From positions 4,165,380 through 4,229,379 of the forward strand of contig NZ_CP088017.1 in NCBI RefSeq assembly GCF_021049285.1: DNA of 64,000 bases, in the 5' to 3' direction. The notes under the pieces were generated by a model. The model worked only from the letters and a program-made list of their open reading frames with translations, did not search any database and was not told the DNA's origin. This stretch comes from Ruania halotolerans. GTDB lineage: Bacteria > Actinomycetota > Actinomycetes > Actinomycetales > Beutenbergiaceae. Of this stretch, positions 1-64,000 are shown piece after piece. Every line of letters begins with the position of its first letter. Within the stretch, counting starts at the first letter, position 1. The position numbers were made by a program, and so were the translations under genes.

Positions 1-1306
1 GGAGGCCATCCACGCCGAGCGTGGTGCGCGCATTGACCAGCCCGCCGAAAACGGCAACACCGGCCGCCGAGCCGAGCGAGCGGGCGAACAGATTCGTTCC
101 GGTGACCGCTCCGCGCTGGCCCCAGTCGGCGCTCGTTTGTGCGGCGATCAGCGTGGGAGTCGCCGTCAGGCCCATGCCGACCCCGATCACGAAGCAGCAC
201 GCGCCCACCTGCCACAACTGGCTGCTCTCACCCAGCATCAGCGTGAGAGTCGCACCACCCACGACGATCCCCGACCCGAGCAGACCGGTGAACCGGAACC
301 CGAATCGCAGGTAGACCCGTCCGGAGAGGGTGGCCGCGATCGGCCAACCGAGGGTGAGTGCGGCGAGTGCGAAGCCGGCCATCAGGGGTCCGTAGCCCAG
401 CACTCCTTGGGCGTAAATCGGTACGTAGGTGGACAGCCCGAGCACGATCACGCCCACCATCAAGGAGGCGACGGTGGAGGCGCCGATGATGCGCTGGCGG
501 AGCACCCGCACGTTGAAGATCGGGTGCGCCGCCCGCCGTGCGTACAGCACGAAGGACAGCAGCAACAACAATGCGGCGACGAACAGCCCGATCGTGAGCG
601 GCGAGTCCCACCCCCACGTGCCTGCCTCCAGCAGCACCAGTACCAGCAGGGCGCTGCCGAGGGTCAGCAGCACGGCGCCGCGCACGTCGATCGGCTCGCG
701 TGGGCCGGACCTGCCCGGTTCCCGGAACCGCCGCCACAACAACACGGCGGCCGCCAATGCGAAAGGCACGTTGATCCAGAAGATCCACCGCCAGCTCACG
801 AACTCCGCGAAGACCCCGCCGAAGGTGGGCCCGGCCACCGAGGAGATCGCCCACACGCTGGCGAGGTAGCCCTGCGTCTTGGCGCGCTCGGCGAGGGTGT
901 AGATGTCGCTCGCGATGGTCATCGACATCGGGATGATCGCGCCCGCGCCGAGGCCCTGGATCACGCGGAACACGATCAGCGCCAGCATGCTCGGTGCGAG
1001 CGCGCACAGCACCGAGCCGAGCAGGAACAGACCGATCCCGGCCAGCATCACCCGCTTGCGGCCGAGCACGTCCGCGAGCCGGCCATACACCGGCACCGTG
1101 ACCGCCTGGGCAAGCGTGTAGCTGGAGAACAGCCAGGGCACCTGGTCGAAGGCACCCAGCTCGCGGGCGATCGTGGTGGAAGCGGTCGCGAGGATCGTGG
1201 CATCCAATGCGACCAGCGCGGCCGCCAGCATGAGCGCACCGAGGATCGGCCCGCGCTCGGAGCGCAGGCCGACGCCGACCGTGTTCGTGTGCTGGGCTGG
1301 GCTCAC
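1..1306 (-). CDS. DHA2-family MFS drug exporter (3' end outside window)
   Basis: Major facilitator of the 14-helix DHA2 (EmrB/QacA) family, expected to export lipophilic drugs or dyes across the cytoplasmic membrane in exchange for protons. The readable frame gives 435 codons with repeated hydrophobic helices, an early segment ALMLAAALVALDATI and the conserved MFS motif A loop GRLADVLGRKR after helix 2, as well as IQGLGAGAIIPMSM typical of the family. The gene runs off the left edge, so the C-terminus is missing. A GTG at 1306 (reading MSPAQHTNTV) is taken as start; another in-frame GTG lies two codons upstream, and neither has a strong ribosome binding site. No neighbouring regulator is visible, so the substrate is unknown. 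A long GC-driven ORF in another minus frame covers the same DNA and is not coding. Confidence 0.85.
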   Translation of the reverse strand, partial: MSPAQHTNTVGVGLRSERGPILGALMLAAALVALDATILATASTTIARELGAFDQVPWLFSSYTLAQAVTVPVYGRLADVLGRKRVMLAGIGLFLLGSVLCALAPSMLALIVFRVIQGLGAGAIIPMSMTIASDIYTLAERAKTQGYLASVWAISSVAGPTFGGVFAEFVSWRWIFWINVPFALAAAVLLWRRFREPGRSGPREPIDVRGAVLLTLGSALLVLVLLEAGTWGWDSPLTIGLFVAALLLLLSFVLYARRAAHPIFNVRVLRQRIIGASTVASLMVGVIVLGLSTYVPIYAQGVLGYGPLMAGFALAALTLGWPIAATLSGRVYLRFGFRFTGLLGSGIVVGGATLTLMLGESSQLWQVGACCFVIGVGMGLTATPTLIAAQTSADWGQRGAVTGTNLFARSLGSAAGVAVFGGLVNARTTLGVDGL

Positions 1307-1469
1307 CGGCACCAGTAAACACGGTCCCATCGGTCCCGCCGTCGTCGACTATATGGGCCACCCCCGGCCGGTGATGTGTGTGTGGTGTGTGTGTGTTGGG
1401 CCCTGCCCCACCTGAGGGTGGGGACCTCTGCCCCTGCCAGAACGGGCGCCGGACTCGCTAGGTTGAACT

Positions 1470-1892
1470 ATGCGCGCCGGCTCCCGTCCCCGTTCGTTGC
1501 CCCTGCTGGCAGCGCTCGTCATCCTGGCCGGTTTGAGTTCATGCGCGAGCGAACCGCCCGCCGAGGCGCCGATCGTTCAGGTGGAGGCGCAGGACTGGAC
1601 CGGTTGGCAGGAGGAACAACCCGAACCGGCGCCCGTGCAGACAGTCGAACTCAGTGAGGGCGGGACCTTCCAGGTGCCGACCGTCGGCGGAGAGGTCGTC
1701 TTCACCGTGCAGTCCATGACCGCCGACCGCGTCAGGCTGCGTACCGATACCGAACTGGCCCGCGGGACCGACAGCGGTGGCACCGACCTGAACGACCTCG
1801 ACACGCGCTTCGAGCTGACCCCTCGCGAACCGCTGGAACTCGCGACGCCGACGATGGACGGCGGCACCACGATCACGCTGACCTGGAGGTGA
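1470..1892 (+). CDS. Small secreted lipoprotein, function unknown
   Basis: 140-residue protein with a classic lipoprotein signal: basic N-terminus (MRAGSRPRS), hydrophobic stretch and lipobox LSSC at about residues 22-25, so Cys25 should be lipidated and the rest held on the outer face of the membrane. The mature part is short, acidic and beta-rich looking (QTVELSEGGTFQVPTVGGEVVF, ending TPTMDGGTTITLTWR), without a family I can name. It stands alone between the divergent exporter and the convergent FecB-like gene. Upstream, 1370-1400 is a GT-rich run and 1406-1423 a small GC hairpin; the promoter is not obvious. The coding call rests on the signal peptide and codon pattern. Confidence 0.7.
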   Translation: MRAGSRPRSLPLLAALVILAGLSSCASEPPAEAPIVQVEAQDWTGWQEEQPEPAPVQTVELSEGGTFQVPTVGGEVVFTVQSMTADRVRLRTDTELARGTDSGGTDLNDLDTRFELTPREPLELATPTMDGGTTITLTWR

Positions 1893-1895
1893 CGC

Positions 1896-1910
1896 TGCCC
1901 CTCCGGGGCA
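1896..1910. terminator. Small GC hairpin between convergent genes
   Basis: TGCCCC-tcc-GGGGCA, a perfect 6-bp stem with a 3-nt loop directly after the lipoprotein stop and before the convergent FecB-like stop. There is no U tract, which is common for actinobacterial terminators. Confidence 0.45.
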
Positions 1911-1919
1911 CCATCGCGA

Positions 1920-2927
1920 TCAGAAGGCGTCCGGGTAGAGACCTTCGGCGATCTGCCGCACGATCGAGATATTTCCCAGTGTTCCGGGGAACACGTCGGC
2001 ACTGGAGACCGCGATCAGGCGCCCCTCACGCACGGCGGGCATGTCCGGGAAGGTGGACTCAAGGAACTCCCGGGTGGCTGCCTCGTGCGCCTCGTCGTAC
2101 ACCGAGAAGACCAGCGCGTCCGGCTCCTCCGCGGCGAGCGACTCCGGTGAGATGGTTGCGGCGAAGAAGTCCGCGAACGCGGACTGATCGGGACCGTAGA
2201 CGTTGTCCGCGCCGGCCCGGCCGAGGATGTCGTATTCGATGCCGGCACCGATGGCCTGCAGTGTCGTGCCGTCCACGTACACCTGAGCCACGCGCAACGG
2301 CTCCACATCGGCCACCGCTGCCTCGACTTCATCGAGCTCTGCCTGGCTTTGCGCGATGAGCTCCGCGGCGGCATCCTCCACCCCGAAGATCATCCCGATG
2401 TTCTCCAGGTCGGTGAACAGATCGGTGACCTCACCGCCCATCCTGCGCTCCGCGCACCCGCCGGTGGCCACGTAGACAGCGGCCCCTGCCTGTTCGAGCT
2501 GGTCGATGCTGGCGAAACCCTGCTCGGCGGTGAACTCGTAGGTGGTGGGCGAGTAGACGAAGTCCGGCTCCACGGCCAGCAGGTCCTCACGACTGGGCGG
2601 CATCACACCACCGATCACCGGAACGTCGGCGGCCAGTGCCGCAACGTCGTCCGGCAATGCTTGCGACTCAGTCTGGGCCTGTCCGGCGAGGCGATCGGCG
2701 AGGCCGAGACGCAGCATCAATTCGGTCTGCGCCGGGTGCATTCCCACCACCGCCTCGGGGGCGCCCTCGATGACGACGTCCCGTCCGCAGTTCTCGACCG
2801 TCACCGCTTCCATCGTCGAGGTCTCTGGGGGAGCTGACGTGACGGCGGACCCGCACGCCGTCAGCAGCAGTGCAGCGGCCAGGGCGCCAGGTGCCAGGCG
2901 CGCGGAGGGGTGAGTGGGAACGTTCAT
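1920..2927 (-). CDS. FecB/BtuF-type ABC substrate-binding lipoprotein
   Basis: 335-residue periplasmic-binding-protein type 2 (class III) component that captures a metal-chelate (siderophore, haem or cobalamin type ligand) outside the cell and hands it to the FecCD-like permease encoded upstream. It starts with a lipoprotein signal whose lipobox is LLLTAC (about residues 20-25). The mature part has the two-lobed pattern of the family, with GMHPAQTELMLRLGLADRLAGQ in the first lobe and a C-terminal segment with ISIVRQIAEGLYP. The ATG overlaps the stop of the ATPase gene by 4 bp, so it is the last gene of a permease-ATPase-binding protein operon; the binding protein being last is a less common order. 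The ligand cannot be told from sequence; the Fur-like box upstream of the operon favours an iron or other metal chelate. Confidence 0.88.
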   Translation of the reverse strand: MNVPTHPSARLAPGALAAALLLTACGSAVTSAPPETSTMEAVTVENCGRDVVIEGAPEAVVGMHPAQTELMLRLGLADRLAGQAQTESQALPDDVAALAADVPVIGGVMPPSREDLLAVEPDFVYSPTTYEFTAEQGFASIDQLEQAGAAVYVATGGCAERRMGGEVTDLFTDLENIGMIFGVEDAAAELIAQSQAELDEVEAAVADVEPLRVAQVYVDGTTLQAIGAGIEYDILGRAGADNVYGPDQSAFADFFAATISPESLAAEEPDALVFSVYDEAHEAATREFLESTFPDMPAVREGRLIAVSSADVFPGTLGNISIVRQIAEGLYPDAF

Positions 2928-3787
2928 GACGGAACCGTGCTTTCTGTGGAAGGTTCAACGGTCGCGCCAGCAGGGGCGCGGGGAGCGGGGTCGAATGGGC
3001 GAAAGGCGAAGACGGGCTCACCTGGCTCACCCAGTACGCGCACATCCACGGCGAACGTGCCGCGGATGAGGTCCGGGGTGAACACGTCAACCGGCGGACC
3101 GGCAGCAACAATGCGCCCCTGCGCGAGCACCACGACGTGGTCGCAGTACTGAGCCGCGAGGTTCAGATCGTGCAGGGCCGCGATCACCGTGCGCCCGAGG
3201 TTGCGGACGGTGCTCATCAGCTCGTGCTGATGACTGATGTCGAGGTGGTTGCTCGGCTCATCGAGCACGAGAACCGGGCTCTCCTGGGCGAGAGCGCGAG
3301 CGAGCATCACGCGCTGCCGCTGCCCTCCGGAGAGCGTGGCGACCATCCGGTCACTCAGATCGGTGATCTCCGCGCGGCGCATTGCCTCGTCCACGATGCG
3401 CAGATCCTCGGCAGTGTCCCGGCCGAACGAGGCGTGGTGCGGCGCGCGACCGAGTGCCACCGTCTCGGCCACACTGAGATCAAAGTCGGTCGGTGGGTCC
3501 TGCAGCATCACCGCCACCGCTCGCGCCGCCTGCCGGCCGCTGAGACTCTGCACGTTCCGGCCCCCGATACGCACGGTGCCCTGCCTCGGCTTCAGCGCCC
3601 GGTACAGCGTGCGCAGCAGGGAGGACTTCCCGCTCCCGTTCGGCCCCACGAGGCCCACCACCGTCCCCGGTTCCACGAGCAGCGAGGCGCGGCGCACCAC
3701 GTCCTGCCCGCCGAGGGTCACCGTCACGCCGTCAAATTCCACCGTCATCGGTGCTCCCATGTCTGAGCCCGCCGGCGCCTCACTCAT
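2924..3787 (-). CDS. FecE/FhuC-type ABC transporter ATPase
   Basis: 287-residue nucleotide-binding subunit of the chelate importer. Walker A GPNGSGKSS lies at about residue 49, the Q-loop follows (AVMLQDPPTDFD), the ABC signature is LSGGQRQR, Walker B is PVLVLDEP, and the switch histidine is in VIAALHDLNLAAQYCDHV. These are the full set for an active ATPase and the sequence around them is of the FecE/HmuV class. The gene overlaps the permease gene upstream and the binding-protein gene downstream by 4 bp each, indicating translational coupling. A C-terminal extension after the core domain (about residues 235-287) is proline/glutamate-rich and family-variable. Confidence 0.9.
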   Translation of the reverse strand: MSEAPAGSDMGAPMTVEFDGVTVTLGGQDVVRRASLLVEPGTVVGLVGPNGSGKSSLLRTLYRALKPRQGTVRIGGRNVQSLSGRQAARAVAVMLQDPPTDFDLSVAETVALGRAPHHASFGRDTAEDLRIVDEAMRRAEITDLSDRMVATLSGGQRQRVMLARALAQESPVLVLDEPSNHLDISHQHELMSTVRNLGRTVIAALHDLNLAAQYCDHVVVLAQGRIVAAGPPVDVFTPDLIRGTFAVDVRVLGEPGEPVFAFRPFDPAPRAPAGATVEPSTESTVPS

Positions 3788-4914
3788 CGGCCGAACCCCG
3801 CCCGCTCGGCACCGCTGCGGCGCATCAGCCAGAGGAAGAACGGCGCGCCCACGAACGCGGTCAGGATGCCCAGCGGGATCTCCGTCGGCGCGGCGACGGT
3901 GCGCGCCAGCAGATCCGCAGCCATCAGGAAGACTGCGCCACCGAGAACTGCCACCGGCAGCATCCGCCGGTGATCGGCACCGACCGCAATGCGCGCGATG
4001 TGCGGCACGACCAACCCCACGAACCCGATCCCACCGGCCACGGACACCACCGATCCGGTCAGCAGCGAGGCCACCACCAGCAGGATCGCCCGCAGCCGGG
4101 CAGCATCCACCCCGAGGGAGACGGCGGACTCATCCCCGGTCATCAGCGCGTTCAGCGACCGCGCCAACAGCGCCGCGACCACACACCCCACCACCAACGC
4201 CACGGCCGGTCCGATCAGGCTCGACATCGTCGCCGCCGACACGCTGCCCAGGAGGAAGAACAGCACGCTCACCACATTCTGGGCGTCCGTGGAGATCGTC
4301 AGATAACTCGTCACCGCGCTGAACAGCGTGCCCAGCGCCACGCCCGACAGGATCATCCGAGTCGGCGACAGTGCGCCGTCCTTACGGGCGAGCGCCGCCA
4401 CACACACGCACGCCACCAGCGCCCCGGCGAACGCGGCCACGTTCAGCGACAAACCACCGACTGCCGCGGAGCCGAGCACGATCACCAGGACGGCACCGAC
4501 GCTGGCACCGGAGGACACACCCAGGATGTACGGCTCGGCGAGCGGGTTCCGCACGGTGACCTGCATCAACGCCCCGGCCAGGGACAGCCCGGCCCCAGCC
4601 AACCCCGCCAGCAGCGCCCGCGGCAGCCGGAACTGCCACACCGCCTGGTCCTGCAACACGGTCAGCGAGCCGTCCGACATCCACGGCGCACCAGGCACCA
4701 GATGCCCGATCACGATCTTCGCAGCCTGCACGGCCGTGACCTCCACTGAACCCACCGCACCCGAAACCACGATCAGCAGCGCTGCCGTCACGGTCAGCAA
4801 GGCGCAGAGCAACGCCGTCCGCCGGGCGCGACGCGTGCCGGGACGCCCAGGCCGCTCGCCCACATTGCTGCGGCGAGGCGAGCGTGCCTCGATCACGGAT
4901 GAATGGCTGGTCAC
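3784..4914 (-). CDS. FecCD/BtuC-type ABC permease
   Basis: 376-residue membrane subunit of the chelate importer with about ten hydrophobic helices, including the family landmarks RLPRALLAGLAGAGLSLAGALMQ (coupling region of FecCD) and GGIGFVGLVVPHIARIAVG near the C-terminal third. The chosen start is a GTG at 4914; the first 30 residues are basic and cytoplasmic. It is the first gene of the three-gene operon and faces the exporter-type ABC pair, with only 53 bp between the two start codons. That short gap contains a Fur-like box, so both arms are probably controlled together. Confidence 0.9.
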   Translation of the reverse strand: MTSHSSVIEARSPRRSNVGERPGRPGTRRARRTALLCALLTVTAALLIVVSGAVGSVEVTAVQAAKIVIGHLVPGAPWMSDGSLTVLQDQAVWQFRLPRALLAGLAGAGLSLAGALMQVTVRNPLAEPYILGVSSGASVGAVLVIVLGSAAVGGLSLNVAAFAGALVACVCVAALARKDGALSPTRMILSGVALGTLFSAVTSYLTISTDAQNVVSVLFFLLGSVSAATMSSLIGPAVALVVGCVVAALLARSLNALMTGDESAVSLGVDAARLRAILLVVASLLTGSVVSVAGGIGFVGLVVPHIARIAVGADHRRMLPVAVLGGAVFLMAADLLARTVAAPTEIPLGILTAFVGAPFFLWLMRRSGAERAGFGR

Positions 4915-4929
4915 GGGACGCGACTATAG

Positions 4930-4944
4930 TGATACCGATTCTCA
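4930..4944. promoter_or_regulatory. Fur/Zur-like 7-1-7 box in divergent promoter
   Basis: TGATACCGATTCTCA matches the classic Fur 7-1-7 pattern TGATAAT-N-ATTATCA at 11 of 14 informative positions. It lies between two divergent metal-chelate transport arms, where a metal-dependent repressor would be expected. It does not match the DtxR/IdeR iron box. The assignment is by motif only. Confidence 0.45.
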
Positions 4945-4967
4945 TCGCCAAATGGAGCGACGCCGTC

Positions 4968-6737
4968 ATGATGATCGACGCGAACATCGCGCCCTATGCC
5001 CGCCAGGCGTGGCCACGACTGGCCGGTACGGCAGCGATCACGCTGCTCGCCTCCGGCGCCTCGATCGGCGCTGCCTTCGCGATGGCCGCCGCCTTCACGC
5101 ACATCCTCACCACCGGTGGCACGCTCCCCATCGGAGCCCTGACGGCGGCCGTCGCCTTACTCCTGCTCCGCGCTTTGCTGCTCTGGTCACGGGACCTCTC
5201 CGCCCTGCACACCGGCACGGTGATCGCGCGTACGATCCGGGAGCGCCTACTCCGCCACATCGTGGCGCTCGGCCCCGGGCACCGGTGGCCGGGTGGGCGG
5301 GCGAGTGCGCACCTGGCGGCGGTGGATGGCTGCGAGCACCTCAAGGGCTACCTGGGCAACTATCTCCCCCAGGCCCTGGCCGCCGTGCTGGTGCCCGCCA
5401 CGTTGACCATCGTGCTGTTCGTGCGCGATCCGGCCGTCGCGGTCGTGGTGATCATCGCGGTGGCAACCGTCCCGCTGGCGCACCGGATCACCAAGCGGTT
5501 ACTCGGCGAACGCGCTGCGGCGCACTGGCAGGCCTATGACCGGTACGCGGCTCGGGTGAGCGACAACATCGCCGGGATCGCCACGTTGGCCGGATTCGGC
5601 GCAGCCGAGCGGCGCGGGGATCGCCTCGCCCGTGATGCCGAGACCCTCCGGGCCGCCACCACGGCGAATATGAACGTCTCCCTCTCCACCTATGTGCTCA
5701 CCTCCGCGGCCATGCTGCTCGGCACGTCAGGCGCCACTCTGCTCGCCGCCTGGCACGCCGCCGAAGGGCGCCTCTCCCCGGGAGACGTGCTGCTCGTGCT
5801 CTTCCTGGCGGCGGAGTGCTTCCGGCCGCTGCAGGATCTGCAGAACTACTGGCATGAGGGGTTCTACGGACTGGCGGCAGCGGGTTCGATCAACCGCATC
5901 CTGGCCACCGAGCCACAGGTGACGTCGGCTCCCGATGCGGTGCCGGTCGACCTCGCCGGCCCTCCCGGGCTACGACTGCGGGAGGTGAGCTTCACCTATC
6001 CCGGGACCGATCGGCCGAGTCTGGAAAAGGTCACGGCGACGATCCCGGCGGGGCGGACCACGGCGCTGGTAGGCGCCAGCGGGGCCGGGAAGACCACTCT
6101 CACGGCGCTCCTGCTCCGCGATGCGGATCCGGACAACGGGTCCGTGGAGCTCACTACCGAGACCGGTAGCCACGACCTGCGGCGGATCCCGCTGGATCAG
6201 GTCCGCCAGATCAGCGCCCGGGTGAGCCAGGACGTGGTGCTGATGGAGGGAACAGTGGAGGAGAACGTGCGGCTGGCAGCCCCCGAATCGGCCACGGAAG
6301 GTCAGGTCCACGCGGCCCTGGACACAGCTCAGGTGACGCCATTCCTGGCGGAGTTGCCCGCCGGCCCGCAGAGCAACGTCGGCGAGGGCGGGACGAATCT
6401 CTCCGGTGGTCAGCGCCAGCGGGTGGCTTTGGCGCGCGCACTCGTGCAGGGGGCGCCGTTGCTCGTCCTCGACGAGGCCACCAGCGCCCTGGACGGGGAG
6501 AACGAGGCACTGATCAGTGCCGCGGTCCGCTCGTCAGATCGTTCGCGGACCACGGTGGTGATCGCCCATCGGCTCTCCACGGTGGCCCAGGCCGATCACG
6601 TGATCGTGCTCGGTGAGGGGCGGGTGCTCGAAGAGGGCAGCCCCGCCGAACTCGAGACCCGCCCGGAGGGGGCGTGGACCGCCATGGTGCGCGCACAACG
6701 TATCGCCGACGGCGGCCCTCGCGAGGTGGTCTCATGA
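4968..6737 (+). CDS. Exporter-fold ABC protein (TMD-NBD), metallophore locus
   Basis: 589-residue half-transporter with six N-terminal membrane helices and a C-terminal nucleotide-binding domain. Walker A is VGASGAGKTT (about residue 365), the signature NLSGGQRQR, Walker B LLVLDEATSALD and the H-loop VIAHRLSTV; all key residues are present. The ATG at 4968 has a GGAG 10 nt upstream and starts MMIDANIAPYARQ; a longer in-frame start 84 bp upstream would overlap the divergent permease gene and is rejected. It overlaps the next ABC gene by ATGA, so the two should form a heterodimer. Because it sits opposite a FecBCD-like operon, the pair may be an IrtAB/YbtPQ-like importer of a metal chelate in spite of its exporter fold; CydDC-type export is the alternative. 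Confidence 0.88.
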   Translation: MMIDANIAPYARQAWPRLAGTAAITLLASGASIGAAFAMAAAFTHILTTGGTLPIGALTAAVALLLLRALLLWSRDLSALHTGTVIARTIRERLLRHIVALGPGHRWPGGRASAHLAAVDGCEHLKGYLGNYLPQALAAVLVPATLTIVLFVRDPAVAVVVIIAVATVPLAHRITKRLLGERAAAHWQAYDRYAARVSDNIAGIATLAGFGAAERRGDRLARDAETLRAATTANMNVSLSTYVLTSAAMLLGTSGATLLAAWHAAEGRLSPGDVLLVLFLAAECFRPLQDLQNYWHEGFYGLAAAGSINRILATEPQVTSAPDAVPVDLAGPPGLRLREVSFTYPGTDRPSLEKVTATIPAGRTTALVGASGAGKTTLTALLLRDADPDNGSVELTTETGSHDLRRIPLDQVRQISARVSQDVVLMEGTVEENVRLAAPESATEGQVHAALDTAQVTPFLAELPAGPQSNVGEGGTNLSGGQRQRVALARALVQGAPLLVLDEATSALDGENEALISAAVRSSDRSRTTVVIAHRLSTVAQADHVIVLGEGRVLEEGSPAELETRPEGAWTAMVRAQRIADGGPREVVS

Positions 6738-8584
6738 GTCGCCTCATGTGGGGCACATCAGGGCAGGGGGCGCCTCCGCAGGGCGTGCGGCTCGACGACG
6801 TCCGCGCCCTGGGCGTGGTACTCGCCGGCTGGCGGGGGTGGTACGTGGCCGCGTTGGCGTGGAACGCGCTCGTACATGTGGCCGCCGCGGTGGCCGCCGG
6901 CGCGGCGGCCTATGCAGTGGCTGCCGCGGTGACGGGGGCAGCCCGGGGCAGCGAGGTGGCACTAGCGCTGCCGACGGTGCTGGTGCTTGGCGCCACCCTG
7001 GTGCGCAGCGTGGCGGTCTGGCAGGAGGCCTACACCAGCCACGACGTTGCCTTCCGGGTGCTGGCGCGCGTGCGCGCCTGGGTGTTCGCCGGACTCGCAC
7101 GGATCGCTCCCGGCGGAGTCGCCCGGCGCCGGACGGGTGATCTGGCGACGATCAGCACGAATGACTCCGAGGCCCTGGAGATCTTCCTCGCGCACTCCTC
7201 GCTCTACATCATCGGCCGGTTCGTGGCCACACCGCTGATCGTGGTGGGTCTGGCGGTGATCAGCCTGCCCGCGGCTCTGGTGACGCTTCCGTTCCTGGCA
7301 CTGGCCTGGCTCGTTCCGCTCGCGGCGCGGCGTAGTGCCCGGGAGCAGGGGCGCCGGGCGCGTGCGGTGACGGCCGAGATCGGCGCCGATATGCAGGAGA
7401 ACGTGGGGGCGGTGCGGGAGATCACCGCGTTCGGGCTGCTTGATGATCGACTGCGCCGTCTGGGCGATCAGCAGACCCGGCTCTGGCGCGCACAGCGCGC
7501 CACCACCGTGCGTACGGGGGTGGAGACCGCCGTCGGGGGTGTCCTCTCCTCCCTGGTGGTGGTGGCCGCGACCGTCGTGGCTGTGCGTGAGGTGACCGCG
7601 GGCCGGCTGGCCATCGAATGGCTGCCGGTGGTGGCCGCGGTGGCCGGTACCACGCCCAGTGCGATCGCACAGTGGGCCGCCACTACCCGGCATTACGGCA
7701 ACACTGCCGCGGCGGCGCGGCGGATCGAGGAGATTCTGGATGCCCCCGACCCGCTCCCGGTTGCTCCTGGTGCTGCTGTGCCTGGCGCCACCACAGCTGA
7801 GGGACGCGGTGCCCTCGCAGGATCGCCGGATCGCGTGAACGCACCCCACATCCAGGTGGAGTCGGTGACCTACAGCTGGCCCGGCGCTCCGCGCCCTGCC
7901 GTCCGGGACGTCAGCGTGGTGGTCCGGGCCGGAGAGACCGTCGCACTGGCAGGTGCCAGCGGTGCGGGCAAGTCCACCCTCGGCGCGCTGCTCGCCCGCT
8001 GGTACGACCCGGACGAGGGCCGCATCCTGGTGGGTGGCACCGATCTGCGCGCCCTCGATCGCACCACCCGGTCGAGCACGGTTTCGCTGGTGCCGCAGGA
8101 GCCGTACCTGTTCGCCGAGTCGGTGCGGGAGAACCTCACTCTTGCGGTGCCACACGACCTTCCCGACAACGCGTTATGGGAGGCGTTGGAGCGCACCCGG
8201 GCGGCCGAGGTGGTGCGCCGCCTTCCGGATGGGCTGGACACGGTACTCGCCGACCGCGGGCGAAGCCTGTCCGGTGGCGAGCGGCAACGCCTGGCCCTCG
8301 CTCGGGCAGCCCTGCGGCGGCCGCAGGTGCTCATCCTGGACGAGGCCGTCAGCCAGCTCGACGCCCACAACGAGGTCGCGCTGCGGGAGAGCCTGATCGG
8401 CACCGCCACCACCACGGTGATCATCGCGCACCGGCTCAGCACCCTGGTGACCACGCCGCGAGTGCTCGTGCTCGAGGGCGGCGCGCTGGTGGGCGACGGT
8501 CCGCACGATGAACTACTGACCGAGTGCGAGGCGTACCGGCGCCTGGTGCTCCCTCAATTGACCCTGAACAGAGAGGACCCCTGA
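6734..8584 (+). CDS. Exporter-fold ABC protein, partner subunit
   Basis: 616-residue TMD-NBD half-transporter, partner of the upstream gene. The start ATG at 6734 (MSRLMWGTSGQG) overlaps the upstream stop and has GAGGTGG just before it. Six hydrophobic helices precede a spacer rich in Pro/Ala (about residues 335-375) and the NBD with Walker A LAGASGAGKST, Q-loop LVPQEPYLF, signature SLSGGERQR, Walker B VLILDEAVSQLD and H-loop VIIAHRLST. The Walker B glutamate is kept but the following D-loop reads SQLD rather than SALD. Both NBDs look competent. The two subunits are clearly paralogous but well diverged, as in IrtA/IrtB and YbtP/YbtQ heterodimers; no siderophore-interacting reductase domain is fused to either. 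Confidence 0.88.
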   Translation: MSRLMWGTSGQGAPPQGVRLDDVRALGVVLAGWRGWYVAALAWNALVHVAAAVAAGAAAYAVAAAVTGAARGSEVALALPTVLVLGATLVRSVAVWQEAYTSHDVAFRVLARVRAWVFAGLARIAPGGVARRRTGDLATISTNDSEALEIFLAHSSLYIIGRFVATPLIVVGLAVISLPAALVTLPFLALAWLVPLAARRSAREQGRRARAVTAEIGADMQENVGAVREITAFGLLDDRLRRLGDQQTRLWRAQRATTVRTGVETAVGGVLSSLVVVAATVVAVREVTAGRLAIEWLPVVAAVAGTTPSAIAQWAATTRHYGNTAAAARRIEEILDAPDPLPVAPGAAVPGATTAEGRGALAGSPDRVNAPHIQVESVTYSWPGAPRPAVRDVSVVVRAGETVALAGASGAGKSTLGALLARWYDPDEGRILVGGTDLRALDRTTRSSTVSLVPQEPYLFAESVRENLTLAVPHDLPDNALWEALERTRAAEVVRRLPDGLDTVLADRGRSLSGGERQRLALARAALRRPQVLILDEAVSQLDAHNEVALRESLIGTATTTVIIAHRLSTLVTTPRVLVLEGGALVGDGPHDELLTECEAYRRLVLPQLTLNREDP

Positions 8585-9330
8585 TGGAGCCATGCGAGTT
8601 CTGGTCCACCGGCGACTATGCCACCGTCGGTGACCTGTGGAGCCAGCCGGGGCGTGACCTGCCCGCGCGGCTGAATGTGCAGGGCAAGGACGTGGTGGAC
8701 CTGGCCACCGGCACGGGTGTGACCGCGATCGCTGCTACCCGAGCGGGCGCATCCTCCGTGATCGGGGTCGATGTCACGCCTTCACTGCTCGCGGAGGCCG
8801 CACGACGGGCTGCTGCCCTGCCGATCCGGTGGGTGGAGGCGGATGTGACCGCACTCCCCCTGCCCGAGGACTCCGCCGATCTGGTGGTCTCGACTTTCGG
8901 GTTGGTGTTCGCCGAACCCGTGGCCGCGTTTGGTGAGGCTCGGCGGATCGCCCGCCCGGGAGGGCAGGTGGTGGCCACGAGTTGGGCGGCGGAGGGGCTG
9001 TTCGGCAGGCTCCGGCAGGTACTCGCCCCGTTCGCGCCGGACGCGCCCCTGCCGTGGCACGAGGATGCCGCGAGTATCCGCGAGGTGCTGGGATCGTCGG
9101 CTCAGGTGAGGCAGGCGTCCTTCGTGATGACGATCGGATCGCCGGAGCACTTCGTCGGGCTGCTCGAGCAGCACAGTGCTCCGATCGTTATGCTCTCCCG
9201 CGCGATCGGCGAGGAGTGGCCGGCGGCCCGCCAGGCGCTGGTGGACCTGATGGCCGAATCGGGAACGTGGCAGGGCGACCAGTTCGAGGTTGTGGTGCAC
9301 TATCTCATCACGAGCCTGCCGGTGAGTTGA
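8584..9330 (+). CDS. Class I SAM-dependent methyltransferase
   Basis: 248-residue Rossmann-fold methyltransferase of the Methyltransf_11/UbiE-like group. Motif I is VVDLATGTGVTAIAATRAGA (about residues 37-56), the acidic residue binding the SAM ribose is in VIGVDVTPSLL, and motif post-II is EADVTALPLPEDSADLVVSTFGLVF, all standard. The ATG shares bases with the stop of the ABC gene (TGATG), so it is translated as part of the ABC operon. It may modify the transported molecule or a precursor, but nothing in the sequence gives the substrate. It is the last gene of the operon; the next 240 bp hold only a toxin-gene remnant. Confidence 0.85.
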   Translation: MEPCEFWSTGDYATVGDLWSQPGRDLPARLNVQGKDVVDLATGTGVTAIAATRAGASSVIGVDVTPSLLAEAARRAAALPIRWVEADVTALPLPEDSADLVVSTFGLVFAEPVAAFGEARRIARPGGQVVATSWAAEGLFGRLRQVLAPFAPDAPLPWHEDAASIREVLGSSAQVRQASFVMTIGSPEHFVGLLEQHSAPIVMLSRAIGEEWPAARQALVDLMAESGTWQGDQFEVVVHYLITSLPVS

Positions 9331-9398
9331 CGGCAGGCGACCGCACAGCAGGATGGCACCCGGCCAAGCGGTCATACACATTCAGGTGCATCCCAGAG

Positions 9399-9570
9399 AC
9401 CGTGCTGATGGAGTTGCTCAGCGGACCGACCGACGATCGAACCGCCACCGAACGACGGCGGATGCTCGAGACATTCGAGCATCGACCTGCCGGTGATGCA
9501 CCGCGACCGAGACTTTGAGGTGCTCGCCGCCCACACCGGGTTGCGGACGGTGTCGCTGCTCAGAGCCTGA
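9399..9570 (+). pseudogene. Remnant of a VapC-like PIN-domain toxin gene
   Basis: Two open stretches in different frames read like the two halves of a PIN-domain RNase. From about 9402 the frame gives VLMELLSGPTDDRTATERRR, resembling the middle of VapC toxins (the V-x-MELL-G...D..E RRLL region). From 9481 the next frame gives LPVMHRDRDFEVLAAHTGLR followed by TVSLLRA and a TGA at 9568, which looks like the conserved VapC C-terminus (LLHRDRDF..LA..TGLR.V). The intervening part of the domain, with two of the acidic catalytic residues, is missing, as is the N-terminus. There is no antitoxin next to it. The call is by eye from family pattern; a frameshift plus internal deletion explains what is seen. 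Confidence 0.5.
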
Positions 9571-10722
9571 TCACCACTCGGCGAGGCTGCCGTCGGCATG
9601 GTTCCACGTGGGCGTGGCCCACTCATGTCCCCGTTCAGCGGCCTTGCGTACTTCGGCCTCGTCGACCTCGACGCCCAGACCCGGCCCGGTGAGGCGGTCG
9701 ATGTGCCCATCGCGGACGTCGAACGGACTGGTGTCGACCAGATAGTCGAGGAGGTCCCAGCCCTCGTTGTAGTGGATACCGAGACTGGACTCCTGGATCA
9801 CCGTGTTGGGCGAGGCCAGGTCCACCTGCAGGCACGCCGCGAGCGCGATCGGACCGAGCGGGCAATGCGGAGCCAGGCCCACACCGTAGGTCTCGGCCAT
9901 GGCCGCGATCCGGCGGGTCTCGGAGATGCCACCGGCGTGGGAGATGTCCGGCTGTGCCACCGCGATCCCGGCGTCCAGCAGTGGCTTGAAGTCCCATCGG
10001 GAGAAGGCACGCTCGCCGGTGGCGATCGGAATGGAGCTGCGCTCCACGAGCCGGGCCAGATGCTCGGCGGAGAGTTCGGGAACCACCGGCTCCTCCACCC
10101 ACATCGGCATGAGCTCTTCGAGGAGCGGGAGCAGACGGTGCGCCATCGCCGGGGAGACGCGGCCGTGGAAGTCGAGAGCGAAGTCGCCCTGATCGCCGAG
10201 CACCTCGCGGGCCGCCCGGGCCCTGGCCACCACATCGGCGGTGCCTGCCGGTGAGTCGATGTGCCGGAGCGCCCCGGAGGCGTTCATCTTCACGGCGGTG
10301 AACCCCTGGTCGAGCCGGGCCTGGATGTGCTCACGGACTCCGGCCGGGTCGTCCCCGCCCACCCAGGAGTAGGTGCGCACCCGGTCTCGCACCGCTCCCC
10401 CGAGGAGGTCGTGCACGGGCACGCCATGGGTCTTGCCGGCGATATCCCACAGCGCCTGGTCATACCCAGCGATCGCGCTGTTCAGCACCGGACCGTGCCG
10501 GTAGAACCCCGATCGGGTGAGCCGCTGCCAGGTGTTCTCAATGCGGCTCGGGTCGCTCCCCATGACCTGCGGCGCCATCTCGTGCACGGCCGCCTCGACG
10601 GTGGCGGCGCGGCCCTCCAGGACAGGCTCACCCCAGCCGACGATCCCGTCGCTGGTCTCCACTCGCAGGAACAGCCACCGTGGCGGCACCCGGAAGGTCT
10701 CGATCTTCGTGATGGTGGTCAA
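9571..10722 (-). CDS. D-galactonate dehydratase-like enolase-superfamily enzyme
   Basis: 383-residue enolase-superfamily dehydratase, nearly the same length as DgoD (about 382), which turns D-galactonate into 2-keto-3-deoxygalactonate in the De Ley-Doudoroff pathway. The metal ligands are visible as Asp184 (ALDFHGR), Glu210 (WVEEP) and Glu237 (ATGERAF); His186 and His286 (LAPHCPLGP) are the likely acid/base residues, as in the mannonate/galactonate dehydratase subgroup. The start is taken as TTG at 10722 (reading MTTITKIETFRV), with GAGGGAG a few bases upstream; a longer ATG-started version would add an unrelated Arg/Ala-rich segment and run into the divergent regulator. The regulator gene faces it across 125 bp holding a near-perfect FCD-type operator. 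Substrate could also be a related sugar acid. Confidence 0.82.
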   Translation of the reverse strand: MTTITKIETFRVPPRWLFLRVETSDGIVGWGEPVLEGRAATVEAAVHEMAPQVMGSDPSRIENTWQRLTRSGFYRHGPVLNSAIAGYDQALWDIAGKTHGVPVHDLLGGAVRDRVRTYSWVGGDDPAGVREHIQARLDQGFTAVKMNASGALRHIDSPAGTADVVARARAAREVLGDQGDFALDFHGRVSPAMAHRLLPLLEELMPMWVEEPVVPELSAEHLARLVERSSIPIATGERAFSRWDFKPLLDAGIAVAQPDISHAGGISETRRIAAMAETYGVGLAPHCPLGPIALAACLQVDLASPNTVIQESSLGIHYNEGWDLLDYLVDTSPFDVRDGHIDRLTGPGLGVEVDEAEVRKAAERGHEWATPTWNHADGSLAEW

Positions 10723-10749
10723 CGTTGGCTCCCTCGTCGGATAGCGCGA

Positions 10750-10764
10750 ACTTATCAGACAAGT
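10750..10764. promoter_or_regulatory. FCD/GntR-type operator between dgoD-like gene and its regulator
   Basis: ACTTATCAGACAAGT is a 15-bp palindrome with a single mismatched pair, centred 35 bp before the dehydratase start. Its core TTATCAGACAA agrees with the TNGTNNNACNA operator of FadR/FCD regulators at all but one position on either strand. It is the likely binding site of the divergently encoded regulator. Confidence 0.6.
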
Positions 10765-10847
10765 ACAGACCATCCGGATGCCTATCTGCTGACCGGACGC
10801 GCCGACAGCGTCCGAACGCGCCGCAGCTGCTCTGATACCTTCGGGCA

Positions 10848-11594
10848 GTGACGCCGCGCCGCCGGGACCACCCGACACCCTTCGACGAGGCGGTCCGGCG
10901 CGTTGAGGAGATGGCACTCGATCGCCGCCCCGGGGATCAGATGCCGCCTGAGCGAGAGCTCGCCGAGCAACTCGCCGTCTCTCGGCTCACGGTGCGCGAG
11001 GCGCTGCGATCACTCGCCGCCCGCGGCCTGATCGAACTCAGCCAGGGGCGCCGCGCCGTCGTCCGAGAGCCCAGCAGCGCCGTGCTGGCCGGGTACTTCT
11101 CCGTCTCGATGCACCGGGAGCCGCACAGTCTTCTGGAACTGCTCGCAATCCGGCGCGCCCTCGAGGGTCTCAGTGCCTCGGCGGCCGCCCGGTCCGCCAC
11201 CCGCACCGGGATCGACCTGCTGGAGGCCACACTGGGCCGGATGAGCAGCGCGGCGCAGCGCCTCGATGCTGCACAGCCGGGTTCCGCTGAGGCCACCGCC
11301 TCGCTGGAGGACTACGTGACGGCGGACGTTGCCTTCCACGGAACGCTCGCCGTCGTCAGTGGCAACTCTCTCCTGGCCCAATTGCTGGAGGGGCTCGCTG
11401 ACGCTCTCGGTCAGGCGTTCCGCGAGTCGGTACGCGGGCACCAAGCCCGAGGCGGCGCGCACGCGGCCGTAGTGCAGCAGCATCGGGTGGTGGTCGAGGC
11501 AGTGCGGCGCACTGACCCGGCCGCGGCGGCGGCCGCGATGGACCGCCATCTCACAGAGACCGCCTCGGATCTACGCGCCGCCACCGACGTATAG
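10848..11594 (+). CDS. FadR/GntR-family (FCD) transcriptional regulator
   Basis: 248-residue regulator with an N-terminal winged helix (about residues 15-80, including QMPPERELAEQLAVSRLTVREALRSLAARGLIEL, the canonical GntR recognition helix) and a C-terminal all-helical FCD ligand domain. The FCD metal ligands are consistent with DVAFHGTLAVVSGN (Asp, His) and the late His in VVQQHRVVVEAV and MDRHL. The start is GTG at 10848. It is divergent from the DgoD-like gene, with an FCD-type operator between them, so it most likely represses that gene until the sugar acid or its ketodeoxy product is present (a DgoR/LldR-like role). The downstream gene is convergent. Confidence 0.85.
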   Translation: MTPRRRDHPTPFDEAVRRVEEMALDRRPGDQMPPERELAEQLAVSRLTVREALRSLAARGLIELSQGRRAVVREPSSAVLAGYFSVSMHREPHSLLELLAIRRALEGLSASAAARSATRTGIDLLEATLGRMSSAAQRLDAAQPGSAEATASLEDYVTADVAFHGTLAVVSGNSLLAQLLEGLADALGQAFRESVRGHQARGGAHAAVVQQHRVVVEAVRRTDPAAAAAAMDRHLTETASDLRAATDV

Positions 11595-11614
11595 ACAACC
11601 GTCGCGCCGAAGGC

Positions 11615-11899
11615 TCATGGCAGCGAACCGTCATAGTGCGGCCAGAGCACGATGACCCGGATCGCCGGGCTCGCACTGTCGAACCTGGCGTAGCCGTGTG
11701 GCGGCGGATCGCCGTCGAGTACTCGGTCAACCTCCGGAGCGATCCTCTCGAATCCGCGGACCCTGGCGAATGCGCGCATCCGTTCCAGCGCGTGCCGTTG
11801 CGGTTCACTCACCGCCAGCAGCGGTCTGCTCCGCGCGGCGGGACGATCGGGATCGATCTCGTTGACCAGCAGGCGCACAGGGGTGTCGTACCCGATCAC
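11615..11899 (-). CDS. Small conserved-looking protein of unknown function
   Basis: 94-residue protein with GTG start (reading MIGYDTPVRLLVNEIDPDRP) and GAGGAA about ten bases before it. It is mixed charged, without signal peptide or membrane segment; a central helix-like part (SEPQRHALERMRAFARVRGF) is followed by a Pro/Gly-rich turn and a hydrophobic beta-like end (IRVIVLWPHYDGSLP). I do not recognise the family. It lies alone between the FCD regulator (convergent) and the C-terminal end of the large wall-anchored protein. Overlapping ORFs in other frames are compositionally poorer. The coding call is moderate. Confidence 0.5.
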   Translation of the reverse strand: MIGYDTPVRLLVNEIDPDRPAARSRPLLAVSEPQRHALERMRAFARVRGFERIAPEVDRVLDGDPPPHGYARFDSASPAIRVIVLWPHYDGSLP

Positions 11900-12006
11900 A
11901 ACATCTCACTTCCTCGCCACGGCGGGCGTCTCGCCCTGACGGCGCTGGCCGAACCCCGCCGGCGCCTGGTCAACAGACCGGGTGCCTGCGGGGTTGCGGC
12001 GGGGAG

Positions 12007-14817
12007 TCACCGACCGGCGTTCACCCGACGACGAGCGGTCAGCAGGATGGCCCCACCCGCGAGCGCCAGCGCAGCGATCACCGCGAGGATCGCCACCGCC
12101 GGCGTTGCACCGGTGTCCGCCAGATCGCCCGACCCATCGTCAGAGCCGTCCTGCCCCGGGTCGTCGGCGTCAGATGAGCCGTCCTCATCCGGGGTCTGGG
12201 TGCCGCCATCAGTCGGCTCGTCGGTCGGATCCGGGGTCGGCTCCTCCGTGTCCGGTACCCGGATCGCGATCGTCGCCTCCGCCGAGGAGTCACCGCTGAC
12301 GGCGCGCACCGTGACTGAGCCCTGCGCATCACCCGGCAGAGCCAGCTCGGCCACACCCGCACCGTCACCACCGGTGAGCAGCGTCGTCTGCTGCACACCG
12401 TCGATGAGAAGCGCGTACTCAGTGTCCGGCTCGGCACCGGTCAGGCCGATCCGAATCTCGTCACCGGCATCGGCCTCGTCGGGCGCGGTCACCGCAATCG
12501 GCAGTTCGATCGTGCACTCCTGCGCAGCAGCGATCACGCCGCGGATCTCATCGACAACCTCGGATTCGCCGGCAGCGGCCAGCTCAAGCTGAAGCTCACG
12601 TAGCGCCGTGGTGACGACGGCGCCGGACCCGCTGGTACGGGCGCCTTCGAGCCGGTCGAGGGCTTCGGCGATAGCCGCACGGATATCGGCGGAAAGGTCC
12701 TCCCATGCCTGGGTGCCCATGAGTTCACGGACCAGCTCGAGCTCACCGAGCAGCGGATCGGTGGTGTCGCTGGTGTAGGGGCGGTCGGTCACACAGGCCT
12801 GCTCGGCGTTGAGGAACCGGGTCAGGAATGTGTGTGCTGCGATCTGCGCCGTGCGCTCCTCCCGCAGGCCGTAGTTGCTCTCGGTCGTGTCGAGGTAGGT
12901 GTGCCCGTCCTCGAACCGGTCCTGCAGTGCGATGGCGTCCTCGAGGTGGCGCACGGCCCACTCACTCGCCGGTGCGCTGACGTCGCCGTCCACGTCGTAG
13001 GTATCGGCGATCACGTCACCCTGGGCGAAGTACAGCGGGAAGGTCGTCCCCCAGTCATTGCCGTCCGGGTAATAGATCGTGGACTCGCCGGGCACGTAGA
13101 TGGTGCCGCCTGGAGCCTGCCATGGCGGCGAGTCGAACTCCAGGTCCACGAACGCTTCATAGGTGAGGTCGATGTTGTGCAGGAACGCCGCTGCCGGGGA
13201 CTGCCCCGCCAACTGCTGTGTCAGGGCCGTGTTGACGTTCTGGTCGAAGGCGAGCATGTAGATCGGGTGCATCAGGTTGTGGTTCTCGACGGTGCCGTCA
13301 GACTCCACGTTCGAACCCTCGAGCAGTTCACTGAGCGCACGCCCGTTCACGGTCTCGGACCCCTCGACGTCTTCGGGGGTGGCCCACCCGGCCAGGGCGA
13401 GGTCGATCGCGTCCGAGCGCCACTGGGCGCTGTTGCCCGCCGTGGGCATCATGGTGGCGGCGAGCCCGGAGAGCGAGCTGCGCCAGGTGTTCTCCTCGGC
13501 CTTCGTGTCGCCCGGGATCACGATCGTGCCGCTGGCGTCGCGGTAGTACTCCGGGTCGACCATCTCGTTCGCCTCCATCGTGACCATGTTGGTCACGCAG
13601 GCCTGCTGAGCCGCACTGAAATCATCCCAGAGCAGCCAGGCAGCGAAGCCGTTGTAGTACGCCCACAGCGAGGACTGCCACCGTGATTCTTCGGGGCCCC
13701 AGCCGCGGGGCTCATTCGCGCGGTGCTCGGCGGCCGCGGAGGAGACGAGTCGCACGATCCGCTCCCGCACGACTGCCTCGTCCACACCCGTGTCCGCTGC
13801 GTCATAGCTACCGGTCGCCACCAGGATCGCCATGTTCACCGCCGACATTGCCACGCCACGCAGCGCGTACTCCGGACTGCCGACCCGGCGCGAGAGGGGA
13901 ATGTACTCGCCGGTCTCCTCTGCGAAGGTCTCGTCCCAGTAGGTGGTGGTGATGTAGCGGTTGGCGTTCTGCGCCGCCTCCAGGCTGAGTTGGGTGATCT
14001 CGTCCTCAGGGATCGGCCGCTCCAACACCGAGGGGTCCGGGGGGCTGACCGTCGCGGATCCGTCCGAGGCCGCCTCACACGCCGCCCAGGGCTCGACTCG
14101 GGGCGCCGAGGAGATCGTGATCTCGCCCAGCGAACCGTTGTAGAAGAAGCCGTCACCGTGATCGTCGCCGTTGCCGAGGCGGATGGGGCTGTTGCCGTTG
14201 TTGATGAGGGGGATGCCCGCCTGGTCGGTCACCGTCACCTCGGCCCCGCCGCTGATCTCGACCGTGACCGAGCCGGGCACATAGGTCACCGTCGCGTCGT
14301 AGCTCGTGCCGGGCTGGGCGATCACACCGGTGGAGAACTGGGCCCACGGACCTTGTCCGACAGTTCGCATCCAGAACCGCATTTCGCCGTTGGGCATGAT
14401 GTAGAACGCCCAGCCCTGATTGTTGCTGGACCTGCTGGTGGCCACTGCCTGGTGAGAACCAGTGCGGGTATCAGGAACGATGTCGGTGAGCTCGAGGGTC
14501 CACTCACCGTTACCTGGTTCGAGGTTGCGCTCGTACGGGAGGCGGATCTCGGAATCATCCGACGCCGAGAAGTGCGCGCTGCCACCGGCAAAGGTCACGT
14601 CCTCCAAGACCTCACCGTCGCGGTCTTCCACGGAGTCACTCGCGTCCGTCTCCAGCTCCCACGTGGAACTAAAGACGTCGCCCTCCTCCGCAGTCGCCGG
14701 CGAGGCGGCGAGCAGACCGAAGGCCAACGCTGCAGTGAGCGCACCGGCGACAGTGCCGGTGAGGTGCGATCGGGAAGGGAACGGACGCGAGCGCCGTCGT
14801 TGGAGGTGTGGCGACAT
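12007..14817 (-). CDS. Sortase-anchored LamG protein with large helical (lyase-like) domain
   Basis: 936-residue secreted protein. From N to C: signal peptide (basic start, hydrophobic core, ASPATA cleavage at about 45); a LamG/concanavalin-like carbohydrate-binding domain (about 50-240, with GSLGEITISSAP at its end); a large, Trp/Tyr-rich, mostly helical domain (about 270-720, e.g. WQSSLWAYYNGFAAWLLWDD, ENHNLMHPIYMLAF) resembling alpha/alpha-toroid polysaccharide lyases and heparinase-like proteins; a beta domain (about 780-870); a Thr/Asp-rich spacer; then LADTG, a membrane helix and an RRR tail. LADTG fits the LAxTG signal of class E sortases. The ATG at 14817 has GAGGAG 8 nt upstream. Probably a surface enzyme or binder of a polysaccharide; catalytic residues not assigned. 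A ROK regulator is divergent. Confidence 0.75.
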   Translation of the reverse strand: MSPHLQRRRSRPFPSRSHLTGTVAGALTAALAFGLLAASPATAEEGDVFSSTWELETDASDSVEDRDGEVLEDVTFAGGSAHFSASDDSEIRLPYERNLEPGNGEWTLELTDIVPDTRTGSHQAVATSRSSNNQGWAFYIMPNGEMRFWMRTVGQGPWAQFSTGVIAQPGTSYDATVTYVPGSVTVEISGGAEVTVTDQAGIPLINNGNSPIRLGNGDDHGDGFFYNGSLGEITISSAPRVEPWAACEAASDGSATVSPPDPSVLERPIPEDEITQLSLEAAQNANRYITTTYWDETFAEETGEYIPLSRRVGSPEYALRGVAMSAVNMAILVATGSYDAADTGVDEAVVRERIVRLVSSAAAEHRANEPRGWGPEESRWQSSLWAYYNGFAAWLLWDDFSAAQQACVTNMVTMEANEMVDPEYYRDASGTIVIPGDTKAEENTWRSSLSGLAATMMPTAGNSAQWRSDAIDLALAGWATPEDVEGSETVNGRALSELLEGSNVESDGTVENHNLMHPIYMLAFDQNVNTALTQQLAGQSPAAAFLHNIDLTYEAFVDLEFDSPPWQAPGGTIYVPGESTIYYPDGNDWGTTFPLYFAQGDVIADTYDVDGDVSAPASEWAVRHLEDAIALQDRFEDGHTYLDTTESNYGLREERTAQIAAHTFLTRFLNAEQACVTDRPYTSDTTDPLLGELELVRELMGTQAWEDLSADIRAAIAEALDRLEGARTSGSGAVVTTALRELQLELAAAGESEVVDEIRGVIAAAQECTIELPIAVTAPDEADAGDEIRIGLTGAEPDTEYALLIDGVQQTTLLTGGDGAGVAELALPGDAQGSVTVRAVSGDSSAEATIAIRVPDTEEPTPDPTDEPTDGGTQTPDEDGSSDADDPGQDGSDDGSGDLADTGATPAVAILAVIAALALAGGAILLTARRRVNAGR

Positions 14818-14893
14818 GGGGGAGTCTCCTCGTGCAGCGGGGGAATGGGAGCGAACAAGCCATGTGTAACAGGAATCACATGACATACGCAAG

Positions 14894-14911
14894 GATCATT
14901 CGTAAATGATC
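14894..14911. promoter_or_regulatory. Perfect dyad operator between wall protein and ROK regulator
   Basis: GATCATT-CGTA-AATGATC, a perfect 7-bp inverted repeat in the 116-bp gap between two divergent genes. A related TTCGTTTA follows at 14913-14920, echoing TTCGTAAA inside the dyad. It is the best candidate site for the adjacent ROK repressor. Confidence 0.55.
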
Positions 14912-14933
14912 TTTCGTTTAGTAGGATGTGCCC

Positions 14934-16100
14934 GTGACTGTTGACATGGCCGAGCATGCGCGCGGGACTGGCCGCCTCCGGGTGCTCAACACCCGCCATG
15001 TGCTTGCCGCGATGCGGCGCGCCCACGATCCGGTGCGGATCTCCGAGCTGGCGCAGATGACCGCGCTGACGCGGCCGACCGTCTCGCACATCGTGGCCGC
15101 ACTCGAGAGTCGCGGCTGGGTGCGTCGGCTCGAACCTGCCGGGAAGGCCGGTCGACCCGCTGTCCGCTACAGCGTGAGCCTCGACCGGTTCGCGGTGGTG
15201 GGCGCAGACGCCGGTGCGCACCGTGCGGTGGTGGAGGTCGCCACCTTGGACGGTGTACGCCGAGCAAGGCGAGAGCATCGCCGGCCCATCCAGTTGGGCG
15301 AGGACATGCTGACGGTGCTGAGTTCGATGATGGGCGAGGCACTGGCGGAGGCCGGCTTGGCCCGGGAGGCCGTGCTGGCGGCGACCGTCGCGAGCCCGGG
15401 CATCGTGGAAGAGCCCTCCGGAGGGATCGAGCTGCGCCCCGGGCTCGGCGCATGGACAGCGGCCGAGGTGATTGCTGCCCTCGCACCCTTGGTGAGTGGC
15501 CGCGTCGCGGTCGAGAATGACGCCAACCTGGCCGCACGAGCGATGCGCACCATGGCCCACATGCCTGAGGACTTCCTCAGCCTGCAGTGGGGGCAGCGCC
15601 TGGGTGCAGGAATCGTGCTCGACGGGCAGATCTTTCGCGGACGCCACGGCGGGGCCGGAGAGCTTGGCGCCCTCCTCGTCCAGGACCCGGCCACCGGAAC
15701 GATGCGCCACCTCGAAGAAGTCGTCCGCTCCGACCGGCTCCCGCTGCACGGCGAGCTCGCGGAACTGAGGACGGAAGCGCTGATCAGCAGGGCAGGTGCC
15801 GGCGATCCCGTGGCCCAGCGCGCCCTGGCGCAGGGCATCGACCCGCTCGCTGCCGCGGTGGCTCCACTCTGCGTCGGGCTTGATTTACGTACTGTGGCCA
15901 TCTCGGGCGGAATCGCACGCTCAGGCCCGGCGTTGGTGGCCGCTTTCCAGGAACGACTGGCAGCGCATGGAGCCATCGGTATCGACTGCCGGCTCTCCTC
16001 CTTTCGCGAGGACACCGTGTTGCGGGGGGCAGTGGGCACGGCCGTGGACAGCGGGTGGGAGACGCTGATGGTGGCGTGCGACCCAGACGCCGCCGGGTAG
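14934..16100 (+). CDS. ROK-family transcriptional repressor
   Basis: 388-residue NagC/XylR-type regulator: an N-terminal winged helix (about residues 20-80; RISELAQMTALTRPTVSHIVAALESRGWV) joined to an ROK sugar-binding domain (ASPGIVEEPSGGIELRPGLG, then RVAVENDANLAARA, GAGELGALL and GLDLRTVAISGGIARSGP). The zinc-binding Cys cluster of ROK kinases is absent, as in many regulators of this type, and kinase activity is not expected. The start is put at the GTG at 14934, which has AGGA 7 nt upstream; a GTG two codons earlier is possible. It faces the large LamG wall protein across a gap with a perfect dyad, so it likely controls that gene in response to a released sugar. Confidence 0.87.
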   Translation: MTVDMAEHARGTGRLRVLNTRHVLAAMRRAHDPVRISELAQMTALTRPTVSHIVAALESRGWVRRLEPAGKAGRPAVRYSVSLDRFAVVGADAGAHRAVVEVATLDGVRRARREHRRPIQLGEDMLTVLSSMMGEALAEAGLAREAVLAATVASPGIVEEPSGGIELRPGLGAWTAAEVIAALAPLVSGRVAVENDANLAARAMRTMAHMPEDFLSLQWGQRLGAGIVLDGQIFRGRHGGAGELGALLVQDPATGTMRHLEEVVRSDRLPLHGELAELRTEALISRAGAGDPVAQRALAQGIDPLAAAVAPLCVGLDLRTVAISGGIARSGPALVAAFQERLAAHGAIGIDCRLSSFREDTVLRGAVGTAVDSGWETLMVACDPDAAG

Positions 16101-16111
16101 GGAGGACTCGC

Positions 16112-17077
16112 GTGTATCCGCGCACCACGGCGCACGATCACGGCCTGTTCACGGCCACGGACGGCCAGTCCGTCTACTGGGAGGAATCGGGCAACCCCCA
16201 CGGTGTCCCCGCGCTCTATCTGCACGGCGGCCCGGGCGGTGGGCTGGGCTCACGGGGGTACGTCACGAAGTTCGACCCCGAGCGGTACCGCATCATCGGG
16301 CTGGACCAGCGGGGGTGCGGCCGGTCCGCTCCGCTCGCACACGAGGCGGCACACGATCTGGAGGCGAACACCACACCCCGCCTGATCGCCGACCTTGACG
16401 AGCTGCGGGAGCATCTCGGTATCGAGGCATGGGTGGTCAATGGGGTGTCCTGGGGCAGCACGCTCGCCATCGCCTATGCGCAGGCGCACCCGGGCCGGGT
16501 GCGAGGGATCGTGCTGTTCGCCGTCACGACGACCTCCCGCGCCGAGGTGGACTGGATCACCGAGGGGGTGGGGATGATCTTCCCGGAGGAATGGGACCGC
16601 TTCGCGGCCCACGCCGAACAGGCAGAGGCGACATACCGCCGTCGGGAAGGGCGCCTGGTGGAGGCCTACGCACGCCTGTTGCGCGACCCGATCACCCGCG
16701 ATGCTGCCTCACTGGCGTGGGCACGCTGGGAGGACGTGCACGTCTCGGTCGGCACCGGCGGGTTCCGGCGAGATCCGCGCTGGGAGGACGAGGGCTTCCG
16801 GCACGCGTTCACGGTGCTCGCCAGCCACTACTGGGCGCACGACGGCTTCGCCGAGCCACCGCTCCTGGACCGGATGGACCGGATCGGGCACATCCCCGCG
16901 GTGCTGATCCACGGACGGCGGGACATCAGCGGACCTGTGCGCACCGCATGGGAGCTGCACCGACGCTGGCCCGCCAGTCGCCTCGTCATCGACGAGGGCG
17001 ATGGGCATGGTGGGGCCGGGATGGTCGAGGAATGGGTCCGGGCCAACGACGAATTCGGCAGCCTCGCGCGATTCTGA
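16112..17077 (+). CDS. pip: Proline iminopeptidase (alpha/beta hydrolase)
   Basis: 321-residue alpha/beta hydrolase of the prolyl aminopeptidase family (peptidase S33), which releases N-terminal proline from peptides in the cytoplasm. The oxyanion-hole motif LHGGPGG is at about 38-43, DQRGCGRS at 65-72, the nucleophile elbow GVSWGS at 111-116 (Ser113), and the Asp and His of the triad are in HGRRDISGP and DEGDGHGG. The nucleophile motif usually reads GGSWGS; the Gly-to-Val change at the second position is mild. The GTG at 16112 (MYPRTTAHDHGLF) follows GGAGGA by 5 nt and keeps the standard length. It lies 11 bp after the ROK gene, possibly cotranscribed. Confidence 0.88.
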   Translation: MYPRTTAHDHGLFTATDGQSVYWEESGNPHGVPALYLHGGPGGGLGSRGYVTKFDPERYRIIGLDQRGCGRSAPLAHEAAHDLEANTTPRLIADLDELREHLGIEAWVVNGVSWGSTLAIAYAQAHPGRVRGIVLFAVTTTSRAEVDWITEGVGMIFPEEWDRFAAHAEQAEATYRRREGRLVEAYARLLRDPITRDAASLAWARWEDVHVSVGTGGFRRDPRWEDEGFRHAFTVLASHYWAHDGFAEPPLLDRMDRIGHIPAVLIHGRRDISGPVRTAWELHRRWPASRLVIDEGDGHGGAGMVEEWVRANDEFGSLARF

Positions 17078-17107
17078 CCGTCTGGCTGGGAGTGGGGCAA
17101 GCGGGTT

Positions 17108-17127
17108 GAGGGCCTCCGGAAGCCCTC
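17108..17127. terminator. Hairpin after the iminopeptidase gene
   Basis: GAGGGC and GCCCTC arms separated by 8 nt that themselves contain the palindrome TCCGGA. It lies 30 bp after the stop codon and 52 bp before the next start. No U tract is present. Confidence 0.4.
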
Positions 17128-17179
17128 CGGCATGGGACCTCGCGAATCGCTCGAGCGAGACCCTCCTACGATCGAGTCC

Positions 17180-18409
17180 ATGCCCTCATTGCGACGTCGT
17201 CGCTATTCGCTCTTTGCCCTCATCCTGATCGTTGGGGTCGGGTTGTCCTCCTGGGTCACCCGCACGCCAGCGATCCGGGACGCCGTCGAGGCCTCCACAG
17301 CGCAGATGGGCATGATCCTGTTCGGCCTCAGCGTCGGCTCGATGGCGGGCGTGATCAGCTCGGGGTGGTTCGTCCGCCGATGGGGTACCCGTCCGGTCAT
17401 CGCCATCGGGACGGGGTGCGTCATCGCCGGAACGGCGCTGGTGGGGCTCGGGGCCCTCTGGTCGGCCGCGCCGGTCGTCTTCGCCGGCCTGCTGGTCTTC
17501 GGCATCGGCGGCGGGCTCGGGGAGATCGGCCTGAACATCTCCGGTGCCGAGCTGGAGCGGCTGCTCGGCCGGCCGGTGCTGCCGATCCTGCACGGCAGCT
17601 TCAGCCTGGGCACAGTGATCGGCGCGCTCGTGGGCATCGGGCTGACCGCGATCAACTTCTCCCCTGCCTGGCATCTGTTGCTCGCCGCGGCGGTGATGAC
17701 TGGCCTGACCCTCTGGGCGTTGCCGGGAGTGGTGGCCGGAACCGGGATCGAGGTCTCCGTCCGTGCCCGGTCGAGCACCCCGACGGCGGCCCCTCGCCCC
17801 AGCGTGTGGCGTGACCGCCGGCTGGTCCTGATCGGGGTGGTCGTACTGGCGATGGCGTTCGCCGAGGGCTCCGCCAATGACTGGTTGCCGCTGCTCATGG
17901 TGGACGGTCACGACGTCTCTGCCACGAGCGGTTCGCTCGTTTTCGCCGGGTTCGCTGCCGCGATGACCGTGGGCCGCTTCCTGGGCGGCCCCGTGGTGGA
18001 ACGCTTCGGGCGACCCGTGGTGCTGCGCCTGAGTGCAGTGTGCGCGATCGTGGGGATCGCCGTGGTGGTGTTCTCCCCCAGTGCGGTAATCGCCGGGGTG
18101 GCGGTGGTGCTGTGGGGGCTGGGAGCCTCGCTCGGCTTCCCGGTGGCGATCTCGGCGGCCGGAGACGATCCGGATCGTGCGTCCGAGCGGGTCAGTGCCG
18201 TGGCAACGTGCGGCTACCTGGCCTTCCTCGTCGGTCCGCCGCTGCTGGGGTTCGTCGGTGAGGAGGTCGGACTCCGGCTGGCGATGATGATCGTGATCGC
18301 GTTGCTCGTGATCGCTGCGTTCGCCGCCGGCGCCACCGGGCGCCGCGGCCGGCCGAGGGGCGCTACCGTCCCCCAGCAGTCGGGAGCGTCTCCCGGAACC
18401 ACCGGGTGA
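17180..18409 (+). CDS. MFS transporter, sugar permease/YbjJ-like
   Basis: 409-residue, 12-helix major facilitator. It begins MPSLRRRRYSLFALILIVGV at an ATG at 17180 and shows WVTRTPAIRDAVEASTAQMGMILFGLSVGSMAG, the pattern of the FucP/YbjJ-like subgroup, motif A-like residues RRWGTRP after helix 2, and the duplicated half starting near VWRDRRLVLIGVVVLAMAFAEGSANDWLPLLM. Substrate unknown; its end overlaps the end of the convergent nanE-like gene by 47 bp, and the sugar-acid and amino-sugar genes around it make a sugar plausible. A 424-residue antisense ORF over this gene is a GC shadow. Confidence 0.82.
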   Translation: MPSLRRRRYSLFALILIVGVGLSSWVTRTPAIRDAVEASTAQMGMILFGLSVGSMAGVISSGWFVRRWGTRPVIAIGTGCVIAGTALVGLGALWSAAPVVFAGLLVFGIGGGLGEIGLNISGAELERLLGRPVLPILHGSFSLGTVIGALVGIGLTAINFSPAWHLLLAAAVMTGLTLWALPGVVAGTGIEVSVRARSSTPTAAPRPSVWRDRRLVLIGVVVLAMAFAEGSANDWLPLLMVDGHDVSATSGSLVFAGFAAAMTVGRFLGGPVVERFGRPVVLRLSAVCAIVGIAVVVFSPSAVIAGVAVVLWGLGASLGFPVAISAAGDDPDRASERVSAVATCGYLAFLVGPPLLGFVGEEVGLRLAMMIVIALLVIAAFAAGATGRRGRPRGATVPQQSGASPGTTG

Positions 18410-19091
18410 TGGACGCCGGGTGCGTAATCGCTGTTCCCACGCAGACGGCGAAGGCGCCACGCTCGAGCGCTTCTGCGGCCTGTTGCGGGGTCCGTACTCG
18501 CCCCTCTGCCACCACCGGAATGCGCACCTTTTCGACGATCTCCGTCACCAGCTCCAGGTCCGGGCCCTCGCACCTCGGCCGCTCACCGCTGTAGCCGGAC
18601 AGGGTCGTGCTCACGAGGTCCGCGCCCGCATCCTGGGCTGCCACCGCATCGGCGACCGATCCGCAGTCGGCCATCACCAGTACGCCGGTCTCCGCCCGCA
18701 ACTCGGTGATGGTCTCGGCAAGGGTGCGCCCGTCCGGCCGTGGCCGACGGGTGCCATCCAAGGCGACCACCTGCGCCCCAGCCTCGGCCACGGCGAGTGC
18801 GTGCCGCAGCGTGGGGGTGATGAACACCCCCTCAGTGCCGTCCTTCCACAGGCCGATGATCGGCACGTCCACCTGCCCGGCCACCGACCGGATGTCGTCG
18901 GTCCCTTGCAGCCGGAGCCCGGCGGCACCGCCGGCCACCACGGACAACGCCACCTGCGTCGTCGTGCGGGGATCCCGCATCGGTTCGCCAGGGTAGGCCT
19001 GACAGGAGACGATCAGTTCGCCCCGCAACCGCTCCCACACAGGAACGGATGCCCGCCGGTCGTCCGTACCGACCTGCCTGCGGTGCACCAT
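18363..19091 (-). CDS. nanE: N-acetylmannosamine-6-phosphate 2-epimerase
   Basis: 242-residue TIM-barrel enzyme of the NanE family, converting ManNAc-6-P to GlcNAc-6-P in sialic acid and amino-sugar breakdown. Landmarks: ELIVSCQAYPGEPMRDP near the N-terminus (the family reads LIVSCQA...PL), PIIGLWKDG (catalytic Lys), VALDGTRRPRP, MADCGSVADA (the family has MADIST..E) and PVVAEGRVRTPQQAAEALERGAFAVCVGTAIT-like phosphate loop. Some positions differ from the NanE consensus, so the exact epimer specificity is inferred. The ATG at 19091 has GGAG 9 nt upstream. It is divergent from an ROK kinase gene, giving a nanE/nanK pair around one promoter region, and its 3' end overlaps the convergent MFS gene. 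Confidence 0.83.
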   Translation of the reverse strand: MVHRRQVGTDDRRASVPVWERLRGELIVSCQAYPGEPMRDPRTTTQVALSVVAGGAAGLRLQGTDDIRSVAGQVDVPIIGLWKDGTEGVFITPTLRHALAVAEAGAQVVALDGTRRPRPDGRTLAETITELRAETGVLVMADCGSVADAVAAQDAGADLVSTTLSGYSGERPRCEGPDLELVTEIVEKVRIPVVAEGRVRTPQQAAEALERGAFAVCVGTAITHPASITRWFRETLPTAGGR

Positions 19092-19143
19092 CGTCAATCA
19101 CTCCGTCTCACAGGGTCAGCGGCATCGCGCTCGCTGACCAATC

Positions 19144-19172
19144 ACCATAGGGTTATCTATATACCCTAGGGT
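19144..19172. promoter_or_regulatory. Palindrome pair in the nanE-nanK divergent promoter
   Basis: ACCCTAGGGT (19163-19172) is a perfect 10-bp palindrome; a second, imperfect copy ACCATAGGGT starts at 19144. The two also set up TAGGGT-n9-ACCCTA. The AT-rich TTATCTATATA between them is the best -10 candidate in the region. The UTRA regulator encoded in the nanK operon is the likely ligand. Confidence 0.5.
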
Positions 19173-19241
19173 GTTGGCAGGACGATGACCACTATGGCGA
19201 GCAGTCCTCGCTGACCGGCGAGTGAACCGCGAGGGCAAGGG

Positions 19242-20228
19242 ATGGGCAGAATGTCGCAGGTGAGTTCGGTCATCGGCGTCGACATCGGCGGTACGAAGAC
19301 GGCCGCCGCAGTGGTCGGTCCTGATGGTCGGCTCGGTCGGTTGCACACCGCCCCCACCCGGGCAGCCGCCGGCCCCGATGCCGTACTCGATGGCGTGCGC
19401 AGGCTCGTCGCTGACGTCCGGCACGAGGCTGCACGCGATGGGTGGGGCGCACCGGGTGCCGTCGGAATCGCCACGGCTGGGATGGTCGACACCGGCTCCG
19501 GTGTGATCGCCGGGGCGAACGAGACCTTCCCCGGATGGCCGGGGACTCCCGTGAAGGCGAGGTTGACTCAGGACCTCGGCGTCGCCGTCACCGTGCTGAA
19601 CGACGCCCGTGCCCATGCGATCGGTGAGGCGTGGGCCGGGGCAGCAGCCGGCGTGCCCAGCGCGCTCGTGGTGGCAATCGGCACCGGTGTCGGTGGCGCC
19701 GTAGTGTTCGACGGTCAGGTACTGGGCGGCGCCCATCATGCAGCAGGCGAGATGGGGCACATGCCGTCCGCCGGAGCGGGCGAGCTCCGCTGCCCGTGCG
19801 GACGAGTGGGGCATCTGGAGGCGGTGGCGTGCGGCCCGGCTATCGCCGAGCAGTTTCGGTTCCAGGATCCGGGCCGGCCCGCGGGGACCCCTGAGGTGCT
19901 CCGGTTGGCCGATGCCGGGAACGAGAACGCTGTTGCGGTGGTTCGCCGCGCGGGCACCGCGCTCGGGCAGGCGATCGCTGGGGTGGTCACCGTGGTCGAC
20001 CCGCACGTGGTGGTGCTCGGCGGGGGTGTGGCGGGGGCTTCGGCGGTGTGGTGGGACGCCGTCTGCGAGACTCTGCGCACGGAGCTGGTTGCTCCCCTGC
20101 GGGACATCCCGGTACGGCTGTCCACGTTAGGTGGCAACGCTCCGTTGATCGGCGCCGCCCGCTCGGCATGGCGCGTCGTTGCGGGGGCCGACGACCTCCC
20201 GAACCGTGGCAGCAGGGAGGATCAGTGA
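19242..20228 (+). CDS. nanK: ROK-family sugar kinase, probable N-acetylmannosamine kinase
   Basis: 328-residue ROK kinase. The ATP-binding DIGGTKTAAAVVGPDG is near residue 10-25, the sugar-binding catalytic Asp is in VTVLNDARAHAIGEAW, and the ATP loop is in AIGTGVGGAVVFDGQVLGGAHHAAGEMGHM. The zinc site reads CPCGRVGHLE, with His in place of the third Cys found in CxCGxxGCxE; this variant occurs in several actinobacterial ROK kinases and may still bind zinc. It faces nanE and is followed (GTGA overlap) by a UTRA regulator. The pairing with nanE is the main reason for naming it ManNAc kinase; glucose or GlcNAc kinase is possible. Start at ATG 19242; ATG 19251 is an alternative. Confidence 0.8.
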   Translation: MGRMSQVSSVIGVDIGGTKTAAAVVGPDGRLGRLHTAPTRAAAGPDAVLDGVRRLVADVRHEAARDGWGAPGAVGIATAGMVDTGSGVIAGANETFPGWPGTPVKARLTQDLGVAVTVLNDARAHAIGEAWAGAAAGVPSALVVAIGTGVGGAVVFDGQVLGGAHHAAGEMGHMPSAGAGELRCPCGRVGHLEAVACGPAIAEQFRFQDPGRPAGTPEVLRLADAGNENAVAVVRRAGTALGQAIAGVVTVVDPHVVVLGGGVAGASAVWWDAVCETLRTELVAPLRDIPVRLSTLGGNAPLIGAARSAWRVVAGADDLPNRGSREDQ

Positions 20229-20926
20229 AGAAGTACGACGCGATCGCGCGTGATCTGTCCACGATGATCGATGCCAAGCAGGCGGGCGACCGGATCCCGA
20301 GTGAGCAGGAACTCGCGGCCAGCTACGGGGTCTCGGCGATGACCGTGCGCCGCGCTCTGCAGATTCTCACCGAGGGCGGACGCATCGAGGGAATCCCGGG
20401 CCGGGGCACCTTCGTCCGTGAGCCGACCATGCGCAAGGCACTGACCTCTACCTCCTTCAGTGAGACGATGCGAGCGGCCGGTCGAGTCCCCTCGAGCCGG
20501 CTCCTCGAAGCATCGATCACCGCCGCGACCGACGCCGAGCGACGGGAACTGGACCTGGGTACCCAGGACTCGGTGCTGCACATCCGCCGGGTCCGGTACG
20601 GGGACGACGTGCCGCTGTGCGTGGAGCACACCCGACTGGCCGCCGATCGCTTTCCCGGGTTCCTCGGCCATGACCTCGAGGCATCGTTGTATGCCCTGCT
20701 GCGCACGAAGTACCGCACACAGATCCGGCGGGCACGGTTCGAGGTGGCCGCTACTCTGGTCGATGCCACCAGCGCCGAGCACCTCTCGATCGGCCAGGAC
20801 GTGCCGTGCCTACTCACCACGACGGTGGGGCACGATCAGCACGGCGACCATGTGGAGTACACCACCTCGCTCTATCGCGGGGATGTGTATCGCCTCACCC
20901 TGGAAGCAGGCGAGCGCGACGCCTGA
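20225..20926 (+). CDS. GntR/HutC-family (UTRA) regulator
   Basis: 233-residue regulator with an N-terminal GntR winged helix (RIPSEQELAASYGVSAMTVRRALQILTEGGRIEGIPGRGTFV, about residues 20-62) and a C-terminal UTRA ligand domain (RVPSSRLLEASITAATDAERRELDL... onward), the NagR/HutC class that senses sugar phosphates and related metabolites. GTG at 20225 overlaps the kinase stop by 4 bp and follows AGGGAGG, so expression is coupled to the kinase. The likely ligand is an amino-sugar phosphate of the nan pathway, and the palindromes at 19144-19172 are its candidate operator. A longer reading frame upstream is an overlap artefact. Confidence 0.87.
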   Translation: MKKYDAIARDLSTMIDAKQAGDRIPSEQELAASYGVSAMTVRRALQILTEGGRIEGIPGRGTFVREPTMRKALTSTSFSETMRAAGRVPSSRLLEASITAATDAERRELDLGTQDSVLHIRRVRYGDDVPLCVEHTRLAADRFPGFLGHDLEASLYALLRTKYRTQIRRARFEVAATLVDATSAEHLSIGQDVPCLLTTTVGHDQHGDHVEYTTSLYRGDVYRLTLEAGERDA

Positions 20927-20962
20927 GCGGCGAGCCCGCCACTGCCGGGTTAGCGTCGAGAG

Positions 20963-22705
20963 ATGAACGTCGCCGAACAGCTCGTCAGTCAGCTCCAGGC
21001 CGCAGGAGTGCGCCGCATCTACGGCATCGTCGGAGACAGCTTGAATCCGGTGGTCGATGCGGTGCGCCGCACCGGCGGTTCCGCCGAGGGTGGGATCGAC
21101 TGGATCCACGTCCGGCACGAAGAGAGCGCCGCGTTCGCCGCCGCGGCCGATGCCCAGCTCACCGGAGAGCTCGCCGTGTGCGCCGGCTCGTGCGGGCCGG
21201 GAAACTTGCACCTGATCAACGGCCTCTATGACGCGAACCGCACTGGCGCGCCTGTGCTCGCGATCGCCAGTCACATCCCGTCCGCGCAGATCGGGCAGGG
21301 TTACTTCCAGGAGACCCACCCGGACCGGCTGTTCACCGAGTGTTCGGTCTACTCCGAACTCGTCAGCACCACCGACCAGGCGCCCCGGGTGGTGCACGCA
21401 GCCATCTCGCACGCCCTGGCCAAGCGAGGGGTCGCCGTCGTGACCCTGCCAGGTGACGTGGCCGACGAAGAGGCCACAGCTCAGGCCCCGACCTATACGC
21501 CGGTGCGGCACGGCATCCTGACGCCGGATGCCGCCTCCCTGCAGGCCCTCGCCGAGGCGATCGATGACGCGAAGAACGTGGCACTGTTCGTCGGCTACGG
21601 CGCGAAGGGCGCGCACGAATTGGTGGTGGACCTCGCCGAGAAGGTCAAGGCCCCCGTCGGGCACTCGCTGCGCGGGAAGGATCTGATCCAGTACGACAAT
21701 CCCTACGACGTCGGGATGACGGGCCTGCTCGGGTACGGTGCCGCAGCCGCCGGGTTGGCGGACGCCGATCTGATCGTGCTGCTCGGTACCGATTTCCCCT
21801 ATGACCAGTTCCTCCCGGATGTGCGCACCGCGCAGGTGGATCGCGACGCGGCCGTGATCGGACGTCGCACCGAGGTCCAGATCCCGGTGCACGGGGACGT
21901 GACCGCCACACTTGAGGCGCTGCTACCCAAGATCGCGACCAAGAAGAGCCGCCGCTTCCTGGACAAGATGCTCGACAAGCACGACCGGCTGATGAACAAG
22001 TCCGTGGGTGCGTACACCAAGGACGTCGAGCACCTGCGGCCGATTCATCCCGAGTACGCCGCCTCCATCCTGGATCAGGTGGCCGCCGAGGACGCGATCA
22101 TCACCGCGGATACCGGGATGGGGAACGTGTGGACGGCGCGGTACATCAACCCGAACGGGCGCCGTGACCTGATCGGCTCGTTCAAGCACGGGTCAATGGC
22201 GAACGCGATGCCCCAGGCGCTCGGCGCCCAGCTCGCCTTCCCGGAACGCCAGGTGATCGCCGTGGCCGGCGACGGTGGCCTGTCGATGCTGCTCGGTGAT
22301 CTGCTCACCGCGGTGATGTATGAGCTGCCGATCACGGTGGTGGTGTTCAACAACTCCACGCTGGGGATGGTCAAACTGGAGATGCTCGTGGACAAGCTGC
22401 CCGACCACGGCGTCGACGTGCCCGAGGTGGACTACGCCGCGATCGGTGCGGCGATGGGGCTGCAGACGCAGCGGGTGGACGACCCGGCCGAGTTGCGCAG
22501 TGCCTTCGAGACGGCGCTGACCCACCGCGGCCCCTCGCTGGTGGACGTGGTGACCGACCCGAACGCCCTGTCGATCCCGCCCAAGATCACGAAGGATCAG
22601 GTGTTCGGGTTCGCGACGGCGCTCAGCAAGATCGTGCTGAACGGCGGAGCCGGAGAGGCGGTGTCGATGGCACGGTCGAACTTGCGGAATATCCCGCGCG
22701 GGTAG
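20963..22705 (+). CDS. poxB: Pyruvate:quinone oxidoreductase-type ThDP enzyme
   Basis: 580-residue thiamine-diphosphate enzyme with the three-domain layout of PoxB (about 572 residues), which oxidises pyruvate to acetate and CO2 and passes electrons to the membrane quinone pool via FAD. The N-terminal Pyr domain has YGIVGDSLNPVVDAVRR and the catalytic Glu in WIHVRHEESAAFAA; the FAD domain includes GMTGLLGYGAAAAGLADADLIVLLGTDFPY; the PP domain has the ThDP motif beginning VAGDGGLSMLLGDLLTAV and ending VVVFNNS. The C-terminus has an amphipathic stretch that could hold it at the membrane. The gene stands alone, 37 bp after the UTRA regulator. An acetolactate synthase role is less likely because the opening reads like PoxB. 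Confidence 0.88.
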   Translation: MNVAEQLVSQLQAAGVRRIYGIVGDSLNPVVDAVRRTGGSAEGGIDWIHVRHEESAAFAAAADAQLTGELAVCAGSCGPGNLHLINGLYDANRTGAPVLAIASHIPSAQIGQGYFQETHPDRLFTECSVYSELVSTTDQAPRVVHAAISHALAKRGVAVVTLPGDVADEEATAQAPTYTPVRHGILTPDAASLQALAEAIDDAKNVALFVGYGAKGAHELVVDLAEKVKAPVGHSLRGKDLIQYDNPYDVGMTGLLGYGAAAAGLADADLIVLLGTDFPYDQFLPDVRTAQVDRDAAVIGRRTEVQIPVHGDVTATLEALLPKIATKKSRRFLDKMLDKHDRLMNKSVGAYTKDVEHLRPIHPEYAASILDQVAAEDAIITADTGMGNVWTARYINPNGRRDLIGSFKHGSMANAMPQALGAQLAFPERQVIAVAGDGGLSMLLGDLLTAVMYELPITVVVFNNSTLGMVKLEMLVDKLPDHGVDVPEVDYAAIGAAMGLQTQRVDDPAELRSAFETALTHRGPSLVDVVTDPNALSIPPKITKDQVFGFATALSKIVLNGGAGEAVSMARSNLRNIPRG

Positions 22706-22832
22706 ACCTTCCTCAGACAGCAACAGGGCACCGTGACCTGATCGTTACATCCGGTCGTTGTGGGTGCGTACAAGAACCCGATAGACATAACCCGGGTGTG
22801 GCGACTGGGCTGCATCGTGACCCGGGGGTCTC

Positions 22833-25800
22833 ATGTCTGTCAGCACCGCGCCTGCGCGCGCCGGCGCGTCGTTCACGCGCATCATCTCCAGCGCCGTCGT
22901 CGCGTTCCTCGTCCTGGTGGGGGTGGTCGCGATTGCGGCTCCCGCGCAGGCGGCTACTCCGGTGGCGTACGGCGACACGTATGGCTCCCCGATCAGCACG
23001 CCGATCAACGTCCCGGCGCCGGGAGTGATGAGCAACGACGTCGCCGCGGCCGGCTACGAGGTGATGGTGGTCGAGGAAGAACTCTGGCCCGACTCGGTCC
23101 TCACCGTCAACGCGGACGGTTCGTTCACCCTCGACCCACGCCCGGGTTCGGCGGGTGAGCAGTACTTCTCGTACTGTCTCGCTGCCGGTGGCACGTGCGT
23201 GTCGAACACGGAGCGGGCCTACCTCTACGTCGGCCAGCCGTACCTGTACTCGCAGTCCTACCAGACGCTCGAAGGTCAGGCGCTGAGCGTGCCGGCCTCC
23301 GAGGGCCTCCTCCTGGACTCCGGCAACATCACGGATGAACCCCTGGCGGTCTTCGCCACCACGGGCGGCTCCCTGAACTGGTCAGCGGACGGTTCGTTCA
23401 CCTTCACGCCCGACGCAGAATTCACTGGCCGGGCAACGTTCGTCTACTGCGTGCTGACCGGGCAGGGCGGGTGCAAGAGCGCACCCGTCACCGGCTCAGT
23501 CGCCGTCTACCCGGCGCTGAGCGACCAGTCCTTCTCCGTCGAGCAGGACGCCTCCTATGACGGCACGCTCTATCCGGCCGCGTCCGGCGGGATCAGTTAT
23601 GTCGGTCTGGTGACGGCTTCGCCCGCAAACGGCAGCCTGGACATCACCAACAGCGGTGCCTTCACCTACACCCCTGACTCCGGCTACGCCGGCCCGGACT
23701 CCTTCTCCTACTGCCTGAGCATCGACGGGGCCGCGTGCATCAGCGGCACCTCCCCGGTCACCGCCACGGTCACCGTGACACCGGCAGAGATCAGCACCAC
23801 CATCGCACTCACTGGCCCGGCCTCAACCCGCTATGGCAGCCCGGTGGTGCTGGAGGCCACGGTGTCGCCAGCGCCCGGCAGCGGCACCGTCACCTTCCGC
23901 GAGGGCGGGCAGACCGTGAGCGGCTGCGGCGCCGTCCACGTGACTGGCGGCACGGCCATCTGCACCCCCTCGACGCCACTGCCCGGAGAGCACACCTACG
24001 TCGCCGACTACAACGGCGCCGGCCTCTACCAGGCATCGACCAGCTCACCGCACACTGTCGACGTGGTTCGGGCGCTCAGCACCACCACGCTCACCGTCGA
24101 CGACGACACCCCCGTCTGGGGCGAGTCGGTCATGTTCACCGCCACGGTGCCTGACGGCGCCACCGGCACCGTGGCGTTCGCCACGGACGAGGGTGCCCTC
24201 CCCGGCTGCGGGTCGGTGGTCCTCAGCGATGGCACAGCCAACTGCTCTGCCGCCTTCGACGTCGGCGAGCACGACGTCACTGCCACCTACTCCGGTGACG
24301 CCACCTTCGACAGTTCCTCGGACACGATCGCGATCGAGGCCCTGCGCCGCACCACCACCCTCGAATTCACCGGTCCGCAGAGCGGCACCGTCGGTGAACC
24401 CCTGGCGGTCAGCGCACTACTCACCAGCGACGCCGATCCCCTCGAGGGGATCGAGGTCTCCTTCACCCTCGCAGGCAGTTCCGCTGCGGACTGCACCGCC
24501 CTCACCGGCGACGACGGCCTCGCCACGTGCGAACTGACGGTGCCGTCCGCCGGCGCGGTATCGGTCGAGATCTCCCACGAAGGCACCGGTTACTACCTGC
24601 CGAACTCGGTCACCGAGGAGTTGCAGGTCGGCACCGCCTCGACGACCACCACCCTCACCGGTACCGAGGAGATCGTCGTCGGAGGCATGGCGAGCCTCAC
24701 CGCGACCGTGAGCCCGACCGACGGCGAGGGCACCGTGACCTTCACCGCGGGTGCGGACGCCATCGAGGGCTGCGAGGAGATCGCGCTGGCCGACGTCGAG
24801 GGTGCCTGGACGGCCGAGTGCACCACGGCCACCCTGCCGGTCGGCGAGAACGAGATCGTCGCCACCTACAGCGGCACCTCGAATTACCTCACCTCCTCCG
24901 ACACCGCGACGGTTGAGGTGCTCCGCGCCCCCGCCACCCTCACCTACACCGGCGATGTCACCGGCGTGGTCGGCGAGCCGCTTGTCGCTTCCGCGGACTT
25001 CGACGCTGCATTCGGTGGTCTCGCACCCGCCCTGGAGGGCTTTGAGGTCACGTTCACCTTCGACGGGGAGACGTGCACGGGTACGACGATCTCCCCCGGC
25101 AGCGCCGAGTGCACGTTCACCCCGACGGCGGCCCAGACCTCTCCCGTCTCCGTCTCCTTCGCGGGAACGACCGACATCACCCCGGCGCAGACCTCCGAGC
25201 CGGTGACCATCGCGGCCGCCCCCACCACGACCGAGGTCACCGGCCCGGACGCCGGCGAGTTCACCGAACCGCTGACCTTCACCGCCCAGGTCGCGCCGAC
25301 CGTCGGCGCCGGCACCGTCACCTTCACCGCCGGTGAGGAGGTGATCGATGGCTGCGAGGAGATCGCGCTGGCCGACGTCGAGGGCACGTGGGCGGCCGAG
25401 TGCACGACAGCGACACTGCCTGTCGGCGAGAGCATGGTGACCGCGTCCTACTCCGGGACTGCCGACTACGAGCCCTCCGAAGGCTCGACGCAGGTCACGG
25501 TGGCGCCCGCACCGACCGCCCTGGCGCTCGAGGCGCCCGAGACGGTCACCGTGGGTGAGCAGGTGACCCTCACGGGCACCCTCATCAACGCGGTCGACGG
25601 AGCCGTGCTAGCAGGCGCTGCGCTCACCTTCACCTGGTCCGGTGAGGAGTGCCTCGCCACCACCGACGCCGATGGCGTGGCCACGTGCGCGTTCGACGCC
25701 GTCGCCGTCGCCCAGTCCGGTGACGTCCAGGTCGCCTACGCCGGGACGGATGACTTCGAGTCCTCCTCCGCCTCCGCCGGTGTCGAGGTGCTGCCCGCAG

Positions 25801-26591
25801 CGACCGCGACGACTCTCACCGCGAGCCCAGCGGGCGCCTTCCCGGCACCGGTGACGCTTTCCGCCACGGTCAGCCCGACCGACGGCGCGGGTACGGTCAC
25901 CTTCACCGCCGGTGGTGAGCCAATCGCGGAGTGTGCCGAGGTCGCGCTCACCGAGACCGACGAAGGCTGGACGGCGACCTGTGAGGTCACACCCCTGACC
26001 GCAGGTGAGCAGGAGTACGGCGCCGAGTTCTCCGGCACCGATGACTACCTGCCGTCCTCGGCCGCCACGACTGCCGACGTGGACAAGACCGCCACGACGC
26101 TCGCGGCCCTGGGTCCGGATGAGGCCACCGAGGGCGAGCCGGTCACGGTCAGCGTGCTGCTCACCGCTCCGACCGGGGAGGGCGCACCCACCGGTGACCG
26201 GGCCCGGTTCGGGGTGCCCACGGAGATCATCGGTGGTGGCGACGCCGCGGATGTCGACTTGTCCGGGCAGGAGGTCGCTTTCACCCTCGGCGACCAGACC
26301 TGCACCGGCGTCACTGATGCCGACGGGCGCGCGGAGTGCGAGATCACGCCGTTCGAGGTGGGCACCGTGGACCTGGTGGCCACCTTCGCAGGGACCGACG
26401 ATCTGGCCGCCTCGAGCAGCGCGGTGAGCCTCGTGGTCTCCGAAGCACCCACCAACCCGGCCGGCCCGCCGGCACATTCCGACGGTGACGACCTCCCCGC
26501 CACCGGCATCGCGCCAGCCGCTGCCGCCCTGGCCATCGGCGTCCTGCTGCTACTCGGAACCGTGCTGACGGTCCGCGCCCGGCAGGTGTGA
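22833..26591 (+). CDS. LPATG-anchored surface protein of Ig-like repeats
   Basis: 1252-residue surface protein. Signal peptide about 1-41 (ending APAQAA), three cadherin/VCBS-like beta domains to about residue 310 (pattern ANGSLDITNSGAFTYTPDSGYAGPDSFSYC), then about eight Ig-like Big_3_5 modules of roughly 95 residues (TTLT...GTVTFTAG...GC..I...C...LPVGE..I.ATYSG...Y). Each module has two cysteines spaced for an internal disulfide, unusual for this repeat class. The tail is LPATG, a membrane helix and RARQV, a sortase signal. Two modules are almost identical at DNA level (around 24730-24870 and 25312-25452). The ATG at 22833 follows GGGGG. Probable role: adhesion or cell-surface stalk; no enzymatic domain seen. 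Expressed alone, ended by a strong hairpin. Confidence 0.85.
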   Translation: MSVSTAPARAGASFTRIISSAVVAFLVLVGVVAIAAPAQAATPVAYGDTYGSPISTPINVPAPGVMSNDVAAAGYEVMVVEEELWPDSVLTVNADGSFTLDPRPGSAGEQYFSYCLAAGGTCVSNTERAYLYVGQPYLYSQSYQTLEGQALSVPASEGLLLDSGNITDEPLAVFATTGGSLNWSADGSFTFTPDAEFTGRATFVYCVLTGQGGCKSAPVTGSVAVYPALSDQSFSVEQDASYDGTLYPAASGGISYVGLVTASPANGSLDITNSGAFTYTPDSGYAGPDSFSYCLSIDGAACISGTSPVTATVTVTPAEISTTIALTGPASTRYGSPVVLEATVSPAPGSGTVTFREGGQTVSGCGAVHVTGGTAICTPSTPLPGEHTYVADYNGAGLYQASTSSPHTVDVVRALSTTTLTVDDDTPVWGESVMFTATVPDGATGTVAFATDEGALPGCGSVVLSDGTANCSAAFDVGEHDVTATYSGDATFDSSSDTIAIEALRRTTTLEFTGPQSGTVGEPLAVSALLTSDADPLEGIEVSFTLAGSSAADCTALTGDDGLATCELTVPSAGAVSVEISHEGTGYYLPNSVTEELQVGTASTTTTLTGTEEIVVGGMASLTATVSPTDGEGTVTFTAGADAIEGCEEIALADVEGAWTAECTTATLPVGENEIVATYSGTSNYLTSSDTATVEVLRAPATLTYTGDVTGVVGEPLVASADFDAAFGGLAPALEGFEVTFTFDGETCTGTTISPGSAECTFTPTAAQTSPVSVSFAGTTDITPAQTSEPVTIAAAPTTTEVTGPDAGEFTEPLTFTAQVAPTVGAGTVTFTAGEEVIDGCEEIALADVEGTWAAECTTATLPVGESMVTASYSGTADYEPSEGSTQVTVAPAPTALALEAPETVTVGEQVTLTGTLINAVDGAVLAGAALTFTWSGEECLATTDADGVATCAFDAVAVAQSGDVQVAYAGTDDFESSSASAGVEVLPAATATTLTASPAGAFPAPVTLSATVSPTDGAGTVTFTAGGEPIAECAEVALTETDEGWTATCEVTPLTAGEQEYGAEFSGTDDYLPSSAATTADVDKTATTLAALGPDEATEGEPVTVSVLLTAPTGEGAPTGDRARFGVPTEIIGGGDAADVDLSGQEVAFTLGDQTCTGVTDADGRAECEITPFEVGTVDLVATFAGTDDLAASSSAVSLVVSEAPTNPAGPPAHSDGDDLPATGIAPAAAALAIGVLLLLGTVLTVRARQV
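24730..25452 (+). repeat. Near-identical module pair inside the Ig-repeat gene
   Basis: A segment of about 140 bp centred on GCTGCGAGGAGATCGCGCTG at 24769 recurs at 25351, a spacing of 582 bp (194 codons, exactly two modules). Neighbouring modules are far less alike, so this pair reflects recent duplication or gene conversion. Confidence 0.7.
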
Positions 26592-26595
26592 TCTC

Positions 26596-26630
26596 CCCGC
26601 GGGAGAGTGGGAGCGCCCCTCTCCCGCGGG
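26596..26630. terminator. Strong bidirectional terminator hairpin
   Basis: Perfect 12-bp stem CCCGCGGGAGAG / CTCTCCCGCGGG with an 11-nt loop, between the convergent surface-protein and epimerase genes. Confidence 0.75.
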
Positions 26631-26652
26631 TGTAGCCGAGAGGCCAACGCGA

Positions 26653-27663
26653 TCAGCGCAGGCGGGTGAGTGCACTGAGGAGGTCCTCGGTGTGCCGGTC
26701 GGCCATTTCGACGATCCGATCCTCAGCGAGGCTCGCCGCCGTCAGCTCCGGCGGCGTCTGCGGCGCGCCCAGGACGTGCGGCATCGCCTGGATCGTCTCG
26801 GCGAGCATCGACGCCAGCGTGGCCGACGGTTCGTGACCGAGAACCCGCACAGCCTTCGCGCAGCTGTAGGGCCGGTGAAACCGGAACGGGTTCGCGATCC
26901 CCGCCTGCGCGATCACCGCGCCGGGAACGGAGACTGTGCGCAGGGGAACGCCGAGCAGGTCGGCGATCGTCGCGAAGTAGTGCCATTGCGTGGTGATCTG
27001 CGCTCCGACGGCGTTGAACACCTCGCCGTCGGCCGCCGGGTTGTCCATCGTGGCCAGGACCCAGGCGGCCACATCGACGGCGTGTACCGGTGTGGTCACC
27101 CCACGGCCGCCGTCGATCAGGGCGATCGGCAGCCCGGCGCGCAGCCGGGCGACGACGTGTTCCGTGCGACCCCACAAACCCGCGGTGCCGTAACCGCGGC
27201 CGAGCATGTGACTCGGCCGGATCACCGTTGCCCGGGGCCCGAGACCATCCAGGACGGTCCGTTCGGCCTCGGCTTTGCCCGCGGCGTAGTCAGAGGCGGG
27301 TGCGGGCGGGCGGGTCTCGGAGACCGGGGCCGCGCCGATGTCAGCGCCGTAGACATCGACCGAGCTGATCATGACCACACGCCGTGCGGCTCCGAACAGG
27401 TCGACCAACTGGCGGGCATGGGCGGGCGTGAAGCAGATGGCGTCCATGACGGCCTCTGGAGCGAACGCCTTCAATTCGCCCTCGTAGGCCTGCAGATTCT
27501 GGCGGTCGGCGCGCAGGAAGGTCAGTCGATCGGCATCCGCCGCCCGTTCCGCGAGCTGTCGCTGGCCGCGCGTGAGAACCATGACCTCATCGCCGCGTTC
27601 GAGGCAGGCTTGTGTTACACGGGAGGCGAACGCGCCCGTGCCGCCGAGAATCACCGTTCGCAT
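26653..27663 (-). CDS. NAD-dependent epimerase/dehydratase (extended SDR)
   Basis: 336-residue Rossmann-fold protein of the extended SDR group. The dinucleotide motif GGTGAFASR is at residues 8-16, an Asp/Glu-poor strand follows (DEVMVLTRG), and the mid-domain has VVMISSVDVYGADIGAAPVSE and, later, DYAAGKAEAE, i.e. the catalytic Tyr/Lys pair in YxxxK form (YAAGK). Such proteins act on nucleotide sugars or similar substrates, but without an operon partner the substrate is unknown. The ATG is well supported by AAGGAGA 7 nt upstream. It is convergent with the Ig-repeat gene and divergent from the metal importer operon. Confidence 0.82.
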   Translation of the reverse strand: MRTVILGGTGAFASRVTQACLERGDEVMVLTRGQRQLAERAADADRLTFLRADRQNLQAYEGELKAFAPEAVMDAICFTPAHARQLVDLFGAARRVVMISSVDVYGADIGAAPVSETRPPAPASDYAAGKAEAERTVLDGLGPRATVIRPSHMLGRGYGTAGLWGRTEHVVARLRAGLPIALIDGGRGVTTPVHAVDVAAWVLATMDNPAADGEVFNAVGAQITTQWHYFATIADLLGVPLRTVSVPGAVIAQAGIANPFRFHRPYSCAKAVRVLGHEPSATLASMLAETIQAMPHVLGAPQTPPELTAASLAEDRIVEMADRHTEDLLSALTRLR

Positions 27664-27767
27664 CCGAGGATCTCCTTCACTGTGAACACCTGAGATCCAT
27701 CATGGCGCACACCTGCACCGGCATCGACGGCGAGGTGCACTTGCGGAGTGAGGCGGAGCCAGGTTAT

Positions 27768-27787
27768 AACTTCGATACGCCGAAGTT
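27768..27787. promoter_or_regulatory. Dyad operator upstream of the metal importer operon
   Basis: AACTTCG-ATACGC-CGAAGTT is a perfect 7-bp inverted repeat 30 bp before the binding-protein start, overlapping a TTATAA that could be the -10. Position and symmetry fit a repressor site; the DtxR/MntR-type regulator at the far end of the operon is the candidate. Confidence 0.6.
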
Positions 27788-27817
27788 TCGTCTTCACACC
27801 GCCGAGGAGGGTATCTG

Positions 27818-28777
27818 ATGCCGATCGCCACGGCCCAGCTGGGAACTCCCATGGGGCTCGTCGTCGCCGGTGCCACCCTTGTTCTCGCCCTCACGGGCTG
27901 CGGGACAGCCGCTGGTTCGGACCGGGAGAACGATCCTCTGACCGTCTATGCCACCACCGGCTACCTGGCGGACGCCGTCGCGAACATCGCCCCTGAGGCC
28001 GAGGTGACCACGATGGTCGGACCGGGCGGGGATCCGCACACCTATCAGCCGTCCACCCGGGACATCCAGACGATCCAGTCCGCCGATGTCGTGTTCTGGA
28101 ACGGTCTGCACCTGGAAGCGCAGATGATCGACCAACTGAGCAGCCTTGGCGAGCGGCAGCTTGCCGTCGGGGACCTCCTCCCGGAGGACCTGCTGCTCGC
28201 GTGGCCGGACACCGACGCCGACGGGAACGCGCTGCACGATCCGCACGTCTGGAACAGTCCGGACGCCTGGATCCTGGTGGTCGGCTACGTGGCCGACAAG
28301 CTTGCCGAACTCGACCCCGACCATGCCCAGGAGTACCAGGGCAACGCCGAGGAGTACGCAGGCCAGATCGAGGCGGCCGCCACGGAGGTGGAAGATCTCT
28401 TGGCCGGCGTTCCCGAGCCGCGCATCCTGATCACCGGACATGACGCGTTCGCCTACTTCGGGCACGTGTATGACCTGGACGTGCGTGCGACCGACTTCAT
28501 CTCCACCACGGCGCAGCTCAGTCCCGAGGAGCTCAGCGAGCTGGCAGATCTGATCGTCGAGAACCAGGTGCCGGTGATCTTCCAGGACAACCAGGCCAAT
28601 CCCCAGGCGATCACCAGCCTGCAAGAGGCCACGGCGTCCCGTGGCTGGCAGGTCCAGATCTCCGGTGCAGAGCTCTACGCCGACTCCCTCGGCGCCGACG
28701 AGGATGTGGACACCTATCTGGAGGTGTTCACCCACAACGCCCGCGCCGTGGCCGACGCGCTCGTGGAGGACCAGTGA
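27818..28777 (+). CDS. mntA: Mn/Zn ABC transporter substrate-binding lipoprotein
   Basis: 319-residue cluster A-I (ZnuA/TroA/MntC) metal-binding lipoprotein. Lipobox LALTGC at about residues 24-29. Metal ligands are recognisable as His in DPHTYQPS, His in DPHVWNSPDAW, and acidic/other ligands in GHDAFAYFG and FQDNQANPQ; a His-rich zinc loop is absent, which favours manganese or iron over zinc. It is the first gene of a four-gene operon; each following gene overlaps by 4 bp. A perfect dyad covers its promoter. ATG 27818 follows GAGGAGGGTATCTG. Confidence 0.9.
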   Translation: MPIATAQLGTPMGLVVAGATLVLALTGCGTAAGSDRENDPLTVYATTGYLADAVANIAPEAEVTTMVGPGGDPHTYQPSTRDIQTIQSADVVFWNGLHLEAQMIDQLSSLGERQLAVGDLLPEDLLLAWPDTDADGNALHDPHVWNSPDAWILVVGYVADKLAELDPDHAQEYQGNAEEYAGQIEAAATEVEDLLAGVPEPRILITGHDAFAYFGHVYDLDVRATDFISTTAQLSPEELSELADLIVENQVPVIFQDNQANPQAITSLQEATASRGWQVQISGAELYADSLGADEDVDTYLEVFTHNARAVADALVEDQ

Positions 28778-29526
28778 GTGACCTGCCGACGGCATGCCGC
28801 ACCCGTGGGCTGAGCGTGGCCTACGGGGCAGAACCCGTGCTGCGCAACGTGGATCTGGAGGTTCCAGCCGGAGTGGTGATGGGCATCGTGGGCCCGAACG
28901 GGGCGGGGAAGTCCACGCTGATCAAGGCGATGCTCGGCCTGGTCCGCCCGTTGACTGGCACGGCGGAGTTCTTCGACCGGCCGCTGGCGCGCGTGCGCCG
29001 CCGGGTGGGCTATATGCCCCAGTCCACCAGCGTGGACTGGGATTTCCCGACGACGGTGCTGGACGTGGTCACGATGGGCACCTATGGCCGGCTCGGTTGG
29101 CTACGCCGCCCGGGGGCCGCCGAACGTGACCAGGCCTTCGCGGCGCTCGAGCAGGCCGGGATCGCCGAGCTCGCCGAGCGGCAGATCGGTGAACTCTCCG
29201 GTGGGCAGCGCCAACGCACCTTCCTGGCCCGCACCCTGGTGCAGGCACCCGACCTGCTCCTCATGGACGAGCCGTTCCAGGGGGTGGATGCGCGAAGCCA
29301 ACATGCGATCGTGGCGGTGCTGCACTCACTGCGGGAGCAGGGCCGCACCGTGGTGCTCGTCCATCACGACCTGGCGACGGTGCGCGACTACTGCGATCAC
29401 GTCACCCTGCTGAACCAGCGGGTGGTGGCCTCCGGACCGGCCGAAGAGTCGTTCACCCGGGAGAACGTCCGGATCGCCTACGAGGTGAGCGGGACGGGCG
29501 AGGCCTTCACCGAACTGATCTCATGA
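28774..29526 (+). CDS. mntB: Mn/Zn ABC transporter ATPase
   Basis: 250-residue ATPase of the metal importer. Walker A GPNGAGKST (about residue 41), Q-loop YMPQSTSVDWDFP, signature ELSGGQRQRTF and Walker B LLLMDEPFQGVD, with switch His in VVLVHHDLATV. The VDWDFP element after the Q-loop is characteristic of manganese/zinc importer ATPases (MntB/TroB/SitB group). Starts with GTG overlapping the binding-protein stop, and ends overlapping the first permease. Confidence 0.92.
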   Translation: MSDLPTACRTRGLSVAYGAEPVLRNVDLEVPAGVVMGIVGPNGAGKSTLIKAMLGLVRPLTGTAEFFDRPLARVRRRVGYMPQSTSVDWDFPTTVLDVVTMGTYGRLGWLRRPGAAERDQAFAALEQAGIAELAERQIGELSGGQRQRTFLARTLVQAPDLLLMDEPFQGVDARSQHAIVAVLHSLREQGRTVVLVHHDLATVRDYCDHVTLLNQRVVASGPAEESFTRENVRIAYEVSGTGEAFTELIS

Positions 29527-30458
29527 GCCTGCTGGAGTTCTTCGGCGACCACACCTACCGGATGGTGTTCGCCGGCACGGCGATCATCGGGTTGGTGGCG
29601 GGCGCTTTGGGCTCCTTCGCTTACCTACGCAAGCAATCCCTGATCAGCGATGTGATCTCGCACGCCGCACTCCCCGGAACCCTCGTGGCCTTCTTGGCCT
29701 CCGTCGTCGTGCTGGGCGCGGATGGGCGGAACATGATCGGACTGATCATCGGCGCAGTCGTGGTGGGCACTCTCGCGGTGCTTGGCGCGAACGGCATCGC
29801 CCGCACCACGAAGATCCGGATCGACACCGCGATGGCCATCTCGCTGACGGTGTTCTTCGGGATCGGGATGTTGCTGCTGCGGGTGATCGCGAACGGGACC
29901 TATCCGGGCAAGGGCGGCATCCAGGACTACCTGTTCGGCAACGCCTCCGTGATCACCTTCGCCGACCTGATCACGAGCGGAGGTGTGGGCGTGATCGCAC
30001 TGACGCTGATGGTGGTGTTCTGGAAGGAGTTCGCGCTGCGGACATTCGATCCGGACCATGCGAGTGTGCTCGGCTTCCGTGCGCCGGTGATCGACACCCT
30101 GATGTTCACCACCATCGTGATCGCCACCGTGGTCGGAGTCAAGGCGGTCGGCTTGGTGTTGATGGTCGCATTCGTGATCACGCCCCCAGCGGCCGCGCGG
30201 CAATGGACCCGGACCCTGCCGGGCATGGTGTGCCTGTCCGCGGCGATCGGTGCCATCGGTAGCGGGTTCGGGGCGTATCTGTCGATCGCGCTCGGGAACG
30301 TGCCGACCGGGCCCTTGATCGTGCTCACTCTGTTCGCGATCTTCCTGGTCTCGATCCTCGTCGCTCCGCGGCGCAGCGTGCTGATGCGCTCTCTGGCGCA
30401 ACGTCGCGCCCGAGCGGCGCTGCGGCGGGAACTGCTCACCGAAGCAGGTGCCGGATGA
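29523..30458 (+). CDS. mntC: Mn/Zn ABC transporter permease 1
   Basis: 311-residue ABC-3 family permease with eight or nine hydrophobic helices. Landmarks: GSFAYLRKQSLISDVISHAALPG (family motif of TroC/MntC/SitC), GTYPGKGGIQDYLFGNAS, and the coupling segment VKAVGLVLMVAFVITPPAAARQW. The C-terminus is long and Arg-rich (RSLAQRRARAALRRELL). It overlaps the ATPase and the second permease genes by 4 bp each. Two distinct permeases in one operon fit the TroCD/SitCD layout where the channel is a heterodimer. Confidence 0.9.
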   Translation: MSLLEFFGDHTYRMVFAGTAIIGLVAGALGSFAYLRKQSLISDVISHAALPGTLVAFLASVVVLGADGRNMIGLIIGAVVVGTLAVLGANGIARTTKIRIDTAMAISLTVFFGIGMLLLRVIANGTYPGKGGIQDYLFGNASVITFADLITSGGVGVIALTLMVVFWKEFALRTFDPDHASVLGFRAPVIDTLMFTTIVIATVVGVKAVGLVLMVAFVITPPAAARQWTRTLPGMVCLSAAIGAIGSGFGAYLSIALGNVPTGPLIVLTLFAIFLVSILVAPRRSVLMRSLAQRRARAALRRELLTEAGAG

Positions 30459-31351
30459 GCTTCGCGGTCGGGGTGCTCTTGCTCGCGGTGGTGACCGCCG
30501 TCGCCTGCGGGCTGCCCGGGGTGTTCGTGGTGCTTCGGCGCAGCTCCATGCTGGTGGACGCGATCGGCCATGCCGTACTGCCCGGGATCGTGGTGGGGTA
30601 TGCGCTCACCCAGAACCTCGATTCCCCGCTGCTGATCGTTGGGGCCGCGCTCGCGGGGCTGCTCGTGGCGGGAGGAGCGGAGTGGCTCGGCCGCACGGGC
30701 CTGCTCACCGGGGATGCGCCGCAGGGCCTGGTCTTCCCGGCCCTGTTCAGTGTGGGCGTGATCATGGTGACGCTGAACTTCGCAAATGTGCACCTAGACA
30801 CCCACGCCGTGCTCGTCGGCGACCTCAACCTGGCCGCGTTCGAGCACCTGATCATCGGCGGCCTCTCGCTCGGGCCCACCTATCTCTATGTGATGCTCGC
30901 GGTGCTGGCAGGCAATGCCGCCTTCATCGCCGCCCTGTATCCGCAGCTGAAGGCAACCACCTTCGATCCGCAGTTCGCCGCCGCGCTCGGGATCCGCACC
31001 GGCTGGATCAACACCGCGTTCATGTTCACCGTCTCGCTCACCGTCACTGCCGCATTCCATGCGGCCGGTGCGATCCTGGTGCTGGCGTTGGTGATCATCC
31101 CGCCCGCGACGGCTCATTTGCTGAGTCGCCGCCTACCGGTGCTGCTCGGGCTCACCGCAGTCATCGCCGCTGGCGGGGCCGCGGGCGGCTTCGGCATCGC
31201 GTACGTACTCGACGCCGCCACCAGCGCCGGGATGGCCGTCTTCTACGGGGCGATCTTCGCTGCCGTGCTGGCTGTGGTGAAGTGGCGCGAGCGCCGCCGG
31301 CACAGCGAACGTCGTCAGCGCGGGCAGGAACGCCTCAGCGTGCGGGCGTGA
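30455..31351 (+). CDS. mntD: Mn/Zn ABC transporter permease 2
   Basis: 298-residue ABC-3 permease, paralogue of the gene before it (motifs RRSSMLVDAIGHAVLPGIVV, GDLNLAAFEHL, and coupling AAGAILVLALVIIPPATAHLL). It completes the importer. Its 3' end overlaps the 3' end of the convergent regulator gene by 17 bp. The C-terminal tail is very basic (KWRERRRHSERRQRGQERLS), likely cytoplasmic. Confidence 0.9.
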   Translation: MSFAVGVLLLAVVTAVACGLPGVFVVLRRSSMLVDAIGHAVLPGIVVGYALTQNLDSPLLIVGAALAGLLVAGGAEWLGRTGLLTGDAPQGLVFPALFSVGVIMVTLNFANVHLDTHAVLVGDLNLAAFEHLIIGGLSLGPTYLYVMLAVLAGNAAFIAALYPQLKATTFDPQFAAALGIRTGWINTAFMFTVSLTVTAAFHAAGAILVLALVIIPPATAHLLSRRLPVLLGLTAVIAAGGAAGGFGIAYVLDAATSAGMAVFYGAIFAAVLAVVKWRERRRHSERRQRGQERLSVRA

Positions 31352-32012
31352 CCCAGACGGCGTCTGTAGCGGACCGTCCCAACGGAACCGCGCGTTCGCC
31401 GTCGGGCAGGAGCACATCGATCGAGTCCGAGTAGGGCGGACCGGGGCGCAGTTCAAGCACGGAGCCCACGCCCACCGTGTGCTCGGCGAAGAACTGCAGC
31501 AGCGCCGGGTCGTCGTCCGAGATCCGCTCCACCTGCACTCGAGCGCCCGGTTCCACCGAAGACAGGGCGACGGCGTCCGGCATCTCGATCGTGCCGTCCG
31601 CAGTGGGGATGGGATCACCGTGGGGGTCCCGCGCGGGGTGGCCCAGGTGAGCATCGATACGTTCCACCATGAAGTCCGAGACGGCGTGCTCGAGCGTTTC
31701 GGCCTCATCGTGCACCTGGTCCCAGGTGTAGCCGAGCACCTGAACGAGGAAGGACTCGATCAAGCGGTGCCGGCGCACCATCGCCAACGCGTGCGTGCGG
31801 CCCTGCGCAGTGAGCGTGATCGCCCCGTACGGTGCGTGCTCCAGCAGGCCCTGGTCGGTGAGCTTGCGGACGGCATCGGAGACGGTGGACAGCTTCACGC
31901 CTGCACGTGCGGCAATGCTCGACGGCGTGGTCGGTTCGTCGGACCACTCCTGGAGCGCCCAGATCGCCTTGAGATAGTTCTGCGCGCTCGCTGAGAGCTG
32001 GGAGACGGACAT
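31335..32012 (-). CDS. mntR: DtxR/MntR-family metal-dependent regulator
   Basis: 225-residue regulator of the DtxR family, three-domain type: N-terminal winged helix (PSSIAARAGVKLSTVSDAVRKLTDQGLLEH, about 28-60), metal-binding and dimerisation domain (MVRRHRLIESFLVQVLGYTWDQVHDEAETLEHAVSD, with the Glu/His ligands of the family), and a C-terminal SH3/FeoA-like domain. The ATG at 32012 (MSVSQLSASAQNYLK) is chosen since the family starts there; an ORF 17 codons longer covers a perfect dyad upstream. It is convergent with the importer genes and ends within mntD. Manganese-dependent repression of the importer is inferred from location; IdeR-like iron control is possible but the DNA sites are not iron boxes. 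Confidence 0.87.
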   Translation of the reverse strand: MSVSQLSASAQNYLKAIWALQEWSDEPTTPSSIAARAGVKLSTVSDAVRKLTDQGLLEHAPYGAITLTAQGRTHALAMVRRHRLIESFLVQVLGYTWDQVHDEAETLEHAVSDFMVERIDAHLGHPARDPHGDPIPTADGTIEMPDAVALSSVEPGARVQVERISDDDPALLQFFAEHTVGVGSVLELRPGPPYSDSIDVLLPDGERAVPLGRSATDAVWVTPAR

Positions 32013-32025
32013 GGGAAGACGGTAA

Positions 32026-32041
32026 CAAACACGAATGTTTG
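32026..32041. promoter_or_regulatory. Perfect dyad upstream of the DtxR/MntR-type gene
   Basis: CAAACA-CGAA-TGTTTG, a perfect 6-bp inverted repeat 13 bp before the regulator start codon. Suggests autoregulation or control by a second protein. Half-sites differ from those of the importer dyad (AACTTCG). Confidence 0.5.
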
Positions 32042-32224
32042 CCACCGACGAAGTCCCCATCACGGTCCTCCGACCCGGGTCGCCTAGCGCTCGCCTGTTG
32101 ACAGCCCCTCTCCCGACGCGACAAACTTACTACGTAAGGCGCGTAGTCCTGGCGCCTAGGTAGCGAAGGTTCTATCCCGCCACCACGTTGCGCCAGGTCC
32201 GGCGCTCAGACGAAGGAGACGCTC

Positions 32225-32599
32225 ATGCCGATGCCGCTGTGGTGGGGTCACATCAACAAGCGTGTGTTCAATCGACGCGCCGTCGAGAGCGGAAAGTGGC
32301 CGGTGCTGATCCACACCGGTCGCAGCTCCGGAACGACGTACCGCACACCTCTGGACGCCTTCGAGGTGGACGGCGGCTACCTCTTCGTCCTGGTGTATGG
32401 ATCGGGTGCGGACTGGGTGCGCAACGTTCGGGCGGCCGGGACTGCTCGGCTGCAGATCGACGGCAAGGAGATGGGGCTCGGTGCCCCGCGGCTGGTCGAC
32501 GAGGACGAGGCGTTCAGGGCGCTGCCGGCGGATGCGTCCCGCCCGCCGCGGTTCTTGCACATCACCGAGTTCCTTCGGATGGATCTTGTCAGCGGCTGA
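32225..32599 (+). CDS. Deazaflavin/nitroreductase-family (Ddn-like) protein
   Basis: 124-residue split-barrel protein of the F420/nitroreductase (Ddn) family, which bind flavin or deazaflavin cofactor F420 and reduce quinones or nitro compounds. Landmarks: WPVLIHTGRSSGTTYRTPLDAF (the family's LLLTT.GRKSG..R..PL), DGGYLFVLVYGSGADWVRNVRAAG and a C-terminal FLHITEFLRM. It is shorter than Ddn itself. ATG at 32225 with AAGGAGA upstream. The gene stands alone between the metal regulator and a strong terminator. In the 213-bp gap before it (32013-32224) I see only the dyad of the regulator and an imperfect CTACG...CGTAG repeat. Confidence 0.75.
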   Translation: MPMPLWWGHINKRVFNRRAVESGKWPVLIHTGRSSGTTYRTPLDAFEVDGGYLFVLVYGSGADWVRNVRAAGTARLQIDGKEMGLGAPRLVDEDEAFRALPADASRPPRFLHITEFLRMDLVSG

Positions 32600-32737
32600 G
32601 GAGGCCGCGCACTCCCGGAAGCTGACTACGTCGACGGCTATGCGTCGAGCTGGGACAGCATTCCGCGCACGGTGACGTATTCCAGTCGCCACGGTCAACC
32701 CTGGGTTCGCCGCGCAGACAGGGGTACGGCAGAACGA

Positions 32738-32776
32738 CGCTGGGCCGGCCAACCGAAATGGTTGACCGGCCCAGCG
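32738..32776. terminator. Bidirectional terminator hairpin
   Basis: CGCTGGGCCGG / CCGGCCCAGCG, 11-bp perfect outer stem continued by a second 5-bp stem (CAACC/GGTTG) after one mismatch, with loop GAAAT. It lies between the convergent Ddn-like and betaine-binding protein genes. Confidence 0.8.
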
Positions 32777-32793
32777 CGTGGTTCAGGTGGAGA

Positions 32794-33729
32794 TCACTCT
32801 CCGGGGGTACCCACCAGGTCCGGGTACTCCTCAAGCCACGCGGAGACGCCCGCGGCCGGCTCGCCCTCGTGGACGTTCACCACGGAGTCCTCGAGCGCGC
32901 CGTACTGCGCGTCGTCAAGCTCGATGCCGCCGATCCACTCGGCGACCTCCGGGTGCTCCTCGGAGAAGCCCTCGGTGGCGAGGAAGTGCAGCGCCTCGGC
33001 TTCACCGAGTGCACCTTCCGGGTCCTCCAGGTCGCGGACGCCGTACTCGGCGTTCGCCCAGAACGGACGCCACAAGGTGACGACGATCTCCTCTTCGGCC
33101 TGGATAGCACTGTCGAGTTCGGCGATCATGGCCGACGTGGAGGAGGTAGACAGGGAGAAGCCTGCCTCGTCCAGACCGTAGGTTGGGATGACGCTGTCCT
33201 GACTGGCCTCAGTCAGGCCGGCCCCGGGCTCAATCCCGACAATCTGACCGTCGAGTTCATCAACGTAGTCGGGCAGGTCGGCAATCGAGGTGATCTCGCT
33301 GTACTCCGGCACCGCCCAGGTCAGCTTGGCGTTGGGGTAGTAGGCGCCGAGATCCTCAATGCTGTCGCCGTACTCCTCCATATAGGTGGCGTGCGTGACT
33401 TCGGGCCACGCGGATGGGTAGATGTCTACGTCACCCTGGGCGAGCGCGGTGTAGAGCACGCCGGCCTCGTTCAGCTCTTCGTGCTCGACCGTATAGCCGG
33501 CCTCTTCGAGCTTGTTCTCGAGCAGGTAGGCCGTGCTCAGACCGTCAGTCCACGACGGGATATAGCCGAGGGTGATGGTGCCGAGGTCGTCACCGGTGTC
33601 TTCACCGCTGCCGCCTGTCGTGCCGCCGTCGCTGTCACCGCTATCACCGCACGCGGCGAGCGAGAGGCCAACGGCCGCGGTCGCGACGACTGCCGTGACC
33701 CGGCCACGACCTAGTAGTGAGTTTCGCAT
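32794..33729 (-). CDS. Glycine betaine/proline ABC transporter binding lipoprotein
   Basis: 311-residue OpuAC/ProX-type binding protein. Lipobox LSLAAC at about 23-28, followed by an acidic/Gly linker (GDSGDSDGGTTGGSGEDTG) and the domain start ITLGYIPSWTDGLSTAYLLENKLEEAGYTVE. The TrpXXXXXX pockets that box the trimethylammonium group are consistent with SWTDG, YPSAWPEVTH and TLWRPFWANA. ATG at 33729 follows AAGGAGA. It is the last gene of the ATPase-permease-binding protein operon, 61 bp after the permease, and is ended by a strong hairpin. Osmoprotectant uptake is the expected role. Confidence 0.9.
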   Translation of the reverse strand: MRNSLLGRGRVTAVVATAAVGLSLAACGDSGDSDGGTTGGSGEDTGDDLGTITLGYIPSWTDGLSTAYLLENKLEEAGYTVEHEELNEAGVLYTALAQGDVDIYPSAWPEVTHATYMEEYGDSIEDLGAYYPNAKLTWAVPEYSEITSIADLPDYVDELDGQIVGIEPGAGLTEASQDSVIPTYGLDEAGFSLSTSSTSAMIAELDSAIQAEEEIVVTLWRPFWANAEYGVRDLEDPEGALGEAEALHFLATEGFSEEHPEVAEWIGGIELDDAQYGALEDSVVNVHEGEPAAGVSAWLEEYPDLVGTPGE

Positions 33730-33790
33730 GTGATCTCCTTGGTTTCGACTACAAGTACTCGGTTTCGATCTCAACGGTGGCGTTAGCCCG

Positions 33791-34717
33791 TCACACTCCG
33801 GCCCCAGGGGCTGGCCGATACGACTTCGCTGCTGCTAATTCAGCCTTCGCCGTCTGTCGGCGACGCCACGCGGCGCTCAGAGATCCCTCGGTCGGTTGAC
33901 CGATGGCGCCGGTCAGGCGGTCCAGGAAGATGGCGAGGAATACGATGGCCAGTCCAGCTTCAAACCCGAGCGCGACGTCCACCGTTGCCAGCGCAGAGGT
34001 CACGATCTTTCCTAGTCCGGGGGCGCCAACGAAACCGGCCATCACGGCCATGGACAGCCCCAGCATGATTACCTGATTGACGCCGGCCATGATGGTCGGC
34101 AATCCAAGGGGCAGTTGGATACCGCGCAGGATCTGGCTCGAGGTTCCACCGAACGCGTGGCCGGCTTCGACCGTCTCGGAGTCGACCTGCCGGATGCCCA
34201 GTTCGGTGAGTCGCACTCCCGGCGCCATGGCGAAGACGATCGTCGCGACCACACCAGGGGCGAACCCGATGCTGAAGAAGATCACCACGGGCACCAGGTA
34301 CACCAGTGCGGGCATCGTCTGCATGAAGTCGAGCACGGGCCGCACCACAGCGCTGACCGTGTCGTTCCGGGCAGCGAGGATCCCCACCGGGATGGCAATG
34401 ATGATCGCCACAATCGTCGCCACAATCACCATGGCCAGCGTCTGCATCGCCGGTTCCCAGAGCTCCATGCTGACGATCAGAGCCATACTGAGCAGGACGA
34501 AAACAGCGAACTTCACCGACCGCACCCATGCCGCTAGCAGCGCGAAGAGCACGACCATCACGAGCGACGGGAGCATCATCAGGACGTCGGTGAGACCTTC
34601 AGAAAGCGAATTGAATGTGTCGCTGATGCCGTCCAGGAGACCGGGGAGGTTCAGTCTGACCCAGTCGACCGCGGAATCGGCGAACTCACCGAGCGGAACG
34701 TGCGGCATGGAGCTCAT
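33791..34717 (-). CDS. Glycine betaine/proline ABC transporter permease
   Basis: 308-residue ProW/OpuAB-type permease with six to seven membrane helices. The BPD coupling motif is in ELGIRQVDSETVEAGHAFGGTSSQILRGIQLPLGLPTIMAGVNQ, where Asp-Ser and GHAFGGT match the family. The N-terminus has an amphipathic section (FADSAVDWVRLNLPGLLDGISDTFNSLSEG) typical of ProW. It overlaps the ATPase stop by 4 bp (ATGA). C-terminal 40 residues are Ala/Arg-rich and cytoplasmic. Confidence 0.9.
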   Translation of the reverse strand: MSSMPHVPLGEFADSAVDWVRLNLPGLLDGISDTFNSLSEGLTDVLMMLPSLVMVVLFALLAAWVRSVKFAVFVLLSMALIVSMELWEPAMQTLAMVIVATIVAIIIAIPVGILAARNDTVSAVVRPVLDFMQTMPALVYLVPVVIFFSIGFAPGVVATIVFAMAPGVRLTELGIRQVDSETVEAGHAFGGTSSQILRGIQLPLGLPTIMAGVNQVIMLGLSMAVMAGFVGAPGLGKIVTSALATVDVALGFEAGLAIVFLAIFLDRLTGAIGQPTEGSLSAAWRRRQTAKAELAAAKSYRPAPGAGV

Positions 34718-35967
34718 CGGGGGCCTCCCATAGCCGTCTCGAGTGCAGGATCGGGTCCGTCGTCGGACGGTTCCGTGTCCGGTTCGGTGTCGGTCTCGGG
34801 AATCGCAAGCGCGCTGAGCAGCGTGACGCGCGGAAGAACTCCCTGCAGCACGCCGGCGTCATTCACCACAGCCAGCGGCGCACGGGTGGCGGCCGCGTGC
34901 TGGAACAGTTCAGCGAGTGGGTCGTCAACGCCCACCTGCGCCACGCCGTCACGTTGGAGCGGCAACGTCTCGGTGCCCTGCCGAACGGCAACGGCCACGT
35001 CGTCTTCCCAGACCACTCCCTGCACGCGGCGGTCCCTACTGACCACCAGCAGCGCCGACGTCTGGTGCTCCCGCATCAGCCGGTGCGCCGCCTTCGGGCC
35101 CGTACCAGGACCGATCACAGCCACGGGCCGCTCCATCACGGCGCCAGCGGTGAGTACTCGGGCGCGGTCCACATCTGCAACGAACTGGGAGACGTAATCG
35201 GTGGCGGGCTCGTTCAGGATCTCCTCGGCCGTGCCGACCTGGACGATGCGACCGTCGCGCATCATCGCGATCCGATCACCCAGCCGCATGGCCTCGTTCA
35301 GATCGTGGGTGATGAACAGGATGGTCTTGCCGAGCTCGGACTGGAGTTCGAGGAGTTGATCCTGCATCTCCTTGCGGATCAACGGGTCGAGCGCGCTGAA
35401 CGCCTCGTCCATCAGCATGACGTCGGTTCCGGCAGCAAGTGCGCGGGCAAGTCCCACGCGCTGGCGCATCCCCCCGGAGAGTTGATCAGGCAGGAAGCCT
35501 CCCCACCCGTCGAGGCCGACCATGCCAAGAGCTTCGTCGGCCTGCTTCTGCCGATCGGCCTTGTTCACTCCGCGCAGCTCAAGAGCGTAGGCGGCGTTCT
35601 CGCCCACGGTCCGGTGCGGCAGCAAGGCGAAGTGCTGGAAGACCATGCTCACCTTGTTGCGGCGAACCTCACGCAAGCCGCTCTTGGACAGGTGGGTAAT
35701 GTCCTCGCCGTCGATTTTCATCGATCCGCCGGTCGGCTCGAGGAGCCCGTTGACCATGCGAATGAGCGTGGATTTGCCGGAACCGGACAGACCCATCACG
35801 ACGAAAATCTCGCCGGGGCTCACCTCGAAATCGGCGTCGATGACCGCCGCCGTGAGTCCCTCTTTCGTGAGCTGCTCTCGGGAGGCGCCCTCGCGGAGCA
35901 TGGGTAGACCTCGCTCGGGACGGCGCCCAAAGATCTTTGTCAGGCCGGATGCCTCAATGGCTGGCAC
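34714..35967 (-). CDS. Glycine betaine/proline ABC transporter ATPase with CBS domains
   Basis: 417-residue ProV/OpuAA-type ATPase. NBD: Walker A GLSGSGKST, Q-loop SMVFQHFALLPHRTV, signature QLSGGMRQR, Walker B VMLMDEAFSALD, H-loop LFITHDLNEAMRLGD. It is followed by a CBS-domain pair (about residues 275-395; TSALLVVSRDRRVQGVV), the ionic-strength sensor of these transporters, and an acidic C-terminal tail (ETDTEPDTEPSDDGPD). A GTG at 35967 (MPAIEASGLTKIFG) with GGGAG upstream is chosen over a longer ORF; this matches the usual ProV start. The acidic tail is longer than usual and could tune salt activation. First gene of the operon; no operator recognised in 35968-36216. Confidence 0.9.
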   Translation of the reverse strand: MPAIEASGLTKIFGRRPERGLPMLREGASREQLTKEGLTAAVIDADFEVSPGEIFVVMGLSGSGKSTLIRMVNGLLEPTGGSMKIDGEDITHLSKSGLREVRRNKVSMVFQHFALLPHRTVGENAAYALELRGVNKADRQKQADEALGMVGLDGWGGFLPDQLSGGMRQRVGLARALAAGTDVMLMDEAFSALDPLIRKEMQDQLLELQSELGKTILFITHDLNEAMRLGDRIAMMRDGRIVQVGTAEEILNEPATDYVSQFVADVDRARVLTAGAVMERPVAVIGPGTGPKAAHRLMREHQTSALLVVSRDRRVQGVVWEDDVAVAVRQGTETLPLQRDGVAQVGVDDPLAELFQHAAATRAPLAVVNDAGVLQGVLPRVTLLSALAIPETDTEPDTEPSDDGPDPALETAMGGPR

Positions 35968-36216
35968 GGTGCTCCCAGGTCGGGTTCGCGGGCAATCACC
36001 GGGCGGCTGGAACGCCCCCGGCGGCATGTCGGTCGGAGCCCGTCACGGGCCACACGTGTTCACACGACGTTTCTTGAGTCTGCCTTACGTCTATCCGTGC
36101 AGCGCGCCGCGTTACCGAATCGATATGTCCCAGCGGGGGTACGTGTGGCTGGCGTCACGATCTACCGCTCGCTTCTCCACGCCCCCATCGGCCTCCGATT
36201 CGCTACGTTCGCACCT

Positions 36217-37167
36217 ATGACAACCTCTCCCATGACCGGTGTGATGCTCCCCCGCGATCTGGATGCCTCGACCGTTCGAACGTTCGCTCGCCGCTCGGAG
36301 GAACTGGGGTTCGCCGAGCTGTGGGTGGTGGAGGATCTCGGCTTCCGGGGCGGAATCGCCCAAGCCACGCTCGCACTCTCGGCCACCGAGACGATCAGGG
36401 TGGGTCTGGGCATCCTTCCAGCCGGTGCCCGGAACGTGGCATTCGCGGCCATGGAACTGGCGAGCCTGGCTCAGCTCTTTCCCGGCCGGCTCGATGCCGG
36501 AATCGGCCACGGTATGCCGGATTGGATGCGCTCCGTCGGTGCGTGGCCGGATCGACCACTGACGGCGTTGACCGCCTACACCCAAGGGTTGCGCGAGATG
36601 CTGGCGGGCCGCCCGCTTCCGGGAGCCGAGTCCGTGGTGCTCGATCCGAGTTCCGTCCCTGCCCACGCTCCGGACCTGCTCCTCGGAGTGCGCGGGCCGA
36701 AATCGTTGGCCGTCAGCGGCCGCATCGCCGATGGCACCGTACTGGCCGAACCGTGCGCCCCTGCCTACGTGCGGGCCGCCATCGATCAGATCGCGGCCGG
36801 CAGGCCGCACCGCGTGGTGGCGTACAACGTGGCGAGCGTGCACGAGGACTACGCGACCGCCGTCGGCAATGCCCGGCCTTCCCTGGCTGCCATCGGCGAA
36901 CCGGACTGGGCGCCACATATTGCTCCGCTGGATTTCGCTGAGGAGTTCGCGCAGCTGCGCAGGCGCTGCAGCTCCCCGCAGGAGTTCGCGAGCGCGATGC
37001 CCGCACCATGGGTTCACGAACTCGCTCTCGCGGGAACTCCGGATCAGGTACGCGCCCGGTTGATCGAGCTGGGAGAGGTTGGCGTCACGAGCAATGTGCT
37101 CATTCCTGCCGGCATTGACCTCCGCGATCCGCTACCAGCGTTGGAGTCCCTCGCCCTAGTGCTCTGA
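36217..37167 (+). CDS. LLM-class flavin-dependent oxidoreductase
   Basis: 316-residue luciferase-like TIM-barrel oxidoreductase. Landmarks: FARRSEELGFAELWVVEDLGFRGGI near the N-terminus, IRVGLGILPAGARNVAFAAMELASLAQLFPGRLDAGIGHG, the flavin-phosphate region LLLGVRGPKSLAVSGRIADGTVLAEP and a C-terminal LAGTPDQVRARLIELGEVGVTSNVLIP. The fold uses FMN or the deazaflavin F420; F420 use would pair with the nearby Ddn-like protein. ATG at 36217 lacks a clear ribosome binding site (it may be near-leaderless). Substrate unknown. Confidence 0.82.
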   Translation: MTTSPMTGVMLPRDLDASTVRTFARRSEELGFAELWVVEDLGFRGGIAQATLALSATETIRVGLGILPAGARNVAFAAMELASLAQLFPGRLDAGIGHGMPDWMRSVGAWPDRPLTALTAYTQGLREMLAGRPLPGAESVVLDPSSVPAHAPDLLLGVRGPKSLAVSGRIADGTVLAEPCAPAYVRAAIDQIAAGRPHRVVAYNVASVHEDYATAVGNARPSLAAIGEPDWAPHIAPLDFAEEFAQLRRRCSSPQEFASAMPAPWVHELALAGTPDQVRARLIELGEVGVTSNVLIPAGIDLRDPLPALESLALVL

Positions 37168-37265
37168 GGAGGGATTTCAGAATCACATTCCTTACATGAA
37201 AGTCGCCCGCCCGCAACACCCGGTGTGCCACAGTGCATCCACCTCATGGAGAACGGGAGACCACG

Positions 37266-38807
37266 GTGGATCTGCTCGGCAGCATCAGCAACGTCATCTG
37301 GAGCAACGTCTTCGTCTATCTCTGCCTGGGAACGGGACTGTACTTCTCACTCCGGTCGCGGTTCGTCCAACTCCGGCAGGTGCCGGAGATGGTGCGACTG
37401 ATGATCAAGGGTGAGAAGTCACCTTCTGGTGTCTCCTCCTTCCAGGCCCTGACGATCTCCTTGGCCGGCCGTGTGGGCACCGGCAATATCGCCGGGGTCG
37501 CCACCGCGATCGCCTTCGGAGGGCCCGGTGCATTGTTCTGGATGTGGGTGATGGCATTCCTGGGCGCATCCACCTCGTTCGTCGAGTGCACTCTCGGCCA
37601 GATCTACAAGACCCGCGACCCTCTGACAGGCGAATACCGCGGCGGGCCCGCGTATTACCTCAGTCGCGCGTACCGGCACACCCGCGCCGCCCCCGCGTTG
37701 AAGGTCTACGGGCTGATCTTCGCCATCGTCACGGTGATTGCCATGGGCACATTGCTCCCGGGCGTGCAGTCGAACTCCATGGCGATGGCAATGCACAACG
37801 CCTGGCAGATCCCCACCTGGGCAGTGGGCGCCGGCCTGATCATCGTGCTCGCGTTCATCATCATCGGCGGAATCAAGCGGATCGCGAACTTCGCCTCCGT
37901 GGTGGTTCCGTTCATGGCGGTGCTCTACATCATCGCCGCACTCGTCGCAGTCTTCGTGAACGCCGACGCGATCCCAGGCGTGATCAGCCTGATCATCTCC
38001 AGCGCTTTCGGAGCGGATGCCGCCTTCGGCGCCATCATCGGCAGTGCCGTGCTGTGGGGCGTCAAGCGCGGCATCTACTCCAACGAGGCCGGGCAGGGTT
38101 CCGGGCCACATGCCGCCGCTGCCGCTGAGGTCTCTCACCCGGCGAAGCAGGGTTTGGTGCAGTCCTTTGCGGTGTATATCGACACATTGCTCGTCTGCTC
38201 GGCCACCGGGTTCCTGATCCTGTCCACCGGTGCCTACCGGGTGTTCGAGGGGGAGAGCGCCGATGGTGCCGTCCTCGCTGACCCGGGCGTTCTCGACGCC
38301 GGCGTCGAAGTGGGTCCCACCTACTCCCAGGCGGCCTTCGACACCGTCTTCACCGGGGCCGGCGCCACGTTCATCGCGATTTCGCTGCTGTTCTTCTGCC
38401 TCACCACCCTGATCGCGTACTACTACATGGCCGAGACGAACCTGCGGTACGTGCTCGGGACGGCGGCCAAGCGGGTGGTGGCTGGTATCCCTCTGGGCGC
38501 GCTCGCCACCCGGATACTGCAGGCCGCGGCGCTGGCTGCCGCGTTCATCGGCTGCGTGAGTACGGCCGAGGAGGCCTGGATCGCCGGCGACATCGGGGTG
38601 GGGCTGATGGCGTGGCTGAACGTGGTGGGAATCCTGCTCCTGCAGGGTCCGGCGTTCAAGGCCCTGCGGGATTACGAGCGACAGAAGCGAGACGGGCTCG
38701 ATCCACTCTTCGACCCCGTCCCGCTCGGGATCGTCGGTGCGGATCTGTGGGAGACCCGCGATCCGGAGACCGGGATGGAACGGGTCAGCGGCGCTACCGC
38801 GCCTTAG
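37266..38807 (+). CDS. AGCS-family sodium:alanine/glycine symporter
   Basis: 513-residue symporter of the alanine/glycine:cation family (AgcS/DagA), about ten helices. Landmarks: the N-terminal SNVFVYLCLGTGLYFSLRSRFVQLRQ, the substrate loop SFQALTISLAGRVGTGNIAGVATAIAFGGPGALFWMWV and KRGIYSNEAGQGSGPHAAAAAEVSHPAKQG. The motif TGNIAGVA and SNEAGQGSG are diagnostic. GTG at 37266 has GGGAGA upstream and keeps normal length. It imports Ala, Gly or similar with Na+. No glycine riboswitch was recognised in its 98-bp leader. Stop TAG shares bases with the stop of the convergent helR gene. Confidence 0.92.
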   Translation: MDLLGSISNVIWSNVFVYLCLGTGLYFSLRSRFVQLRQVPEMVRLMIKGEKSPSGVSSFQALTISLAGRVGTGNIAGVATAIAFGGPGALFWMWVMAFLGASTSFVECTLGQIYKTRDPLTGEYRGGPAYYLSRAYRHTRAAPALKVYGLIFAIVTVIAMGTLLPGVQSNSMAMAMHNAWQIPTWAVGAGLIIVLAFIIIGGIKRIANFASVVVPFMAVLYIIAALVAVFVNADAIPGVISLIISSAFGADAAFGAIIGSAVLWGVKRGIYSNEAGQGSGPHAAAAAEVSHPAKQGLVQSFAVYIDTLLVCSATGFLILSTGAYRVFEGESADGAVLADPGVLDAGVEVGPTYSQAAFDTVFTGAGATFIAISLLFFCLTTLIAYYYMAETNLRYVLGTAAKRVVAGIPLGALATRILQAAALAAAFIGCVSTAEEAWIAGDIGVGLMAWLNVVGILLLQGPAFKALRDYERQKRDGLDPLFDPVPLGIVGADLWETRDPETGMERVSGATAP

Positions 38808-40951
38808 CTGAGCACCACCAGCTCCCGCGTGGTGCGGGTCATCGCCACGTACCGATCCACGGCCCCTTCGATCCCGTCTCCGAAAGCGTCGGGATCGACC
38901 AGCACGACCAGGTCGAACTCCAGACCCTTGGCGAGTTCCGCCGTCAGGGACTGCACCCGCTCGCGTGGGGCGAAGGTGGGATCGCCGATCACGCACGCGA
39001 CGCCGTCGGGGTTCTCGGCGAGCCACGCCTGGAGCACCGCCTCCCGCTCGGCACGATTCCCGTGGCGCACGCCGATGCCGCTGCTGCGGATGGAGGTCGG
39101 CACATTCGCATCGGGTAATGCGGCACGGATCACCGGTTCGGCCTCAGCCATCACTTCCGACGGCGTCCGGTAGTTGATGCCCAGCGTCGCCTGGGTGATC
39201 CGGTGCAGGCCCACCCGCTCGAGTCGCTCGGTCCAGGTCTCGGTGAATCCGTGCCGGGCCTGCGCGCGGTCACCGACGATGGTGAAACTTCCCGAGGGGC
39301 AGCGGGCGAGCAGCATCTGCCATTCGGCATCGGTGAGCTCCTGTGCCTCGTCCACCACGATGTGCGCGAACGGTCCGGCGAGCCGGTCCGGGGTCGCGCG
39401 CGGGAGACCGGAATCATCCACGAGCGCATTGCGCAGATCCTCTCCCCGGAGCATCTGCATGACCTGCAGGTCGGAGTCATCGGTCTCCATCAGGTGCTCG
39501 ACCACGTTCGACATCTCCTCCCGGTCGGCCTCGATCGTGGCCTGCCGGCGCCGCCGGCGGCTGGACTCCTCGGCGTCGCCGAGCAGGCGGCGGGCAGCAT
39601 CGAGCAGGGGCAGATCACTCACCGTCCACGCGTCCGGAACGGCGCGCTGCAGCTGCCGGATCTCTTCGCGGGTGAGCCATGGGGCGCACAGGCGCAGGAA
39701 CGCAGGCACGGTCCACAGGTCACCGATCAGATCGGTCGGGGAGAGCATCGGCCAGGAGCGGACCATCTCCTCGCGCAGCTCGTGATGCTGGGTGAGGGAA
39801 CGGCGCAGTTGATCGGCCGGGACCTCGTCGTCGTGTTTGTCGATCAGGATGTCCAGCAGTGCCTCCCAGACGTCGTCACGGGCCTCGTTGTGGGGGGCGT
39901 GCGGGTCGGCGGCGCTGAACGCCTCAGCCCAGTCCTGCGGTGTCAGCCGCACGACTGTCCACGGTGTTCTCACGGTGAACGGTTCTGTGGGCGGCTCCTG
40001 GTACCAGCGGATGCCGGTGGTCACCGCCTTGATCATCCGGGCGTCGGCCTTGAGCCGGGCGACCCCGAGGTCCGGTTCGGGTGCCGCATCGGAGCCCTCG
40101 GGGATGAGGTGGCGCAGCGTGCAGGTGGCCACGCCTTCTTCGCCGAGGCTGGGGAGCACATCGCTGACGTAGTGCAGGTAGGGCTGGTGCGGGCCGACGA
40201 CGAGTACCCCGCCCCGCCCTTCACCGAGCCGTGGGTCGGAGTAGAGCAGGTAGGCGGCGCGGTGCAGGGCCACCACGGTCTTGCCCGTGCCGGGGCCGCC
40301 GTCGACGACGAGCCCGCCCTGTGAGGAGGCGCGGATGATGGCATTCTGGTCGGCCTGGAGGGTGCCGAGCACGTCGCGCATCTTGGCTGACCGACTGGTA
40401 CCGAGGCTCGCGATGAAGGAGGACTGGTCGTCCAGCGCGGCGTGCCCTTCGAGGGCCGCCAAGTCCGAGCTGCTGAACACCTCGTCCCAGTAGTCGGTGA
40501 TCCGGCCACGCGACCAGCGGTACCGGCGGCGGCTCGCGATGCCCATCGGATCGGCATGGGTGGCGCCGAAGAACGGTTCGGCCGCAGGTGAGCGCCAGTC
40601 CACGAGCAGACGGCGGCCGGTGGCGTCGGTCAGGCCGAGGCGGCCTACGTAGGTGGTCTCCCCGCCGTCGGAGACCATCCGGCCGAGCACCAGGTCCAGG
40701 CCGAATCGGCGGATGGTGCGTAGGCGCGAGGTGAGCCGGTGGATGTTCAGATCGCGTTCCAGGGCATCCTGGCCACCCCCGCCCGGCTGTTTGCGCAGAG
40801 TGTCGATGCGGTCGGAGAGGTCAGCGATCTGATTCTCGACGGTGGCGGCGAGGGTGGCGAAGTACTGGTCGTCGGCCTCGATGAGGGCCGGGTCGGCCTT
40901 GGCGGCGAGGGATTCGGGGAGGTGAAAGGCGGTGAGCGGGGACGGGATCAC
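38804..40951 (-). CDS. helR: HelD/HelR-type RNA polymerase recycling ATPase
   Basis: 715-residue superfamily 1 helicase-like ATPase of the HelD class, acting on RNA polymerase rather than DNA: it enters the channels of stalled or drug-bound polymerase and releases it. The N-terminal coiled-coil arm is at about residues 20-80 (PALIEADDQYFATLAATVENQIADL), Walker A DGGPGTGKT at 217-225, Walker B HIVVDEAQELTDAEW, and UvrD-like motifs GDRAQARHG and the C-terminal AKGLEFDLVVLVDPD and AMTRTTRELVVLS. The opening TAFHLPESLAAKADPALI is typical of HelR, a rifamycin-resistance form of HelD known in Streptomyces. GTG at 40951. A palindrome like the rifamycin-associated element sits 63 bp upstream. Its stop overlaps that of the convergent symporter. 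Confidence 0.88.
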   Translation of the reverse strand: MIPSPLTAFHLPESLAAKADPALIEADDQYFATLAATVENQIADLSDRIDTLRKQPGGGGQDALERDLNIHRLTSRLRTIRRFGLDLVLGRMVSDGGETTYVGRLGLTDATGRRLLVDWRSPAAEPFFGATHADPMGIASRRRYRWSRGRITDYWDEVFSSSDLAALEGHAALDDQSSFIASLGTSRSAKMRDVLGTLQADQNAIIRASSQGGLVVDGGPGTGKTVVALHRAAYLLYSDPRLGEGRGGVLVVGPHQPYLHYVSDVLPSLGEEGVATCTLRHLIPEGSDAAPEPDLGVARLKADARMIKAVTTGIRWYQEPPTEPFTVRTPWTVVRLTPQDWAEAFSAADPHAPHNEARDDVWEALLDILIDKHDDEVPADQLRRSLTQHHELREEMVRSWPMLSPTDLIGDLWTVPAFLRLCAPWLTREEIRQLQRAVPDAWTVSDLPLLDAARRLLGDAEESSRRRRRQATIEADREEMSNVVEHLMETDDSDLQVMQMLRGEDLRNALVDDSGLPRATPDRLAGPFAHIVVDEAQELTDAEWQMLLARCPSGSFTIVGDRAQARHGFTETWTERLERVGLHRITQATLGINYRTPSEVMAEAEPVIRAALPDANVPTSIRSSGIGVRHGNRAEREAVLQAWLAENPDGVACVIGDPTFAPRERVQSLTAELAKGLEFDLVVLVDPDAFGDGIEGAVDRYVAMTRTTRELVVLS

Positions 40952-41013
40952 AGGGCGGCTCCGAGGTGGCGAACGGACCCGGTCGGGCGGGTACGAGCGA
41001 CGATTCTCGCCCC

Positions 41014-41044
41014 CATGGGGGCCCTTGCCGCAAGGCCCCCCATG
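41014..41044. promoter_or_regulatory. 31-nt palindrome resembling rifamycin-associated element
   Basis: Arms CATGGGGG/CCCCCATG (outer 8 bp) and CCTTGC/GCAAGG (inner 6 bp) around a single central base, with one mismatched pair between them: 14 of 15 arm positions pair. On the minus strand the core reads CTTGCGGCAAG, which agrees with my memory of the rifamycin-associated element (RAE) found before rifamycin inactivation and helR genes. It lies 63-93 bp before the helR start. Confidence 0.7.
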
Positions 41045-41125
41045 AGATATACCTTGGAAGAGGCAAGGGAAACCGCACAGTTCGCGAGTGATCCGCCTCA
41101 GGCGCCGGGTGCAGCAGCCTCCGTT

Positions 41126-41145
41126 CCTGCGGTCCCGGCCGCAGG
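41126..41145. terminator. Hairpin after the arabinofuranosidase gene
   Basis: CCTGCGG-tcccgg-CCGCAGG, a perfect 7-bp stem with 6-nt loop, 9 bp beyond the stop codon of the minus-strand sugar operon. Confidence 0.6.
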
Positions 41146-41153
41146 CCGCACCA

Positions 41154-42824
41154 TCAGGCGCGCTCCAGCGTCAGCACAGTGATGGAGTGGGGCGGCAGCA
41201 GCCACCCTCCGCCGTCGGCGTCGACCTGCCCGTGGTCTCGCACGGTGACGGCGTCCGGCTGGGTCAGATCGTTCACGGTGTTCACGCCATCCAGATCCCC
41301 TCCGAGGCAGCGCAGGTGCGCCTGCCGCGGACCGTCGGCGCTGCCGTCGATCACGGGGCGTACGCGGATAGCCTCATCCCGGTGCCGGTTGATGACGGCC
41401 AGACGCACCGTGCCGTCGTCGGCCCGGGTGGCACACGCGTCCACAAACGGAACCGTCATCGGAACGGCGGTCTGCTCGCCGCGACCGCTTCGCTGATCGC
41501 CCTGGCGAACGTTCGCCGACCGTGCCGGGCCATCAACCGCACACGGCAGGACCGTGCGGCCGGTGTGATGGCGATACAGGTTCCACACGTGGTAGATCGC
41601 CGAACGGAAGGCCCCGCCTGGGCGGGCGACGACGAGGCCGTTGGCATTGACCAAGTTGACGGGATTGGCCATCGCCACCGGTGCGGCCGAACCTGCCGTG
41701 CGGTGGATCGCGTGGAACACCCCAGCGCAGAAGACGGCATCGCCGATGGTGCGCGGGCTCCATCGGTTGACGCGCACGCCGCCCGGCCAGTCGGCTACCG
41801 GCGTGGTCTCCCGCGGGGCGACGCCGCCGTCAGCTCCGGCTTGCGGGGCAGGCCAGGATGTGGGTTCGAGATGGCGCATAGTCCACTCGTCGAGCGCGAG
41901 GGCAGGCGGGCGATCGAGCCCAGCCTCGAGGGCCAGGTCCGTGACGAGTTGGGAGTAGGTGGAGATCTCCTGTTCGAAGTAGAGCGACTGGGCGACCATG
42001 GCGTCATAGTCGTCACCCGCCCACAGGTGGTTGCTCGCCCCATAAAGGTGCAGGGAGACGTAGTCGAGGTAGCGTCCGGCTCTGGTCAGCAGCGGACGGG
42101 TCCACGCCTCCTGGTTCCACGGGATGCCGACGCCGATGAGACGGATGTCCGGATCGACGGCGCGCATGAACCGGGCATGCTCGAGCGCATCGGCCGCGTA
42201 CTGCTCGGCCGTGCGGTGACCCATCTGCCACGGCCCGTACACCTCGTTACCGACCCCCCAGTAGCGGACGTTCCACGGTTCGCTCCGGCCATTGGCTGCC
42301 CGGCGCCGGGTGAGGGCGGTGTCCTGGTGGGCGTTGGTGTACTCGACCCATCGCACCGCCTCGTCCACATCACGCGCTGAATGTGCGAGATACGCCGGCG
42401 CGCCGACCTGCTCGCACCAGGCAAGGAACTCGTCGGTGCCGAACCGGTTGGTCTCCAGCTCGCCCCAGGCCAGCTCGAGGCGGGTGGGCCGCTCGTCTCG
42501 CGGTCCCACGGCGTCCTCCCAGTGGTAGGCGGAGGTGAAGTTCCCGCCGGGCCAGCGGATGACGCCGGGCTCCAGGTCGCGGACCAGGTCCAGGACGTCG
42601 GAGCGCACGCCCTGGAGGAGACCGGGTTCGTCGACGGCGAGGGCCGAGCCCTCATCGAGAACGCCGCCCTCGATGTTGCCGAAGAATGCGGACTCGAGGA
42701 AGTGGCCGTAGATGTCGTCGTCGATGCGGCCCAACGGGTGGTGCGAATCGACGGCGATCACGGCCTCGCGCGGCTGGGCGAAGGGGTGAGGGTCGGGCAT
42801 GACGAGGGGCTCCGATCGGGTCAT
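41154..42824 (-). CDS. GH51 alpha-L-arabinofuranosidase, intracellular
   Basis: 556-residue glycoside hydrolase family 51 enzyme that removes terminal L-arabinofuranose from arabinan or arabinoxylan oligosaccharides. The acid/base Glu194 is in YWGVGNEVYGPW and the nucleophile Glu313 in LALDEWTMRH, both in the family context. The substrate-pocket stretch RWPGGNFTSAYHWEDAVGP (about 90-108) is also conserved. There is no signal peptide, so it acts on imported oligosaccharides. The ATG at 42824 overlaps the permease stop by ATGA. It is the last gene of a minus-strand operon (binding protein, two permeases, GH51), closed by a hairpin. Sulfatases opposite suggest that the native substrate carries sulfate groups. 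Confidence 0.9.
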   Translation of the reverse strand: MTRSEPLVMPDPHPFAQPREAVIAVDSHHPLGRIDDDIYGHFLESAFFGNIEGGVLDEGSALAVDEPGLLQGVRSDVLDLVRDLEPGVIRWPGGNFTSAYHWEDAVGPRDERPTRLELAWGELETNRFGTDEFLAWCEQVGAPAYLAHSARDVDEAVRWVEYTNAHQDTALTRRRAANGRSEPWNVRYWGVGNEVYGPWQMGHRTAEQYAADALEHARFMRAVDPDIRLIGVGIPWNQEAWTRPLLTRAGRYLDYVSLHLYGASNHLWAGDDYDAMVAQSLYFEQEISTYSQLVTDLALEAGLDRPPALALDEWTMRHLEPTSWPAPQAGADGGVAPRETTPVADWPGGVRVNRWSPRTIGDAVFCAGVFHAIHRTAGSAAPVAMANPVNLVNANGLVVARPGGAFRSAIYHVWNLYRHHTGRTVLPCAVDGPARSANVRQGDQRSGRGEQTAVPMTVPFVDACATRADDGTVRLAVINRHRDEAIRVRPVIDGSADGPRQAHLRCLGGDLDGVNTVNDLTQPDAVTVRDHGQVDADGGGWLLPPHSITVLTLERA

Positions 42825-43759
42825 TGTTTGACTGCTCCGGCGATGCTGTCGACGAATTTGCGTTGGAGGGTGATGAAGATGGCCATGACGGGGATGAGGG
42901 AGATCGTGGCGGCGGCGGCCAGGCCGGACCAGTCGGTGGAGTATTCGCCGATGAAGGCGCTCATGCCGACGGCGAGGGTGCGTAGGGCGGGTTCGGAGAG
43001 GGTGAAGACCAGTGGCAGGAGGTAGACGTTCCAGGCGAAGAGGAAGTTCAAGATGATCACGGTCGCGGTGATCGGCCAGGCCAGGGGGAGCATGATCTGG
43101 GCGAAGATGCGCAGGTGCCCGGCGCCGTCGAGGCGGGCGCATTCTTCGAGTTCTTTGGGTAGTCCACGAAAATAGCCGGCATACAGCAGTGTCGCGGCGA
43201 CTTGACCGCCGGCGCCCAGGCCCAGGATGACCCCGAGGTGGGTGTTCAGTAGCCCGATCTGGTCGGTGAGTTGGACCACGGGGATGATGGTGTAGCCCTC
43301 GGGCAGGAAGAACGTGATCAGGAAGATCCCGATGAGAAGTTTCTTGCCGATGAAGTCATACCGGCCCAGGACGTATCCGGCCAGGGCCGAGCGGATCACG
43401 ATCAGCGCGACTGTTCCGCCGGTGATGATGACGGAGTTGAGGAAGTACCGGTCGAACCCGACCACGGTCCAGGCGCGGGTGTAGTTCTCCCACACCGGGG
43501 TCTCCGGGATCAGGCCCAGGCCGGAGCCGAAGATCTCAGGTTGGGTCTTCAACGATGCCGAGACCAACCAGATGAAGGGGTAGATCCAAATCAACGCCAG
43601 GATCAACAACCCGGCGAAGATCATCAAACTCCCCGGCCGGCGGATCAGCGTGCGTAGCCCATCGGGGCGGTCCGGGCGTAACGCCCGACCCCGGACCCGC
43701 TGATTCCTGCCCGCGTTCTGTGCAGCAGCAGCAGCGGTGGTGGTGGGTGGGGTGGTCAT
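42821..43759 (-). CDS. Sugar ABC transporter permease (MalG-type)
   Basis: 312-residue permease of the carbohydrate uptake CUT1 class, six helices. The EAA coupling loop is KELEECARLDGAGHLRIFAQIMLPLAWP. The N-terminus has a Thr/Ala/Arg-rich stretch before helix 1 (IRRPGSLMIFAGLLILALIWIYPFIWLVSASLK). It overlaps both neighbours (ATGA) and forms a heterodimer with the next permease. No ATPase is in the cluster, so a shared MsmK/MsiK-like ATPase elsewhere must drive it. Confidence 0.9.
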   Translation of the reverse strand: MTTPPTTTAAAAAQNAGRNQRVRGRALRPDRPDGLRTLIRRPGSLMIFAGLLILALIWIYPFIWLVSASLKTQPEIFGSGLGLIPETPVWENYTRAWTVVGFDRYFLNSVIITGGTVALIVIRSALAGYVLGRYDFIGKKLLIGIFLITFFLPEGYTIIPVVQLTDQIGLLNTHLGVILGLGAGGQVAATLLYAGYFRGLPKELEECARLDGAGHLRIFAQIMLPLAWPITATVIILNFLFAWNVYLLPLVFTLSEPALRTLAVGMSAFIGEYSTDWSGLAAAATISLIPVMAIFITLQRKFVDSIAGAVKQ

Positions 43760-44721
43760 TTCATTGCTCCTGTGGCTCGGCGGGCCCAGCGCAGACCGAC
43801 CGCTTGGGCCAGCGCGATGCCCATCGTGAGGATCCCGAAGAGCACGGCGGCGGCTGAGGCGTATCCGAGTTGGGGCACGGTGGCCCCGAAAGCGGTACGG
43901 AAGATGAAGATCTCGATCACCTCAGAAGAGAACGAGGGCCCACCACCGGTCATCGTGTACATCAGATCGAAGACGTTCAACGCACCCACGGTGTCGATCA
44001 GGGTGATGATCACCAGGAACGGGATCAGCAGCGGCATCGTGATCCGGGTGAACTCCTGCCACGGCTTGGCGCCGTCGATCATCGCGGCCTCGTGGACCTC
44101 ATCGGGGATGGTCTGTAACGCCGCCAGCCAGTAGATCATCGTGATCCCGAGCCATTTCCACACCCACACCGCCACCCCCGCCAGCAACGAGGTATCAGTA
44201 CTAGCGACGAAGTTCGCCGGCGAGTCCAGCAACCCCGCCCCTACCAACGCCACACTGATCGGGCCACCGGCATCAAGCAACAGCGTGAACACCACCCCGA
44301 TGATCGCCCCGGTAGTGACCACCGGCAGGAAGAACAACGTGCGCAACAGGCCCTTGAACGGGGTGCGTTTACGGTTCAGCAAGATCGCCAGCAGTAACGC
44401 CAACCCCACCCGCAACGGCACCGCGAGTACCAAGAAGATCAACGAGTTCGTGAACGCATTCCAGAACAGATCATCGCCAACCAACCGCTGGAAATTCTCC
44501 ACACCGATGAACGTGCCCGAATCAGCAAACCCCGGCCAATCCAGAAACGCGAACCACCACGAGGCCACCAACGGATACACCGTATACGCCCCATACCCCA
44601 CAATCGTGGGCAACAAGAACAGATAAATCCACCAATCCCGACGCAACCGCCGCCAGATGCCTTGCTTCGAGGAAGGCGCCTTCGAGTTCAGCTCGCGTCC
44701 TTCGTCCAGAGCGGCCACCAT
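43756..44721 (-). CDS. Sugar ABC transporter permease (UgpA/MalF-type)
   Basis: 321-residue CUT1 permease, six helices, beginning MVAALDEGRELNSKAPSSKQ. The EAA loop is PDEVHEAAMIDGAKPWQEFTRITMPLLIP. The ATG at 44721 has GAGG 8 nt upstream; an in-frame GTG three codons earlier is possible. It follows the binding-protein gene by 30 bp and overlaps the second permease by 4 bp. Confidence 0.9.
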   Translation of the reverse strand: MVAALDEGRELNSKAPSSKQGIWRRLRRDWWIYLFLLPTIVGYGAYTVYPLVASWWFAFLDWPGFADSGTFIGVENFQRLVGDDLFWNAFTNSLIFLVLAVPLRVGLALLLAILLNRKRTPFKGLLRTLFFLPVVTTGAIIGVVFTLLLDAGGPISVALVGAGLLDSPANFVASTDTSLLAGVAVWVWKWLGITMIYWLAALQTIPDEVHEAAMIDGAKPWQEFTRITMPLLIPFLVIITLIDTVGALNVFDLMYTMTGGGPSFSSEVIEIFIFRTAFGATVPQLGYASAAAVLFGILTMGIALAQAVGLRWARRATGAMK

Positions 44722-44751
44722 CACCAGCACCTCACCATCGCTGCGGCACGC

Positions 44752-46257
44752 TCATCGAGCGTCATAGTCCTCAACCGCATAGTCCGACTCCGGATCCCAA
44801 TTGGAGAACACCCACGCATTGGTGTCGATGTCGGCCTCTTCCGCCACGGCCTCGATCGCACGCTCACGTTCGGCGCTGATCGCGTCCTTGTACCGGCGCA
44901 GTTCTCCGTCGACGTCCACGTCCTCTCCCGCCAGGAGGGACTGGAGCATGTCGCCGACGTGGGGGCGCACGTCACGCATTTCCGCCTGGACGCGCCACAC
45001 TCCGGGGTTACCCACCTCGGGGCTGGGTGCGATCCGCACATCCTCGGCGAAATTCGCGATGGCCAGCGCGTACGCCGGGTGCACATCGGCGTCCTCGACC
45101 ACCTCCAGCAGCGCTGGCGGCTGATCCATCGCGGCCGCGAGCTCCGCTTGGAACTCGGGGGTGGTCATCTGCAGAATCAACTCTGATGCCGCCTCCGCCT
45201 CGCCGGCGTCGGCCGAAAGCCAGAACACTCCGCCTGAGGGCGCGTTGTAGATCAGGTTCCGCTCGCTCTCCGGGGTGGGAATGTGCCAGCAGGACACACC
45301 CCGCTCGACCGCCTCCGGCTCGTCTACGAGGAGTCCGCCGATGAACCAGGAGCCCCACAGGTAGATCGCCCCTTCGCCGGCCGCCCATCGCGCGCGAGCG
45401 TCCCGCGGCCCCATCGACGGCGAGGCGGGATGCACTACGCCGTCAGCCTGCAGCGAGCGGATGAACTCGACCGCCTGGGCGAACGGCTCGGAGTCCTGCA
45501 CGTACTCACCCGTGCGCCAGTCGATCTCGCCCGGCGCCCCGGCCGACTGCGCCAAGCGGTTGACGAGTCCACTCAGGTAGGCCGGCTCTTGACCGGGGAT
45601 GAACAGACCGTGCGCGTCGGTGTTCTCCGAGACGCGTCGTGCCATTGCCCGCAGATCATCCCAGGTGGCGGGTTCCTCGTCGGGGTCGATGCCGGCGTCG
45701 GCGATCAATGCGGTGTTGTACCACGGGATGGTCTCGTGCAAGCGACTGGTGAACAGCGGGACCGAGTAGACCCCGCCGTCGAATCGATGGCGGCCATCGA
45801 AGAGCTGATCGCCCACATCGCTGCCCTCGATGTCGACGTAGTCGCTGATCGGCTGGAACCAGCCTTCACTGACCAGTGCCGCCGGCGCGGAGTCCAGGCC
45901 CGCCAGGGAGTGCACATCAGGCAACTGATTGCTGCGCCGCGCCACCTGCAGGGCCTCACCGAGCTCGGGGGCGTCCAGTTGACGCCGCTCGACCGTGATG
46001 GCGGAGTTCTCGGCCATATAGGGCTCGAACAGGGCCTCCTCGAGGGTCGTCGTCAGCGGACGAAACTGATCCCACCACTGCACAGTTCCGCTGCCGCCGT
46101 CGTCGCCCCCACGCGAGCTCTGACCGCCGCCGGTACAACTCGCGAGGGCTGCGGCCAGCAGACCCGCGCTCGAACCTCCGACGAAACCGCGTCGGCTCAC
46201 CATGCGGGGCCGGCGCCATGTCTGACCTGAGTTCAGGGTGATGCGTTGGTTGCTCAT
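44752..46257 (-). CDS. Sugar-binding lipoprotein (CUT1), Tat-type signal
   Basis: 501-residue extracellular solute-binding protein family 1. The signal has a twin arginine (MVSRRGFVGG, about residues 17-26) followed by a hydrophobic core and a lipobox LASC, so export by Tat and lipidation are predicted; the mature protein begins with a Gly/Ser/Asp linker. The body includes TVQWWDQFRPLTTTLEEALFEPYM and GLFIPGQEPAYLSGLVNRLAQSAGA, typical of oligosaccharide binders. ATG at 46257 has GGGAG 8 nt upstream; a longer ORF runs over the LacI operator and is rejected. First gene of the sugar operon, directly downstream of an operator at 46335-46346. Confidence 0.87.
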   Translation of the reverse strand: MSNQRITLNSGQTWRRPRMVSRRGFVGGSSAGLLAAALASCTGGGQSSRGGDDGGSGTVQWWDQFRPLTTTLEEALFEPYMAENSAITVERRQLDAPELGEALQVARRSNQLPDVHSLAGLDSAPAALVSEGWFQPISDYVDIEGSDVGDQLFDGRHRFDGGVYSVPLFTSRLHETIPWYNTALIADAGIDPDEEPATWDDLRAMARRVSENTDAHGLFIPGQEPAYLSGLVNRLAQSAGAPGEIDWRTGEYVQDSEPFAQAVEFIRSLQADGVVHPASPSMGPRDARARWAAGEGAIYLWGSWFIGGLLVDEPEAVERGVSCWHIPTPESERNLIYNAPSGGVFWLSADAGEAEAASELILQMTTPEFQAELAAAMDQPPALLEVVEDADVHPAYALAIANFAEDVRIAPSPEVGNPGVWRVQAEMRDVRPHVGDMLQSLLAGEDVDVDGELRRYKDAISAERERAIEAVAEEADIDTNAWVFSNWDPESDYAVEDYDAR

Positions 46258-46334
46258 CAGGACACTCCCTTGTCGTCCTCGACCTCGGGTGATCGTCGTC
46301 GGCAGACGATCACCTCCCTTGCGGTGGAGGCCAT

Positions 46335-46346
46335 GTTTGCGCAAAC
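46335..46346. promoter_or_regulatory. LacI-type operator, copy 1 (transport arm)
   Basis: GTTTGCGCAAAC, a perfect 12-bp palindrome with the central CG typical of LacI-family sites, 78 bp before the binding-protein start. Identical copy at 46449-46460. Confidence 0.75.
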
Positions 46347-46448
46347 TTAACACAGCTGGATGTCTCGTCAAGTAGCTTGAAGTCACCAGATTCCACCGGA
46401 ATCCGTGTGCCGCACGTCGTCGTGGGGCGGTGAGGTCTGATGAGATAC

Positions 46449-46460
46449 GTTTGCGCAAAC
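46449..46460. promoter_or_regulatory. LacI-type operator, copy 2 (sulfatase arm)
   Basis: GTTTGCGCAAAC again, 15 bp before the first sulfatase start codon. The two copies are 114 bp apart centre to centre (close to eleven helical turns), allowing looping. Likely ligand: the LacI regulator at 48055. Confidence 0.75.
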
Positions 46461-46475
46461 ACATTGGGAGGCTTC

Positions 46476-47972
46476 ATGACTACACGCTCCAACATGCTCT
46501 TCGTGATGACCGATCAGCACCGAGTGGACACGCTCGGCTGCTACGGGAATCCGAACGGCACGTCACCGCACCTGGACGCACTCGCCGAATCCGGGACGCA
46601 GTTCGACGCGTGCTACACGCCGTCGGCCATCTGCACTCCCGCTCGTGCCAGTCTGCTCACCGGCGTGCTGCCCTATCGCCACCAGTTGCTGGCCAACTAC
46701 GAGCGCAACGTCGGCTACGCCGAGGAGCTCTCCGACGAGTTCACTCCGTTCTCCCAGCGGCTGCGAGAGAGCGGCTACAACGTGGGCCTGGAAGGCAAGT
46801 GGCACGTCGGCCGCCAGCGAGGCCCGGGGGAGTTCGGTTTCGACGGCTCGCACTACCCAGGTTGGCACAACCCGATCGCCCACCCGGAGTACCGCTCGTG
46901 GCTCGCCGAGCGAGGCTTCCCGGAACCGACGATCACCGACGAGGTCCGTGGCACCTTCCCCAATGGCGAACCGGGCAACCTCCTGGCGGGGGTGCTCCAG
47001 CAGCCTCCCGAGGCAACGTTCGAGCACTTCCTCACGGACCGGACCATCGCGAGGCTGGAAGAGTACGCCCGCGATCACCGTCGCGACGGCACCCCCTTCT
47101 ACCTGGCCACGCATTTCTTCGGCCCGCACCTGCCGTACCTGCTGCCGGCGGAGTACCTGCACCGATTCGACCCCGGCCTGGTGACCCTTCCCGCCTCAGT
47201 GGCCGAGACCTTCGCGGGCAAGCCTCCGGTACAACAGCGGTACTCAGAACATTGGACACACGACACGCTCAGTGAGGACACCCGCCGGTGGCTCGTCGCC
47301 GCCTACTGGGGGTACGTCGCGCTCATCGACGAGCAAGTGGGTCGACTGGTCGACGCCCTGCATCGCCTCGGCCTCTGGGAGAGCACGGCAGTCGCATTCA
47401 CCGCGGATCACGGCGAGTTCACTGGGGCGCATCGTCTCCACGACAAGGGCCCGGCCATGTACGAGGACATCTACCGCATCCCGGGCCTGCTCCGGGTACC
47501 AGGCACCGACGGTGGCCGCCGCTCCGAGGCGTTCACGAGTCTGGTGGACTACACGGCGACCATCCTCGACCTCGCCGGACTCGAACCTGATCCGGAGGCC
47601 GATGGCCGCAGCCTGGTGCCGATCGCTGCAGGCAACGAGCCGACAGATTGGCGCCAGGACATCACCGCCGAGTTCCACGGCCACCACTTCCCCTACCCCC
47701 AGCGGATGTTGCGCACGCGGCGGTACAAACTCGTGGTCAACCCGGAGAGTGTGAACGAGCTCTACGACCTCGAGACCGACCCTGACGAGATGCACAACCG
47801 CTACCAAGATGAGGACATAGCAGGCGTACGGACGGACCTGTTGCATCGACTGTATGAGCACCTGCGCGAGTCCGGGGACAACTTCCACCACTGGATGACG
47901 TCGATGTACCCGGTGGGCGGGAAGAGCTACGACACGTCACTGAGCGACTTCGAGGGCGTCCAGCACCAATGA
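46476..47972 (+). CDS. Type I (formylglycine-dependent) sulfatase 1
   Basis: 498-residue sulfatase of the alkaline-phosphatase superfamily. The N-terminal metal-site segment is NMLFVMTDQHRVDTLGCYG, and the modification motif SAICTPARASLLTG carries Cys53, expected to become formylglycine (C-x-P-x-R). Other conserved parts are GKWHVG, TADHGEF (metal Asp-His) and DKGPAMYEDIYRIP. No signal peptide, so it is cytoplasmic and acts on imported sulfated oligosaccharide. ATG at 46476 has GGGAGG just upstream. No formylglycine-generating enzyme gene is in the window; it must be elsewhere. The gene is controlled by the operator 15 bp upstream of its start. Confidence 0.9.
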   Translation: MTTRSNMLFVMTDQHRVDTLGCYGNPNGTSPHLDALAESGTQFDACYTPSAICTPARASLLTGVLPYRHQLLANYERNVGYAEELSDEFTPFSQRLRESGYNVGLEGKWHVGRQRGPGEFGFDGSHYPGWHNPIAHPEYRSWLAERGFPEPTITDEVRGTFPNGEPGNLLAGVLQQPPEATFEHFLTDRTIARLEEYARDHRRDGTPFYLATHFFGPHLPYLLPAEYLHRFDPGLVTLPASVAETFAGKPPVQQRYSEHWTHDTLSEDTRRWLVAAYWGYVALIDEQVGRLVDALHRLGLWESTAVAFTADHGEFTGAHRLHDKGPAMYEDIYRIPGLLRVPGTDGGRRSEAFTSLVDYTATILDLAGLEPDPEADGRSLVPIAAGNEPTDWRQDITAEFHGHHFPYPQRMLRTRRYKLVVNPESVNELYDLETDPDEMHNRYQDEDIAGVRTDLLHRLYEHLRESGDNFHHWMTSMYPVGGKSYDTSLSDFEGVQHQ

Positions 47973-48054
47973 AAGCCGCAGCGGCACTACGTCCGCGGTC
48001 CAGCGCGGTCCGGGGCAGAATGGTGAGCCAGCACAGCGAGAGGATCTGAGCCCC

Positions 48055-49086
48055 ATGGCCCGACGCCCCGGTACCGGCGCCACGAAGGGTGCGTCGATGG
48101 CCGACGTCGCCCGGCTCGCCCGCGTCTCCGGGCAGACGGTCTCCAGGGTGGCCAACGGCAACGCCCGGGTCTCACCCGAGACTCGCGAAAAGGTCGAGGA
48201 GGCGATGCGCCAGCTGGGATACCGGGCGAACGCGGCGGCTCGGGCACTCGCCACCGGAAAGTTCCGCACGATCGGTGTGGTGACGTTCAACCTCACCGCC
48301 GTCGGGAACATCAGGATCGTGGACTCGGTGATCGCCGGCGCCCAGGAGCAGGGGTACTCGATCAGCCTCGCGGTGGTCGAGACCCCCACCGAGCAGGGCG
48401 TACGGGCCGCTGTGCGCGGTCTCACTGACCGGGCTGTCGACGGCATCATCGTGATCGAAGCACGCGTGCTGGACACCCCGAACCTGCAGTTGCCCGAGGA
48501 GGTGCCGGTGGTCATTGCGGACGGCGGTGCCACTCAGAAGCACCCCTCGTTCGGGATGGATGAAGCGGCAGGCGCCCGGGCCGCCGTCGACCACCTACTC
48601 GAACTCGGCCACGCGACCGTTCACCATCTCTCCGGCCCGTCGGGATCGCACCCCGGCACTCGACGCCGCACCGCCTGGCGCCAGGCCTTGCGGCGCGCCG
48701 GACGCGTGGTGCCGCGGCCGGCGCTCGGCGACTGGTCACCCGAGTCCGGTTACAAGAGTGGGCTGGAACTGATCGCCCAACGCGATGTCACAGCCGTGTT
48801 CGCCGCCAACGACCAGATGGCAGCGGGCATCCTTCGGGCGGCTCAGGAACTCGGACTGCGCCTCCCCGAGCAGCTCAGCGTGGTTGGCTATGACAACATC
48901 GATATCGCTCCGTATCTGTCTCCCCCGCTCACCACCGTGAACCAGGACCTGGAACAGGTCGGGCGGCGCTGCCTCGACCACCTGCTACTCCTGATGGAAG
49001 ACCCGCAGGCGTCGACAGACCCGCGGGGCAGGCTCGTGCGACCGCGCTTGGTGGTGCGCAGTTCCACCGCTCCCCCGGAACGCTGA
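48055..49086 (+). CDS. LacI-family transcriptional regulator
   Basis: 343-residue repressor. N-terminal LacI HTH ASMADVARLARVSGQTVSRVANGNARVSPETREKVEEAMRQLGYRANAAARALATG (about 12-65), hinge helix included, followed by a periplasmic-binding-like effector domain ending in TTVNQDLEQVGRRCLDHLLLL. The hinge ANAAARALAT has the pattern of regulators that bind palindromes with central CG; the two GTTTGCGCAAAC sites in the same locus fit. The gene lies between the two sulfatases and is followed after 4 bp by the second. Effector is probably the liberated arabinose-containing sugar. Confidence 0.9.
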   Translation: MARRPGTGATKGASMADVARLARVSGQTVSRVANGNARVSPETREKVEEAMRQLGYRANAAARALATGKFRTIGVVTFNLTAVGNIRIVDSVIAGAQEQGYSISLAVVETPTEQGVRAAVRGLTDRAVDGIIVIEARVLDTPNLQLPEEVPVVIADGGATQKHPSFGMDEAAGARAAVDHLLELGHATVHHLSGPSGSHPGTRRRTAWRQALRRAGRVVPRPALGDWSPESGYKSGLELIAQRDVTAVFAANDQMAAGILRAAQELGLRLPEQLSVVGYDNIDIAPYLSPPLTTVNQDLEQVGRRCLDHLLLLMEDPQASTDPRGRLVRPRLVVRSSTAPPER

Positions 49087-49090
49087 GTCG

Positions 49091-50518
49091 ATGAGTCGCC
49101 CGAACATCCTGCTCATCTGCACGGACCAGCAACGCTACGACGCGCTCGGAGTGGCCGGTAACCCGCACATCTGCACCCCGAACCTCGACCAGCTCGCCAC
49201 CCAGGGCACCCGTTTCACCAATTGCTACGTGCAGGCGACCGTGTGCGCACCCTCCCGGGCGAGTCTGATGACGAGTCGCTACCTGCACAACCACGGCGTG
49301 TGGGCGAACGGGGTGGACATCAATCCTGACGAGCAGTTCTTCACCCGCACACTTGCCGATGCGGGGTACGACTGCGGACTGGTGGGCAAGTTCCACCTGG
49401 GCGCTGCCTTCGGCGGACGGATCGAGCCCCGGATCGACGACGGCTTCCGTATCTTCCGCTGGGCGCATGACCCGTACGTGCCCTCACCTGGCAATGAGTA
49501 CCATCACTGGCTCCGGCGCACCTTCCCCGGGCTCCTCGAGGAGGCGATTGCCAAGGGGCGTCATGAGATCGACCGACTGCCGCGTGAGGCGCATTACAGC
49601 CACTGGGTGGGTGAGGAGACGATCGAGTTCCTCACCAGTACCCGCGATACGAGCAAGCCGTTCTGCTTCATCGCCAACTTCTTCGACCCGCACCACGGCT
49701 TCGGCGCGCCGCAGGCGTACCGCGACCGATACGACGCGGCGAGTCTCCCGGCGCCCGTGACCTCGGACCTGAGCACGAAGCCCGCCATCTACACCGACGC
49801 CTCGCGGGAGTCCTACGCGGGGGCCCTCCCGGGCTTCGCCGATTACACCGCTGAACAGATCCAGGACATCAAGGCCCACTACTACGCCATGGTCACGCTC
49901 GTCGATGACGAGGTGGGCCGGATCCTCGCAGCGTTGGCCGAACAAGGGCTTGAGGAGAACACGATGGTCATCTTCACCAGCGATCACGGTGAGATGCTCG
50001 GTGACCACCAGATGCTTCTCAAGGGCCCGATGATGTTCGACTGCTCGGTCCGCGTGCCGCTGATCGTGCGCTGGCCAGGCCACGTGCCCGACGGCGCGAC
50101 GCGGGAGGAACTGGTGGAGTGGATCGACCTGGCACCGACGCTGCTCGCTGCGGCGGGCGTCGATGGCCTCCCCAGGGCGCAGGGCCGCGATCTGACCCCG
50201 CTCTGGTCCGGCGATGGGTGGCACGATCGCGGCTGGGTCCTCTCCGAGTATCGCAACAGCGGCTCGATGTATGACCCACCGGTGCACACCACGATGCTGC
50301 GCACCGACACCTGGAAACTTGTCGTCCATCATGGCCCACCCGCCTCCGCTCGCGGTCGGGACGGCGAGCTCTACGACCTGACGACGGACCCGGACGAACG
50401 CGTGAACCTCTGGCGGGACGAGAGCGCCCAGCACCAGCGGGTCACGATGGAGCGGGATCTGCTCGACGTCTTGGTCGCGACCGAAGACCGCTCCCAGCCG
50501 CGGATCGCCGCCTTCTGA
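49091..50518 (+). CDS. Type I (formylglycine-dependent) sulfatase 2
   Basis: 475-residue sulfatase. N-terminal PNILLICTDQQRYDALGVAGN, modification motif ATVCAPSRASLMT with Cys52 (C-x-P-x-R), then VGKFHLGAAFGGRIEPRIDDGF, metal-site SDHGEMLGDHQ and KGPMMFDCSVRVPLIVRWPG. It is close to choline-sulfatase/arylsulfatase-like groups but paired with GH51 it more likely serves a sulfated glycan. No signal peptide. It starts 4 bp after the LacI gene stop, thus cotranscribed. The two sulfatases share only family motifs, so they probably attack different sulfate positions. Confidence 0.9.
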   Translation: MSRPNILLICTDQQRYDALGVAGNPHICTPNLDQLATQGTRFTNCYVQATVCAPSRASLMTSRYLHNHGVWANGVDINPDEQFFTRTLADAGYDCGLVGKFHLGAAFGGRIEPRIDDGFRIFRWAHDPYVPSPGNEYHHWLRRTFPGLLEEAIAKGRHEIDRLPREAHYSHWVGEETIEFLTSTRDTSKPFCFIANFFDPHHGFGAPQAYRDRYDAASLPAPVTSDLSTKPAIYTDASRESYAGALPGFADYTAEQIQDIKAHYYAMVTLVDDEVGRILAALAEQGLEENTMVIFTSDHGEMLGDHQMLLKGPMMFDCSVRVPLIVRWPGHVPDGATREELVEWIDLAPTLLAAAGVDGLPRAQGRDLTPLWSGDGWHDRGWVLSEYRNSGSMYDPPVHTTMLRTDTWKLVVHHGPPASARGRDGELYDLTTDPDERVNLWRDESAQHQRVTMERDLLDVLVATEDRSQPRIAAF

Positions 50519-50595
50519 CGTTCGCCAGAACGCCGTGACGCTCGGTCTCCTCAGCAGTGCAGCATGAACCGATCATGGACTGACACGATCGCCAG

Positions 50596-50862
50596 GTGGC
50601 GGATACGAGTGGCGGTGTCGAGTTGACGCTGGACGTCCTCCGAGCGGTCGCCCGGTTCGCCGTCGAGTGCACAGGAGGCCCTGCCGCTGTTCGAGGCCGA
50701 CCTCCCTGGTGACGGGCACGTCTGCGCGCCACCCCTGCGTTGATCGACGTGCTTCGGCGATACCCGCCCGCGCCGGAGGGGAAGAATCGCGTGGACCGCC
50801 TCTGGAAGGTGCTCGACACCGCCCTGCGGACCCAGCCGACTGAGCCGGCTGGGTCGCCATGA
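50596..50862 (+). pseudogene. Remnant of an immunity-like (SbcC-misannotated) family gene
   Basis: Three fragments in shifted frames. From GTG 50596: GVELTLDVLRAVARFAVECT, then after a 1-nt shift ALPLFEADLPGD, then another frame from about 50727 reading ATPALIDVLRRYPPAPEGKN followed by RVDRLWKVLDTALRTQPTEP and a stop at 50862. This order matches both ends of a family annotated as putative immunity protein (often also mislabelled exonuclease SbcC), whose middle helical part of about 90 residues is deleted here. No intact toxin gene is near. The rest of 50519-50940 shows no other gene. The match is from memory. Confidence 0.45.
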
Positions 50863-50940
50863 CTCCAGTTCCTCCTAGCGAACCCCACGGCGCACGATCT
50901 CTGGTGCCGTCGGGAGCTCGACATCAGGCCGGCCGGCCGG

Positions 50941-51783
50941 TCAGCGGAAGTCATCGGCGTGATCACGCGCCCACTGGCGAAAGGGCCGTGCCGGCGTGCC
51001 GGTGACCGCCTCGGCGGTGGCGACGACCTGTTCGGGTGTGTCGACCATCTCCGCCCATGCCGCCAACGCCATATCCACGAACGCGGGGTCACCCCAGGCG
51101 GTGGTGAGGTTCTCGCGCGCCTCCTCGATCGGTTGCTCCTCCCATCGCACCGGTGCGCCGATGGTCTCGCCAATGATGCGCACCTGCTCAGCTTGGGTGA
51201 GCACCTCCGGGCCGGTGAGTGGGTAGGCCGCCCCGACATGCCCGTCCTCGGTGAGAGCGCGGATGGCGACGTCAGCGATATCCGCCTCATGGATCAGTGA
51301 CCGGCCGGCGTTACCGTAGGGCCAGCGGACCACGCCGGTACGGATCTGGTCCGCCCAGCCGAGCACATTCGCCGCCAGACCGCCTGGTCGCAGGAAGGTC
51401 CACTCCCGCCCGGACTGCGTGACCAGATCCTCGACGTCGCCCCAGTGCCCATTCGGGCGCTGATTCGTTGGGCCCTCCAGCGCAGACAGGTAGACGATGC
51501 GCGAGGCGTGGCGGGCGAAGACCTCAACGGCGGCCGGTGCGTCGGAGATATCGGTGCTCGGCCAGAGCAGGAAGACCGAGGCCGTTCCGTCTGCGGCCTG
51601 CTCGAGGGTGGCGGGCTGGGTCAGGTCGCCGTAGACGACCTCCACCCCCTCGGGTAGATCGGCCGTTTCCGGGGTGCGGACCATGGCGCGCACGTCGGCG
51701 CCCAGGGCGTGGAGGCCGGAGACGACGTGGCGCCCCACGTTGCCCGTTGCGCCAGTGACCAGAATTGTGTGTGTTGATGGCAT
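50941..51783 (-). CDS. NmrA-like NAD(P)-binding oxidoreductase
   Basis: 280-residue atypical short-chain dehydrogenase of the NmrA/QorB group. The dinucleotide motif GATGNVGRHVV is at about residues 8-18, followed by ADVRAMVRTPE (Arg favours NADPH) and GVEVVYGDLTQPATLEQAADG. The catalytic Tyr-x-x-x-Lys is not present in canonical form, as usual for this group. The start ATG at 51783 (MPSTHTILVTG) is chosen over a longer ORF that crosses the MerR-type dyad. It is divergent from a MerR regulator and should be its target, perhaps a quinone or electrophile reductase. Confidence 0.85.
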   Translation of the reverse strand: MPSTHTILVTGATGNVGRHVVSGLHALGADVRAMVRTPETADLPEGVEVVYGDLTQPATLEQAADGTASVFLLWPSTDISDAPAAVEVFARHASRIVYLSALEGPTNQRPNGHWGDVEDLVTQSGREWTFLRPGGLAANVLGWADQIRTGVVRWPYGNAGRSLIHEADIADVAIRALTEDGHVGAAYPLTGPEVLTQAEQVRIIGETIGAPVRWEEQPIEEARENLTTAWGDPAFVDMALAAWAEMVDTPEQVVATAEAVTGTPARPFRQWARDHADDFR

Positions 51784-51800
51784 ACCGTCGAGCGTTCCGG

Positions 51801-51816
51801 TTGAACCTTGGTTCAA
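51801..51816. promoter_or_regulatory. MerR-type operator in the spacer of the reductase promoter
   Basis: TTGAACC-TT-GGTTCAA, a perfect 7-bp dyad. On the minus strand a TTGACT -35 element ends just before it (51819-51824), so the dyad occupies the -35/-10 spacer, the classic MerR arrangement. It is 18 bp from the reductase start. Confidence 0.7.
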
Positions 51817-51859
51817 GTCAAGAGCCCCGGCGACCGAAGTCGAGTGGCACGATGGGGCA

Positions 51860-52276
51860 ATGAGCCTTGTCGCACCTGCCCGCCATGAGTTGACCGTCGG
51901 TGACGTCGCCCAGGACGCCGGAGTTGCGCCGTCGGCCGTGCGGTTCTACGAAAAGCACGGTGTGGTCACCGCACGCCGCAATACCGGCAACCAACGCCGG
52001 TTCGACGAGTCGGCGAGTTGCCGGATCAAGGTCGCGAAACTCGCGCAGCGTGTGGGCCTGACCGTCCGGGAGATCGCCGATCTGTACGCGCACCTACCCG
52101 CCGATCCTGGACCGCAGGAATGGGAGCAGGTGGCTGACCGACTCATCGCAGAGTCCGAGCGGCGGACCAATGAGCTGCGTGCGTGCCTGGACGAACTGCA
52201 GTCCGGCGGCAAACTCTGCGGAGCGGTGGATCGGATGCCACCGGAGACTGGGACCCCTCTGGGCGGGAACCTGTGA
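51860..52276 (+). CDS. MerR-family regulator (SoxR-like)
   Basis: 138-residue MerR regulator with the N-terminal HTH (TVGDVAQDAGVAPSAVRFYEKHGVVTARRNTGNQRRF, about 11-47), a helical linker and a dimerisation helix, ending with a single C-terminal Cys in GGKLCGAVDRM. SoxR has a four-Cys cluster; only one Cys is left here besides Cys in ESASCRIKV, so no 2Fe-2S cluster is expected; a thiol or ligand sensor is more likely. ATG at 51860. It faces the NmrA-like reductase, whose promoter spacer holds the dyad. Confidence 0.85.
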   Translation: MSLVAPARHELTVGDVAQDAGVAPSAVRFYEKHGVVTARRNTGNQRRFDESASCRIKVAKLAQRVGLTVREIADLYAHLPADPGPQEWEQVADRLIAESERRTNELRACLDELQSGGKLCGAVDRMPPETGTPLGGNL

Positions 52277-52357
52277 CGGGGGAGGCGGGCGCCTCCTCGC
52301 CTTCACGCGAGCTGGCCACCGACTTCTCACGGCAGGCGCGCGACTAGGATCGGTGCC

Positions 52358-53353
52358 ATGCGAGCGGTTCGGATCCACGGTCAGGGCGATATGCGGATCG
52401 AGGAGCTCCCGGCTCTGGAATCGGTGCCCGGTCAGGTCCGGATTCGACCCACCTATGTGGGGATCTGCGGCTCGGACCTGCACTACTTCTCCGACGGCGC
52501 GGCCGGGATCTTCCGGATCGTTGACCCACTCATCCCCGGGCACGAGATGTCCGGAACCGTCGAGGCCGACCCCTCCGGCCGACTGAGCCCCGGCACCCCG
52601 GTGACCGTGCATCCCTCCACCTGGGGGCCGCCGTCGGACGGGCCACGGCACACCTGGCCAGGTGGCACGTTCCTCGGCAGCGCCTCCACCTCCCCGCATA
52701 CGCAGGGGGCGATGGCCGAATCTCTGGTCGTGACCGCCGACCAGGTGCGCCCGCTGCCTGCCGGACTCTCACTACGCACGGCCGTTCTAGTCGAGCCACT
52801 GGCCGTGGCGTTGCACGCACTGGCGATGGGCGGTCGTGGGTCGCGGGTACTGATCTCCGGTTCCGGACCGATCGGGCTGCTCACCGCAGCGGCCGCGCTC
52901 GCCCACGGGGCCGAGGAGGTCTGGTGCGCCGATGTGCGCTCCGGGCCGCTGGAACGTGCGGTCTCTCTCGGGGTCCATCAGACGATCAACGTGTCCCAGA
53001 CGATGTTGCCCGAGTCAGCCTTCGACGTCGTCTATGAGTGCGCGGGCCTGCCACAGACGCTGCACGCCCTGCTCAGCGCCTGTCGGCGTGGTGGCACGCT
53101 CGTCCAGGTCGGGAATGTGCCGAACGAGGACCGCCCCGTGAACCTGGCGCCGATCGTCTCCAAGGAGATCGCCCTGCGCGGGGTGTTTCGCTACGACACC
53201 GAGATCGACGACGCGATCGCGATGCTCGCTGACAACCCCGAAATCGAATCGGTGATCACTCACGAGTTCAGCCTGGACGAGGTCAACCAGGCATTCGCGA
53301 CGGCTGCGGACTCCGAGGCTTCCGGGAAGGTGATCGTGCGGGTGAGCGAGTAG
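52358..53353 (+). CDS. Zn-type medium-chain dehydrogenase lacking structural-zinc cysteines
   Basis: 331-residue MDR enzyme close to L-idonate 5-dehydrogenase/sorbitol dehydrogenase. Catalytic-zinc ligands are visible: Cys in VGICGSDLHYF, His and Glu in PGHEMSGTV. The NAD fold is RVLISGSGPIGLLTAAAALAHG (GxGxxG as GSGPIG). The structural-zinc loop, normally four cysteines, is replaced by a Cys-free segment (STWGPPSDGPRHTWPGGTFL) followed by the family motif GSASTSPHTQGAMAE. Together with the DgoD-like gene this hints at sugar-acid oxidation, but it is unlinked. Start ATG 52358 without strong ribosome binding site. Activity on idonate is an inference. Confidence 0.8.
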   Translation: MRAVRIHGQGDMRIEELPALESVPGQVRIRPTYVGICGSDLHYFSDGAAGIFRIVDPLIPGHEMSGTVEADPSGRLSPGTPVTVHPSTWGPPSDGPRHTWPGGTFLGSASTSPHTQGAMAESLVVTADQVRPLPAGLSLRTAVLVEPLAVALHALAMGGRGSRVLISGSGPIGLLTAAAALAHGAEEVWCADVRSGPLERAVSLGVHQTINVSQTMLPESAFDVVYECAGLPQTLHALLSACRRGGTLVQVGNVPNEDRPVNLAPIVSKEIALRGVFRYDTEIDDAIAMLADNPEIESVITHEFSLDEVNQAFATAADSEASGKVIVRVSE

Positions 53354-53433
53354 GGGCGCCGCAACCCTGATCTCGATGGGATTCATCGGCCCTCGCTGAT
53401 GTGACGACCAGCGGATGTGACAGTTGCACCCGC

Positions 53434-53481
53434 GAGATGCCCTTCTTGACTGGGTGAATCCTCGCGTCAGAAGGGCATCTC
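53434..53481. repeat. Long inverted repeat between convergent genes
   Basis: GAGATGCCCTTCT and AGAAGGGCATCTC, a perfect 13-bp stem around a 22-nt loop that itself has TGAC/GTCA ends. It lies in the 207-bp gap between the dehydrogenase and the DUF5979 protein genes; it may be a bidirectional terminator or a dispersed palindromic element. No other feature seen in the gap. Confidence 0.6.
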
Positions 53482-53560
53482 CGTGGTCCCGCGCCTACCA
53501 GCGACGCTCACCGATCGATGGATCGGGGCGACGAGCAGGGCGAGCCGGGCGGGTGAGAGG

Positions 53561-55510
53561 TCAGGCCTGGGTGTACTGCGCCTGTGCCCGACGACGGGAC
53601 GCGAGCACGAGCCACATGCCGATCGCGAGCAGTCCCGCCGCGGCCGCCGCACTGGTGAGTGCTTCGGATCCGGTCTCCGGGAGCGTGCCTTCGGTGCTCT
53701 CGTCACCAGTCGACCCGTCGTCGGACTCGGACTCGTGCTCATCGCCGTCGGAGCCACCATCGGCAGCCTCGGCCGGGTCGGCGGTATTGGTCAGCGTCAC
53801 CACGACGTTCTCCCCATCAGCCACCGTGACCGAGGACGGCGAGAACACCGGATCGCCCCACACCACACCATCAACCTCGGGCACACCCGACTCAACGAAC
53901 GTCACCACGGTGCCCGCCGGAACATCCTGCGGACCAGCAACCACCGTGCCATCAGCCGGAACCGTCACCACACCCGAAACCGACTCACCATCAACCTCAT
54001 AGGCATACTCCACCGAGAACTCCGCATCGGCAGGCACCAGACCAGCGGCCGCACCCACCACATCCTTGACCACGGAGAATCCGCCGGTCTGCGGCGTCGC
54101 GACCTCATCGGCGGTATTGGTCAGCGTCACCACGACGTTCTCACCATCAGCCACCGTGACCGAGGACGGCGAGAACACCGGATCGCCCCACACCACACCA
54201 TCAACCTCGGGCACACCCGACTCAACGAACGTCACCACGGTGCCCGCCGGAACATCCTGCGGACCAGCAACCACCGTGCCATCAGCCGGAACCGTCACCA
54301 CACCCGAAACCGACTCACCATCAACCTCATAGGCATACTCCACCGAGAACTGCGCATCGGCAGGCACCAAATCGGCCGCTGCACCCACCACATCCTTGAC
54401 CACCGAGAACCCGCCGAACGCAGTCGGTTCGGTCCCGCAGTCGAGTTCCGGTGCCCCGATCCAGGGGTAGTTGTGCTGCTCGTTGCCGGTACCGCTCGTC
54501 GTCAGATCTCCGCCGACGTAGACGCGGCCGTTGGTGCTGGCCGTGATCTCGGCGTCGGCGGCTGGGGCGAGGATGGAGCCCATGAACTGACTCGATCCGC
54601 CGATCGTCACGCTCTCCGCGTCGGCAAAGTTCCACATCAGCTGAGACGCGGCGTTTCCGAACTCCGGACTGGCGAAGTCGTCCACGCGCTCCCCGTCGAG
54701 AGAGAAGTAGGTGGGGGAGAACTCAACGGGACCACCGGTCACGGTGATCGCCACGGCGGCGCCGTCGGGGACGTTTTCGATGTAGACCTCGGTCGCTCCG
54801 CTCAGGTCGGCGGCACTGATCTCGAAGTACTGCGGCGTGCTATCACCGGATCCGGTGAAGGTGACGCTGTTGCCGGCTCGCTCGGCGGTGCCGATGACCG
54901 TCTGCGCGGCGATATCGGCGGAGGCGTCGGTGATCGCGTCCTGGAAGTCCGCATAGGGATCCATGGCTGCGGTCGCACCCAGGCCTTCGTCAATCGTGGC
55001 CCCGTTGGACGTCAGGCCGTCACCCACGGTGATCGCACCGCCAACACGTACCGCGCCACCGCCGTCGATGTTCGCGCCCACGTCCACGCGCGTGGTGTCG
55101 CCGATCACGAGGTCTCCGCCGACGGCGAGCATCGTGGAGCCCGGCGAGGGGGTGATTCCGGATCCGACACCGACGGCGCCGACGTTGAAGACTCCGCCGG
55201 AGTCCTTGTCGAACGTCGCGTCGCCGCGGACGAGCAGCAGACCCTCGGACTCGGCTGCCGCGCCTGTGGCGACATAGTTGCCCCCGGCGTAGACGGCCAC
55301 GTTGTTGTCGGTAAACGTCGGTTCGTTCCCGATGCCGGGCATCTCGCCCTCGGCAGGGCACTCATCGGCGGGCACGTCCGCCGATGCGGGACCTGCGGTA
55401 GCGATGCTCGTGACGGTTGCGCCGGTCATGGCGAGGGCTGTGCCGACGACGAGGGTGGCCGCGCGACGCAACAGGCCGCTGCCGGGCCGATCCTGTGCTG
55501 GGTCAGTCAT
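53561..55510 (-). CDS. LPETG-anchored choice-of-anchor A protein with DUF5979-like repeats
   Basis: 649-residue wall-anchored protein. Signal peptide about 1-44 (cleaving after GPASA), a choice-of-anchor A domain (about 50-370; NVAVYAGGNYVATGAAAESEGLLLVRGDATFD, FMGSILAPAADAEI, GRVYVGGDLTTSG), two tandem beta domains of the DUF5979 type (GGFSVVKDVVGAAA...VTLTNTAD, 110 residues apart, almost identical), an acidic Ser/Asp spacer and LPETG-helix-RRRAQ. Such proteins are surface adhesins or matrix proteins of actinobacteria. ATG at 55510. The two repeats are near-identical in DNA as well, marking recent duplication. Confidence 0.85.
   Translation of the reverse strand: MTDPAQDRPGSGLLRRAATLVVGTALAMTGATVTSIATAGPASADVPADECPAEGEMPGIGNEPTFTDNNVAVYAGGNYVATGAAAESEGLLLVRGDATFDKDSGGVFNVGAVGVGSGITPSPGSTMLAVGGDLVIGDTTRVDVGANIDGGGAVRVGGAITVGDGLTSNGATIDEGLGATAAMDPYADFQDAITDASADIAAQTVIGTAERAGNSVTFTGSGDSTPQYFEISAADLSGATEVYIENVPDGAAVAITVTGGPVEFSPTYFSLDGERVDDFASPEFGNAASQLMWNFADAESVTIGGSSQFMGSILAPAADAEITASTNGRVYVGGDLTTSGTGNEQHNYPWIGAPELDCGTEPTAFGGFSVVKDVVGAAADLVPADAQFSVEYAYEVDGESVSGVVTVPADGTVVAGPQDVPAGTVVTFVESGVPEVDGVVWGDPVFSPSSVTVADGENVVVTLTNTADEVATPQTGGFSVVKDVVGAAAGLVPADAEFSVEYAYEVDGESVSGVVTVPADGTVVAGPQDVPAGTVVTFVESGVPEVDGVVWGDPVFSPSSVTVADGENVVVTLTNTADPAEAADGGSDGDEHESESDDGSTGDESTEGTLPETGSEALTSAAAAAGLLAIGMWLVLASRRRAQAQYTQA
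53780..54416. repeat. Near-perfect tandem repeat, 330-bp period
   Basis: Copy 1 about 53780-54086, copy 2 about 54110-54416; each codes one DUF5979-like domain. For example GGCGGTATTGGTCAGCGTCA recurs exactly 330 bp apart, and long runs differ only at scattered third positions. Copy number change by slippage or recombination would stay in frame. Confidence 0.85.
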
Positions 55511-55664
55511 TGGTGCTCCATTCTCATGTCCGATTGAGGCTTCTCCCTCCTGTGCAGACGGCTGAGCACCGATCTCGTCACGGCAAGCCGTTGGTGATGT
55601 GCGTCACAGGCGAGGGTGCGCGCACCATTGCGCGGCACGGCCGCCCCTGAGGCCGATCTCATCG

Positions 55665-56123
55665 TCAGCGGCCGTAGCGGTCCGGCCGGCTCCATGGCCA
55701 CTCCGCTGCGATCCAGGTGGCGACGGCGTCGGCGAGCGGGCCGTCGAGGTCGGCATGGTCGGCCCGCACCCACGATTGCACACTGACGTCGAAACCGTCC
55801 GACTCCGGCGGGTAGAGGTAGACGCATCCGATCACGTCGCCACTGCCGTGCTCGAGAACGGTGAAGGTGAACCCTTTCCCGACTGCGAAATCGGCGGCAT
55901 GGCGGCGCAAGTCAGCGAGATTGTCCTCCAGAGACATCCCCGCGAGCGGTGGCCATCTACCGTCCGGATACCCTGCGCTCGACCTGATGTGCTCGATGCT
56001 CGACGTCCACGCCGCGTGGTCCGCGGCGTTGTGCTGTGGCCCCAGCGGTTCGAGCCGGAACCGCTCCGTCACCAGAGACGTCGGCGCAATGAAGTCGCCC
56101 GGCACGAAGTCCTCTGAAGCCAT
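55665..56123 (-). CDS. GNAT-family acetyltransferase-like protein
   Basis: 152-residue protein with the GNAT layout: an N-terminal strand LVTERFRLEPLGPQHNAADHAAWTSSIEHIRSS, the central VGKGFTFTVLEHGSGDVIGCVYLYP strand pair, and the C-terminal LADAVATWIAAEWPW helix. The acetyl-CoA loop Q/R-x-x-G-x-G/A is not clear, so it may be a divergent member. ATG at 56123; a TTG 30 bp upstream is possible. Located downstream of dnaB on the same strand, after 118 bp. Confidence 0.65.
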   Translation of the reverse strand: MASEDFVPGDFIAPTSLVTERFRLEPLGPQHNAADHAAWTSSIEHIRSSAGYPDGRWPPLAGMSLEDNLADLRRHAADFAVGKGFTFTVLEHGSGDVIGCVYLYPPESDGFDVSVQSWVRADHADLDGPLADAVATWIAAEWPWSRPDRYGR

Positions 56124-56241
56124 AACGGGAAGGTACCAGCGTGCCCCCGACAACGAGCTCCCGTGCTGCGTACGCGGCCATTATGTTGAGCCACCGGAGG
56201 CCGGCGTTCGCCGCCTCTCGACACGAAACGGGTGGTGCTCG

Positions 56242-57594
56242 TCAGTGCGCCATATCCACGAACCGTGCGTAGTGACCCTGGAAGGCCACCACAATCGTGT
56301 CGGTGGGCCCGTTACGGTGCTTGGCCACGATCACGTCCGCCTCGCCGGCCCGCGGTGATTCCTTCTCATACATGTCGTCGCGGTGCAGCAGGATCACCAT
56401 GTCGGCATCCTGCTCAATCGAGCCGGACTCGCGAAGGTCGCTCACCTGCGGCTTCTTGTCCGTACGCTGCTCGGACCCACGGTTCAACTGCGAGATCGCG
56501 ATCACGGGCACCTCGAGTTCCTTGGCGAGGAGCTTGATCGCACGGGAGAACTCTGAGACCTCTTGCTGGCGGGACTCGACTCGCTTACCGGAGGACATCA
56601 GCTGCAGGTAGTCGATCACCACGAGTTTGAGGTCGTGCCGCTGCTTGAGCCGCCGGCACTTGGCGCGAATCTCCATCAGTGACATGTTCGGGCTGTCGTC
56701 GATGAACAGCGGCGCCTCGGACACCTTGCCCATCGTGCGGGCCAGCTTCGTCCAGTCCTCATCCCGCATGGTGCCCTTGCGCATGTGCTGCAGCGGCACC
56801 TGCGACTCCGCCGAGAGCATACGCATGGAGATCTCGTTGCGGCTCATCTCCAGGGAGAAGATCACCGAGGTCAGACCGTGCTTGATCGACGTGGCCCGGG
56901 CGATATCTAAACCCAGGGTACTTTTTCCCATCGCCGGCCTGGCCGCGATCACGATCATCTGCCCGGGGTGCAGCCCGTTCGTCAGGGCATCCAGGTCCGC
57001 GAACCCGGTGGGCACTCCGATCATCCCCTCACCACGGTGCGAGGCGGCGTCGATCTCCTCCATCGTGGAGTTGATGACGTCCTTCAGCGGCACGTAGTCC
57101 TCAGCGGTGCGCCGCTCCGTGACGGCGTAGATCTCGGACTGCGCCGTGTTGACCAGATCGTCCACGTCACCGCCATCGGTGGCGTAGCCCAGCTGCACGA
57201 TCCGGGTGCCCGCGTCGACCAGGCGCCGCAACACCGCCCGCTCGCGCACGATCCGCGCGTAGTACCCAGCGTTCGCGGCGGTGGGCACGGATGAGAGCAG
57301 GGTGTGCAGATACGGCGCCCCGCCGATCCGGCTCAGCTCGCCGCGCTTGGTCAGCTCCGCGGACACGGTCACCGCATCGGCAGGCTCACCGCGGCCGTAC
57401 AGGTCAAGGACCGCGTCGTAGATCGCCTCATGCGCGGGCCGGTAGAAGTCCGTCCCGCGCAGAACCTCCACCACATCCGCGATGGCATCCTTCGACAGCA
57501 GCATGCCGCCGATCACAGACTGCTCAGCCGCCACATCCTGCGGAGGGGTGCGCTCAAAACTCCCGGGCGCCTCGGTGATCTCCTGGACGCTCAC
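56242..57594 (-). CDS. dnaB: Replicative DNA helicase DnaB
   Basis: 450-residue hexameric replicative helicase, which unwinds DNA 5'-3' at the fork. N-terminal domain has RTPPQDVAAEQSVIGGMLLSKDAI; RecA-like domain has Walker A AARPAMGKSTL, Walker B LVVIDYLQLM, and late motifs LNRGSEQRTDKKPQVSDLRESGSIEQDADMVILLHRDDMY and the arginine finger region VAKHRNGPTDTI. No intein is inserted, although actinobacterial dnaB often carries one. The start is a GTG at 57594 (MSVQEITEAPGS), as usual in relatives; an ATG 5 codons earlier is possible. Divergent from the MATE gene. Confidence 0.95.
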   Translation of the reverse strand: MSVQEITEAPGSFERTPPQDVAAEQSVIGGMLLSKDAIADVVEVLRGTDFYRPAHEAIYDAVLDLYGRGEPADAVTVSAELTKRGELSRIGGAPYLHTLLSSVPTAANAGYYARIVRERAVLRRLVDAGTRIVQLGYATDGGDVDDLVNTAQSEIYAVTERRTAEDYVPLKDVINSTMEEIDAASHRGEGMIGVPTGFADLDALTNGLHPGQMIVIAARPAMGKSTLGLDIARATSIKHGLTSVIFSLEMSRNEISMRMLSAESQVPLQHMRKGTMRDEDWTKLARTMGKVSEAPLFIDDSPNMSLMEIRAKCRRLKQRHDLKLVVIDYLQLMSSGKRVESRQQEVSEFSRAIKLLAKELEVPVIAISQLNRGSEQRTDKKPQVSDLRESGSIEQDADMVILLHRDDMYEKESPRAGEADVIVAKHRNGPTDTIVVAFQGHYARFVDMAH

Positions 57595-57670
57595 GCCGCC
57601 GCCCCACATTGCATCGACCGGCTGATCTGCACCGCCATCACCCGCTCCTCACTGCTCGATCCGCCCGCTG

Positions 57671-57954
57671 TGTGGACTGACAACACCTATCAGCACCCAC
57701 CGACACACCACCTCGACCCACGGCGGATACCGAGCCACCGGGCGACGCTACGCACTGGGGAGCACCGGCGGCAAACGCCACAACCGAGCCCCTGGGGACG
57801 AGCACCCACCAACCTGGGGACGAACACCGCCTAGGCTGTGGACGGAGTGTGGAGCGAGCACCCATCCGTTGTGCACAGGTACTCAGACGGGGTGTGGACA
57901 AGCACTCATATCCGCACGATTGCACCAAGAAGTGAGCCCACACCCTGTGGATAG
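57671..57954. promoter_or_regulatory. Cluster of DnaA-box-like and iteron-like sequences
   Basis: In the 378-bp dnaB-MATE gap: TGTGGACAA at 57893-57901 is the exact complement of the actinobacterial DnaA box TTGTCCACA. One-mismatch boxes are TTGTGCACA (57869-57877) and TGTGGATAG (57946-57954); looser ones are at 57671 and 57837. A 16-17-nt motif close to TGTGGACGAGCACCCA recurs at 57793, 57815, 57848 and 57893. Elsewhere in this gap no gene is seen. Confidence 0.5.
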
Positions 57955-57972
57955 AAGAAACTCGGAGGATCC

Positions 57973-59379
57973 GTGGACGACACGCCGGGCCCACACGCCG
58001 GGCCGGACGACGACCACCCTGTCAACCCACCGAGACATGCACCTGACTCCCCAGCAACCCCCACCGCGCGCACCCTCGACCGCCGCATCCTCGCCCTGGC
58101 CGTGCCCGCACTGGGCGCTCTCGTCGCCGAGCCCCTGTTCGTCCTGGTCGACTCCGCCGTGGTGGGGCACCTGGGCACCGCCGAACTCGCCGGACTCACG
58201 CTCGCCTCGGCACTCCTGGTCACCACCGTTGCCCTGTTCGTCTTCCTCGCCTACGCCACCACGGGCGCAGTAGCCCGGCGCCTCGGTGCGGGCGATACGA
58301 AAGGCGCGCTCGCCGTCGGCGTGGACGGCATCTGGCTCGCCCTCGGCCTCGGCGTGGTTGTTCTCGTGGCCGGCTACGCCGCCGCCGAACCGCTCGTGGC
58401 GGTGATGGGGGCATCCGCCGATGTCACGCCGCACGCCCTCGCATACCTGCGCACCAGCCTGCCCGGCATTCCCGGCATGCTTGTGGTGCTCGCCGCCACC
58501 GGTGCGCTGCGCGGAATGCAGGACACGCGCACCCCGTTGCGAGTGGCCGTGGTCGGCGCGATCGTCAACGCAGCCGGGTCGGTGCTGCTCGTCTACGGCG
58601 CCGGGATGGGGATCGCCGGCTCCGGGCTGGCGACGGCGATCGGCCAGATCGGCATGGCCCTCGCCCTGATGTGGGTGGTGGTGCGGGCGGCACGCTCTGG
58701 TGGGGTCTCCCTGCGCCCCGCCCCCGGCGGGATCCTCGCCAATGCACGAGCAGGGATGCCCCTGCTGATCCGCACCCTCACCCTGCGCGCGGCGATCCTG
58801 CTCACGGTCGCTGCCGCGACCTCCCTCGGTGACGTTCCGCTCGCGGCGCACCAGATCGTCAACTCCGTCTGGGGGCTCGCTGCCTTCGCGCTCGACGCCC
58901 TCGCCATCGCTGCCCAGGCACTGGTGGGCCACGGGCTCGGGGCGCGCCGCCCCGACGAGGTACGGGCCGTCGTCCGGCGGTGCCTGCGCTGGGGCACCCT
59001 CGCAGGAGTCGGGATCGGCGCGCTCATCGCCCTGCTCGGTGGGTTGCTCACGCCGCTGTTCACCAGCGACCCTGCCGTCCAGCATGCCGCCCATCTGGGG
59101 CTGATCGTGATCGGTGTGCTGATGCCGATTGCGGCGTGGCCCTTCGTGCTGGACGGGGTGCTGATGGGCGCCGGAGACGGCGTCTACCTCGCGGTGGCGG
59201 GCGCCATCGCCCTTGTGGTGTATCTGCCGCTGCTCGGCGCGGTCGTCCGGTGGGCTCCCGGCGGCGCCGTCGGGTTGGTGTGGTTGTGGGTCGCCTTCGC
59301 CGGAGGTTTCCTGGGCGCCCGGGCCCTGACGACGTGGCTGCGCTCCCGCGGGAGCAGGTGGATGGTGCTCGGAGTGTGA
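57973..59379 (+). CDS. MATE-family efflux transporter (DinF-like)
   Basis: 468-residue MATE exporter, 12 helices. Landmarks: ILALAVPALGALVAEPLFVLVDSAVVGHLGTAELAGL (family N-half motif), GALRGMQDTRTPLRVAVVGAIVNAAGS, LRAAILLTVAAATSLGDVPLAAHQI and DGVLMGAGDGVYLAVAGAI. It exports cationic drugs or metabolites against Na+ or H+. GTG at 57973 has GGAGG 4 nt upstream, following a Pro/His-rich N-terminal tail. Divergent from dnaB, convergent with a lipoprotein gene and separated from it by a strong terminator. Substrate unknown. Confidence 0.9.
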   Translation: MDDTPGPHAGPDDDHPVNPPRHAPDSPATPTARTLDRRILALAVPALGALVAEPLFVLVDSAVVGHLGTAELAGLTLASALLVTTVALFVFLAYATTGAVARRLGAGDTKGALAVGVDGIWLALGLGVVVLVAGYAAAEPLVAVMGASADVTPHALAYLRTSLPGIPGMLVVLAATGALRGMQDTRTPLRVAVVGAIVNAAGSVLLVYGAGMGIAGSGLATAIGQIGMALALMWVVVRAARSGGVSLRPAPGGILANARAGMPLLIRTLTLRAAILLTVAAATSLGDVPLAAHQIVNSVWGLAAFALDALAIAAQALVGHGLGARRPDEVRAVVRRCLRWGTLAGVGIGALIALLGGLLTPLFTSDPAVQHAAHLGLIVIGVLMPIAAWPFVLDGVLMGAGDGVYLAVAGAIALVVYLPLLGAVVRWAPGGAVGLVWLWVAFAGGFLGARALTTWLRSRGSRWMVLGV

Positions 59380-59435
59380 GCACGCGGTCTGAGCACCGGG
59401 ATCTGAACACAGTGGTCTGAACACAGTGGAGACGT

Positions 59436-59495
59436 ACTGACGGCCCTGGCATACCTCGTGCCCGAGGGGACACGAGGCCGCTCAGGGCCGTCAGT
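59436..59495. terminator. Bidirectional terminator, double hairpin
   Basis: Outer perfect 13-bp stem ACTGACGGCCCTG / CAGGGCCGTCAGT with a nested perfect 7-bp stem CCTCGTG / CACGAGG inside, between the convergent MATE and lipoprotein genes. Confidence 0.8.
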
Positions 59496-59510
59496 CGGAA
59501 CGAGGTCGGC

Positions 59511-59825
59511 TCACATGGGAGTCTCGGCCACCTGGACGTCCCAGTTCACGTTCCCATCCTCCACCGAGGTGACGGTCAAGGTCACCAGGTACGTGTCCTC
59601 GTCTCCGTCAACGGAGAGCACGCAGTCCATGGTGGTGTCCACCTCGGCATCGAGATCGTCGGGGCAGTCGATGGTCGGGCGCGTCCCTCCCACCATGGCC
59701 TCGAGCTGATCAGCCGTTACCTCTTCGACCTCGCTCTGAGCGACGGCGTTCGCACCGCTGCAGCCAACGAGGAGGAGTGCGGCCATTGCTGGGATGACGC
59801 TTGCCTTCACGATCCTTCGGTTCAT
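59511..59825 (-). CDS. DUF4333-like lipoprotein
   Basis: 104-residue lipoprotein: MNRRIVKASVIPAMAALLLVGC with lipobox LLVGC (Cys22). The rest is like the DUF4333 domain of actinobacterial lipoproteins: a short acidic helix (VEEVTADQLEAMVGG) followed by TIDCPDDLDAEVDTTMDCVLSVDGDEDTYLVTLTVTSVEDGNVNWDVQVAE, including the two spaced cysteines. Function unknown; the family is found on the outer face. The ATG at 59825 is preceded by GGAGG about 10 nt upstream; an ATG 9 bp upstream is too close to it. It is the last gene of the minus strand block before the rplI terminator. Confidence 0.82.
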   Translation of the reverse strand: MNRRIVKASVIPAMAALLLVGCSGANAVAQSEVEEVTADQLEAMVGGTRPTIDCPDDLDAEVDTTMDCVLSVDGDEDTYLVTLTVTSVEDGNVNWDVQVAETPM

Positions 59826-59956
59826 TTGTTGCATGCCTCCACCTTGTCTCATCGGCGACGGTCGGGGCCACGTCAGAACTGCCCATGTGTGCACGCTCAC
59901 AGCACCATCGGCGCAGCTCAGCACCTCGCGCCGACCATTGCGCGCACCCTGGACGT

Positions 59957-59996
59957 ACGACGGCCCGGCCACCTCGCAGGGTGACCGGGCCGTCGT
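59957..59996. terminator. Terminator of the rpsF-ssb-rpsR-rplI operon
   Basis: Perfect 12-bp stem ACGACGGCCCGG / CCGGGCCGTCGT with 16-nt loop, 13 bp past the rplI stop codon. Confidence 0.85.
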
Positions 59997-60009
59997 CAGT
60001 GGGTGGGTG

Positions 60010-60462
60010 TCAGGCGCCCGGAACCACGTTCAGATCCACGGTGGCCGAGACATCGGCGTGCAGGCGCACCTGCACCTGGTGACCGCCGAGGCTCTTGATC
60101 GGCTGGCCGATCTCGATCTTGCGGCGGTCCACCTGCTGCCCTCCGGAGGCCCGGATGGCGTCGGCGATGTCCGAGGTCGTCACGGCGCCGAAGAGGCGAC
60201 CGTTCGGGCCCGAGTTCACGCGCACCACGAAGGGCTTGGCCTGCAGCGAGTCACGCACTGCGCGGGCGTCCTCGATCGTGGCGATCGCACGCTTGCGGCG
60301 AGCCGCGGTGATCTGGTCGATCTGCTTCTGCCCGCCCTTGGTCCACGGGGTGGCCAAGTTGCGCGGAAGCAGGTAGTTGCGGGCATAGCCGTCCTTGACA
60401 TCAACGACGTCTCCCGCGGTACCGAGGCCAGTGACCTCGTGGGTGAGAATGAGCTTCGCCAT
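60010..60462 (-). CDS. rplI: 50S ribosomal protein L9
   Basis: 150-residue L9 with the full signature: [38 protein letters not shown] (N-terminal rRNA-binding domain), the long connecting helix, and C-terminal [60 protein letters not shown]. It stabilises the 50S L1 stalk base and helps frame maintenance. ATG at 60462 with GGGGAGG upstream; last in the operon, 17 bp after rpsR. Confidence 0.97.
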
Positions 60463-60479
60463 GGCTGTTCCTCCCCGGT

Positions 60480-60725
60480 TCAGCGAGCAGAGCTCGAGTA
60501 GGGAAGCAGCGCCATCTCTCGGGCGTTCTTCACGGCCCGAGCAATCTGCCGCTGCTCCTGCACGGTGACACCGGTCACGCGGCGCGCGCGGATCTTGCCG
60601 CGGTCCGAGATGAACTTCCGCAGCAGAGCGGTGTCCTTGTAGTCGATCGGCCCCTCAAGCTTGATGGCCTTGAGGGGGTTCGCCTTCTTCTTGATCACAG
60701 GCTTGCGAACTTCACGCTTCGCCAT
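60480..60725 (-). CDS. rpsR: 30S ribosomal protein S18
   Basis: 81-residue S18: [20 protein letters not shown] followed by the core [55 protein letters not shown], all conserved. No CxxC zinc motif is seen, so this is the zinc-free form; some actinobacteria have a second, paralogous S18. S18 forms a pair with S6 in the 30S platform. ATG at 60725 with AAGGAG. Confidence 0.97.
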
Positions 60726-60778
60726 AGTTGCTCCTTGGATGCTCGCGCCGCGTCAACTGCGGCGCGCAGTGGTGATGG

Positions 60779-61318
60779 TTAGAAAGGGGGCTCGTCGCCG
60801 AAGCTCGAGCCGCCGGTTGCCCACGGGTCGTCTGCCTGGCCGCCGCCGGAGCCACCCTGGCCGCCGCCGAAGCCGCCGCCCTGGTTACCTCCGCTGAAGC
60901 CGCCTCCGCCACCGGAGTTTCCTCCGCCGAAGCCACCACCACCGCCACCACCGCGCTGGGCGCGGGTGACTTTGGCCGTGGCATACCGCATGGAGGGGCC
61001 GACCTCGTCGACCTGAAGCTCGACGACGGTGCGCTTCTCGCCCTCGCGAGTCTCAAAGGAACGCTGAACCAGACGACCCTGTGCGACCACCCGCATCCCC
61101 TTGGTGAGGGACTCGGCGACGTTCTCCGCAGCTTCGCGCCAGATCGAGCAGCGCATGAAGAGGGTGTCGCCGTCCTTCCACTCGTTCGACTGACGGTCGA
61201 ACTGGCGAGGGGTGGACGCGATCGTGAAATTGGCCACGGCCGCACCCGACGGGGTGAACCGGAGCTCAGGGTCAGCCGTGAGGTTGCCGATCACGGTGAT
61301 GACGGTGTCGCCTGCCAT
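60779..61318 (-). CDS. ssb: Single-stranded DNA-binding protein
   Basis: 179-residue SSB: OB fold (about 1-115; [73 protein letters not shown]), then an extended Gly-rich, phase-separating type linker ([22 protein letters not shown]) and the acidic partner-binding tip FGDEPPF. It coats ssDNA and recruits repair proteins. ATG at 61318 with AAAGGAG upstream. Together with S6, S18, L9 it forms the typical operon. Gene spacing to rpsR is 53 bp. Confidence 0.97.
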
Positions 61319-61344
61319 GACGCTCCTTTACGAGGGACTAGCGC

Positions 61345-61635
61345 TCAGCGCGCGTCGGGTCGGATGAGCTTGGTGCGGAGAATGGACTCGCTGAGGCCGA
61401 GCTGGCGGTCGAGCTCCTTGGCAAGTTCCGGCGTGGCGTGCATATTCACCACGGCGTAGATGCCCTCGGGGTTCTTCGCGATCTCGAACGCCAGGCGGCG
61501 CTTGCCCCAGATGTCGACGTTGTCAACGGTCCCACCACCACTGGTGATCACACCGAGGAACTTCTCGAGCGCCGCGGGAACGGTTCGCTCATCGATCTCG
61601 GGATCGAGAATCACCATCAGTTCGTAATGACGCAT
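61345..61635 (-). CDS. rpsF: 30S ribosomal protein S6
   Basis: 96-residue S6: [35 protein letters not shown], then the family segments [47 protein letters not shown] and [10 protein letters not shown]. It binds S18 on the 30S platform. ATG at 61635 has a perfect AGGAGGTG upstream. First gene of the ribosomal/ssb operon; the leader contains a small hairpin (61665-61683). Confidence 0.97.
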
Positions 61636-61664
61636 ACTTCAACCCACCTCCTTCGGACTGGGCG

Positions 61665-61683
61665 GTCACGGTCTCTCCGTGAC
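61665..61683 (-). promoter_or_regulatory. Hairpin in the rpsF leader
   Basis: GTCACGG-agaga-CCGTGAC (minus strand), perfect 7-bp stem, 30 bp before the rpsF start. The position suits an S6:S18 autoregulatory leader element, and a CCG triplet follows it, but the known consensus was not matched in detail. -10-like TAGGAT lies farther upstream near 61760. Confidence 0.35.
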
Positions 61684-61817
61684 AGGAGGGTGATGCGTGT
61701 TCGTGCCCCTCTTGCCGAGCGGGTGCCCGCAAGCAGGTGCACGAGATACCCGCTCATCCTAACGGACTGCGCCGGTGCCCGTGTGCCTTCCTCCACAGCT
61801 CCACCACCATCTGCGCA

Positions 61818-61883
61818 TCTGAACCCACTTCTCCTGATCGAACCCCCGACGGCGGGGGTTCAGTCGGGAAAAGTGGGTTCAGA
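61818..61883. repeat. 66-nt palindromic repeat, left copy
   Basis: Outer arms TCTGAACCCACTT / AAGTGGGTTCAGA (13 bp perfect) around an inner perfect 9-bp hairpin GAACCCCCG-ACGG-CGGGGGTTC. A second copy of the same length and orientation (57 of 66 identical) lies at 62971-63036. The rest of the 352-bp gap 61636-61987 holds the rpsF leader and nothing else recognised. Confidence 0.8.
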
Positions 61884-61987
61884 CGGCGACGGGTCGAGAT
61901 TTCCACAGGTCGGACGCCATGAGGCGGTGTCCACACCCCGGGCACCGAGACCACTCGCTGCAGCCGACCTCGGGCTTGACTGCACCG

Positions 61988-62953
61988 ATGGCCCCGCTAC
62001 CTGCCGATCACCACGGACTCATCACCCATGCCAGCGCGGCAGCAACGGGACGCGTCGCACAGCTGGAGGCCGCACATCGAGGCGGTCGCCTGATGCGGAT
62101 CCGGAACGGGGTGTATCGCCACGCTGCCGCCGGCGAACCGGACTCCGCTCCCGCACGTGACCGGCAGCGGTATGAACTCCTCGTGCGTGCGGCCGCGCAC
62201 CGTCAGCGAGCACCGGTATTCACCTCCTACTCGGCCGCCATTCTCATGGGCCTGCCGATCATCGGCCGATGGCCCAGCACGATCTATCGGCTGCGCCCTG
62301 GACCGACCGGTAGGCGCCGCGGAGATGTCATCGACGTGGCGAGCAGGAAACCCATCGAGCCCGTCGCCCACGAGGGTGCGCTCCTCACCCCCATCGAGTT
62401 CACCCTGATCCAACTCGCGCGCCATGCGCCACTGGTCTGCGCACTGGCCGCCTGGGACGCGGCACTGCTCGTGCCGCGGGCACCGGGCGCGGAGCCGATC
62501 ACGACGCCCGATCAGATGGCAGCGGAACATCATCGCCTGCTTCCTTACCACGGCTCCCGGCGAGTTGAGGCGGTGCTCAGCCGGGCGAGTACTGCCTCGG
62601 AGAGCGCACTGGAGACGCTGAGCGGGCTCACGATCGAGGAGCTCGGATTCCCGGCGCCCGAGCGTCAGGCCCACCTCTGGCTTCCCGATCTGCAGACCGA
62701 CGCCTACGTCGACTTCTTCTGGCGTGAGTTCGGGATCGCTGGTGAGGCGGACGGGTATGCCAAGTACGTGGGCGGGGGAGAGGATGCTGCCACCCGAGTC
62801 CTGGAGGAGAAACGCCGCGAGGACGCCATCCGCCGCCAGGTGCACGGATTCGCTCGATGGACGTGGGCGGACGCCTGGCATCGCCGCGGCCTCGAGGTGG
62901 CACTGAGGAGCGCCGGAGTTCCGCAGACACGCGCCCGGCGCCTGCTGCGCTGA
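61988..62953 (+). CDS. AbiEi-like/PD-(D/E)XK nuclease-like protein
   Basis: 321-residue protein. The N-terminal part (about 10-65) resembles the winged helix of AbiEi-type antitoxins, with the common layout of a short HTH, GRLMRIRNGVYRHA (the R-x-x-x-G-v-Y motif) and a following TSYSAAILMGLPI segment. The C-terminal part (about 200-300) has the pattern of a Vsr/DUF559-like restriction fold: SESALETL, DAYVDFFW (Asp242), GEADGYAKY (Glu253, Lys259), EEKRREDAIRRQ and ARWTWADAW. Asp242, Glu253 and Lys259 form a plausible D-ExK site. ATG 61988. No partner toxin gene is adjacent. It interrupts the order of pbp-rpsF, is on the opposite strand to its neighbours, and is bracketed by two 66-nt palindromic repeats. 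Confidence 0.72.
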   Translation: MAPLPADHHGLITHASAAATGRVAQLEAAHRGGRLMRIRNGVYRHAAAGEPDSAPARDRQRYELLVRAAAHRQRAPVFTSYSAAILMGLPIIGRWPSTIYRLRPGPTGRRRGDVIDVASRKPIEPVAHEGALLTPIEFTLIQLARHAPLVCALAAWDAALLVPRAPGAEPITTPDQMAAEHHRLLPYHGSRRVEAVLSRASTASESALETLSGLTIEELGFPAPERQAHLWLPDLQTDAYVDFFWREFGIAGEADGYAKYVGGGEDAATRVLEEKRREDAIRRQVHGFARWTWADAWHRRGLEVALRSAGVPQTRARRLLR

Positions 62954-62970
62954 CCCCATCTCACCGACCG

Positions 62971-63036
62971 TCTGAACCCACTTTTCGTGTGTGAACCCCC
63001 GACGGCGGTTGTTCAGTCGGGGAAACTGGGTTCAGA
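62971..63036. repeat. 66-nt palindromic repeat, right copy
   Basis: Direct-orientation copy of 61818-61883, with 9 substitutions. The outer arms keep 12 of 13 pairs; the inner hairpin has decayed (CGGTTGTTC in place of CGGGGGTTC). It starts 18 bp after the stop codon of the nuclease-like gene. Confidence 0.8.
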
Positions 63037-63064
63037 CGGGCCTTCCGGTCCATCGGTCCACCGA

Positions 63065-64000
63065 TCAATCCGCGCCGGCGTCGCCATCCGCGCTCGCATC
63101 GGAGCCCGCGTCGGGGTCGCCACCGTCCGAGTCAGCGTCGCCGTCCGGCACACCGTCGACCAGGCCACCATCGGAGTCGTCTGTCGGCGTGGGGCTCGGA
63201 GTCGGAGTCGGGGTGGGTGTGGGAGTGGGCTCCTGCGTGGGTTTCTCAGTGGGTTCTTCCGAGGGCTCCTCGGTCGGCTCCTCGGTGGTCTCCTCCTCGG
63301 TCGGCTCCTCCGACGGCTCTTCGGCGGGCTGCTCCTCCTGTGGTGCGGCCGGCGGCGCGTTCGAGTAGTCGGGTGCAGACCGTTCGGGGAACTCTTCCAC
63401 CGGCAGGTCGGCCACGGCCGCGCTCATGTACTCGGTCCAGATATCGGTGGGGTAACTGCCGCCGGAGATCGGTGCCACACCGCCCCAGCCGTCCACCATC
63501 GAGATCTCCTCACCGTCCTCGCCAATCTGATACATCGCCACCGAGGTGGTGATCTGCGGCACGAAGCCGACGAACCACGCCGATCGGTAGTCGTTCGAGC
63601 TACCCGTCTTGCCCGCTGCTGGTCGGCCGATCTCCGAGGCCGTCGAGCCGGTACCGCCCTGCACCACCTGCTGCATGGCATAGGTGGCATCCGCCATCAC
63701 CTGAGCATCCACCACCTGCTCGCCCTCGCCACCGCCGGTGTAGACCGTCTCGCCGTCGGCGTTGACCGCGGACTCCACGATGAACCGGTCCCGGTGCACC
63801 CCGCCCGTGGCGATCGTCGAGTAGGCCTCGGCCATGTCCGCCGGGTGTGGCGACGCCGGACCGAGCACGTTCGAGGGGAAGGGTTCCAGCCCAGGGGTGT
63901 CCTCGGGCAGGCCCATCCGGTGCGCCACATCCACGAGAGCCTCTGGCCCCGTCTCGGTGTTGAGCTGCATGTAGTAGGTGTTCACCGAGTGCTGCGTCGC
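63065..64000 (-). CDS. ponA: Class A penicillin-binding protein (5' part outside window)
   Basis: C-terminal 311 codons of a bifunctional transglycosylase/transpeptidase that builds cell-wall peptidoglycan. The SxN motif is at the edge (HSVNTYY), and the KTG box is in GRPAAGKTGSSNDYRSAWFVGFVPQI. After the transpeptidase domain comes a long low-complexity tail rich in Glu-Pro-Thr (EEPSEEPTEEETTEEPTEE...TPTPTPTPTPSP) and then an Asp/Gly/Ser-rich end (DADSDGGDPDAGSDASADGD), predicted extracellular. This tail is typical of actinobacterial PBP1. The gene continues past 64000. Confidence 0.92.
   Translation of the reverse strand, partial: ATQHSVNTYYMQLNTETGPEALVDVAHRMGLPEDTPGLEPFPSNVLGPASPHPADMAEAYSTIATGGVHRDRFIVESAVNADGETVYTGGGEGEQVVDAQVMADATYAMQQVVQGGTGSTASEIGRPAAGKTGSSNDYRSAWFVGFVPQITTSVAMYQIGEDGEEISMVDGWGGVAPISGGSYPTDIWTEYMSAAVADLPVEEFPERSAPDYSNAPPAAPQEEQPAEEPSEEPTEEETTEEPTEEPSEEPTEKPTQEPTPTPTPTPTPSPTPTDDSDGGLVDGVPDGDADSDGGDPDAGSDASADGDAGAD

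Follow-up and report, generated by a model that had tools for sequence, protein, structure and literature searches.

Palindromic repeats are common in bacterial genomes. What, then, is to be made of a gene for a nuclease-like protein that stands between two copies of one 66-nt palindrome, in the gap between rpsF and the PBP gene on the opposite strand? The locus belongs to the window, that is, the whole stretch of 64,000 nucleotides of Ruania halotolerans analysed here (contig NZ_CP088017.1, positions 4,165,380 to 4,229,379); its features are collected in Table 1. (rpsF, the PBP gene and, below, dnaA are named by eye from the sequence and from a first-pass annotation of the window.)

Table 1. 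Features of the rpsF-PBP locus, in window coordinates
Feature	Position	Strand	Length	Remark
Whole cassette	61818..63036	.	1219 nt	absent from the rpsF-PBP gap in 7/7 congeners
Upstream palindromic element	61818..61883	.	66 nt	left copy
Words in upstream element	TGAACCC 61820-61826; CGAACCC 61839-61845			19 nt apart; reverse complements in the other arm
Gene	61988..62953	+	321 aa	open reading frame
AbiEi-like part	about 61988-62590	+	residues 1-201	fold match
Vsr/I-Bth0305I-like nuclease part	about 62603-62929	+	residues 206-314	fold match
Downstream palindromic element	62971..63036	.	66 nt	same orientation, inner stem weaker

The first-pass annotation described two flanking 66-nt elements in direct orientation, 57 of their 66 bases identical, and both coordinates and identity were reproduced; compared in inverted orientation, left and right elements agree at 52/66. 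It also took the right copy to be decayed, and folding bears this out: as a DNA hairpin the left element reaches -27.9 kcal/mol (z -8.7) and the right one -16.0 kcal/mol (z -3.5), with 0 of 200 shuffles as good in either case. The downstream element starts 17 nt past the stop codon of the gene. (A technical note: no preference of the hairpin for one RNA strand is claimed, 86.8% of cells being paired on one strand and 84.5% on the other; membership in a known RNA family was considered and rejected, the seven Rfam hits being microRNA families far under their gathering scores.)

The open reading frame sits within a longer frame with a possible start at 61919. Its product is predicted to consist of an AbiEi-like DNA-binding part followed by a Vsr/I-Bth0305I-like nuclease. 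In an AlphaFold2 model built from 11 relatives (mean pLDDT 90.9), residues 1-201 match the AbiEi antitoxin of Streptococcus agalactiae (Z 10.9, 164 residues aligned, rmsd 5.5), while residues 206-314 match the catalytic domain of I-Bth0305I (Z 9.6, 93 aligned, rmsd 2.9) and, further, Vsr (Z 7.8) and TnsA (Z 6.4). A second model, for a distantly related protein of Frigoribacterium faeni (pLDDT 82.1), matches the same folds: I-Bth0305I at Z 11.2, AbiEi at Z 10.8 and Vsr at Z 10.1. By sequence, PADLOC AbiEi models match the window protein at E 3.8e-6; Pfam and NCBIfam on this protein alone gave 0 hits each, as did a profile search of the PDB; among 23 members of the family Pfam finds AbiEi_4 in 14, DUF559 in 2 and REase_MTES_1575 in 2. 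Acidic residues of the putative active site are nearly invariant: E209 is kept in 83/83 relatives and D242 in 82/83, and both lie outside the patterns used to gather the relatives; for E253, D255 and K259 the figure is 82-83 of 83, a conservation that is partly built in because these three fall inside one of the two search patterns. The AbiEi-like N-terminus of the first-pass annotation stands (it makes up about two thirds of the protein), and the nuclease-like C-terminus with D242, E253 and K259 holds good: the residues are conserved as just described and, when predicted structures are compared with Vsr/DUF559 folds, a Vsr-type nuclease domain appears in two family models.

Two other identities were considered for the gene and rejected. 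It is not a RAYT gene: Pfam on the 23 members finds no transposase family, and the models match AbiEi and Vsr-type folds. (HUH folds are absent among the matches listed, an absence that proves nothing by itself.) Nor does the window hold an AbiE operon: the next gene is the oppositely oriented PBP gene, with no AbiEii-like gene on the same strand.

Is the 66-nt element confined to its two places beside the gene? A DNA search of the genome, a single contig of 4,270,413 bases, finds it at 23 distinct places; a covariance model raises this to at least 26 places of the same length and adds at least 5 places with a longer kind of roughly 82 nt, counts that come from scoring 150 of 2031 candidates, so that weaker copies may be absent from them. 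The pairing of gene and element is not a chance observation, because the element recurs at so many places. The 23 copies align without a gap over 72 columns, and two-sided changes of stem pairs number 33 cells against a shuffle mean of 19.5, a value that 0 of 500 shuffles reach. The copies lean toward the origin: the origin-proximal half of the contig holds 21 of the 26 (p 0.0025), a dnaA-like ORF (by eye) lies at 255-1799 of the contig, and the window gene is itself some 42 kb away from the start of the contig. The cause could be short-range spread out of the gene's neighbourhood, or gene dosage.

By DNA similarity the 66-nt element is found in none of 38 relatives; its covariance model finds matches in 7/7 congeners (E up to 0.1), several of them directly downstream of a homologous gene. 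Those congeners, all of which carry homologous genes at other sites, also serve to judge the site itself. An 8-kb query across the region aligns to 7/7; the rpsF-side matches end at least 47 nt before the first element and the PBP-side matches resume only past the second. The rpsF-PBP gaps of all seven were inspected, and they hold neither the gene nor the 66-nt element. The gene thus does interrupt the PBP-rpsF neighbourhood, as had been proposed: the gap is widened here, and the site is empty in every congener compared. The boundary of the insertion is not placeable to the base, the gap sequence being too diverged between species. Among the seven gaps, that of G002 contains a stretch that, by eye, resembles a decayed GGAATCCAC-type element. 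Low-complexity repeats, EEPTEEPS and PTPTPTP, are encoded at the C-terminal end of PBP (63178-63370, minus strand), and they vary in length and sequence among the congeners.

Two solo copies, at 135539 and 137677, were compared in the same way. At 137677 the element is absent from the three alignable congeners: G006 has a short gap there, G001 a different palindrome and G004 other repeats. At 135539 only G006 is alignable, and unrelated direct repeats occupy the place. Other, unrelated palindromes and direct repeats thus sit in the same gaps in G001, G004 and G006, as if such gaps attract repeats.

These comparisons bear in two ways on the cassette that the first-pass annotation saw here. The full-genome search shows the element to be dispersed, and it stands beside many different genes, which would tell against a cassette only if the gene were also at this place in all relatives; empty sites exist, so the gene is not at this place in all relatives.

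The elements have a design in common. An arm typically contains one word twice, and the spacing is 19 nt in 23/32 upstream and 19/25 downstream elements with a scored repeat (20 nt in 4 upstream and 3 downstream). When 66 elements, one per locus, are matched arm against itself, the mean is 0.52 at an offset of 19; no other offset between 8 and 27 exceeds 0.32, and the top of 200 shuffles is 0.35. The words themselves differ by lineage: TGAACCC in the window and elsewhere, by eye, GAGACACC, GAGTCAGACCC, GAGGGCGGGT and others. They differ even within one genome. Ruania halotolerans carries two further copies of the gene, 50% and 44% identical to that of the window; the first has, by eye, an element of the GAATCCAC type on both sides, with four further places in the genome (two of these also found by DNA search), and the second, again by eye, a GGACACA-type element on both sides, with four words at 19-nt steps in its upstream arm. 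Upstream of the paralogue at 3964976-3965890 of this genome, at about 3966000, is an arm with four words, each 19 nt from the next (locus L207 of genome G000); because of this arm, the elements seem able to lengthen or shorten by whole 19-nt units. A separate observation concerns Microbacterium halophytorum (L120), Frigoribacterium sp. JB110 (L124) and Microbacterium gubbeenense (L133), which have in common a near-identical element (CTTCATTTCTGGCACAT...), even though protein identity is no more than about 60-69% in two of these three pairs.

How general is the pairing of gene and palindrome? Of 31 homologues spread over several families, many adjoin large palindromes, which differ in sequence. 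A quantitative answer was sought in 80 named loci, the top 80 among 229 relatives. Most belong to Microbacteriaceae (Microbacterium, Agromyces, Frigoribacterium, Leifsonia, Labedella); Ruania, Dietzia and others make up the rest. By their homologous flanks the 80 loci form 34 site clusters and so are not 80 independent cases. (Eight loci with broken or partial frames, L038, L044, L053, L054, L055, L057, L058 and L059, stand outside alignment A3.) With a palindrome score that permits no gaps in stems, 69/80 loci reach 15 or more on at least one side and 50/80 reach 20 or more; at the other 11/80 neither side reaches 15. Neighbouring genes of the same loci serve as the yardstick, and a large palindrome stands beside them in only 22/234 cases (3') and 5/228 (5'). 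On the 3' side, for which all 80 loci count, a score of 20 is reached at 32/80 loci against 7/234 neighbour genes (p 1.6e-15), and at a score of 25 the excess is small (8/80 against 6/234); on the 5' side, where 78 loci have enough upstream DNA (L130 and L162 have too little), the figures are 35/78 and 2/228 (p 7e-22). Where both sides have clear elements, the likeness of left and right copy exceeds the 95th percentile of between-locus comparisons in 30/30 loci. These flanking elements measure 60-90 nt. Their relative orientation allows no conclusion: 19 of 33 flanking pairs match better direct, 10 inverted, and 4 tie.

Dispersal, too, recurs wherever it was sought. The element of a gene of another family (G031) has 7 full-length places in its genome, two of them flanking the gene, and is in none of 5 other genomes. 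The element of the G020 gene occurs in each of the four searched genomes of its genus, at about 11, 13, 5 and 4 places in G010, G017, G020 and G023 with partial matches included, and is absent from three other genomes; in G010, G017 and G020 it flanks the gene on both sides. The Microbacterium memoriense element has 8 places in its own genome; two other Microbacterium genomes have it at 10 and 5 places, and four further genomes lack it. All three of these other gene-flanking elements, then, are dispersed (3/3). G023, a 40-contig draft of the same genus as G010, G017 and G020, has 4 places of the element, yet the gene gave no match there at E 0.001; this is perhaps an orphaned element family, in a draft that may hide a diverged gene.

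If the elements are dispersed, does the gene travel with them? Evidently only rarely: among locus pairs whose proteins are at least 60% identical, 53/54 share at least one homologous flank (45/54 share both), and the gene is thus mostly inherited in place. A freely hopping transposon is excluded, since related genes mostly keep one site. The earlier proposal of a small cassette or REP/MITE-type unit whose protein acts on DNA is sustained by the dispersed element, the empty site and the Vsr-type models; against free movement of such a cassette stand the sites that close homologues in other genera mostly share.

At these shared sites the words themselves differ between species, yet the upstream and the downstream copy of a locus still agree. 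At same-site pairs with proteins less than 90% identical, the two copies within a locus are more alike than are the counterparts in the two species, in 27/27 cases; above 90% identity the reverse holds in both pairs (2/2). Some loci recur among the 29 pairs, which are therefore not independent. For the distant pairs, such concerted change could be imitated by elements that reached a single favoured site separately, less readily so for those at 56-74% identity. Judged from sequence comparison, concerted change is the strongest sign that the elements may be actively copied or replaced, and it would fit nuclease-driven copying of the kind known from a homing element.

Comparison, then, establishes the pairing, the words of each lineage, the dispersal, the concerted change, the two-part fold and the empty site. 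The whole is probably best seen as a two-part system: the gene of a palindrome-recognising nuclease together with its own family of palindromic elements, REPtron-like and without a RAYT. A bolder version, on which we are evenly divided, is that this constitutes a second, independently evolved class of REPtron-like systems, in which an AbiEi-Vsr nuclease binds the 19-nt-spaced words of its own palindromes, cuts them and, through repair, spreads and homogenises them, gene and words changing together. The steps might be these. 1) The AbiEi-like part would bind the doubled words; in Streptococcus agalactiae, AbiEi binds two inverted repeats of 23 bp at the promoter of its operon (PMC3985639). 2) The Vsr-type part would cut within the element or next to it, the substrate being a duplex, a cruciform or a single-strand hairpin. 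3) Repair of the cut would overwrite one element with a copy of another, or put a copy into an intergenic gap that had none. 4) The gene would mostly be inherited in place, new sites such as rpsF-PBP being reached rarely. Cutting and repair copying would account for both the scattered copies and the concerted change.

Could the palindromes be regulatory sites? The AbiEi-like part might repress its own gene at the upstream palindrome and the downstream palindrome might terminate transcription, the scattered copies then being a regulon or leftovers and the nuclease part acting on something else. Two findings would suit such an autoregulator: upstream elements lie a median of 123 nt ahead of the start codon and downstream elements a median of 4 nt past the stop; and element similarity tracks the AbiEi-like core (residues 51-160) best, if weakly (partial rank r 0.18, p 0.003, against 0.07, p 0.06, for the winged helix and 0.03, p 0.24, for the nuclease). 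The whereabouts of the scattered copies point the other way: a gene 3' end lies within 25 nt of or inside the element at 16 of 26 copies, and a gene start within 25 nt at 4 of 26. The 3'-end figure has to be read against a random rate of 13% if intergenic space is weighted by length and of 38% if gaps are drawn evenly, and at the latter rate the excess is much weaker. (Another technical note: neighbour genes were called by a crude gene caller of our own, which missed the window gene, so that the downstream element of the window is scored as away from a 3' end even though it follows a stop codon closely.) Concerted change of words, moreover, needs copying, unless each site singly tracks a changing protein. 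We regard autoregulation as an unlikely account of the whole.

A solitary defence or conflict module, in which the nuclease acts against invading DNA and the palindromes mark or sense self or foreign DNA, is a good deal less probable still, and the defence or genome-maintenance role suggested by the first-pass annotation finds no support here. The module has in its favour the match of PADLOC AbiEi-like models and the occurrence of Vsr-like nuclease domains in conflict systems (MTES_1575, in a part of PMC3710099). Against it, the gap in the window contains no companion defence gene, cassettes have ordinary genes as neighbours in 4/4 scanned loci with a Pfam match, searches of a plasmid and of a phage collection for the gene gave 0 matches in each (so that a gene borne by plasmids or phages was rejected), and scattered, concertedly changing palindromes are left unexplained.

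On about the same footing is a conventional insertion sequence with a new transposase, a nuclease that moves the entire cassette, with the solo elements as MITE-like derivatives. We consider it very improbable: near-constant cassette length elsewhere (median 1233 nt, 5-95% range 1156-1286) and the site empty in 7/7 congeners are as one would expect of it, and yet there are only 3 diverged copies of the gene in its own genome, close homologues keep stable sites, and no target-site duplication or exact junction was resolved at rpsF-PBP or at the solo sites, in gaps too diverged between species for junctions to be placed. Finally, that ordinary terminators or a plain repeat family adjoin the gene by coincidence is hardly credible and was rejected: crude gene calls put 11 of the 26 copies between convergent genes (9 lie in co-directional gaps, 2 in divergent ones and 4 overlap a gene end), 16/26 being at a 3' end as already noted, but the two-sided excess over neighbour genes of the same loci, the 30/30 matching copies on both sides, the paralogue-specific words and the 19-nt period have no place in such an account.

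What would the two-part reading, if correct, bring? It would give a role to a widespread actinobacterial family named in databases only after AbiEi or DUF559, and, on the bolder version, actinobacterial palindromic repeats would gain a dedicated enzyme. A test of specificity is built in, since a single genome has three paralogues with a word each, and at fixed sites the words change in concert; one small protein and a substrate of 66 nt would be enough to test how palindromic repeats spread. No description of such an AbiEi-Vsr/palindrome system was found in the open-access literature with narrow search terms, which is weak evidence.

Parts of the system have familiar counterparts. With the AbiE type IV toxin-antitoxin systems it has in common the AbiEi-type fold with an N-terminal winged helix in residues 1-201 and perhaps a taste for palindromes, AbiEi binding a long inverted repeat upstream of its gene (in a section of PMC3985639). 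It differs in that an AbiEii nucleotidyltransferase gene does not follow on the same strand in the window, that a nuclease domain is fused, and that palindromes stand on both sides and are scattered besides. The fold of residues 206-314, with its acidic active-site residues, resembles the I-Bth0305I/Vsr nucleases, as predicted; here it is joined to an AbiEi-like part and accompanied by palindromes. Like TIRtrons (as sketched in PMC3733652), MITEs and insertion sequences, the system places a gene between repeats of which non-coding copies are scattered, and, like MITEs and insertion sequences, it has filled and empty sites among relatives (rpsF-PBP, solo 137677). TIRtrons, however, use a tyrosine transposase (same passages of PMC3733652), and the gene here, unlike that of an insertion sequence, is not multicopy.

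The closest likeness is to the REPtrons, as these are presented in parts of PMC3733652: 1) the gene is flanked by palindromes that are also scattered in the genome (in the window and in G031, G010, G017 and G020); 2) the palindromes lie near gene 3' ends and may supply stop codons (the element's own TGA terminates the adjoining gene at three places in Ruania, and in other genera 21/33 cassettes have the stop codon of a neighbour no more than 40 nt away); and 3) genes are repeat-specific where several families coexist. The differences are no less definite. The protein is an AbiEi-Vsr fusion, where a REPtron would have an HUH tyrosine transposase of the IS200/IS605 kind; REPs, in that account, measure 20-40 bp and bear GTAG or CGTC tags, whereas the elements here span 60-90 nt and contain a word doubled at a spacing of 19 nt, with neither tag at the ends of the 66-nt core in the 23-copy alignment; and copies number in the tens here, with many more in REP-rich genomes. 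The system is not filed as a REPtron because the defining enzyme, RAYT, is absent. RAYT proteins are the proposed partners of GTAG REPs, and the CGTC REPs are given no known partner in those parts of PMC3733652. If the bolder version is true, this would be a categorically new repeat-propagating system, no part of it homologous to RAYT or REP: a partner gene of quite different fold would stand to its palindromes as RAYT stands to REP.
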